The notes beneath the pieces are model-generated. The model saw only the letters and a list, made by a program, of their open reading frames with translations, was not told the origin of the DNA and searched no databases. Of a stretch of DNA of 32,286 nucleotides, positions 1 to 32,286 are shown one piece after another. Both the position numbers and the translations under genes were made by a program. The number at the start of each line of letters is the position of its first letter. Position 1 is the first letter of the stretch. Origin of the DNA: a virus; IMG/VR virus record IMGVR_UViG_3300027963_000210, positions 1 through 32,286 of that record. The stretch is one strand, 5' to 3'.

Positions 1-1056
1 ATTGGTTATGGCGGTCAGTTTGAGGGGTACGAGACCCAGTGGAAGACTGCGAACACGAATAATTGGCCTTATTTGGAGGTCAACCCGGATGTAACGGACG
101 GTCAGGGCGCGGTTTTGCCATTGCCGCAACGTGCGCAACCGCCAATGGCGTCATCTGGCCTGTTGCAAGCTAAAGTTGGCGCTTCCGAGGACATTAAGTC
201 TTCAACTGGGCAGTACAACGCATCTTTAGGCATGACTTCTAACGAGCGTTCTGGCAGGGCTATCTTAGCCCGTCAGCGCGAAGGTGATGTTGGCACTTAC
301 CACTACCAAGACAACCTAGCACGGGCGGTGCGGTACGTTGGCCGGCAGTTGGTTGACATGATTCCCAAGATTTACGACACGCAGCGCATCGCCCGCATTA
401 TCGGAATTGATGGCGAGACGAAGATGGTCAAGATTGACCCGATGCAAGCCGAGCCGGTGCGTAAGATCCAGAATCAAGAAGGCATTGTGATCGACAAGAT
501 TTACAATCCTGCAGTTGGCAAGTACGACGTAGTGGTTGCGACTGGTCCGGGTTACGCCACCAAGCGCCAAGAGGCGCTAGAAGCAATGGCTCAACTGTTG
601 CAGGGTAACCCGCAGTTGTGGGCTGTTGCTGGCGACCTATTCGTCAAAAATATGGATTGGCCTGGAGCTCAGGAGATGGCCAAGCGGTTTGCCAAGACGA
701 TTGATCCCAAGCTCATGGGCGACGCCGAGGATAATCCAGAACTGCAAGCTGCCAACCAGCAAATGCAAGCGATGGCGGCAGAATTGGATCAGTTGCACCA
801 GATGTTGCAGAATGTCGGCAAGTCAATGGAAGCGCAAGACATGGAGCGCAAGGATTACGAAGCTAGGATTAAGGCGTTTGACGCTGAGACTAAGCGCATC
901 AGCGCGGTCCAAGCTGGTATGTCAGAGCAGCAGATCCAAGACATTGCGATGGGTGTAGTGGCTGCGGCTATGGAATCACAGAGTATGCTAATGCCGGAAA
1001 TGCGTGAAGAACCCGTGCAAATGGATATGATGCCGGAACAAGGGATGATGCAATGA
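1..1056 (+). CDS. P22-like portal protein, C-terminal part (5' end outside window)
   Basis: The reading frame is open from base 1, so the start codon lies upstream and only about 351 C-terminal residues are present. The segment contains a conserved block typical of P22-type portals (SSTGQYNASLG, then TSNERSGRAI and a YHYQDNLARAV helix), followed by a DMIPKIYDTQR stretch and a Gln/Met-rich helical tail (barrel-like C-terminus). The portal is the dodecameric ring at one head vertex through which DNA is packaged and ejected. It is recognised by family resemblance and by its position upstream of scaffold and coat. The stop overlaps the next start (ATGA at 1053-1056), which indicates translational coupling. 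In P22, portal is followed directly by scaffold and coat; here about 8 kb of other genes intervene. Confidence 0.9.
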   Translation: MGYGGQFEGYETQWKTANTNNWPYLEVNPDVTDGQGAVLPLPQRAQPPMASSGLLQAKVGASEDIKSSTGQYNASLGMTSNERSGRAILARQREGDVGTYHYQDNLARAVRYVGRQLVDMIPKIYDTQRIARIIGIDGETKMVKIDPMQAEPVRKIQNQEGIVIDKIYNPAVGKYDVVVATGPGYATKRQEALEAMAQLLQGNPQLWAVAGDLFVKNMDWPGAQEMAKRFAKTIDPKLMGDAEDNPELQAANQQMQAMAAELDQLHQMLQNVGKSMEAQDMERKDYEARIKAFDAETKRISAVQAGMSEQQIQDIAMGVVAAAMESQSMLMPEMREEPVQMDMMPEQGMMQ

Positions 1057-1415
1057 AACCCGCTGATTTTGTCGGTCTGCTATTCTTGGGGCGTGATGTA
1101 GCCCATAGCGTACATCTGAACACCCGCAGTTACAGCAAGCACAAGGCGTTGCAGAAGTTCTACGAACTGATTATTGAAGCGGCAGATGATTTTGCTGAGG
1201 CGTACCAAGGTCGGCACGGTCTTATCGGCCCAATTACGTTGATGACTGCCAAGAAAACGACTAACATCATAGAATTCTTGGAAGAACAACTGAAGGAAAT
1301 CGAGTCTTGTCGGTACGAAGTTGTTGACAAGACGGATATGTCTTTGCAGCAGTTGATTGACAACATCATTGAAGTTTATCTAAGAACCCTCTACAAACTG
1401 CGCTTCTTGGCGTGA
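1053..1415 (+). CDS. DUF5856-like small helical protein
   Basis: A 120-residue, mostly helical protein. It resembles the phage DUF5856 family (ferritin-like/Dps-like helical bundle) in length and in the pattern HSVHLNTRSYSKHKAL, then EAADDFAEAYQGRHGLIGP, then IEFLEEQLKEIE. The His and acidic residues in these helices (H near position 22, H near 30, E/D around 45-53) could bind metal, but this is an inference. The start ATG overlaps the portal stop by 4 bases, so expression is probably coupled to the portal. No signal peptide or membrane segment is seen. The function in phages is not established, and family recognition is from memory of the pattern. Confidence 0.65.
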   Translation: MKPADFVGLLFLGRDVAHSVHLNTRSYSKHKALQKFYELIIEAADDFAEAYQGRHGLIGPITLMTAKKTTNIIEFLEEQLKEIESCRYEVVDKTDMSLQQLIDNIIEVYLRTLYKLRFLA

Positions 1416-1422
1416 GGTAATT

Positions 1423-1698
1423 ATGGCCGCAACGTACAAATATCTAACGGCAACTTCTAACGTCAAGCCGATGGCGGGTAAGCTCAAGGGCATTTTTGTG
1501 TCTGCGGCCAGCAGTACCCCAACAATTACGGTTTACAACAGCGCCGCTGCTACCACGACTGACACAATTGTTGGTGTGTTTACGCCAACGGGTGCAACCA
1601 GTTACGTGTTTACTGGCGACGAGGGCGGCGTGTACTTTAGCTCTGGCTTGTACATTGTGATTAGCGGAACTGTTACTGCAACTGTGTTTTTCGAGTAA
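1423..1698 (+). CDS. Small beta-rich hypothetical virion protein
   Basis: A 91-residue protein rich in Thr, Ser, Val and Ala with alternating beta-strand-like segments (TITVYNSAAATTTDTIVG, then GGVYFSSGLYIVISGT). No Cys, no signal peptide. GAGG followed by TAATT precedes the ATG, giving a reasonable ribosome site. It ends 3 bases before the start of the giant fibre gene and is almost certainly co-transcribed with it. The composition resembles small decoration or fibre-associated proteins of tailed phages. I do not recognise a named family; a structural or fibre-assembly role is inferred from composition and position only. Confidence 0.7.
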   Translation: MAATYKYLTATSNVKPMAGKLKGIFVSAASSTPTITVYNSAAATTTDTIVGVFTPTGATSYVFTGDEGGVYFSSGLYIVISGTVTATVFFE

Positions 1699-1701
1699 AG
1701 C

Positions 1702-4700
1702 ATGGCAAATACCACGATTTCGGGACTGCCACAGGCAGATACCCCGCTTGCGGGAACTGAAGTTGTACCTATTGTTCAAGACGGGGTAACCAAACAAGTT
1801 GCCGTCAGTAACATTGGAGGCGGCGGGTCTGGTTCGGTAGTTAGCGTAGGCACTGGCGCTGGCCTTACTGGTGGTCCAATTACCACTAGCGGAACGATTA
1901 GTCTAGATACAACTAGTGTATCTGCTGGTAGTTATACAAACACAAGCCTAACAGTTGACTCATACGGTCGGGTTACTGCTGCTTCTGACGGTACGTCCAC
2001 GGTCGCAAGCGTTACCGGAACCGCCAATCAAATTACGGCTTCGGGATCGTCTGCCGTTACGTTGTCTTTGCCTAACGCGCTGACCTTTACGGGCAAAACT
2101 GTTACCAATGGCTCCTTTACCGGCAGCACGATCAATAACGCATCTGTTGGGGCTACCACCCCATCCACTGGCGCGTTTACGTCTTTAGTAGCTTCTACAG
2201 GTCAAGTTACTACTTCTCCAGCCAGCGCAAACGACATTGTTAACAAAGCGTATGTTGACGCTATTGCTGCTGGTTTAACTTTCCACACAGCTTGTAATCT
2301 TGCAACAACTGCCGCTTTGCCAACGATCACGTACAACAATGGATCGTCTGGTGTTGGTGCAACGCTTACGGCAACGGGTAATGGTGCGCTAACGGTTGAC
2401 TCGGTTACCCCTAGCGTTGGCAACCGGATTCTTGTTAAGAATCAAGCATCTGCGCTACAAAACGGTGTTTATACTGTAACTACAGTTGGTGACGGATCTA
2501 CGGCTTTTGTGCTGACCCGTGCAACTGATATGAACACGGCGGGAACTGGGTACGACCAAGTTAATACTGGTAATTATTTTTTAATTACTTCTGGTTCTAC
2601 GTTAGTCAACACTTCTTGGGTTCTTACCACTTTAGCGCCGATTACTATTGGTACGACAAGTTTGGTGTTTACTCAATTTGCGACTGGTGCAAATTCGTAC
2701 TCTAATGGCACTGGTTTGTCGTTGGCTGGCAATCAGTTCAGTATTACAAACACGCCAGTAACGTCTGGTAGTTACGGCAGCGGATCGCAAGTCCCTACAA
2801 TTTCTGTAAATGCCCAGGGGCAATTAACAGCAGCGGCAAATACTAATATTGCTATTTCTGCTTCGCAGATTACTTCTGGCACGGTCGGAATTACTTACGG
2901 TGGTACGGGCGCGAACACGCAGCAAGCTGCAATTAACGCTTTAGCGGGTGCTACAACGTCTGGGTCTTTTTTGCGTGGGAATGGCACAAATGTGTCAATG
3001 TCCACAATTCAAGTGGCAGATGTACCGACGCTGAACCAAAATACAACTGGGACTGCCTCAAACGTAACTGGCGTAGTTGCTATTGCTAAAGGCGGCACTG
3101 GTAGCACTACAGCAAACACTGCTCTGAATGCTTTGTTGCCGGCTCAAGCTGGCAATGCTAATTACTACCTTAAAACTGACGGTACTAACACTACTTGGGC
3201 TGCTGCCAGCGGGGGCGGCTCGGGAACTGTTACAGCGGTTTCTGTTGTACCTGCAAATGGTTTGGCTGGTACGGTAGCAACTGCATCAACAACACCAACA
3301 ATTACACTTTCAACTACTGTTACTGGACTTTTGAAAGGAAATGGAACGGCAATTAGTGCAGCAATAAGCGGCACTGATTACGCTCCTGCAACTTCTGGCA
3401 ATTCCATCGTATATGGGAATGGCTTTGGTGGGTTTTCTAACGTAACGGTTGGCAGTGGTCTAAGTTTTTCTTCTGGGACGTTGGCGGTTACTGGTGCTGG
3501 AACAGTTACCAGCGTTGCAGCAACGTCGCCTGTTGCATCTAGTGGTGGCGCAACGCCAACTATTAGCCTTAACGCTGGTTATGGAGATACGTTAAACCCA
3601 TACGCAATCAAAACGGCTAATTATGTACTAGCCGCACCGAATGGATCTGCTGGTGTTCCTACTTTCCGCGCTATTGCTGCCGCTGACATCCCAACGCTAA
3701 ACCAAAACACTACAGGTACAGCAGCAGGATTGTCAGCAACTCTTGCTGTAAACAGGGGCGGCACAGGAACAACGACATTAAGTGGAATTGCAAAAGGTAA
3801 CGGAACTAGCGCATTTACAGCGGCAGTTGCTGGGACCGATTATCAAGCCCCCATCACGCTCACCACAACCGGCACGAGCGGAGCGGCGACGTTTATCGGG
3901 AATACGCTTAATATCCCAAACTACGCTACGAGTGGCGGGTCTGGAACGGTTACAAGCGTTTCAGTAGTATCTGCGAATGGTTTGGCGGGAACAGTAGCAA
4001 ATGCTACGACAACCCCAGCGATTACGCTTTCTACTAGCATTACGGGCGTTCTCAAAGGCAACGGAACCGCCATCAGCGCAGCAACCGCTGGAACGGATTA
4101 CCAAGCCCCAATCACACTAACAACAACTGGCACTAGCGGCGCTGCCACCTTTGTTGGTAACACACTTAACATCCCAAGCTATGCGGGAACTGTAACGTCT
4201 GTTGGCGGCACGGGTACGGTAAACGGCATTACGCTTACCGGAACGGTCACTAGCAGCGGAAACTTGACGCTTGGCGGAACTCTTTCTAACGTCAGTCTTG
4301 CAACACAAGTGACCGGCAATTTGCCGGTTACAAATCTGAATAGCGGAACGTCTGCATCCAGCACAACATTCTGGAGAGGCGACGGTACTTGGGCTACTCC
4401 TGTTGGCGGCGGTACGGTGACAAGTGTCACCGGAACGTCTCCTGTCGCGTCAAGCGGCGGCACAACTCCTGCAATCAGTTTAAACGCGGCATATGGGGAC
4501 ACGCTCAACCCTTATGCAAGCAAGAGCGCAAACTTTATCCTAGCTGCTCCAAACGGTTCGGCTGGCGTTCCGACGTTTAGGGCAGTTGTCGCGGCTGATA
4601 TTCCGACGCTTAACCAGAACACGACAGGCACGGCGTCAAATGTCACTGGGACGGTTGCAACCGCGAACGGCGGCACTGGACTAACGTCATACACCGCTAA

Positions 4701-6588
4701 CGGTGTTGTGTATGCGTCTAGCTCAAGCGCGTTAGCTACTGGGTCGGCGCTGACGTTTAACGGAACAAACCTTGGCCTAGGGGTTACGCCAAGTTCTTGG
4801 GCAACAAATTTTAAGGCTATCCAGATTGCAACATCTGGTGTTAGTTTATTTAGTGACGACGCAGAAGCGGCATGGTTTGCCACTAATGCTTATTGGGCTA
4901 CAGGGGCAATTCCAAAATATTTAGCTAGTACGTATGCGGCGGCATATAGGATGCAAAGAACTACTGGAGACCACCAGTGGTACATAGCCCCATCCGGCAC
5001 GGCAGGTAACACAGTTACCTTTACTCAAGCGATGACGCTAAATGCGTCAGGCAAATTGAGTTTGTTAAATACGCAGTCATACGCCATCAAAACCAACGCA
5101 AATGTTGATTGCGATGTCGTTACGTTGACATCTGGAAATGTGCTTCAGCTAGGCGGCGGCGGGGCAACTGATAGCATTCAGTTCTGGAATCAAGGCCTAG
5201 AACAGATGCGCCTTAATTCTTCCGGCAACCTTGGTATTGGTACGACTTCGGCTGGATCTAAACTTGACGTTAAAGGCACGTTGCGTTTATCCGGCGCAAC
5301 GTCTGGTTATGTTGGTTTAGCGCCAGCGGCAACAGCTGGATCTACCACATACACGTTGCCTTCTGCCGATGGCACTGCCGGTCAAGTACTGTCAACTAAC
5401 GGTTCAGGAACTTTGTCCTGGGCAAGTGGTGGTGGCGGTGGAAGTCCGGGCGGCAGCACAACACAGGTTCAGTACAACAACGCCGGGGCGTTTGCAGGGT
5501 CTGCAAACTTGACGTTTGATGGAACAACTACTACCGCTGCGTCAGTTGCATACAAAGGCGCAACAAGCGGAACCGTTACGCTAACAGCCCCCGCTGTAGC
5601 GGGTACGCAAAGTTACACATTGCCAACTGCACTTCCAACGGTTAATGGACAACTTTTAAGCTGTACAACCGGCGGGGTAATGAGTTGGTCAAGTTTCTTG
5701 CCCGGACTTGTTATTGAATTGCTAGTTGTTGGCGGCGGCGGCGGCGGCGGTTCTCGTTTTGCAGGTGGCGGCGGCGCAGGTGGGTATTTAACTTCTACAG
5801 TAAACGGCGTTGTTGCAACTTCGTACACAATAGCTATTGGAGGGGGAGGCGCTGGTGGGTTAGGAACTGGAGGTTCGGGAACTTCTGGAGCAAGCAACGG
5901 ATCAAACGGAAGTTTTTCAGAGTTTTATTTAACAAGTTCTGGAACAGGTAGCGGAACTAAGTCTCTTGGTGGTGGTGGCGGCGGTGCTGGCGACTCTGGT
6001 AATGGTTTGGCCGGTGCATCTGGCGGCGGCGGTGCTGGTCGATTTGCTTCAACTGGAGGAACTGCAACTTCTGGGCAAGGTAGCGCGGGCGGGAATTCAA
6101 CCCAAACTGGCGGTACAACTAATGTGTTTGCTGGGGCTGGAGGCGGCGGTGCAGGTGGTGCAGGTGGAACAGGTGGATTTGCTGGAAATGGTGTAGGTGG
6201 CAATGGCACGGCTTCAACAATTTCAGGTTCATCGGTTACTTATGCGACTGGTGGAGGTGGAGGCGGTTCTAATGACGGTGTTGTAACGAACGGATATAAC
6301 GGCGGATCTAGCAACGTAAATGGCGGGAAAGGTCAAGCGGCCAATGGTACGCCTGCTGCGGTTGCTGGTTCGGCAAATTCAGGTGGTGGTGGCGGTGGAG
6401 GTTCGTGGGTTTCTGGTGCAGTTAATGGCCCCGGAGCTGCTGGTGGGTCTGGTGTTGTTATTATGAAATACCCAGACAACTACACCATAACCATTGGTGT
6501 TGGTCTCACTGGTTCAACTACTGCCGCATCTGGCGGTTATAAAGTAACGACCATTACGGCTGGCACTGGTACTGTAACTTGGGCATAA
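1702..6588 (+). CDS. Giant repetitive tail fibre with Gly-rich tip
   Basis: A 1628-residue fibre protein. The N-terminus (about 1-30, [21 protein letters not shown]) is the phage-fibre leader often found in virion-attached fibres. Residues about 45-1150 consist of beta-repeat modules with recurring GGTGx[17 protein letters not shown] and FRGDGTWA-type motifs. Residues about 1180-1260 carry an [21 protein letters not shown] unit. From about 1333 to 1595 there is a very Gly-rich domain (runs of 6-8 Gly, ending [12 protein letters not shown]), which matches the Gly-rich adhesin/tip domains of phage fibres. No C-terminal S74 chaperone/peptidase is visible. The likely role is host receptor binding at the tail. 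Internal repeats are near-identical in protein but diverged at silent sites. It lies in a receptor-binding block between portal and scaffold. Confidence 0.88.
3223..3390 (+). repeat. Fibre repeat type A, copy 1
   Basis: This encodes a roughly 55-residue module running from [16 protein letters not shown] to [10 protein letters not shown] and GTDY. Copy 2 lies at 3943-4110. The proteins are close to identical while many third codon positions differ. Confidence 0.8.
3499..3723 (+). repeat. Fibre repeat type B, copy 1
   Basis: A roughly 75-residue module (SPVASSGG, then [21 protein letters not shown] and [14 protein letters not shown]). It is repeated at 4411-4635. A shorter version of its end ([15 protein letters not shown]) also occurs near 3028. 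Confidence 0.8.
3832..3927 (+). repeat. Fibre repeat type C, copy 1
   Basis: A 32-residue unit beginning [17 protein letters not shown] and ending NTLNIPNYA. It overlaps the junction of other modules. Its partner is at 4090-4185. Confidence 0.8.
3943..4110 (+). repeat. Fibre repeat type A, copy 2
   Basis: The second copy of the type A module ([16 protein letters not shown] to [10 protein letters not shown] and GTDY). It is in the same frame as copy 1 at 3223-3390. Confidence 0.8.
4090..4185 (+). repeat. Fibre repeat type C, copy 2
   Basis: The second copy of the 32-residue type C unit. Only two residues differ from copy 1 (F/V-I and N/S positions), while the DNA differs at many silent sites. 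Confidence 0.8.
4411..4635 (+). repeat. Fibre repeat type B, copy 2
   Basis: The second copy of the type B module. [21 protein letters not shown] and [14 protein letters not shown] are conserved, with many silent differences from copy 1 at 3499-3723. Confidence 0.8.
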
Positions 6589-6590
6589 AA

Positions 6591-6968
6591 ATGGCACATT
6601 ACGCTGAATTAAATCACGAAAATATTGTCATCCGAGTAATCCCTGGGCCGGATGAAACTATTCAGTCTGGTTTGGAACAACTTTATTTGATGCAAACCGG
6701 AAACATTTGGAAACGCACAAGTTACAACACGTATGGTGGTCGGCATCCAGAAAATCGTCCGTTTCGTAAAAACTACGCTGGGATTGGTTACAAGTACGAC
6801 GCCCAACGAGATGCTTTTATCCCACCACAACCATTTCCGTCTTGGACGTTAAACGAAGACACTTGTCTTTGGGAAGCGCCAATTTTTATACCCCAAGACG
6901 GCCAACGTTATTACTGGGATGAAACGACAACAAATTGGGTTGTACGGCAACCTGAACTTTCTGAATAA
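6591..6968 (+). CDS. Small fibre-associated conserved phage protein
   Basis: A 125-residue protein beginning MAHYAELNHENIVIRVI. This N-terminus and the WDETTTNWVV end are typical of a small protein family next to fibre genes in many aquatic phages (often MAHFAxLDENNxVxxVI). I chose ATG 6591 because it matches the family start and lies 2 bases after the fibre stop; an in-frame TTG at 6579 would overlap the fibre gene. No signal peptide or TM. Aromatic-rich (Trp, Tyr), compact and probably beta. The function is unknown; a fibre accessory or small adhesin role is inferred from context. Confidence 0.8.
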   Translation: MAHYAELNHENIVIRVIPGPDETIQSGLEQLYLMQTGNIWKRTSYNTYGGRHPENRPFRKNYAGIGYKYDAQRDAFIPPQPFPSWTLNEDTCLWEAPIFIPQDGQRYYWDETTTNWVVRQPELSE

Positions 6969-6976
6969 GGCACAAA

Positions 6977-9088
6977 ATGGCAGTTAATCTTTCACCACTC
7001 GGCGGCGCTGGTTGGCAGTTTTTTGACAACAACGGTATTCCGTTGGCCGGTGGGAAAATTTACACGTATGCGGCTGGGGCAACTACGCCGCAAACCACAT
7101 ACACCACTAATACTGGTTTAACGCCGCATTCAAACCCAATTATTTTAAATTCTGCGGGCCGCGTACCGTCAAGTAGCGAAATTTGGTTAACGGCTGGTGC
7201 TTCGTATAAATTTGTTTTAAAAGACAGTTTAGATGTCTTAATTGCAACTTACGATAACATTTCAACTTTATTTAACACCTCGGCTTCTTTAGTATCTTAC
7301 CAACCTTTGGGAACTGGTGCCGTGGCAACAACTGTGCAAGCTAAATTGCAACAGACTGTTAGCGTTAAAGATTTTGGGGCTGTTGGTGACGGTGTTACAG
7401 ACGACACGGCGGCTATTCAAGCGGCATTGAATGCTACGGCTACTGGCGGCACGGTGTTGGTGACAACTGGCACTTTTAAACTTACTGGCACTTTGACCGC
7501 TCCAAACAACGTGACGTTGGCTGGCCTTGGTTATGGTTCATTGTTGCAGCAAACAGCTAGAAATCAGAACATTATTACGCTGGGCAACAACAGCACAATA
7601 ACCAACTTGCGTATGCAAGGCGACGGTGTTAACTCAGGCGGAACGGCCAATTTTGAAGTTAACAACGGCGTTTACATTTCTGGCAAACGCGGCGCACGAG
7701 TTATTGGATGCTGGATTCACGGGTTTGAATACAACGGCGTTTATATTGCAAACTCCACGGAATACCAGATTCAAAATAACAGATTCTGGGGCCAGCTATA
7801 TTCCATCAATAGCGGCTCAGATGTGATTGTGTACTCGGGCACTTCTGGTGCTCGCGGAATGATTACCAACAACTTTTTTCTTTCTAACAATAGCCAAGCC
7901 TGTTACGTCAATGCTCTAGGCAACGATACTGACATTTTGGTGGAAAACAATCTAGCCGCAACGCTAGACCCTACAACTTTCCAACCAGTTGATTCAGCAT
8001 CGCTATTGCGCCGCCACAGTTACATTTTGGGTTATGTTGGCACTGGCGGCGGGAGAATTATTTGTTCAGGAAACTTTAGTTTCAATACGCGGCAGACTGG
8101 GGTTTATTGGCAAGCGGCGGCGTCTACAACTGGAAGCGTTTTGATTGTTGGCAACTACATCCGCAACGCCGGGGTGAACGCTTTAGAACCCGCTTTGGCT
8201 GCGGGTATTTACCTTGCAGCGCAAGGCAAAGCAGACGTTGTTTCAAACAACATTGTTGATGGTATGCAACAGGCCGGATTTGTTGTTGCTGCCGGAATTT
8301 CTTTGTTGCCCGGAAACGTTGGCGTTGGGGCAGAAAACAACACTTTAATTGCCAACAATTCAATTTATAACTCATCGGCCCACGGAATTTACATTGGGGC
8401 GCGTGCTCAAAACGCCAAAGTGGTCAACAACACAATTTCAACATCTACACAAGCTTATATTGTTGTAACCCCTGATGCCGCATTTACTGGCGGTGGGTAC
8501 ATGGATATTGTGGGCAATCGCGGTTTTGGAATTGCCCAAGGCACTTTTGGTATTTATGTAGACCAACAAGCATCTTCTGCCCAATACAACTTCACCGACA
8601 ACACGTTGGTGGGGTACGACAATACCACTGCGACCACTGCAAATTCTGGAATATTTTTGCGGCAATTTTCTACTGGGGCAAGTTTTACTAACAACCGAAT
8701 AGAAAATTTCTACAATGGGTTTGGTTCCGACGTTTATTGCAATGTTCGTAGCAATTTACGATTTATTGGAAACAAATTTAGAAATTGCAATGTAGCTTAT
8801 CAAGCTGGATCTAGCACAAACGGCACACTAATTACGCAGCAAGATCTTTTGGTTAGCACAACCAACTATCAGTCAAGTTCAATACTATCTGGAATTCGCG
8901 CTGTGTACCCCGGATTGGTAACTCAAGATAACAGCGCAACGGTTTTTTTCAACGCCGCCCCAACAATCGGCAGTTGGCTTCGTGGCGATAAAGTGCAACA
9001 ATCAGTCCCTACCGTTGGTCAGCCAAAGGGATGGTTTTGTACTGTCGCTGGAACGCCTGGAACTTGGGTCAGCGAAGGCAACTTATAA
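6977..9088 (+). CDS. Tailspike with right-handed beta-helix (pectate-lyase-like)
   Basis: 703 residues. The N-terminus (about 1-110, with FDNNGIPLAGGKIYTYAAGATT and GRVPSSSEIW) is a head-binding domain of the kind that fixes tailspikes to P22-type tails. At about residue 130 begins VKDFGAVGDGVTDDTAAIQ, the hallmark start of pectate-lyase-3-type beta-helices. It is followed by many short N/G-rich coils (IxxNxI, VxxN patterns) to about residue 640. The ending GWFCTVAGTPGTW is a short C-terminal module shared by many phage spikes. The likely role is binding and cleavage of surface polysaccharide (O-antigen, capsule or EPS). Catalytic residues cannot be assigned from sequence alone. It sits beside the giant fibre, so the virion probably has two receptor-binding proteins. 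Confidence 0.88.
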   Translation: MAVNLSPLGGAGWQFFDNNGIPLAGGKIYTYAAGATTPQTTYTTNTGLTPHSNPIILNSAGRVPSSSEIWLTAGASYKFVLKDSLDVLIATYDNISTLFNTSASLVSYQPLGTGAVATTVQAKLQQTVSVKDFGAVGDGVTDDTAAIQAALNATATGGTVLVTTGTFKLTGTLTAPNNVTLAGLGYGSLLQQTARNQNIITLGNNSTITNLRMQGDGVNSGGTANFEVNNGVYISGKRGARVIGCWIHGFEYNGVYIANSTEYQIQNNRFWGQLYSINSGSDVIVYSGTSGARGMITNNFFLSNNSQACYVNALGNDTDILVENNLAATLDPTTFQPVDSASLLRRHSYILGYVGTGGGRIICSGNFSFNTRQTGVYWQAAASTTGSVLIVGNYIRNAGVNALEPALAAGIYLAAQGKADVVSNNIVDGMQQAGFVVAAGISLLPGNVGVGAENNTLIANNSIYNSSAHGIYIGARAQNAKVVNNTISTSTQAYIVVTPDAAFTGGGYMDIVGNRGFGIAQGTFGIYVDQQASSAQYNFTDNTLVGYDNTTATTANSGIFLRQFSTGASFTNNRIENFYNGFGSDVYCNVRSNLRFIGNKFRNCNVAYQAGSSTNGTLITQQDLLVSTTNYQSSSILSGIRAVYPGLVTQDNSATVFFNAAPTIGSWLRGDKVQQSVPTVGQPKGWFCTVAGTPGTWVSEGNL

Positions 9089-9133
9089 AACAACTGTACC
9101 GGCCCAGCAGACCGGGGAATCTTAGGATTCACA

Positions 9134-9868
9134 ATGTCGGAAGAAGTAGCGATTGCAGCGGAAGTAGCGCCCGCGCCGGAACTGGAAGCCACGGCGGCCC
9201 CAGAACCTGTAGATACGCCGGAAGTTGCGCCCAAGACATTCTCGCAAGAGGAACTTGATGCGGCAATTCAAAAACGCCTTGCTAGAGAACAGCGAAAGTG
9301 GGAGCGTGAGCGTCAAGCACCGCCGCCCGTTGCCGTTGATGTCCCGCCAGCAGATCAGTTTGATTCGGTTGATGCTTACGCAGAAGCCAAAGCAATCAAG
9401 TTAATTGAGCAGCGTGAACAGCATCGTCAACAGACGGAGATTCTTGAGGCATATCACGAACGTGAGGAAGAGGCTAGATCTAAATACGATGATTTTGAAC
9501 AAGTCGCGTATAATCCAACTCTTAAAATCACGACCGTGATGGCGCAAGCGATTCAAGCCTCTGATGCTGGCCCTGATGTAGCCTACTACCTCGGGTCCAA
9601 TCCAAAAGAGACCGATCGTATTTCCCGTCTTAGCCCGATTTTGCAAGCAAAGGAGATTGGACGTATTGAGGCTAAAATAGCCAACGATGTTCCAGTCAAA
9701 CGTACTACGTCCGCGCCCGCACCGATTAGTCCAGTAAACGCCCGCACTTCAGGCAATCCGAGTTATGACACGACCGACCCTAGGTCAACCAAAAGCATGA
9801 CTGCATCGGAATGGATTGAAGCAGAAAGGCTGCGCCAGACTAAGAAGTGGCAAGCTCAGAATCGCTAA
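9134..9868 (+). CDS. Capsid scaffolding protein
   Basis: A 244-residue acidic, Ala/Pro/Glu-rich protein. The N-terminus is disordered (EVAPAPELEATAAPEP), followed by FSQEELDAAIQKRLAREQRKW (about residues 36-56), a signature of phage scaffolds. Next come a charged coiled-coil region (about 80-115), a loop and a basic C-terminal helix (SEWIEAERLRQTKKWQAQN) that in P22-type scaffolds binds coat protein. It acts as a temporary internal core for procapsid assembly and is later released. It lies directly upstream of the coat gene, as in P22. AGGA precedes the ATG by about 6 bases. A weak hairpin (9117-9130) overlaps this ribosome site. Confidence 0.87.
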   Translation: MSEEVAIAAEVAPAPELEATAAPEPVDTPEVAPKTFSQEELDAAIQKRLAREQRKWERERQAPPPVAVDVPPADQFDSVDAYAEAKAIKLIEQREQHRQQTEILEAYHEREEEARSKYDDFEQVAYNPTLKITTVMAQAIQASDAGPDVAYYLGSNPKETDRISRLSPILQAKEIGRIEAKIANDVPVKRTTSAPAPISPVNARTSGNPSYDTTDPRSTKSMTASEWIEAERLRQTKKWQAQNR

Positions 9869-9886
9869 CTTCTTTTAGGAATTACC

Positions 9887-11098
9887 ATGTCAAATAGCAT
9901 TCTTACGATTGACATGATCACTAGGAAAGCCCTAGAGATCTTGGAAAACAATCTTGTTCTTACCCGTAACGTTAACCGCCAATACGATGACTCCTTCGCT
10001 GTTGAAGGTGCCAAGATTGGTTCGACCCTGCGTATTCGTCTGCCTGACCGTGCGCTTGTGACTGACGGTGCTGCCCTGCAAGTTCAGGACGACAACGAGC
10101 AGTTCACCACTCTAACCGTTTCAACCCAAAAGCACATCGGCGTGAACTTCACCAGCGCCGAGCTCACAATGCAGTTGGATGACTTCGCAGAGCGCGTTCT
10201 GAAGCCGCGTATCTCGCAGTTGGCCTCCAGCATTGACGCTGACGTTGCTAATGCGTACAAAGCAATCGGTAACACTGTTGGTACGCCTGGAACGACTCCA
10301 GCCTCTTCGCTGGTTCTGTTGCAAGCTCAACAGAAACTGAACGAAAACGCTGCTGTTATGAACCCACGCTACGCAACGGTTAACCCCGCTGCCAACGCTG
10401 GTCTGGTTGAAGGTTTGAAAGGTCTGTTCAATCCTACGGACACGATTTCCAAACAGTTCAAAAACGGCATGATGGGCACGGGCGTGTTGGGCTACGACGA
10501 GATCAATATGTCTCAGTCAATCAAACAGCACACCACGGGTAACTTCCCTGTTTCTCCAATTGTTTCTTCTAGTGCTACGTTTGCCGAAGGTCAATCGACC
10601 CTTGCCATTACGTTTACCAGCGGAACCAAAACGGTTAACCAAGGCGACGTTTTCACGATTGCTGGCGTGTACGCGGTCAACCCACAAACCCGTGAGTCCA
10701 CTGGTTCGCTTCAACAGTTCGTTGTGACCGCTGCCAACAGCGTAACCTCCGGTACTGCAATGACCTTGGCAATTTCCCCGGCGCTTTATACGTCGGCAAA
10801 TGCTTTGGCTACCATTGATGCGTTCCCGGCTACCAGCGCGGTTATCACGTTTGTTGGAACTGCATCAACCCAGTACCCACAGAACTTGGTCTACCACAAG
10901 GACGCGATCACGTTCGCTACGGCTGACTTGTTGCTGCCGCAGGGTGTTGATATGGCTGCCCGCGCAGTGCATAACGGGATTTCGTTGCGTGTCGTGCGCC
11001 AGTACGATATTAACAATGACCGTTTGCCTTGCCGTATTGACGTTCTGTATGGCTTCTCAACAATCCGTCCACAGATGGCCTGCCGCCTCTGGGGTTGA
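9887..11098 (+). CDS. Major capsid protein, P22 coat (gp5) family
   Basis: 403 residues. The N-terminus (LTIDMITRKALEILENNLV, then NRQYDDSFAVEGAKIGSTLRIR and PDRALVTDGAALQ) matches the P22 coat family (HK97 fold): N-arm, E-loop region and long spine helix (DDFAERVLKPRISQLASSIDADV, about 104-126). Middle residues about 215-310 are a Thr/Ala-rich insertion (I-domain-like) between two core parts. The core resumes at DAITFATADLLLPQGVD. It forms the icosahedral shell with the upstream scaffold. No Ig-like extension is seen. AGGAATTACC precedes the ATG. The gene has good codon use and is probably highly expressed. Confidence 0.93.
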   Translation: MSNSILTIDMITRKALEILENNLVLTRNVNRQYDDSFAVEGAKIGSTLRIRLPDRALVTDGAALQVQDDNEQFTTLTVSTQKHIGVNFTSAELTMQLDDFAERVLKPRISQLASSIDADVANAYKAIGNTVGTPGTTPASSLVLLQAQQKLNENAAVMNPRYATVNPAANAGLVEGLKGLFNPTDTISKQFKNGMMGTGVLGYDEINMSQSIKQHTTGNFPVSPIVSSSATFAEGQSTLAITFTSGTKTVNQGDVFTIAGVYAVNPQTRESTGSLQQFVVTAANSVTSGTAMTLAISPALYTSANALATIDAFPATSAVITFVGTASTQYPQNLVYHKDAITFATADLLLPQGVDMAARAVHNGISLRVVRQYDINNDRLPCRIDVLYGFSTIRPQMACRLWG

Positions 11099-11121
11099 AC
11101 CTCTTAATTTAAGGAAATATT

Positions 11122-11529
11122 ATGGCTCTCCCTAATGGTGGTGGTGGTTACCAAGTTGGTGCAGGTAACCGTCAAGAAACAGTTATGGGCGCTATGGCCG
11201 CCCCTCAAACGGCTACGGCTACTGCAACTCTTACCGCAGCGCAGATCGTTAACCAGATGTTGGTGGCTAACCCATCTACGTCTGCCGCAACGTACACATT
11301 GCCTTTGGGCACGGCAATTGATGCTGCTATTCCTAACGCTACGGTTGGCAGCACGTTTGACTTGTCAATCGTCAACATTGGCACTTCGTCTGGCGCGGTG
11401 ACGTTGGCTGTTAACACTGGTGTAACCGATGGCGGTAACGCTTTGGTTGCTATCGCTGTTACAACCAGCCAGTTGTTCCGCTTCCGTAAGACCGGCGACG
11501 GTACTTACGTTGTGTATCGTTTGGGCTAA
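11122..11529 (+). CDS. Probable head decoration protein
   Basis: A 135-residue protein. A Gly-rich N-terminal arm (ALPNGGGGYQVGAGN) is followed by a beta-rich body (TYTLPLGTAIDAAI, FDLSIVNIG, GAVTLAVNTGVTDGG) ending in FRFRKTGDGTYVVYRLG. The body resembles domains found in phage decoration and tail-related proteins. It sits 24 bases after the coat gene, with AAGGAA before its ATG, and is followed by a strong terminator. The same mRNA therefore probably makes coat and this protein at high level. The decoration role is inferred from position and fold-like composition; I do not recognise a named family. Confidence 0.75.
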   Translation: MALPNGGGGYQVGAGNRQETVMGAMAAPQTATATATLTAAQIVNQMLVANPSTSAATYTLPLGTAIDAAIPNATVGSTFDLSIVNIGTSSGAVTLAVNTGVTDGGNALVAIAVTTSQLFRFRKTGDGTYVVYRLG

Positions 11530-11543
11530 AAGCCTAAATGTAG

Positions 11544-11572
11544 GGGGAGGGCCACAAGCTCTCCCCTTTTTT
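11544..11572 (+). terminator. Intrinsic terminator after coat/decoration genes
   Basis: A 9-bp GC-rich stem (GGGGAGGGC paired with GCTCTCCCC, one G-U) with a 5-base loop (CACAA) is followed by six T. It lies 15 bases after the stop of the 135-aa gene. It probably gives coat-region transcripts a defined 3' end, with some read-through to the downstream tail genes. Confidence 0.85.
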
Positions 11573-11583
11573 AAGGAATTATT

Positions 11584-11988
11584 ATGCCTAATACGCAAGC
11601 AGTTGGGGTCGCATATTCCGACCCAGAATTTACGACTTGTTACGCAAGTCAGGAACTTGGGTACGCAGCGGGCGCCCAAGGTACAGTTACGCAAGCAACC
11701 AGCAAGTCTACTGCCGTTACGCTGAACAAATCTGCTGGCCGCATCACAATGAACGGCGCAGAATTGGCGGCTAACACCGCTGTTTCGTTTACGATGAACA
11801 ACTCGTTGATTTCTGCCAATGATGTGTTGATTGTTTGTATTTCTGGCGGTGCTACGGCAGCGGCGTACACGACTTATATCTCTAGCATGACAACTGGCTC
11901 TGCGGTTGTTACGTTGCGTAATTTGACTGGCGGCGCTCTTTCTGAGGCTGTTATCATCAACTTTGCAACTGTTCACTGCTCGACTTAA
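11584..11988 (+). CDS. Small beta-rich virion protein (decoration-like)
   Basis: A 134-residue protein. A hydrophilic N-terminus precedes a recurrent phage virion motif (VTQATSKSTAVTLNKSAGRI, then TMNGAELAANTAVSFTMNNSL), followed by a C-terminal beta region (VVTLRNLTGGALSEAVIINFATV). The pattern is frequent in small structural proteins next to coat genes of aquatic phages. It has its own ribosome site (AAGGAA) after the terminator at 11,544 and is followed by a second hairpin. There is no TM segment or signal peptide. Role inferred: capsid surface or inner lining. Alternatively it could be a minor tail component. Confidence 0.75.
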   Translation: MPNTQAVGVAYSDPEFTTCYASQELGYAAGAQGTVTQATSKSTAVTLNKSAGRITMNGAELAANTAVSFTMNNSLISANDVLIVCISGGATAAAYTTYISSMTTGSAVVTLRNLTGGALSEAVIINFATVHCST

Positions 11989-11990
11989 CA

Positions 11991-12010
11991 GGCGGGGCTT
12001 CGGCCCCACC
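11991..12010 (+). terminator. UUCG-loop hairpin between head and tail genes
   Basis: A 5-bp GGGGC/GCCCC stem is closed by a stable TTCG tetraloop and extended by GG/CC across one C-A mismatch. Only two T follow, so it is a weak terminator or an mRNA-stabilising 3' end rather than a clear rho-independent terminator. Confidence 0.55.
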
Positions 12011-12024
12011 TTCTGAGGTTTACG

Positions 12025-12756
12025 ATGGCAACATATTCGGCTGGTGATCAGATCAACCGCGCCCTGCGTTTGTTGGGTGTTCTGGCAGAAGGTGAAACGT
12101 CATCGGCGGCGGTGATGCAAGACTCGCTGATGGCCATGAATCAGATGATTGATTCATGGAACACCGAGCGTCTATCGGTGTTCAGCACACAAGATCAGAT
12201 CGTTGAATGGCCTGTTGGCGCAATCAACGCCACACTTGGACCGTCAGGGTCTTTGGTACGGCTAAACGGCACTGCTGTTCGTCCGATTCTGGTTGACGAC
12301 GCTACGTATTTCCGTGACCCGCAAACCAACGTGTCTTACGGAATCAAGCTGATCAACCAACAGCAATACGATGGTATTGCGGTTAAGACCGTAACGTCTA
12401 CCTATCCGCAGGTCATGTTTGTGAACATGACCTACCCCGACATTGACATTTACATCTATCCAAGGCCCACGCGCCTTTTAGAGTTTCACTTTATTAGCGT
12501 TCAAGAACTTACTGAACCTGCAACGCTTGCCACCGTATTGGCTTTTCCACCAGGGTATTTGAGGGCGTTTACCTACAATCTGGCGATGGAAATCGCGCCT
12601 GAGTTTGGTGTTGAACCGTCCGATCAGGTCAAGCGGATCGCCATGACCAGTAAGCGCAACCTTAAGCGCATCAACAACCCTGACGATGTGATGTCAATGC
12701 CTTACGCAATTGTTGCAACGCGCCAGCGGTTCAACGTCTACGCCGGTAACTACTGA
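12025..12756 (+). CDS. Head-to-tail adaptor, P22 gp4-like
   Basis: A 243-residue protein. The N-terminus (YSAGDQINRALRLLGVLAEG, then DSLMAMNQMIDSWNTERLSVF) is a typical start of the P22 gp4 / tail accessory factor family. The middle portion is beta (VMFVNMTYPDIDIYIYPRP) and the C-terminal helices include PGYLRAFTYNLAMEIAPEFG. In P22, gp4 binds the portal and starts closure of the filled head. No cell-wall hydrolase motif can be assigned by eye. It is followed immediately by the gp10-like gene (TGATGA overlap), the same order as in P22-like phages. Confidence 0.85.
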   Translation: MATYSAGDQINRALRLLGVLAEGETSSAAVMQDSLMAMNQMIDSWNTERLSVFSTQDQIVEWPVGAINATLGPSGSLVRLNGTAVRPILVDDATYFRDPQTNVSYGIKLINQQQYDGIAVKTVTSTYPQVMFVNMTYPDIDIYIYPRPTRLLEFHFISVQELTEPATLATVLAFPPGYLRAFTYNLAMEIAPEFGVEPSDQVKRIAMTSKRNLKRINNPDDVMSMPYAIVATRQRFNVYAGNY

Positions 12757-14285
12757 TGAAAACGCCGATTCTGGGATCGGCGTATGTTGCTCGGAGCATC
12801 AATGCTGCCGACAACAGGATGGTTAATCTCTTCCCTGAAATTGTGCCAGAAGGCGGTAAAGAACCCGCATTTCTAAACAGAGCGCCTGGGCTGCGTCTGC
12901 TTAACACTGTTGGCACTGGCCCAATTCGCGGTCTGTGGACGTTTAACAATGTTGGATATGTTGTTAGCGGTTTAGAACTTTACAGCATCGCAACTAATTA
13001 CGTTGCGACGTTGTTGGGTACAGTAACCGGCACTGGTCCTGTCAGCATGGTTGACAATGGAACCCAGTTGTTTATTGCTTGCGGTGGACCAAGCTACATC
13101 TACAACTCGCAAACCAACGCATTTCAACAAATAATAGATCCAGACTTTCCCGGCGCTTTGACCGTTGGTTATCTCGACGGATATTTTGTTTTCATTGAAC
13201 CCAATAGCCAAAAAATCTGGGTGACTACGCTATTAGACGGAACTTCAATTGACCCGTTAGATTTTGCAAGCGCCGAAGGATCGCCCGACAATCTTGTTAG
13301 CATGATTGTTGACCACCGTGAAGCGTGGTTGTTTGGGACCAATTCGGTTGAAGTCTGGTACGACGCGGGCAATCCAGACTTCCCGTTGCAACGTATTCAA
13401 GGCGCGTATAATGAAATTGGTTGCGCTGCAACATATTCAGTTACCAAATTAGACAACGGTTTGTTTTGGTTAGGCGCGGATGCTCGCGGCCAAGGCATTG
13501 TCTACCGCGCCAACGGCTACACGGGCCAGCGAATTAGCACCCACGCAATTGAATACGCAATTGCCCAATACGGCAACATTAGCGATGCGATTGGCTACAC
13601 ATACCAACAAGAAGGTCATTCTTTTTATGTTTTGACGTTTCCGTCAGCTAACGCAACTTGGGTGTATGACGTATCTACACAAGCGTGGCATGAACGGGCC
13701 AGCTTTGAAAATGGTGAATTCTTACGGCATCGCAGTAATTGTCAGATGGCGTTTAACAATCAAATTGTTGTTGGCGATTACGCCAACGGTAATCTGTATG
13801 CGTTTGACTTAGACGTTTACGCTGACAACGGAGCGCAGCAAAAATGGTTGCGTTCTTGGCGGGCGTTGCCGACAGGACAGAATAACCTAACCCGTACAGC
13901 GCACCATAGCCTACAACTGGATTGCCAAAGCGGCGTTGGCTTAAACGGTGGAAATGGAAACGATCCAACATATTTGGTGACTGAAAGTGATTTTTATTTG
14001 ATCACAGAAAGCGGTGACTATTTGGTCAGCGTTGAAGGTGATGGTTATACGCTTGGATTTGATCCGCAAGTCATGTTGCGTTGGTCAGACGACGCTGGTC
14101 ACACTTGGTCAAACGAGCACTGGTCACCGCTTGGAAAAATTGGCGTTTACGGGCATCGAGTGTTCTGGCGGCGCTTGGGCATGACACTTAAACTGCGTGA
14201 CCGAGTTTACGAATTGTCCGGTACAGATCCGGTCAAGATTGCAATCATGGGCGCTGAACTGCACTTGAGCGGGACAACTGCCTAA
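12756..14285 (+). CDS. Packaged-DNA stabilisation protein, P22 gp10-like
   Basis: A 509-residue, beta-propeller-like protein with repeated strands. The N-terminus SAYVARSINAADNRMVNLFPE is the family signature. It is followed by APGLRLL and GPIRGLWTFNNVGYVVSG, and by DSIDYAIAQYGNISDAIGYTYQQ-type repeats later (HAIEYAIAQYGNIS near residue 265). P22 gp10 forms the hexameric tail tube below gp4 and holds DNA in. The start overlaps the gp4-like stop by one base, so translation is coupled. Residues about 405-450 show two short repeats (TYLVTESDFYLITESGDYLVS), seen in other members of this group. Length is close to the roughly 470 residues of P22 gp10. Confidence 0.85.
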   Translation: MKTPILGSAYVARSINAADNRMVNLFPEIVPEGGKEPAFLNRAPGLRLLNTVGTGPIRGLWTFNNVGYVVSGLELYSIATNYVATLLGTVTGTGPVSMVDNGTQLFIACGGPSYIYNSQTNAFQQIIDPDFPGALTVGYLDGYFVFIEPNSQKIWVTTLLDGTSIDPLDFASAEGSPDNLVSMIVDHREAWLFGTNSVEVWYDAGNPDFPLQRIQGAYNEIGCAATYSVTKLDNGLFWLGADARGQGIVYRANGYTGQRISTHAIEYAIAQYGNISDAIGYTYQQEGHSFYVLTFPSANATWVYDVSTQAWHERASFENGEFLRHRSNCQMAFNNQIVVGDYANGNLYAFDLDVYADNGAQQKWLRSWRALPTGQNNLTRTAHHSLQLDCQSGVGLNGGNGNDPTYLVTESDFYLITESGDYLVSVEGDGYTLGFDPQVMLRWSDDAGHTWSNEHWSPLGKIGVYGHRVFWRRLGMTLKLRDRVYELSGTDPVKIAIMGAELHLSGTTA

Positions 14286-15022
14286 TGCCAGTCATCAATA
14301 ACATCACCCAGATCCCCGCGCCTCGGGTTGATTTTATTGACCCGCGTACTGGGCTAATGTCGCGTGAATGGTACAGATTTTTCTTTAACTTATTTAATCT
14401 AACCGGAGCGGGGACTAGCTCAATTACGGCTGAAGAGTTAAGTTATTCGCCAGTCGGGCCACAAATTGATGAAATCTACAATAGTATTAACTCGCTTGAA
14501 CTTGGGCCGGTAAATCAGCCAAGTTCTACCGGCGTCACTCGGGTTGACACTGGGACGGGCCTAACTGGCGGTCCAATCACATCAACTGGCACAATCAGTA
14601 TTGACAATACAGTTGTTACGCTGACTGGCACGCAAACGCTGACCAACAAAACCATTACTGGTCTAGATAGCGGCTCAACGGTCAAAGACAGCGCCGGTAA
14701 CTTGTACGGGTTTGGTTTTCGTACAATGCCGCAATCAAGCAATACCAGCGGCACGCTGGTGTTGTCAGATAGCGCCAAACATCTTTACCTGACCGGCAAC
14801 GTCACCGTACCGCCGTACAGTAGCGTGGCGTTTGAGACTGGTACGGTTATTAGTGTGGTGAGTAACGCCACGGCGTTGGTCATTCAAGCCGGATCGGGCG
14901 TCACGCTCAAGCTCGCCAACTCAGCATCTACCGGCAACCGATCTGTCGCGTCTAACGGCGTCGCCACTATGATCAAGGTTGCAACCGATACATGGTACGT
15001 CTTTGGCCTGGGCGTGACATGA
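14285..15022 (+). CDS. Tail anchor/fibre-like protein
   Basis: 245 residues. Residues 5-40 (ITQIPAPRVDFIDPRTGLMS, then REWYRFFFNLFNLTG) form a conserved motif at the start of small tail proteins in many podophages, likely a virion-attachment segment. Residues about 80-110 ([20 protein letters not shown]) repeat a module also present at the start of the 1628-aa fibre, followed by TLTNKTITGLDSGS, a fibre-repeat motif. The C-terminal 90 residues form a compact beta domain (HLYLTGNVTVPP, then GVTLKLANSAST). It is coupled to the gp10-like gene (one-base overlap) and to the next gene (ATGA overlap). It could be a short fibre or a connector; function inferred. Confidence 0.75.
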   Translation: MPVINNITQIPAPRVDFIDPRTGLMSREWYRFFFNLFNLTGAGTSSITAEELSYSPVGPQIDEIYNSINSLELGPVNQPSSTGVTRVDTGTGLTGGPITSTGTISIDNTVVTLTGTQTLTNKTITGLDSGSTVKDSAGNLYGFGFRTMPQSSNTSGTLVLSDSAKHLYLTGNVTVPPYSSVAFETGTVISVVSNATALVIQAGSGVTLKLANSASTGNRSVASNGVATMIKVATDTWYVFGLGVT

Positions 15023-16092
15023 GCGGCTTTCTGGGAATGTTTACTTACGGAGATGCGGCTGCGCCTGTTGTCCCGTCAATTTATATTGCTTATGGCGGCC
15101 CCACGGCGGGCAAAAGAATTTCTGCTTACAATTGGAATTCAACAACAGGGTTTGGGTCTAGTTTTACAGCACCAACAATTTCTAACGCAATTAACCAAGT
15201 TTCTTTCGTTAAAAATAACTCAAATATTTCGGCATCTTGTACTGCGTCGCCTTTTTTCTTTGTATGGCAATGGTCTGCTGCTGGTTTTGGAACGCAGTAC
15301 GCTAACGCGGCTAGCCCATTAAGCCCATCAGGTTCTGGCCCCGCAGGGTTTAGTTGGACTAATAATGTTGACGCAATTATTACCTCAAACGCCGCAAGCG
15401 TATCTTACCCACAAGCATGGGCATGGGATCAAACAACTGGGTTTGGGTCTAAATATGCAAATGGCACCGCGTTAAATTCTTCTGATTCTTCTACTGGCGT
15501 CACGTTAAATGGTGACAATACGCAAGTTGCGTTTAGTCAACAATCAAACCCAGTAATTTCTCTGTTTCCGTGGTCATCGGCAACTGGATTTGGCACTAAA
15601 TACGCAAACCCCGCCACGCTTCCCGGACAGGGTAGCAACCCAGGAACCATATCTTTTAACCCTGTTACCAATGATATTGTAATTGGCAACACCTTGTTTC
15701 CGTTGCTCTCTGGATACCCTGTAACGTCTTCTGGGTTTGGTACAAGGTACGCTAATCCTTCAACCTCTGCTGGAGGGGCGGTATTTGGGGTTAGATTTTC
15801 CCCGTCTGGGTCTGAGGTTGCGGTTGGAAATAGCGCAACCCCAGCGCCTTTAAAAGTGTACCAATGGTCTTCTGGCTTTGGTTCTTTGTACTCAAGCCCG
15901 TCCATATTACAAACCATAAGAGCAGTGTCATGGTCTAGCACGGGGACAGAAATTGCCGGTGCTATATCGGCAGCGTCTCCTTATACTAGAGTTTACCCGT
16001 GGACTTCTGGGGGGTTTGGTTCAGTGTATTCAAGTCCTGCGACGCCTTTAGATATTTCAAATTCCGTATCTTTTTCCGACCAATCAAGATGA
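15019..16092 (+). CDS. Seven-repeat, probable beta-propeller virion protein
   Basis: 357 residues from ATG 15019, which overlaps the previous stop as ATGA. The more upstream in-frame GTG at 14992 would overlap the neighbour by 31 bases and is less likely. Seven repeats of 45-52 residues each carry GFG(S/T) followed by two or three residues and Y or F (GFG at residues 44, 89, 141, 190, 239, 286, 332). Each repeat ends with a V/ISFxxxxxxVAxxN-like strand and a Y/W-P/Q-W strand preceding GFG. Seven such units fit a seven-bladed, WD40-like beta-propeller closed by the N-terminal strand (IYIAYGG). No catalytic residues or signal peptide are visible. It lies among tail genes; a receptor-binding or tail-structural role is inferred. 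I do not recognise a named family. Confidence 0.75.
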   Translation: MSGFLGMFTYGDAAAPVVPSIYIAYGGPTAGKRISAYNWNSTTGFGSSFTAPTISNAINQVSFVKNNSNISASCTASPFFFVWQWSAAGFGTQYANAASPLSPSGSGPAGFSWTNNVDAIITSNAASVSYPQAWAWDQTTGFGSKYANGTALNSSDSSTGVTLNGDNTQVAFSQQSNPVISLFPWSSATGFGTKYANPATLPGQGSNPGTISFNPVTNDIVIGNTLFPLLSGYPVTSSGFGTRYANPSTSAGGAVFGVRFSPSGSEVAVGNSATPAPLKVYQWSSGFGSLYSSPSILQTIRAVSWSSTGTEIAGAISAASPYTRVYPWTSGGFGSVYSSPATPLDISNSVSFSDQSR

Positions 16093-16454
16093 TTACTAAC
16101 GACGAAAAACTAGCCTCGGCGATCATGAACGCCTATTACCGCGAGATGGAAATCTACGCATATCAGGTGAACATTGATAACTATTCTGCTATGCTACTTG
16201 CACTTCCGTCTGGTGACTGGCCGGTGGATTGGGTAGCGTTCAAGGGCGTGAAAATCGAGGAGTTGCCGCATTCGTTGTCAGAAGACGACGTTCAGGCAAT
16301 CAGCGACTACCAGTACCGTGATCGTTTACGTTCGCTGGTGAGAACCGAAAAAGCAGAACAGAGTAAATGTAACAGGATTCGGGACGTACTCAAGGCTCAG
16401 ATCGGCGGCGACTACGACGCGCTGGTTTTGGCGTATAAGGCAGCGCAACCATGA
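16089..16454 (+). CDS. Small hypothetical tail-region protein
   Basis: 121 residues from ATG 16089, overlapping the upstream stop (ATGA). Charged and helical: DEKLASAIMNAYYREMEIYAY, a loop with SGDWPVDWVAFKGVKIEEL, then SEDDVQAISDYQYRDRLRSLV and a Lys/Arg-rich C-terminal helix. No signal peptide or membrane helix. It is followed by another ATGA overlap at 16,451. The conserved neighbour order (propeller, this, small beta protein, cupin) suggests a co-translated structural group. I do not recognise the family. Confidence 0.75.
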   Translation: MITNDEKLASAIMNAYYREMEIYAYQVNIDNYSAMLLALPSGDWPVDWVAFKGVKIEELPHSLSEDDVQAISDYQYRDRLRSLVRTEKAEQSKCNRIRDVLKAQIGGDYDALVLAYKAAQP

Positions 16455-16786
16455 CAGTATCCGTAAGAGTTTTAATCCCGGCAAAGTTTGCTGAAAATAG
16501 TCAAACGATTCAGTACACCGCTAATGGTGTGACTGCGCTTATTGACAAGTTCACGGCAACCAACTTTAGCGCAGCGACGGCGACGATCAGCGTCAACTTG
16601 GTTACGGGGGCAGACGCGGCGGGCAATCAAAACTTGATTGTTAAAACCAAATCGTTACAACCATCGGAGACGTATACGTTTCCTGAGATAACTGGCGCTG
16701 CACTTGCGCCTAGCGGCTTTATCAGTACCATTGCAGGAACAGCGTCAGCGATCAATATCCGGGCTAACGGACGGGAGATCACTTGA
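16451..16786 (+). CDS. Small beta-rich virion protein
   Basis: A 111-residue beta protein (VSVRVLIPAKFAENSQTIQYT, then ATATISVNLVTGADAAGNQN and SETYTFPEITGAAL). The composition resembles an Ig-like or tail-baseplate-type domain. The start ATG overlaps the upstream stop by 4 bases. The stop overlaps the next start, which is TTG (TTGA at 16783-16786). No named family is recognised. Role inferred: tail component or accessory to the cupin protein that follows. Confidence 0.7.
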   Translation: MTVSVRVLIPAKFAENSQTIQYTANGVTALIDKFTATNFSAATATISVNLVTGADAAGNQNLIVKTKSLQPSETYTFPEITGAALAPSGFISTIAGTASAINIRANGREIT

Positions 16787-17244
16787 ACGATCTTGCCCAC
16801 ATTGTCCCATCGCGGGAGCAGATTGAGCAGTTACAGGCCGAAATGGTCAAGATGCCTCAAGCCGATCTGCAAACTGAGCATTACTTTTCAGAGTCTGGAA
16901 TGTATTGCAGGAAGGTTTTTCGTCCTGCTGGCACGTTGATTGTAGGCAAAGTTCACAAGCACCATCATTTGTTTTTGTGCGCGATGGGTGAAATAATTGC
17001 GTGGACTGAAAACGGGATGAAGCGCCTGAAAGCTGGTGATGTGGTTGAGTCTAAGCCGGGGACCAAACGGGTGACGTTGGCAGTAACCGACGCGATTGGC
17101 ATGACCGTTCATCGCACAGACAAAACCGATCTTGATGAGATTGAAGCAGAACTTGTTGAGCCTGACAACACCGCGTTGTTTGATTCTAGTAATTTATTGA
17201 AAATCGCAGGAGAAATGAAAGCCCTGCAAGGAGAACTGCAATGA
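16783..17244 (+). CDS. Cupin-fold protein (TTG start)
   Basis: A 153-residue protein. A single-domain beta-barrel is suggested by the central region RPAGTLIVGKVHKHHHLFLCAMGE (residues about 45-70), a cupin-type motif with several His that could bind metal, followed by MKRLKAGDVVESKPGTKRV, the second barrel half with a Gly-x-(V)V turn. The likely start is TTG at 16783, which overlaps the preceding stop as TTGA and supports coupling; the first in-frame ATG inside would remove about 20 residues. Cupins bind small molecules or sugars; the phage role is unknown (possible nucleotide-sugar or carbohydrate binding). The last part is acidic (DLDEIEAELVEPD). ATGA overlap with the next gene. Confidence 0.7.
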   Translation: MNDLAHIVPSREQIEQLQAEMVKMPQADLQTEHYFSESGMYCRKVFRPAGTLIVGKVHKHHHLFLCAMGEIIAWTENGMKRLKAGDVVESKPGTKRVTLAVTDAIGMTVHRTDKTDLDEIEAELVEPDNTALFDSSNLLKIAGEMKALQGELQ

Positions 17245-17975
17245 CTTGGGTTGCAACGGCGATTGTTTCAAGTGCAATTATTGGAAGTTATTCTTCAAAT
17301 AAAGCGGCAAGCACACAAGCGGAAGCGGCTCGACAAGGTATTGAAGCCCAACAGCAAATGTTCAACAAACAAGTTGAACTGCAAGCGCCGTGGCAGAAAG
17401 CTGGTGAAGAAGCATTAAACAAATTGATCCCGCTGGCGTCGAATTATACGCCTTTTGGGACAAGCCAATTTCAGCAAGACCCAGGTTACGCTTTTCGGTT
17501 GTCTGAAGGAATGAAAGCGTTGGACCGTACAGCAGCAGCGCGTGGTGGTTTGTTGTCTGGCGCTACGCTCAAAGGCGCACAACGCTACGGTCAAGACATG
17601 GCGTCGCAAGAGTATCAAAACGCATTTAATCGCTATCAAATTGAACGCAACGCGCAACTTAACCCGTTGCAATCGTTGGCTGGAGTCGGGCAAAGCGCCA
17701 CCAATACATTGACTGGCGCAGCAGGACAAATGGGCCAGAATCTTGCTGCTGGTTATGGCAACGTAGCCAACGCTCGCGCATCTGGTTATGTTGGTTCAAC
17801 CAACGCGCTTACATCCGCGCTTGGGACTGGTTTGAACTATATGCAGAACCAGCAGTTAATCAACCGACTTCCATCAAATAATTCTATGGGGTATGGTGGA
17901 TCGCCAATTTATTCTGCAACTCCTTACTCCACAAATCAACCATCTGTCGGTTACGACTGGGGCTATGGACCTTAA
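17241..17975 (+). CDS. DNA transfer protein p32-like (ejection protein)
   Basis: 244 residues. An N-terminal hydrophobic helix (about 4-17, VATAIVSSAIIGSY) is followed by a helical, Gln/Ala-rich body. The core (FQQDPGYAFRLSEGMKALDR, then TAAARGGLLSGATLKGAQRYG and MASQEYQNAFNRYQ) is the signature of the DNA transfer protein p32 / gp7-like ejection family. The C-terminus is Gly/Ser/Tyr-rich. The protein would be packaged in the head and ejected with DNA to help it cross the periplasm. AAGGAG precedes the ATG, which overlaps the upstream stop. It is followed by two more candidate ejection proteins, the order expected for a P22-type trio. Confidence 0.83.
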   Translation: MTWVATAIVSSAIIGSYSSNKAASTQAEAARQGIEAQQQMFNKQVELQAPWQKAGEEALNKLIPLASNYTPFGTSQFQQDPGYAFRLSEGMKALDRTAAARGGLLSGATLKGAQRYGQDMASQEYQNAFNRYQIERNAQLNPLQSLAGVGQSATNTLTGAAGQMGQNLAAGYGNVANARASGYVGSTNALTSALGTGLNYMQNQQLINRLPSNNSMGYGGSPIYSATPYSTNQPSVGYDWGYGP

Positions 17976-17984
17976 GGATTAATC

Positions 17985-19802
17985 ATGGCAATTGACTCAT
18001 CTATTGCACTTGGCGTCCGGCCTCTGCAACTTGAAAATCCGTTGTCGATGTACGGCACAGTTGCCAACATCCAGAACGCACAGAATCAAAATGCTCTAGC
18101 TCAGTACACTCTTGCCGCAGCAAGACGAGGGGAAGAGACAGAGAATGCGCTTAACAAAGCGTACATGGAAGCGTACAACCCGCAAACAGGCCAAATTGAT
18201 TTGCCTACGTTGCGGGCAAAAATTGCTACCTCTGGCGTTGGATCAAAACTTCCTGCGATTGAAAAGCAACTTGCGGAAGTTGAAAAAGAACAACTTGCTC
18301 GTAAAGAACAACTTGGAAAAGTTGTAAACCAAAGATTTGAACAATCAAAAGGATTGTTGTCTAGTGTCAAAACGCCAGAGCAATACATTGCATGGCATGA
18401 AGCCAACCATGCCGATCCCATTTTGGGCGAATATCTCAAAAGCCGAGGCGTGACCGCTGAAAGTTCACGCGCTCAAATCATGGCTGACCTTGCCCAACCT
18501 GGGGGATTGCAGCGTTTGATTGCAAGAAGCGCAACTGCTCTGGACAAAATGCCAGAGTTACTGCGTTCTGAACAGGAACAAGCGATTCTTGCTGGCCGCG
18601 CTCCAACTCAACCAATGGCTGCGCCAGCTACCAATGCTCTGGCTCCCACCGCACCACAAGCACAACCAGTTGCTAACGCAATGGTTGCACCTCCACAAAC
18701 TGCCGTTGTTCCAACGCCGGCTGTTACGGCTATGCCAGCGGTATCTAATTTGCAAGGTGAACTTAGCGCGGTCAATAACGAAATTGCAAGACTTGTTGGT
18801 TCTGAAGCCGCAGGGCTTCCCGGTGTGCAAGCTAGAATCAAGGCTCTTGAAGAACAAAAAGCAAAGTTGTTTACGGCTATTAACCAAGAAAGGCAAGCTA
18901 ATACTTCTGCTTTGCAAGCAGAAACTTCGGCCAAACAAGCTAACATTGCTTCTTACAAACTTACAAGCACCAAAAATGGTGTTGTAAAAACAAATGTATT
19001 AACCGGCGCAAGCGAATTTGTTCTTGGTCCTGACGGTAAGCCAATGACAGATATTTCTGCTGCTCAAGCAGCGGAAACTGCTAGATCAAATGCCGAGCGG
19101 GAAAAGGCTGATAGAGCAAGACTTGGTCTGGAAGGACAAAGGGTCGCTTTACAACGGCAAGCAGATGCTCGGGCAGAATATCAAGCCAAGCAACCCAAGT
19201 TTGACGCAAGTGCTGGTGGGTTTATTTACGCTCCAAGTCCAGAAAATCCACAAGGCAAGTTTGTTGCTGTAACTGGTATTGAAGGCAAAGCACCTAACGA
19301 AGCTCAAGGAAACGCCATTGCTTATGGCGTTCGTATGGATGGTGCTAATAAAATCTTGGAAGGTTTAGAAGGCAAAGGGGTTACTTCTGGCGGCAGAATA
19401 AAAGGGGCCATATCAGGAACTTTGGAAGCTCTGGTTCCTTATCAAGGCGAAAAACTTGCCGCTGGCGCAGAAAGTGTGTTGCGACCATTTCTTTCTAGCG
19501 AAAACCAGAATAATTACGAACAGGCCAAAGAAAATTTTATTACCGCAGTTCTTCGTAAGGAATCTGGCGCTAGTATTAGTCCTGCCGAATTTGCAAGAGA
19601 AGAAAGAAAATATTTCCCGCAAGTTGGAGATAGTGATAGCACTATCAAACAAAAACAAGAAGCCCGTAAGCTGGCAATTAGCGCAATTCGGCAAGTTGCC
19701 GGACCGTTTGCCAAAAAGATTGATGAAATTTCTTCAGGCGCTGCCGGTGGTCCGTCTGCTGGTGCTGCAACTGGTGCTGACCCGCTTGGGTTGAGGAAAT
19801 AA
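17985..19802 (+). CDS. Internal virion / DNA ejection protein (large, coiled-coil)
   Basis: 605 residues, predominantly helical. The N-terminus is a motif seen in ejection proteins of podophages (LENPLSMYGTVANIQNAQNQN). There is an Ala/Pro-rich linker (about 205-260, APTQPMAAPATNALAP) and heptad-like coiled coils at about 260-330. Near residues 500-560 is a conserved block (ENQNNYEQAKENFITAVLR, then KESGASISPAEFAREERKYFP) shared by many phage injection proteins. It lies between p32-like and another ejection-type gene, fitting the P22 gp7/gp20/gp16 arrangement. No enzyme motif seen. Function inferred from the block and context. Confidence 0.78.
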   Translation: MAIDSSIALGVRPLQLENPLSMYGTVANIQNAQNQNALAQYTLAAARRGEETENALNKAYMEAYNPQTGQIDLPTLRAKIATSGVGSKLPAIEKQLAEVEKEQLARKEQLGKVVNQRFEQSKGLLSSVKTPEQYIAWHEANHADPILGEYLKSRGVTAESSRAQIMADLAQPGGLQRLIARSATALDKMPELLRSEQEQAILAGRAPTQPMAAPATNALAPTAPQAQPVANAMVAPPQTAVVPTPAVTAMPAVSNLQGELSAVNNEIARLVGSEAAGLPGVQARIKALEEQKAKLFTAINQERQANTSALQAETSAKQANIASYKLTSTKNGVVKTNVLTGASEFVLGPDGKPMTDISAAQAAETARSNAEREKADRARLGLEGQRVALQRQADARAEYQAKQPKFDASAGGFIYAPSPENPQGKFVAVTGIEGKAPNEAQGNAIAYGVRMDGANKILEGLEGKGVTSGGRIKGAISGTLEALVPYQGEKLAAGAESVLRPFLSSENQNNYEQAKENFITAVLRKESGASISPAEFAREERKYFPQVGDSDSTIKQKQEARKLAISAIRQVAGPFAKKIDEISSGAAGGPSAGAATGADPLGLRK

Positions 19803-19804
19803 AA

Positions 19805-21610
19805 ATGCCTTCAATTCTGGAAATCCGTGAAAAGTTTCCGATGTATTCGGATGTGCCAGATTTGCAACTGGTTGATGCGTTGCACCAGAAGTTCTACGCG
19901 GATATCCCAAAGGCAGATTTTTACAAGCAAACCGGAATCGCGGGAACCGCCAGCCAGATCCCTGGCACGATTACGCTACCGCCCAAACAAGAAAAAGAAC
20001 CTTCTTTTATGGCCCGCGTGGCTGGTATTCCAGAAACCGCTGCGAGCATTATCTCCGGTGGTGTTAGTGGTTTAGCAGGGCAAATTGCTGGAATTTTTGG
20101 CGGTGAGTTGGGCAAAGGCCCAAATGTCAAATTGGCCGAAAAGGTCATGGAGGCCGGAACTTATCGACCTACCGGTGAGGGCGCACAAGCAAACCTTAAA
20201 ATGCTTGGCAATCTAGCGCCTAACCTTCCTGCATTTATACCTGTTGTTGGTCAAGCAGGACAGATTGCCCAAACAGCCAACGCTCTCGCCGCTCGCGCTA
20301 CGCCAGCAGCGCAACGTGTATCCCAAACGATACAGAACGCTTTAGTACGGACGCCAGAACCCCAAATGGGCGGCGGTGGCGCAGCCTTGACGCAAGAAGC
20401 GTTGATGCGGGCAGAACGCGCTCAACGTCAGGGCATCCCGCTAACCAAAGGGGAACAAACACAAAGTTTGGCGCAACAGCAACTTGAACAAGATTTGCTG
20501 AAGTCTAACAAGCCTCAGTTGGTAGCCCCGCTTACCAACATCAAGCAGCAACAGCAAGAAGCAATCGGTAGGCAGTTTCAAAAACTGACCGAAGCCACCG
20601 GCTCAACCGTAGCTGATGTTGACCCAATTTACCTGCGCGACGTTGGCAAACTTGTTGATAAGCCTTTAATGGCAGAGTACCAAAAATCAATCAACAATTA
20701 TCGTAGCAAATACAACGCGGCAGACAACGCTGGCGAGACGCTGCAAGAGGTTCCGTACCAGAGTCTTGTTGACTACATCAACAAGCAAACGCCCACGACC
20801 AGAACGTCGCTTGCGCCAATTTTGCAAGACACGCTTGAGCAACTCAAGATTAACGATCCAAACGGAACTGGCAACATTTCCATCCGGGCATTTGAAGACA
20901 TATACCAAAACATCGGCAAAAAAACTGAATTTGGCACGCCAAATTCAAATTATGGCAAAGAAGTAAAAAATCTTATTGACCAAGCAACTGAAGGCGCTGG
21001 CGGGGATCTTTACAAAGAAGCCCGCGCAGCACGTCGACAGTTTTCTAAAGAATTTGATGATGTTAAAGCGGTAGCCAAACTGGTTGGTAGTAAAGGTGAA
21101 GACCGTCTCGTCAGGTTGTCTGATATTTTTGACAATGTGGTGCTAGGCAGTTCAAAGGAAGATGTTCAGCACATCACCTCATTGCTCAAACGCGCCGGCC
21201 CAGAAGGTCAACAAGCAATCAATGAACTGAAAGGCCAAACAATTCAATGGCTCAAAGGTCAGGCAACCGGCGTTAATGGTGTGACCAAGTTTGACAGCTT
21301 CCGTAAGGCGGTTGACAAGTTGGAACGTGAAGACAAGTTGACTGAGTTGTTTGGAAAAGATGGCCGCGAGCAGATTCTTGATTTGCGCGACACAGTTAAA
21401 GACGCAACGGTCAAACAACTTGGTGCTGTAAACTACTCAAACACTGCCAGCGCACTTATGCGCGGTCTGGAAAAAATGTCTGCGTTAAGAATTCCAGGCG
21501 CTCAGACAGTTGCAGAAATGCGTCAAAATTCCATTACCAAAAAGCAAGCCAAAGAGGCCGCAACCTTTAACGCTCTTGCTCCAACCAACCAAAACAAATT
21601 GGTGCCCTGA
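19805..21610 (+). CDS. Internal virion / DNA ejection protein
   Basis: 601 residues. The start MPSILEIREKFPMYSDVPDLQL is a common N-terminus in P22-type gp16-like injection proteins (a short helical domain, followed by ALHQKFYADIPKADF). A small hydrophobic stretch (about 78-98, AASIISGGVSGLAGQIAGIFGG) could insert in membrane. The remainder is helical and charged, with Gln-rich coiled coil at about 215-260. The start follows the upstream stop by 2 bases. It lies third in the ejection group, as gp16 does in P22. No lytic transglycosylase motif is visible. The stop overlaps the next ATG by one base. Confidence 0.78.
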   Translation: MPSILEIREKFPMYSDVPDLQLVDALHQKFYADIPKADFYKQTGIAGTASQIPGTITLPPKQEKEPSFMARVAGIPETAASIISGGVSGLAGQIAGIFGGELGKGPNVKLAEKVMEAGTYRPTGEGAQANLKMLGNLAPNLPAFIPVVGQAGQIAQTANALAARATPAAQRVSQTIQNALVRTPEPQMGGGGAALTQEALMRAERAQRQGIPLTKGEQTQSLAQQQLEQDLLKSNKPQLVAPLTNIKQQQQEAIGRQFQKLTEATGSTVADVDPIYLRDVGKLVDKPLMAEYQKSINNYRSKYNAADNAGETLQEVPYQSLVDYINKQTPTTRTSLAPILQDTLEQLKINDPNGTGNISIRAFEDIYQNIGKKTEFGTPNSNYGKEVKNLIDQATEGAGGDLYKEARAARRQFSKEFDDVKAVAKLVGSKGEDRLVRLSDIFDNVVLGSSKEDVQHITSLLKRAGPEGQQAINELKGQTIQWLKGQATGVNGVTKFDSFRKAVDKLEREDKLTELFGKDGREQILDLRDTVKDATVKQLGAVNYSNTASALMRGLEKMSALRIPGAQTVAEMRQNSITKKQAKEAATFNALAPTNQNKLVP

Positions 21611-21798
21611 TGGTTACATTATCTGAAGTTGATCACAAGATTGATGCCCACGTAGATGTCTGCGCCGTAAGGTACGAAGGCATTGAAAAAGAAACCAAAG
21701 GTATCCATGCCCGGATCAAGCGGCTAGAGCAGATCCTAGTCACTGGGTGCGGGGCAATTATTTTTCTGTTGCTGACCATACTGACCAGAGGTCACTAA
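21610..21798 (+). CDS. XhlA-like small membrane protein (possible holin/pinholin)
   Basis: A 62-residue protein. Residues about 1-38 form an amphipathic or coiled-coil segment (HVDVCAVRYEGIEKETKGI, then ARIKRLEQ). Residues 41-57 form one hydrophobic TM segment (ILVTGCGAIIFLLLTIL), ending TRGH. This is the arrangement of hemolysin XhlA-type proteins that partner lysis genes. Two Cys (about 18 and 47) are present. It overlaps the stop of the ejection gene (TGATG). The true holin of the window is more likely the gene at 23,628, so this might be an auxiliary lysis or spanin-like protein. Confidence 0.65.
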   Translation: MVTLSEVDHKIDAHVDVCAVRYEGIEKETKGIHARIKRLEQILVTGCGAIIFLLLTILTRGH

Positions 21799-21848
21799 AC
21801 GGTCACGGTCAGTTTGTAAACTTAAGACTCCTTTTTCTGGAGCCTGAC

Positions 21849-22076
21849 ATGAAAGACGACATTCTTGACGCGATCAATGACTCTGAACCAGTTGATGCCC
21901 TGAACGCTCTGTTCTCGGTCGCCTTCTTGGTTGCCAAAGCATCAAACATCAACGAGTTTACGCTGTCTTCGCTCTTCTCTTCAACCGCCGACGCACTCTT
22001 CCAAGCTCATGCCAATGACGAAGAAGAAGCCGAAGAAGTTGAGGCCGAAGAGGTTGACGAACAGACCGACGAGTAA
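21849..22076 (+). CDS. Small acidic hypothetical protein
   Basis: A 75-residue protein starting at ATG 21849 with GGAG 6 bases upstream. Residues 1-45 are mostly helical (DDILDAINDSEPVDALNAL, then FSVAFLVAKAS). The last 25 residues are extremely acidic (EEEAEEVEAEEVDEQTDE), resembling a DNA mimic or a charged binding tail. The next feature is a strong hairpin. A function cannot be assigned. Other reading frames over this stretch are shadows. Confidence 0.65.
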   Translation: MKDDILDAINDSEPVDALNALFSVAFLVAKASNINEFTLSSLFSSTADALFQAHANDEEEAEEVEAEEVDEQTDE

Positions 22077-22081
22077 TGATC

Positions 22082-22108
22082 TGGCCCCCCGATAACCTCG
22101 GGGGGTCA
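22082..22108. other. Strong hairpin after acidic gene
   Basis: An 11-bp stem (TGGCCCCCCGA paired with TCGGGGGGTCA, one G-U) with a 5-base loop (TAACC) lies 6 bases after the stop. Neither strand has a T run, so it is not a classical intrinsic terminator. It may protect a 3' end or block processing. Confidence 0.7.
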
Positions 22109-22165
22109 CCCAACCGCAACAAAACTGTGGTATTTGGGGTGCTTCTCCTAAAAGGATGAAGAATA

Positions 22166-23116
22166 ATGACACCAAAAATCACGGACGAAGAATTTTTGCG
22201 GTTGTGGGAAGAGCACAAATCACCACTTAAAGTAGCAAGAATTGCTGGCATTTCTGAGCGTCGCGCACACACTCGGCGGCGCAATATAGAAAGCAAACTA
22301 AACATCAAATTAGCGGTTGGCAAACCAATCCATATCAAAAAAGCCAGACACGAAGCTGGCCTGACTGATGGTATTGCGCTAATTTTTTCTGACGCCCACT
22401 TCTGGCCGGGGATCAGGTCAACCGCTTTCAAGGGCTTGCTATGGGCGATAAACGAACTCAAACCGCACGTTGTCATAGCGAATGGTGACATTTTTGACGG
22501 AAGTTCAATCAGCAAACACGCCAGAATAAATTGGAGCAGCGTTCCAAACGTGAAGCAAGAACTTGACGCTTGCAAGGAAGCACTTAAAGAGATTGAAGAC
22601 GCCTGCGAAAAAGCCCGCCATCACACACAACTGATCTGGCCGCTAGGCAACCATGACTCGCGCTTTGAAACGCGCTTATCCGAGGCCATACCCCAATTTG
22701 AAGGGGTCGGCGGTACGGCGCTTAAGGATCATTTTCCCAAGTGGCATCCCTGCTGGTCGTGCTGGTTGTCAGATAGCGTAGTGGTCAAGCACCGATACAA
22801 AGGCGGCGTTCACGCTACCCACAACAACACGGTCAACTCTGGGGTTACAACTATCACCGGCCATTTACACAGCCTCAAGGTCACCCCGTTCGGGGACTAC
22901 AATGGCACTCGGTGGGGCGTTGACACGGGTACGCTTGCGGAAATTGACGGGCCGCAGTTCATCGACTACCTTGAAGACGGCCCCGTCAACTGGCGCAGCG
23001 GCTTTGCCGTGGTAACGATGAAAGACAGCAAGCCGCTCTGGCCCGAACTGGTCAGCAAGTACGCAGAAGGTATCATCAACTTCCGTGGTCAACTTATTGA
23101 TGTGAGCGAATTGTAA
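22166..23116 (+). CDS. Calcineurin-like metallophosphoesterase with N-terminal helix-turn-helix-like part
   Basis: 316 residues. The first 45 residues contain a possible helix-turn-helix (SPLKVARIAGISERRAHTRRR). The rest is a metallophosphoesterase: DAH at 76-78, GDxxD at 107-111 (GDIFD), GNHD at 161-164, HATH near 216-219 and GHLH at 232-235, which bind two metal ions. Family members cleave phosphoesters in nucleic acids or nucleotides; the substrate here is unknown. It lies between a hairpin and the endolysin; its stop overlaps the endolysin ATG (TAATG). Being in a lysis/late block is unusual for such an enzyme. It probably evolved for DNA or nucleotide handling late in infection. Confidence 0.85.
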   Translation: MTPKITDEEFLRLWEEHKSPLKVARIAGISERRAHTRRRNIESKLNIKLAVGKPIHIKKARHEAGLTDGIALIFSDAHFWPGIRSTAFKGLLWAINELKPHVVIANGDIFDGSSISKHARINWSSVPNVKQELDACKEALKEIEDACEKARHHTQLIWPLGNHDSRFETRLSEAIPQFEGVGGTALKDHFPKWHPCWSCWLSDSVVVKHRYKGGVHATHNNTVNSGVTTITGHLHSLKVTPFGDYNGTRWGVDTGTLAEIDGPQFIDYLEDGPVNWRSGFAVVTMKDSKPLWPELVSKYAEGIINFRGQLIDVSEL

Positions 23117-23628
23117 TGGCTGACTTCAACGCTGCTTTTGAAAAGATGATCACCGATGAAGGTGGTTACGTTCTCCACACTATTCCCGGTGACACCGGAG
23201 GGATGACTTATGCTGGAATCGCACGAAACAAAAATCCTCAGTGGGGTGGGTGGCATCTTATCGACCACAATCAGCAAGGCACTGTTCTTACTGGGATGGT
23301 ACGGGGATTTTATAAGACTGAGTTTTGGGATCGTTTACGAGGGGATGAGATTACAAACCAAACTGTTGCGGAATCGGTTTTCAACTTCGGCGTAAACACC
23401 GGCTTGTCAGTTGCGGTCAAATTGGCGCAGTTGATTGTGGGTGCTACGCCAGACGGCGCGGTTGGCCCTGTTACGCTGCAAAAGTTCAACAATGTTGAAT
23501 CCGAGTCGTTTAGAAAATCTTACGCGCTGGCGAAAATCACGCGCTACGCTGACATTTGCAACAAGAACAGATCTCAGTCCAAGTTCTTGTTAGGCTGGTT
23601 AAATCGCACTCTGAAAGGGCTAAAGTAA
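23116..23628 (+). CDS. Endolysin, glycoside hydrolase family 108
   Basis: 170 residues. The N-terminal FEKMITDEGGYV motif (catalytic Glu15 in E-G-G-Y) and GDTGGMTYAGIA are hallmarks of GH108 lysozyme-like muramidases. The C-terminal part has NFGVNTGLSVAVKLAQLIVG and PDGAVGPVTLQKFN, a short peptidoglycan-binding (PG_binding_3-type) region. It cuts the glycan backbone in the periplasm. No signal peptide, so a holin is needed for release. ATG overlaps the preceding stop by one base, and the stop overlaps the holin ATG (TAATG). Confidence 0.9.
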   Translation: MADFNAAFEKMITDEGGYVLHTIPGDTGGMTYAGIARNKNPQWGGWHLIDHNQQGTVLTGMVRGFYKTEFWDRLRGDEITNQTVAESVFNFGVNTGLSVAVKLAQLIVGATPDGAVGPVTLQKFNNVESESFRKSYALAKITRYADICNKNRSQSKFLLGWLNRTLKGLK

Positions 23629-24065
23629 TGGACTTGATAGGTATCGGGTCAATCATTGAAGGAGTTGGCAAAGTTGCAGGTGATCTCATTACGACCGACA
23701 AGGAGAAACTTGAGATGGCGCTCGAAGAGCGCAAACTCGCTTTGGAGGAAAAGAAAATTGACCAAGCCACCGATCTTGCCCAGGTGGACATCAATAAAAT
23801 TGAAGCTGCAAGCACTAGCGTATTTGTCTCTGGCTGGCGTCCTGCTGTCGGTTGGGTTGGCGTTGCTGGCCTAGCCTACCAATTCCTTGGCTACCCACTA
23901 ATGCAGTGGGTCTGGGCGTTTGGGCAGGGCGTAGACTTAATCCCGAAGGGTCTACCCCCGCCGCCAGATCTCCAAGTAGAACAGTTGATGACGTTACTCG
24001 CCGGCTTGCTTGGTTTCGGCGGTATGAGAAGTTTCGAGAAGTCCAGGGGCGTCGCGGCGAAGTAG
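23628..24065 (+). CDS. Three-TM holin (GTA_holin_3TM family)
   Basis: 146 residues from ATG 23628, which overlaps the endolysin stop. The N-terminus is amphipathic with a charged coiled coil (KEKLEMALEERKLALEEKK, about 25-45). It is followed by FVSGWRPAVGWVGVAGLAYQF and LGYPLMQWVWAFG (two hydrophobic segments at about 65-100) and a third near LMTLLAGLLGFGGMRSFEK (about 118-135). The Trp-Arg-Pro and GGMRSFEK motifs fit the three-TM holin family found in tailed phages and gene-transfer agents. It makes the membrane holes that let the endolysin out. Its 3' end overlaps the convergent - strand gene at 23,994. Confidence 0.88.
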   Translation: MDLIGIGSIIEGVGKVAGDLITTDKEKLEMALEERKLALEEKKIDQATDLAQVDINKIEAASTSVFVSGWRPAVGWVGVAGLAYQFLGYPLMQWVWAFGQGVDLIPKGLPPPPDLQVEQLMTLLAGLLGFGGMRSFEKSRGVAAK

Positions 24066-24203
24066 ATCTCGGTAAGCGTTAATCGCCGCTTTTAAGTCGG
24101 CGTTTAGCGCGTCAATCTCCGCATTAAGCAGCGCCAGCCGCTGGTTTGCTTCTACTGCAAACTTGACAAGATTTTCGTAGCGCCACGTTGCAAAATCGGT
24201 CAT
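23994..24203 (-). CDS. Small coiled-coil phage protein
   Basis: A 69-residue protein. The beginning (MTDFATWRYENLVKFAVEA) and LAALNAEIDALNADLKAAINAYRD-type heptads form a coiled coil. The same style occurs in small proteins at the end of early operons in Betaproteobacterial phages (a W-x-x-x-L-x-x-F-A motif near the start). It overlaps the holin gene by 72 bases at the 3' end (convergent) and the upstream gene by ATGA at 24,200-24,203. No enzyme motif. Function unknown. Confidence 0.65.
   Translation of the reverse strand: MTDFATWRYENLVKFAVEANQRLALLNAEIDALNADLKAAINAYRDLLRRDAPGLLETSHTAETKQAGE
24076..24110. other. Imperfect hairpin at convergent junction
   Basis: A 13-base arm (GCGTTAATCGCCG) pairs with CGGCGTTTAGCGC over 12 of 13 positions (one G-U, one mismatch) with a 9-base loop. 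It starts 11 bases after the holin stop and lies inside the opposite coding region. It lacks a T run but may slow or process converging transcripts. Confidence 0.45.
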
Positions 24204-24451
24204 ACGGTTTCCTTTCTGGGTAAGTTTCTAAGGATATACGAGTACTCTGGCTCTACCGAAGGAGGGCCGATGTTGAACACAAAATACTTTCTGTTTTCTT
24301 CTCCAACTTCACGTTTGGAGACAGAACCATTAGCGCACAAACGGTTCAGTATTCCAAACAACGCTTTGGGCGTTACACCTGGCACTTTCATTTCTTTCCT
24401 TGCCATCTCTCCGTGTTGACTCAAATAATCAAGAACCTTCTGTTGGCTCAT
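24200..24451 (-). CDS. Winged-helix-like small DNA-binding protein
   Basis: 83 residues, starting MSQQKVLDYLSQHGEMARKEM. Residues about 3-52 show a winged helix-turn-helix pattern (LDYLSQHGEM, then PGVTPKALFGILNRLCANGSV and SKREVGEENRKYFVF wing). ATG 24451 is chosen because GAGGTGA lies just upstream; a longer in-frame start would run across the preceding 47-aa gene in another frame and is rejected. The protein is small and may be a transcription regulator of the early operon, or a DNA-structural protein. The stop overlaps the next start (ATGA). Confidence 0.65.
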   Translation of the reverse strand: MSQQKVLDYLSQHGEMARKEMKVPGVTPKALFGILNRLCANGSVSKREVGEENRKYFVFNIGPPSVEPEYSYILRNLPRKETV

Positions 24452-24458
24452 ATTCACC

Positions 24459-24602
24459 TCAAAACAGTGCGTCTGGTACGTTGGACAAGTCCAGCTTGGG
24501 TTTACGTTTGCGCTTGATGCGCTCGACAATGTGCGGGTACGGCGGCATATGCCAGACCCACCGGACGACGTTGCCTTCGTCGTCAAGGATGCCGTATTTC
24601 AT
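24459..24602 (-). CDS. Short (47-aa) early protein
   Basis: A 47-residue ORF, MKYGILDDEGNVVRWVWHMP, then a basic patch (IVERIKRKRKPKLD) and LSNVPDALF. It begins with ATGA overlap with the upstream gene at 24,599-24,602. Its stop is 8 bases before the next start. The pattern YGILDxxGxVVRWVW...KPKLDLS is found in small phage proteins, which together with the gap it fills supports a real gene. Function unknown. Confidence 0.7.
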   Translation of the reverse strand: MKYGILDDEGNVVRWVWHMPPYPHIVERIKRKRKPKLDLSNVPDALF

Positions 24603-24802
24603 AGCCAACTATCTTTGAGCACATACGGTTTTTTGCCCCGCACTCGCACATCAATCTGGCGCATCTTGAGTTTTAAACGCTTGGCGTAGTACCGAGCGCG
24701 ACCCAAATGTTTTGTTGCGATAAAGTTTCTGCCGCCTCCTTTTGGGTATTCAATCCAACGGCAGCAAACGTAATACAGTTTCTTGGGCCAGCAATATTTC
24801 AT
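24599..24802 (-). CDS. Small basic hypothetical protein
   Basis: A 67-residue, strongly basic protein (MKYCWPKKLYYVCCRWIEYP, then LGRARYYAKRLKLKMRQIDV and RGKKPYVLKD). Cys at 4, 13 and 14 lie near the start. ATGA overlaps occur with the genes on both sides. No TM segment. The basic charge suggests nucleic-acid binding, which is an inference. Family not recognised. Confidence 0.65.
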   Translation of the reverse strand: MKYCWPKKLYYVCCRWIEYPKGGGRNFIATKHLGRARYYAKRLKLKMRQIDVRVRGKKPYVLKDSWL

Positions 24803-25050
24803 TTCCAGCTACCTCCACGTGCCGCCATTTGACCAGCCAAAAACGCCGCCTTGTACGCGCCATCGTTGGTGTTGGATCGCAATAACTGTTCTTTAAGATG
24901 GGTAATCTCAACCTGAGATTGTTTGTTTGCCTCTTCCCAGGCCGCCTCCCAGGCCTCCCACATAAATGCTTCCCTTGGGTCATAACTACCAGCCGGAATG
25001 GTCTTGTGAATTACAGACCACCATTTGCGCCATGCTTCTGCTTTGTTCAT
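24799..25050 (-). CDS. Small Trp/Ala-rich hypothetical protein
   Basis: An 83-residue protein. The N-terminus is Trp-rich (EAWRKWWSVIHK). The middle repeats MWEAWEAAWEEANKQ, a pattern found in many small phage proteins of unknown function, followed by a coiled coil (VEITHLKEQLLRS) and AYKAAFLAGQMAARGG at the end. Overlaps of 4 bases with both neighbours (25,047-25,050 and 24,799-24,802). Function unknown. Confidence 0.65.
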   Translation of the reverse strand: MNKAEAWRKWWSVIHKTIPAGSYDPREAFMWEAWEAAWEEANKQSQVEITHLKEQLLRSNTNDGAYKAAFLAGQMAARGGSWK

Positions 25051-25367
25051 AACCGTGCCTTTATCAAGATTTTAAGTTCTGCGCTGCTAAATACTCGGTC
25101 CTTACCCTGAAAGATAATCTTCTCAGTCCACGGCCTTGACCACAAGCATTTCAATTCTGGAAACGCACGGGAGTTAAGCAAATCCTCGGTTGTGTACACA
25201 ACACCACCCAATCCCACCCATTTGTGCGGCTCAACATAATGCGGGACCACAATTTCGTCGCTGTTAGGCAGCTTAAACACAGGCTCTAATGCGTAGTCAG
25301 TAAAACGCTGAATCATCTCAGCGATACTGAAATTAACTTTAAATTCCGGTTTTTGTTTCTTTGTCAT
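25047..25367 (-). CDS. Hypothetical early protein
   Basis: A 106-residue mixed alpha/beta protein (VNFSIAEMIQRFTDYALEPV, then PHKWVGLGGVVYTTEDLLNS). No Cys pair, no TM segment. The start overlaps the VRR-NUC stop by 4 bases (25,364-25,367) and the stop overlaps the next start. It is in the same operon as DNA-processing enzymes, so a role near DNA is possible but not shown. Family not recognised. Confidence 0.6.
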   Translation of the reverse strand: MTKKQKPEFKVNFSIAEMIQRFTDYALEPVFKLPNSDEIVVPHYVEPHKWVGLGGVVYTTEDLLNSRAFPELKCLWSRPWTEKIIFQGKDRVFSSAELKILIKARL

Positions 25368-25687
25368 TTCTGCTCTCCGATTTTGGTTTTGGCATCGTCA
25401 AACCCATATCCCACAATGACCCGATGCCCGCAGCCTTGTAGGTAATTGATCCAGTCTTTCTGCTCTGGTCGTATCACACCTCCTTTTTGTCGTTTCATCT
25501 CAATCCACAAGCCCCATGAGGGCACAAACAAGTCTGGGACCCCGGCGCTAACGCCCTCGGACTTCAACCTACTTGCCACGCTAATGCTGCGCTTTTCCCC
25601 GTTGGGAATAGCAAAAATCCGCACATCTGGGTAAGTTTGCCGAAACCAACGGACCAGTTCGCGTTGCTCTTCATGCTCGGTTGGCAT
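25364..25687 (-). CDS. VRR-NUC domain nuclease
   Basis: 107 residues from ATG 25687, preceded by AGGA at a suitable distance and overlapping the helicase stop by one base. ATG 25693 lies too close to the same ribosome site. The sequence holds the small VRR-NUC pattern: HEEQRELVRWFRQTYPDVR, then FAIPNGEKRS, GVSAGVPDLFVP (catalytic Asp in the PDL motif), and WIEMKRQKGG (E-x-K pair). Members are Holliday-junction or structure-specific nucleases of the PD-(D/E)XK type. Likely roles are resolving branched DNA before packaging or working with the neighbouring helicase and recombinase. Confidence 0.87.
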   Translation of the reverse strand: MPTEHEEQRELVRWFRQTYPDVRIFAIPNGEKRSISVASRLKSEGVSAGVPDLFVPSWGLWIEMKRQKGGVIRPEQKDWINYLQGCGHRVIVGYGFDDAKTKIGEQK

Positions 25688-27288
25688 CACCATTTCCTGC
25701 TCACAACCCTAAAGAATTTTCCATCGCGTTTGTACTCAATGGATACTGGGGCAAACCCTTGGTTCATCTGCGCCACAACATAATCAACCGCGTCTGACTC
25801 AGCCACTTCGTTGATCTGGTTCAAAACAGCCTGGGCTTTGTTAGCGATGTAGTACAGCGTACCCAAGGCTTTCTCGCCGGCAAAACCAGAGTGAAGTATG
25901 GGCAAATATTCCGTAATAGGAATATCGCTCAAGCCACCGTAGTAGGTGATTGACACCATTAGCTTGCCGCTGGCCTGACTAACGTGACGCCGCCAAGACC
26001 AATCGGTAACCGCCATCTCGGTCCCGCTGTCGCCCATAATGTCGTCATGCTGTAACTTCAACTTCTTAGGCTCAACGGCGGGGAAATCCGTCCCGCAAGC
26101 GGGGCATACACGCACCGCCAACGCACAGATCTCGTTGCAGTTGTCGCATATTTTGATTGGTGCAACACCGTCGCCTGTTCCTCCCTTTTTGGGAGATTGG
26201 ACGTTTGTGATCGGGCCATGCGTTGCCACCACCTTGGCAAAGTCCAGAACCAAACAATGATCTGTGTGGCTCTTGGGGCGCATCCCTCGACCGGCCATCT
26301 GGATGTACAGACCAGGGGACATTGTTGGGCGCAACATGGCAATCAGGTCAATGTCTGGGTAGTCAAAACCAGTGGTTAGCACGTTGGCGTTAGTCAACGC
26401 CTTGATCTTGCCGGTCTTAAATTCCTCAATAATCTTCTCGCGTTCTTTCTTGGGCGTGTCGCCTGTCACGCACTTGGCCGGTATGCCCCAATAGTTAAGG
26501 ATCTCGCAGACGTTCTCAGCGTGAGATACACCCGTGCAGAAAAACAGCCAATGCTGCCTATCCTCGGCCAGCGCAATAACTTCCGATACAACTCGGACGT
26601 TTTGGTCTTTAGTGTTAACTGCCTTCTGGAGCTCGCCTTCAACAAACTCGCCACCGCGCTTGGCGACGCCTGTTGTGTCCAACGCGGTAGATGTGATCTT
26701 GGAGCGTAGCGGTGCCAAGTACTTCTTAAAGATCAACTCCTCAATCGTCACCGGCTCAATCAAGGCGTTGAAGATCGCCGGCTCATCGGTAATCATGCCG
26801 TGACCTAGCCGATACGGCGTGGCGGTCAGGCCAATGACGCGCAAGTTAGGGTTGATGCGTTGAAGCTGGCGCAACAAATCACGATAACCGCCCGTGTCCT
26901 TGTGGTTCACCAGATGGCACTCGTCAATAATCACCAGATCAACGTAATCAATCTGCGCTGCCTTGTCCCGCACCGACTGAATGCCAGCAAACGTAATCGG
27001 CTGATGTAGTTCACGCCGCCCTATACCCGCGCTATAAATTCCAAGCGGGGCGTCAGGCCAATGCACGTACATCTTCTCGGCGTTCTGCTCAATCAGCTCC
27101 TTTACGTGGGTCAACATCAACACCCGCGTCTCAGGCCACTTAGTAAGCGCGTCTTCGCAAATAGCGGCAACGATGTGGCTCTTGCCTGATCCTGTTGGCA
27201 ACACCAAGCACGGGTTGCCCGCATAGCCAGCTAGAAACCAGTTGTACAAGTCGGTAATGGCCCGCTGCTGGTAATCACGCAGGATCAT
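25687..27288 (-). CDS. SF2 DNA helicase with Zn-ribbon
   Basis: 533 residues. N-terminal RDYQQRA, Walker A PTGSGKS (31-37), DECH box (122-125), TATPYR (155-160) and QMAGRGMR (330-337) make a complete superfamily 2 ATPase. Cys residues at 381, 384, 395 and 398 form a C-terminal zinc ribbon. The remaining ~130 residues form an accessory domain (DIPITEYLPILHSG). Phage helicases of this type open or remodel DNA in replication and recombination. ATGA overlap with the upstream nuclease gene (27,285-27,288), one-base overlap with the downstream nuclease. Confidence 0.92.
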   Translation of the reverse strand: MILRDYQQRAITDLYNWFLAGYAGNPCLVLPTGSGKSHIVAAICEDALTKWPETRVLMLTHVKELIEQNAEKMYVHWPDAPLGIYSAGIGRRELHQPITFAGIQSVRDKAAQIDYVDLVIIDECHLVNHKDTGGYRDLLRQLQRINPNLRVIGLTATPYRLGHGMITDEPAIFNALIEPVTIEELIFKKYLAPLRSKITSTALDTTGVAKRGGEFVEGELQKAVNTKDQNVRVVSEVIALAEDRQHWLFFCTGVSHAENVCEILNYWGIPAKCVTGDTPKKEREKIIEEFKTGKIKALTNANVLTTGFDYPDIDLIAMLRPTMSPGLYIQMAGRGMRPKSHTDHCLVLDFAKVVATHGPITNVQSPKKGGTGDGVAPIKICDNCNEICALAVRVCPACGTDFPAVEPKKLKLQHDDIMGDSGTEMAVTDWSWRRHVSQASGKLMVSITYYGGLSDIPITEYLPILHSGFAGEKALGTLYYIANKAQAVLNQINEVAESDAVDYVVAQMNQGFAPVSIEYKRDGKFFRVVSRKW

Positions 27289-28310
27289 CCAACTACCCGC
27301 GCATCAAACATCTTACGAAACTCAATCATGCCTTCGTCAGACTCGGCGCAAGCTTCGGCGTTAGCAACCAACTCCTTAGACCCGTACACACCGTCCCCTG
27401 GCTTGCCGTTCACCACTTCTTTGCCTTTGATGACGTAGATGGTCTGCCATTCATCACCGGCTTCTTTGCGCTGCCACGGGACCATATCGGGATGCAAGAC
27501 ATGGCTACCGCAACCCTCACGCTGCCATTCCACGGGTATCTCGCTACCGGCGTGGCGCTCGCAGATCCACTTGGAATCCTCGGTAGCGGTGCTATGGGCG
27601 CAGGTGCGGCAGTTGACTTCCTTGGTCAGGCGGTCGCCGTGGCAGAACTCATGCGCTGCACACCACTTACATTGATACCAGCTAGGATCGGCACTTAACG
27701 GCTCTGGCATCCGGTCTGACAACGCAATGCGTTTGCCTCTGGCTATTGCGTTTTCGGCAACGCCTTTGTCGTACTCCACCCGCTCTGTGTAGATGCGGTC
27801 GTCATCTTTGCAGACAGCCACATATAGCGCCCGATCAATACCAGTGCCATGCATATAAGACTGCATTTGCACAAAGTGATCAAACTTGGCACGCTCCACG
27901 CCCTTGTCTTCAACTTGTTCAAACGATTTTTTGTTGTGGGTTTTGTACTCACAAACGTGTTTCTTCTGTGGCGCTCCCGGCACTCCAGAGATTGCGATGT
28001 CATCTATGCTCCCGCTAATGTGGCAACCAAAGTCCACCCGTTCCTGCGCTACCCCTGGCTTAAACTGGATGCCAATGGCTTGCAGATCCTCTTTGATCGT
28101 GGCTTCTTCATTCTGGCCGCGTCTGAACATACGCAACACACGGCCTTCAAACTTGCTCGCCACCGCCCAGCGGAACGACAGCCATAGCCAACGGTCGCAA
28201 GGGTGACCCAGTTGGCTTGCACCAAGATGTGCCCTTGGCTTCTCTGGCTTGTCTGCGTGGTGCTTGTCAATTAGTTCGGGGATGCTATACTGAGCGTCAG
28301 GTATTTTCAC
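27285..28310 (-). CDS. Cas4/AddB-like PD-(D/E)XK nuclease with Fe-S cysteines
   Basis: 341 residues from GTG 28310, preceded by AGGAGAG at good spacing; an ATG further upstream would read through a terminator hairpin and is unlikely. The layout fits an Fe-S RecB-like nuclease: early Cys38 (ASQLGHPCDRW), Asp103 (GSIDD), E121-Y-K123 (EYKTHNK), Q148-x3-Y152, and then Cys214-x2-Cys217-x5-Cys223. That is one N-terminal plus three C-terminal Cys, as in Cas4/AddB. A second Cys set (234, 237, 250, 267) may hold zinc. The likely job is end resection feeding the Sak4-like annealase. Confidence 0.82.
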   Translation of the reverse strand: MKIPDAQYSIPELIDKHHADKPEKPRAHLGASQLGHPCDRWLWLSFRWAVASKFEGRVLRMFRRGQNEEATIKEDLQAIGIQFKPGVAQERVDFGCHISGSIDDIAISGVPGAPQKKHVCEYKTHNKKSFEQVEDKGVERAKFDHFVQMQSYMHGTGIDRALYVAVCKDDDRIYTERVEYDKGVAENAIARGKRIALSDRMPEPLSADPSWYQCKWCAAHEFCHGDRLTKEVNCRTCAHSTATEDSKWICERHAGSEIPVEWQREGCGSHVLHPDMVPWQRKEAGDEWQTIYVIKGKEVVNGKPGDGVYGSKELVANAEACAESDEGMIEFRKMFDARVVG

Positions 28311-28333
28311 GTGCTCTCTCCTTGGTATCGATT

Positions 28334-28363
28334 TGCCCCGGCACTCCACCGGGGCATTTTTTT
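28334..28363 (+). terminator. Rightward intrinsic terminator inside leftward operon
   Basis: An 8-bp stem (TGCCCCGG paired with CCGGGGCA, loop CACTCCA) followed by seven T on the + strand. The - strand side has no T run. The orientation stops + strand (antisense) transcription, not the leftward operon. Confidence 0.75.
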
Positions 28364-28368
28364 GCCTA

Positions 28369-28848
28369 TTACTTTTTAGCCCACGGTGGCGCAGCCTTCA
28401 CGCCAGCAGCGGGAATTGATGATGCAGCCTTGGGTGCAGGTGCAGCACCGCCAGATAACGACTTAAACCCGCGCACTTCGTTGCTGTTGCCATACTGCTC
28501 AGAGATCCGAATATCCAGTTTGATCGACAGGTTGCCGCCAATCATCTGGTCCGTATCCTTCAACGAAGTCAGGCCAATCGCCCGCATGATCTCGCCCAAC
28601 TGCTGGCGACCGATCTCCTCGGCCTTCGGGTTGGGGTTGCGTACATTCAGGTTGCCAAACACCACGCGCCCTTGGTGCGTCGGGCCTTGGATGTCGTAGC
28701 GGATCTTGATGTACTTCCCATTACCCATCTTCGTAGGCATCACTTCTGCGTTAGAAATTGTTGCGGTGTACCAGCCCTGTGGCAGGGGTTCAAAGTTGCG
28801 CTCCGACTGGGGCAGCGAGGCAACGTCATAGGTTTCGTCTAAAAGCAT
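28369..28848 (-). CDS. DUF669-family SSB-like protein
   Basis: 159 residues. The pattern FEPLPQGWYTATISNAEVMPT, GNGKYIKIRYDIQG, GRVVFGNLNVRNPN, then EIGRQQLGEIMRAIG and a D-x-x-x-GG-x-L (DQMIGGNLSIKLDI) fits phage DUF669 proteins, thought to bind single-stranded DNA. The C-terminus is Ala/Pro-rich and disordered, ending PPWAKK, a tail seen in this family. It is probably the SSB partner of the Sak4-like annealase encoded two genes upstream. The ribosome site (AAGGAAG) lies at the end of the preceding gene. Confidence 0.83.
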   Translation of the reverse strand: MLLDETYDVASLPQSERNFEPLPQGWYTATISNAEVMPTKMGNGKYIKIRYDIQGPTHQGRVVFGNLNVRNPNPKAEEIGRQQLGEIMRAIGLTSLKDTDQMIGGNLSIKLDIRISEQYGNSNEVRGFKSLSGGAAPAPKAASSIPAAGVKAAPPWAKK

Positions 28849-28849
28849 T

Positions 28850-29254
28850 TCACTTCCTTGTGATGGTAAAACTAGGGCGTCCCGGTTTGGCAGTTATTGC
28901 TGCCGCAAACGGTTTGGTGATTGACTCATCTGTTGCTTTCCAAACGGTCATGTTGATTTCCGGCTTCCACCGGAAAACGGTGGACAAATGCTCTTCAGAC
29001 CCAGTTTCGTGGGCAATGACCAGCAACTTGTCAGCGTTGACCGTGCGGTTAACCCGACCTTCAATCTTAATAGCGAAAGGTGACCCGACTTGCACCACGT
29101 TCTCAGTCCCCTCAAACGTCTCCGGGAACTGAACCTTTTTGGCGATCTGGTCTTCGATGTCGCGGCGCATCTCAACGGCAACCTTCTCGGCTTCCTTGTA
29201 GCCGATCCAACGCTCGGCTAGTTCATCTAGTGTGATGTCGTCAAACACTCTCAT
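28850..29254 (-). CDS. Hypothetical recombination-operon protein
   Basis: 134 residues from ATG 29254, which overlaps the stop of the ATPase gene (ATGA). The N-terminal part is helical (DDITLDELAERWIGYKEAEK, VEMRRDIEDQI). The rest is mixed, with KIEGRVNRTVNADKLL and a Lys/Arg-rich end (SFTITRK). Genes of this size and pattern commonly sit between Sak4 and DUF669 in phages. I cannot name the family. A role in recombination (annealing accessory) is inferred from position. Confidence 0.65.
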   Translation of the reverse strand: MRVFDDITLDELAERWIGYKEAEKVAVEMRRDIEDQIAKKVQFPETFEGTENVVQVGSPFAIKIEGRVNRTVNADKLLVIAHETGSEEHLSTVFRWKPEINMTVWKATDESITKPFAAAITAKPGRPSFTITRK

Positions 29255-29922
29255 GATCCAATCTTCCTTATGATGTCGCCCAAATCGGCGTCTTCCCAAA
29301 CATCCAGTTTGCCGCTGCGGTCCTTGGCAAGCCACAACCCATCGCCATCGGTCATCAAAGCGCGGCGGGTCATTCCTTCGGCGTCTTTTTCCACGCGCAA
29401 AGCCAGCACTTCGTCAAAAAAGTAGGGCAGCGACTGGCCGGTCTTGTTACCCGGCATTGAGGGTGCATACAAAACGCGGCCCATCTCGTCCTGAGTCTTT
29501 TCCAATTTTGCCGACATATAGACGTGCTTACCGGGCAAATCACGAAAGCCTCGGATAATGTCGGCCATCTGCTCCTGCATCGCACCATATGCGGCTCGTG
29601 GATCTTTATTGATCTTCTTCTCAGCGTTCAGCACCACCTCGGCGATCTCGCTAATACTGTCAAGCGCCACCGACTCAAACTCTGCCGCTTCGGTGCTGCT
29701 AGTCAGCCACTTGTAAGCCTCCCTAAGATCATCCATGCTCGTAATCTCAATGAACGGCAAATTAGTATCTGCAATCGATAGCAAACCGCCTTCGGCACTC
29801 AAAATGACCGGCGTTGGCAGGGTTGGAATAAGACTGGTCTTACCCGCGCCGGCTTGACCGTAAACCAGAAGCTTTACCGCCTGGGCGGTGGCTTCTTTCG
29901 TGCGCTTTAACTGAATTGCCAT
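29251..29922 (-). CDS. Sak4-like recombination ATPase (AAA_24)
   Basis: 223 residues from ATG 29922, with GGAGG 7-8 bases upstream; the longer in-frame start would cross the 36-aa gene. Walker A GQAGAGKT (22-29), then a VILSAEGGLLSI strand, and VALDSISEIAEVV (Walker B-like Asp) give a RecA-like ATPase core. Typical Sak4/AAA_24 proteins are small single-strand annealing recombinases. The DUF669 SSB-like and Cas4-like nuclease genes nearby are the expected partners. Confidence 0.85.
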   Translation of the reverse strand: MAIQLKRTKEATAQAVKLLVYGQAGAGKTSLIPTLPTPVILSAEGGLLSIADTNLPFIEITSMDDLREAYKWLTSSTEAAEFESVALDSISEIAEVVLNAEKKINKDPRAAYGAMQEQMADIIRGFRDLPGKHVYMSAKLEKTQDEMGRVLYAPSMPGNKTGQSLPYFFDEVLALRVEKDAEGMTRRALMTDGDGLWLAKDRSGKLDVWEDADLGDIIRKIGS

Positions 29923-30032
29923 CAGATGCCTCCACTTAACGCAAGAAACAAGACGATGGCAGCAGATGCGCCGACCGCAATCGACGCCAAGATAATGACC
30001 CAAGGCGGGTCTTCTTTCTCTTCAAACTTCAT
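29922..30032 (-). CDS. 36-aa membrane peptide at start of early operon
   Basis: A 36-residue ORF: a charged N-terminus (MKFEEKEDPP) followed by a hydrophobic helix at residues about 11-32 (WVIILASIAVGASAAIVLFLAL) ending SGGI. AAGGAG precedes the ATG by about 5 bases. The stop overlaps the Sak4-like ATG (TGATG), so it is translated just before it. It would be the first gene of the leftward operon. Function unknown; perhaps a small membrane-active or inhibitory peptide. Confidence 0.65.
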   Translation of the reverse strand: MKFEEKEDPPWVIILASIAVGASAAIVLFLALSGGI

Positions 30033-30083
30033 GGTTACTCCTTGGTTGAGACCGCACATTCGGGCTATCCGTTCGTGCAGTTG

Positions 30084-30112
30084 TTGCTAGATTAGCGGTT
30101 TCAACGTAGAGT
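30084..30112 (+). promoter_or_regulatory. Weak candidate rightward promoter for cro-like gene
   Basis: On the + strand: TTGCTA (30,084-30,089), 17 bp, TAGAGT (30,107-30,112). Each hexamer matches 4 of 6 bases. It would produce a leader of about 27 bases before the GTG of the Cro-like gene and lies across the first repeat of the operator set. Confidence 0.4.
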
Positions 30113-30117
30113 GTCAA
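30089..30117 (-). promoter_or_regulatory. Candidate early leftward promoter (PL-like)
   Basis: On the - strand: TTGACA (30,112-30,117) and TAATCT (30,089-30,094) separated by 17 bp. The -35 is perfect, the -10 is weak (3 of 6). It would start the leftward operon that begins with the 36-aa peptide. The -35 overlaps one of the 13-bp-spaced repeats. Confidence 0.65.
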
Positions 30118-30131
30118 CAGAAAGTTTCAAC
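30098..30131. promoter_or_regulatory. Three 13-bp-spaced operator-like repeats
   Basis: GTTTCAAC at 30,098, GTGTCAAC at 30,111 and GTTTCAAC at 30,124, each exactly 13 bp apart. Each of the outer copies is a GTT-NN-AAC pseudo-palindrome. They lie between the divergent operons next to the Cro-like gene, and the middle one contains the leftward -35. Likely operators. Confidence 0.65.
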
Positions 30132-30144
30132 CCAAGGGGAAAAA

Positions 30145-30318
30145 GTGACAACAGAAGAAGCGATCAAGTACTTTGGCGGGCTGAAAAAGCTCGCCGATGC
30201 GCTTGGAATATGGCCGCAGGTGATCTATCGGTGGGGTGAACGGCCCCCGATGGCCCGTCAATACGAGATCGAAGTTAAGACTGAGGGAAAGCTGCGTGCA
30301 GACCATGAACAAGATTAA
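30145..30318 (+). CDS. P22-Cro-like repressor
   Basis: 57 residues starting at GTG 30145 with AAGGGG upstream. The helix-turn-helix (about 11-30: GLKKLADALGIWPQVIYRWG) and the following RQYEIEVKTEGKL match the small P22-Cro family in both length and pattern. It would bind the nearby repeats and control the divergent operons. The stop lies 14 bases inside the next gene, so both are read from one mRNA. No CI-type partner is in this window. Confidence 0.8.
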   Translation: MTTEEAIKYFGGLKKLADALGIWPQVIYRWGERPPMARQYEIEVKTEGKLRADHEQD

Positions 30319-32170
30319 AGCCGCCCTGACTTACGCCTCATGGGGCTGGAAAGTTCTACCTGTAGTGCCCAACGGCAAGGTTCCTGCAACCGCCCACGGC
30401 GTCAACGATGCAACCACAGAGCCAGATCAGATTCGGCGATGGTGGACTCAGAACCCAGAGTTCAACATTGGTATTGCTTGCGGCAGCACCAGCGGGATCG
30501 TTGTGTTTGACATTGACCCACGCAACGGTGGGGATGCGAGTTGGGAGCAATGGCTAGAGCAGCACGGGCCTATGCCAGACGGCGCGATGGCGCTTACCGC
30601 AGGTGGTGGACAGCACTACATCGCACGGCATCAAGAGGGCATCCGCTCCTGCAAGCTAGGCGAAGGCATAGATTTGTTGTCAGACGGGCGCTACTACATC
30701 GCCTACCCGTCAACAATCGAGCACCGCGCTTACGAGTGGGAGGCGTCTAGCGATCCGTTTGATGGCATAGCACCTACCAGCATCCCAACCAACTGGTTGC
30801 CGTATCTGGGCCAGCGTAAGGTAGTGCCGACAACCAACGGGGATCTGATTCAAGGCAACCGCAACGATGGCCTAACGAGTCTGGCCGGTGCGATGCGCTC
30901 GTTTGGCATGACCGAAGCCGAGATCCTAGCCGCAATAAGTGTTGCTAACGAGACACGGTGTGAGATCCCATTGCCATCAAGTGAGATTAAGCAGATCGCA
31001 AGGTCAGTCACGCGGTACGAGCCAGACGCAGACGTTGCGGCCAGTAACGCGCTCGGTTCTGCGGCCCTTGACGCGCTTTTTACCCAAGAGGAGACACGCG
31101 ACTACTTCCTGACCCGTGCGACGAGCTTCTTGGGCCAACCAAGCCCTGTGCCGTGGATTGTGAAGGGGTGGTTACCTGCATACGCCACGGCGATGATGTA
31201 TGGCGAGTCAGGAGTGGGTAAGACGTTCGTTGCCTTAGACATGGCTTGCTGCATAGCTAGCGGCATACCGTGGCACGGTATTAAAACGAAGCCGGGGATC
31301 GTTGTGTATCTCGCCGGTGAGGGCAACTACGGGATGCGCCAGCGTATAGCCAGTTGGTGCAAGCGCAACAACGTGGCGAGTTTGGACAACCTGTTGATCA
31401 GCAACAAGGCGTTGGATATGGATGCCCCTGGCGCAGCAGCGCAGGTAATCGCGGCAGTACGGGCTTTGACGCCAGAACCAGTTGTACTGGTCAACATCGA
31501 CACGCTCAACAACCATATGTCAGGCGACGAGAACAGCGCCAAAGACACAAGGGCGATGATCAATGCCTGTAACGTGGTCTCAATGGCCCTGAGCGCCACA
31601 ACCATGCTTGTGCACCACCTAGGACACAACAGCGAGGCAAAACAGCGTGCGCGAGGTTCTAGCGCGTGGCGCGGGGCATTGGACGCGAGTATCTTGGTTC
31701 ACGGCAAGAGCCATGAGGTAATCGTGTCTTGCACTAAGCAGAAAGACGCGCCAGAGCCAGCAGATCTGTTTGGTTGTCTAAGCCCCGTGGATCTGGGTTG
31801 GCAGGACGAAGATGGGTTGCCGCTGCTTGGGGCGGTGTTTGAGATGTTCCAAGAGGGCGATCTGCGTATTCCGACGCCTAAAGCCACTAAGCTAGACGAA
31901 CACAAAACCAACTTAGAGCGGGCTTGGTTTGTTGGCGGTGCGAAAGTTGTGGATGAGATGCCATATGTCAGCAGGGAGGCGTTCAAGACGTTCTTGCTTG
32001 AGCAAGGCATCAAAGCCACCGCAGTTGATCAGCATCTCAAAGCCTCGGCCAAGCCTGGGATGATCGTCAGGGACCTAACTGATGCTGAAATAATAGGCAG
32101 ACATGAGAAAGGTTGGGTGGTTAAGGAAAGGGAATTGGGGTCTAAACTCATTCTAAAAATTATGCCGTAA
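30305..32170 (+). CDS. Primase-polymerase/helicase fusion
   Basis: 621 residues from ATG 30305, overlapping the Cro-like gene by 14 bases; further in-frame starts upstream lie inside that gene and are rejected. The N-terminal prim-pol domain has GWKVLPVVPNGKVPA, the metal-binding DID (69-71), GGGQHY (100-105) and YYIAYPS (130-136). A helical middle (EILAAISVANETRCEIPLPSS, about 205-235) is a primase-C-terminal-type linker. The second half is a RepA/AAA_25-like helicase: Walker A GESGVGKT (300-307), Walker B-like VLVNID (394-399), HHLGHN (437-442) and RGSSAWRGALD (450-460). It probably primes and unwinds phage DNA at the origin. The last codons lie in the first CCGTAAC repeat. Confidence 0.88.
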   Translation: MNKIKAALTYASWGWKVLPVVPNGKVPATAHGVNDATTEPDQIRRWWTQNPEFNIGIACGSTSGIVVFDIDPRNGGDASWEQWLEQHGPMPDGAMALTAGGGQHYIARHQEGIRSCKLGEGIDLLSDGRYYIAYPSTIEHRAYEWEASSDPFDGIAPTSIPTNWLPYLGQRKVVPTTNGDLIQGNRNDGLTSLAGAMRSFGMTEAEILAAISVANETRCEIPLPSSEIKQIARSVTRYEPDADVAASNALGSAALDALFTQEETRDYFLTRATSFLGQPSPVPWIVKGWLPAYATAMMYGESGVGKTFVALDMACCIASGIPWHGIKTKPGIVVYLAGEGNYGMRQRIASWCKRNNVASLDNLLISNKALDMDAPGAAAQVIAAVRALTPEPVVLVNIDTLNNHMSGDENSAKDTRAMINACNVVSMALSATTMLVHHLGHNSEAKQRARGSSAWRGALDASILVHGKSHEVIVSCTKQKDAPEPADLFGCLSPVDLGWQDEDGLPLLGAVFEMFQEGDLRIPTPKATKLDEHKTNLERAWFVGGAKVVDEMPYVSREAFKTFLLEQGIKATAVDQHLKASAKPGMIVRDLTDAEIIGRHEKGWVVKERELGSKLILKIMP

Positions 32171-32273
32171 CTACCGTAACTTACCGTAACTAGCCGTAAC
32201 TGGTTACGGGGGGCAAAGGCGAGTTTACCGTAACGTAACGTAACTCCTCCTATAGGAGTTACGGTAGTTACGG
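32165..32273. repeat. CCGTAAC/GTTACGG repeat cluster with palindrome (candidate origin or operator)
   Basis: CCGTAAC occurs at 32,165, 32,174, 32,184, 32,194 and 32,228 (first four 9-10 bp apart). The reverse form GTTACGG occurs at 32,203, 32,258 and 32,267, with shorter GTAAC at 32,235 and 32,240. The central GTAACTCCT at 32,240-32,248 pairs with AGGAGTTAC at 32,254-32,262 (CCTAT loop), and CTCCTATAGGAG is a 12-bp perfect palindrome. It begins in the stop of the primase gene. This dense set looks like iterons of a replication origin, or a repressor operator; it reaches the window edge. Confidence 0.7.
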
Positions 32274-32286
32274 TACGATGCGGGCG

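Follow-up and report, generated by a model that had tools for sequence, protein, structure and literature searches.

A predicted interlocked divergent promoter, an exchangeable Cro-type regulator, and a covarying leader hairpin at the probable early control region of a P22-like podovirus

The main finding of this analysis is the co-occurrence, in one short intergenic region of a P22-like virus, of a conserved (predicted) interlocked divergent promoter, a small regulator gene that is exchangeable among relatives, and a leader RNA hairpin whose stems covary. We consider it rather probable that a P22-like podovirus devoid of a lysogeny module controls its early genes from this region, in which a Cro-like protein would repress both interlocked promoters (PL and PR), acting as a lytic-only throttle.

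The window (that is, the whole stretch of 32,286 bp analysed in this work) is a linear fragment of a virus record; its left edge falls inside a truncated portal gene, and the terminase-side end of its own genome (a few kb) is absent from the record. The virion-type genes, which include those for P22 portal, P22 coat, and P22 stabilisation proteins, point to a P22-like podovirus with rightward structural genes, to which the phage collection offers, at the DNA level, no nearer match than one short hit (78%). A leftward block (approximately 24-30 kb) contains, on the basis of profile matches, genes for a Sak4-like ATPase, DUF7173, a DUF669/SSB-like protein, a Cas4-like exonuclease, a helicase, and VRR-NUC; the Sak4, SSB-like DUF669, Cas4-like exonuclease, and helicase genes bear out the first-pass annotation, which had described the leftward genes as recombination genes. 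The first conserved gene of this operon is the sak4-like one (29251..29922, minus strand; phrog_124, E 8.6e-55). Between it and the leader hairpin lies a small ORF (29922..30032, minus strand) for a predicted membrane peptide of 36 aa, which is shared by some relatives only; at this site other relatives have a different sequence or sak4 directly. In the opposite direction run the cro-like gene (30145..30318, plus strand; 57 aa, GTG start) and the gene for a 621-aa primase-polymerase with an AAA helicase (30305..32170, plus strand; Prim-Pol, PriCT_1, AAA_25), whose ATG start (30305) overlaps the 3' end of the cro-like gene. Directly 3' of the primase-polymerase stop, CCGTAACT repeats (32174-32275), three of them at 10-bp spacing and accompanied by additional copies of GTAAC and by TAACTCCTCCTATAGGAGTTA in inverted orientation, are iteron-like and might represent a replication origin. 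A strong inverted repeat (TGCCCCGGCACTCCACCGGGGCA, 28334-28356) adjoining an A/T run overlaps the GTG at 28349 that is listed as the start codon of the Cas4-like exonuclease gene in the leftward block, and could control the translation of the exonuclease.

Between the divergent genes lie two predicted promoters. The rightward one, PR (30084..30112, plus strand), is composed of a -35 TTGCTA (30084-30089), a 17-bp spacer, and a -10 TAGAGT (30107-30112), and the leftward one, PL (30117..30089, minus strand), of a -35 TTGACA (30117-30112), a 17-bp spacer, and a -10 TAATCT (30094-30089). The two mirror each other around position 30100.5, with each -35 sharing a base with the opposite -10, so that elements on both strands are embedded in a single pseudo-symmetric block of about 34 bp, as in a bidirectional promoter; transcription would start near 30119 (PR, plus strand) and 30082 (PL, minus strand), about 37 bp apart. 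The first-pass annotation had placed a leftward TTGACA -35 in the middle one of three repeats, and this part of its promoter picture holds, the minus-strand TTGACA (30117-30112) lying inside the second copy; it had overlooked the interlocked rightward promoter and the conserved hairpin of the leftward leader.

A scan for the interlocked geometry found none of 500 shuffles at or above the score of the window. The same pair was matched by at most 4 of 500 shuffles in 20 of the 25 listed regions, which embed several regulator types and include the relative L064 and phages 1N2-2 and PB15; it is weaker in L057 (13/500), L117 (16/500), and L076 (39/500, marginal), and in the remaining two regions (L107 and L070) the scan did not show it. 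In a 72-sequence alignment the TA of the PR -10 is near-invariant (T30107 98%, A30108 100%). The match to the promoter consensus is modest for PR (8/12) and weak for the PL -10 (3/6), which explains why a generic sigma-70 promoter scan of the window called neither of them. In L064, about 40 bp upstream of cro, we also observed a near-perfect mirror promoter, GTTGACATATTA...TAATATGTCAAC, reading TTGACA-17-TAATAT on both strands.

The second component is the regulator. The proposal that the 57-aa rightward gene is Cro-like was confirmed, since its product passes the curated cut-off of the family P22_Cro (Pfam PF14549; 69.2 vs 30.2 bits, E 2.5e-19) and has N15 Cro and P22 Cro (PDB 2hin/6on0 and 1rzs) among its relatives. 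About 100 homologues were retrieved from viral contigs, and conservation of the gene extends, with identities of 68-98%, to dozens of contigs that are otherwise divergent, the recognition helix WPQVIYxWGE being nearly invariant (R/K/T vary at one position). The P22_Cro gene is absent from relatives with a 57-58% identical primase (L065, L066, L068, L073, L074, L076, L078, and L079), in which an unrelated 60-62-aa HTH protein occupies the cro position before the primase; the two such proteins that were scanned, those of L065 and L078, match phrog_18104. In these relatives the hairpin stays, as does the promoter pair in most of them, and the promoter spacer differs (e.g., CTCCAAAAAAATG in L065). 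Small HTH regulators other than P22_Cro at the cro position, as in L065 (1800-2054), L073, L074, L076, L078, and L188 (2896-3066), offer a clean natural swap.

The third component is a two-helix RNA hairpin, CUGCAC-GAA-CGG-AUAGC-CCG-AAU-GUGCGG (30080..30052, minus strand), located directly downstream of the predicted PL start, so that the leftward mRNA would open with it. In 20 distinct sequences its nine pairs are kept at 99.4%, with 23 two-sided compensatory cells, and the covariation score is 0.452 versus 0.144 in shuffles, a value reached by none of 500 shuffles, which as a control leave shared ancestry in. The slid controls collapse and this, together with changes such as CUGCAC/GUGCAG to CACCUC/GAGGUG (L069), makes the covariation hard to explain without pairing. 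An inverted repeat acting at the DNA level is less likely, six of the seven non-Watson-Crick cells (a small number) being G-U on the leftward transcript; the seventh is a non-standard pair. A model of the hairpin has one match in the window and one per genome, at the same place, in relatives. It matches 84 of the 85 relatives searched, many of which were used to build it, and the exception, L064, has a leader of similar fold; the model also matches relatives lacking Cro, none of which was used to build it. An exact-pattern scan of viral contigs yielded 59 stretches, mostly from contigs already in the set, and the Rfam covariance models gave no match to the hairpin up to E 5. Most likely, the hairpin is a 5'-end protector or a recognition element of the early mRNA: its 5'-terminal position fits mRNA protection, and its near-invariant unpaired bases suggest recognition.

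On a broader and more tentative level, which we hold to be possible though short of probable, the hairpin might be an undescribed cis-acting RNA element, with a shape common to unrelated podo- and siphophages, that forms with the interlocked divergent promoter a portable early-gene cassette whose small repressor can be exchanged. Somewhat unlikely, in our opinion, is the idea that the hairpin is an antitermination (put-/nut-like) or protein-binding site exerting the main control on the left operon, with Cro secondary. It would account for covarying stems flanking unpaired bases that hardly change, and for the leaders of the cultured phages CGphi29 and 1N2-2, which likewise fold into two helices separated by a symmetric internal loop, although their stems are unrelated in sequence (in CGphi29 the folding energy alone is unexceptional). 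However, lambdoid phages have put and nut sites for both of their operons, whereas the hairpin is found in the left leader only and has no Rfam counterpart; moreover, the plain hairpin found at the same place in L180 and the larger one in L070 fit a simple 5'-end protection too.

As far as the three repeats are concerned, the earlier observation that they lie exactly 13 bp apart is correct: they begin at 30098, 30111, and 30124, with spacings of 13 and 13 bp. Copy 1 (GTTTCAAC, 30098..30105, plus strand) lies inside the promoter spacer and is lineage-specific; copy 2 (GTGTCAAC, 30111..30118, plus strand) corresponds to the PL -35 plus the last base(s) of the PR -10; copy 3 (GTTTCAAC, 30124..30131, plus strand) falls in the cro 5' leader. 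It had been proposed that these are three operators, and one might imagine a three-site operator whose GTKTCAAC repeats are all occupied by Cro in a cooperative manner, shutting off the leftward operon. An equally spaced three-copy array is indeed beyond chance, as none emerged when the intergenic region was shuffled 5000 times with its dinucleotides preserved, nor when the whole window was shuffled 20 times (unshuffled, the window contains a single further array, CCGTAACT at 32174). Two scans of viral contigs yielded 101 loci with a homologous cro start, corresponding to 74 distinct upstream sequences. Copy 3 is exact in 46 of the 57 close regions (Cro at least ~82% identical), which speaks in favour of such an operator, and in none of the 17 more distant ones. 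Nevertheless, all three copies occur in register in only 2 of the 74 regions (the window type and L009), copy 1 being exact in the same number, so that the full array is local and lineage-specific and surrounds a widely conserved core; the conserved set of similar operators that typifies the lambda/P22 switch between cro and the divergent gene was not found in these 74 regions. The TGTCAAC of the middle copy (30112-30118) is kept in 73 of 74 regions and is 100% conserved in the 72-sequence alignment, as follows from its composition, i.e., the -35 box of PL plus the final base of the PR -10. It persists next to an unrelated regulator in three of the five listed swapped-regulator regions (L065, L073, and L074; it is altered in L076 and L078), hence its conservation is explained by the promoter and the middle repeat need not be a Cro site. 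In addition, copies 1 and 3 vary although the recognition helix hardly changes, and the 13-bp spaced copies are direct repeats, whereas a Cro dimer would be expected to recognise inverted half-sites. Thus, judging from these alignments, the 8-mer repeats are mostly promoter sequence and a minor, lineage-specific part of the region, and we deem a three-site operator improbable. The first cro codons (GTGACAAC, 30144-30156) resemble a fourth repeat (AGTGACAACAGAA), 92% identical to the 13-mer of copy 2 and located 21 bp after copy 3.

The Cro operator itself was not located, since spacer palindromes are not general across the family and spacer and leader repeats do not covary. A palindrome search in 33 distinct spacers found no consistent palindrome, good ones being restricted to L103/L104/L037-type lineages (the spacer is nearly perfectly palindromic in L104 and in the uncultivated phage MW202867), and the pairing of spacer and 5'-leader repeats as Cro sites was discarded because the two are not coupled by lineage (4.68 observed vs 4.57 permuted, sd 0.09). 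If it resides in this block, the specificity for Cro may be determined by the spacer, in which the Cro group has TTTC as a feature (30099-30102 region). In phiKO2 and PY54, the proteins of the P22_Cro family use one operator only and repress the CI promoter, not their own (PMC4997575), so that repression of both promoters by the Cro-like protein is not guaranteed. One might ask whether Cro was merely left over from an ancestor that was temperate, or serves against the operators of other phages (superinfection), leaving the promoter pair unregulated. The lack of a CI partner and of an operator that can be traced by conservation would fit such a scenario; the extent to which the gene is conserved, and the finding that its exact place is filled by a different small HTH gene in the genomes lacking it, argue for a needed local regulator and render the scenario, in our view, about as improbable as the three-site operator.

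The last issue concerns lysogeny. The lack of CI and integrase genes in the window alone is not decisive, because the record is a linear fragment starting inside the portal gene, and complete relatives are needed. Hence the main search covered 20 records, i.e., the window, 17 IMG/VR contigs, MW202867, and CGphi29; MW202867, which shares the layout of the window, is a circular record deposited as complete, and four contigs have terminal repeats of 123-127 bp, which suggests that they are complete circular assemblies. The families of HTH proteins and repressors covered were S24, HTH_3, HTH_19, and phrog_8, and of 14 known genomes searched as controls, between 10 and 14 gave matches. Tyrosine integrase (PF00589), S24, and above-cut-off HTH_3 were found in none of the 20 records (HTH_3 gave two weak sub-cut-off matches, in G013 and G014), resolvase (PF00239) in none of 17, and HTH_19 in none of 12; among these last phrog_8 gave one weak match (G014). 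In the bacterial genome collection, a pattern search returned 15 matches, none of them a relative, and the primase profile four relatives, one of them close and on a 3.1-kb MAG contig, with no prophage copy. The first-pass annotation had seen no CI and had called for a wider search for a repressor or an integrase; this search, extended to up to 19 related records including complete ones, retrieved none beyond these weak matches, and the gene divergent from cro is sak4 or the 36-aa ORF, not the CI-type repressor of lambda and P22. A temperate phage whose repressor escaped detection, or which persists as a plasmid-like prophage, with this region as one half of a genuine lysis-lysogeny switch, seems the least probable of these possibilities: temperate phages (such as N15, PY54, phiKO2) do account for many of the P22_Cro relatives in the phage collection, the window is short of a few kb, and the HTH search covered selected families with the weak matches just mentioned, but neither a recombinase, nor a repressor beyond those matches, nor a prophage copy, nor a repressor gene opposite Cro was found in what was searched. 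The idea of a simplified or lytic switch is instead supported, in the sense of a lytic-type circuit, by a Cro-type gene without CI or integrase, and the source is probably a strictly lytic freshwater phage.

Returning to the lytic-only throttle, we suggest the following sequence of events. PL would drive the leftward recombination operon and PR the cro-like and primase-polymerase genes, both as sigma-70-type promoters that would fire early after infection and compete for the same DNA. Since each -35 overlaps the opposite -10, RNA polymerase should be accommodated in one orientation at a time, and opposed polymerases do mutually exclude each other at bidirectional promoters (PMC12825309). Cro would then build up from PR, bind within or beside the promoter block, and shut both promoters, limiting early transcription; as the promoters coincide, a single operator could serve as both OL and OR, and the single-site action of the phiKO2 and PY54 proteins speaks in favour of this. 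The task of lambda Cro is early turn-down, and this lytic role (turning down pL and pR) would have been kept without CI.

If this idea is correct, Cro-type repressors may have a lytic role of their own, throttling one two-way early promoter rather than being half of a lysogeny switch. The compact cassette would include a 34-bp interlocked promoter, an exchangeable 57-62-aa repressor, and a conserved RNA leader; it occurs in uncultivated freshwater phages, with a related form in cultured marine and halophilic ones, and its covarying leader would be an addition missing from Rfam. A literature search retrieved no paper on a sak4/regulator-primase early-control cassette.

The comparison with known systems places this region among several of them. 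The Cro proteins of P22, N15, PY54, and phiKO2 belong to the same DNA-binding family (Pfam P22_Cro), being small autonomous HTH proteins encoded at a divergent early promoter region; in those phages, however, the gene divergent from cro is that of the CI/CB repressor, whereas here it is a recombination operon with interlocked promoters and no CI was found. The bidirectional promoters described by Warman, Grainger and colleagues (PMC12825309) likewise rely on pseudo-symmetric DNA hosting polymerase in two mutually exclusive orientations, but share a -10 and have starts usually 10, 18 or 23 bp apart, whereas here the -10s are separate, each -35 overlaps the opposite -10, and the distance between the predicted starts is larger. 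MW202867, an uncultivated circular phage from Manatee Spring, has the same P22-like layout, a 75%-identical Cro, and the same hairpin and promoter block and, as here, no annotated CI or integrase; unlike the window, its palindromic spacer (ACCGGATTTCCGGT) embeds no GTTTCAAC repeats. Lastly, the same gene order, with sak4 divergent from a regulator-primase pair, is found in Salicola phage CGphi29, Idiomarinaceae phage 1N2-2, and Alteromonas phages PB15/XX1924. The interlocked promoter pair is present in 1N2-2 and PB15 as in the window and is weaker in CGphi29; a leader hairpin of similar shape, built from unrelated stem sequences, occurs in CGphi29 and 1N2-2, and the latter harbors a different small HTH regulator at the cro position.
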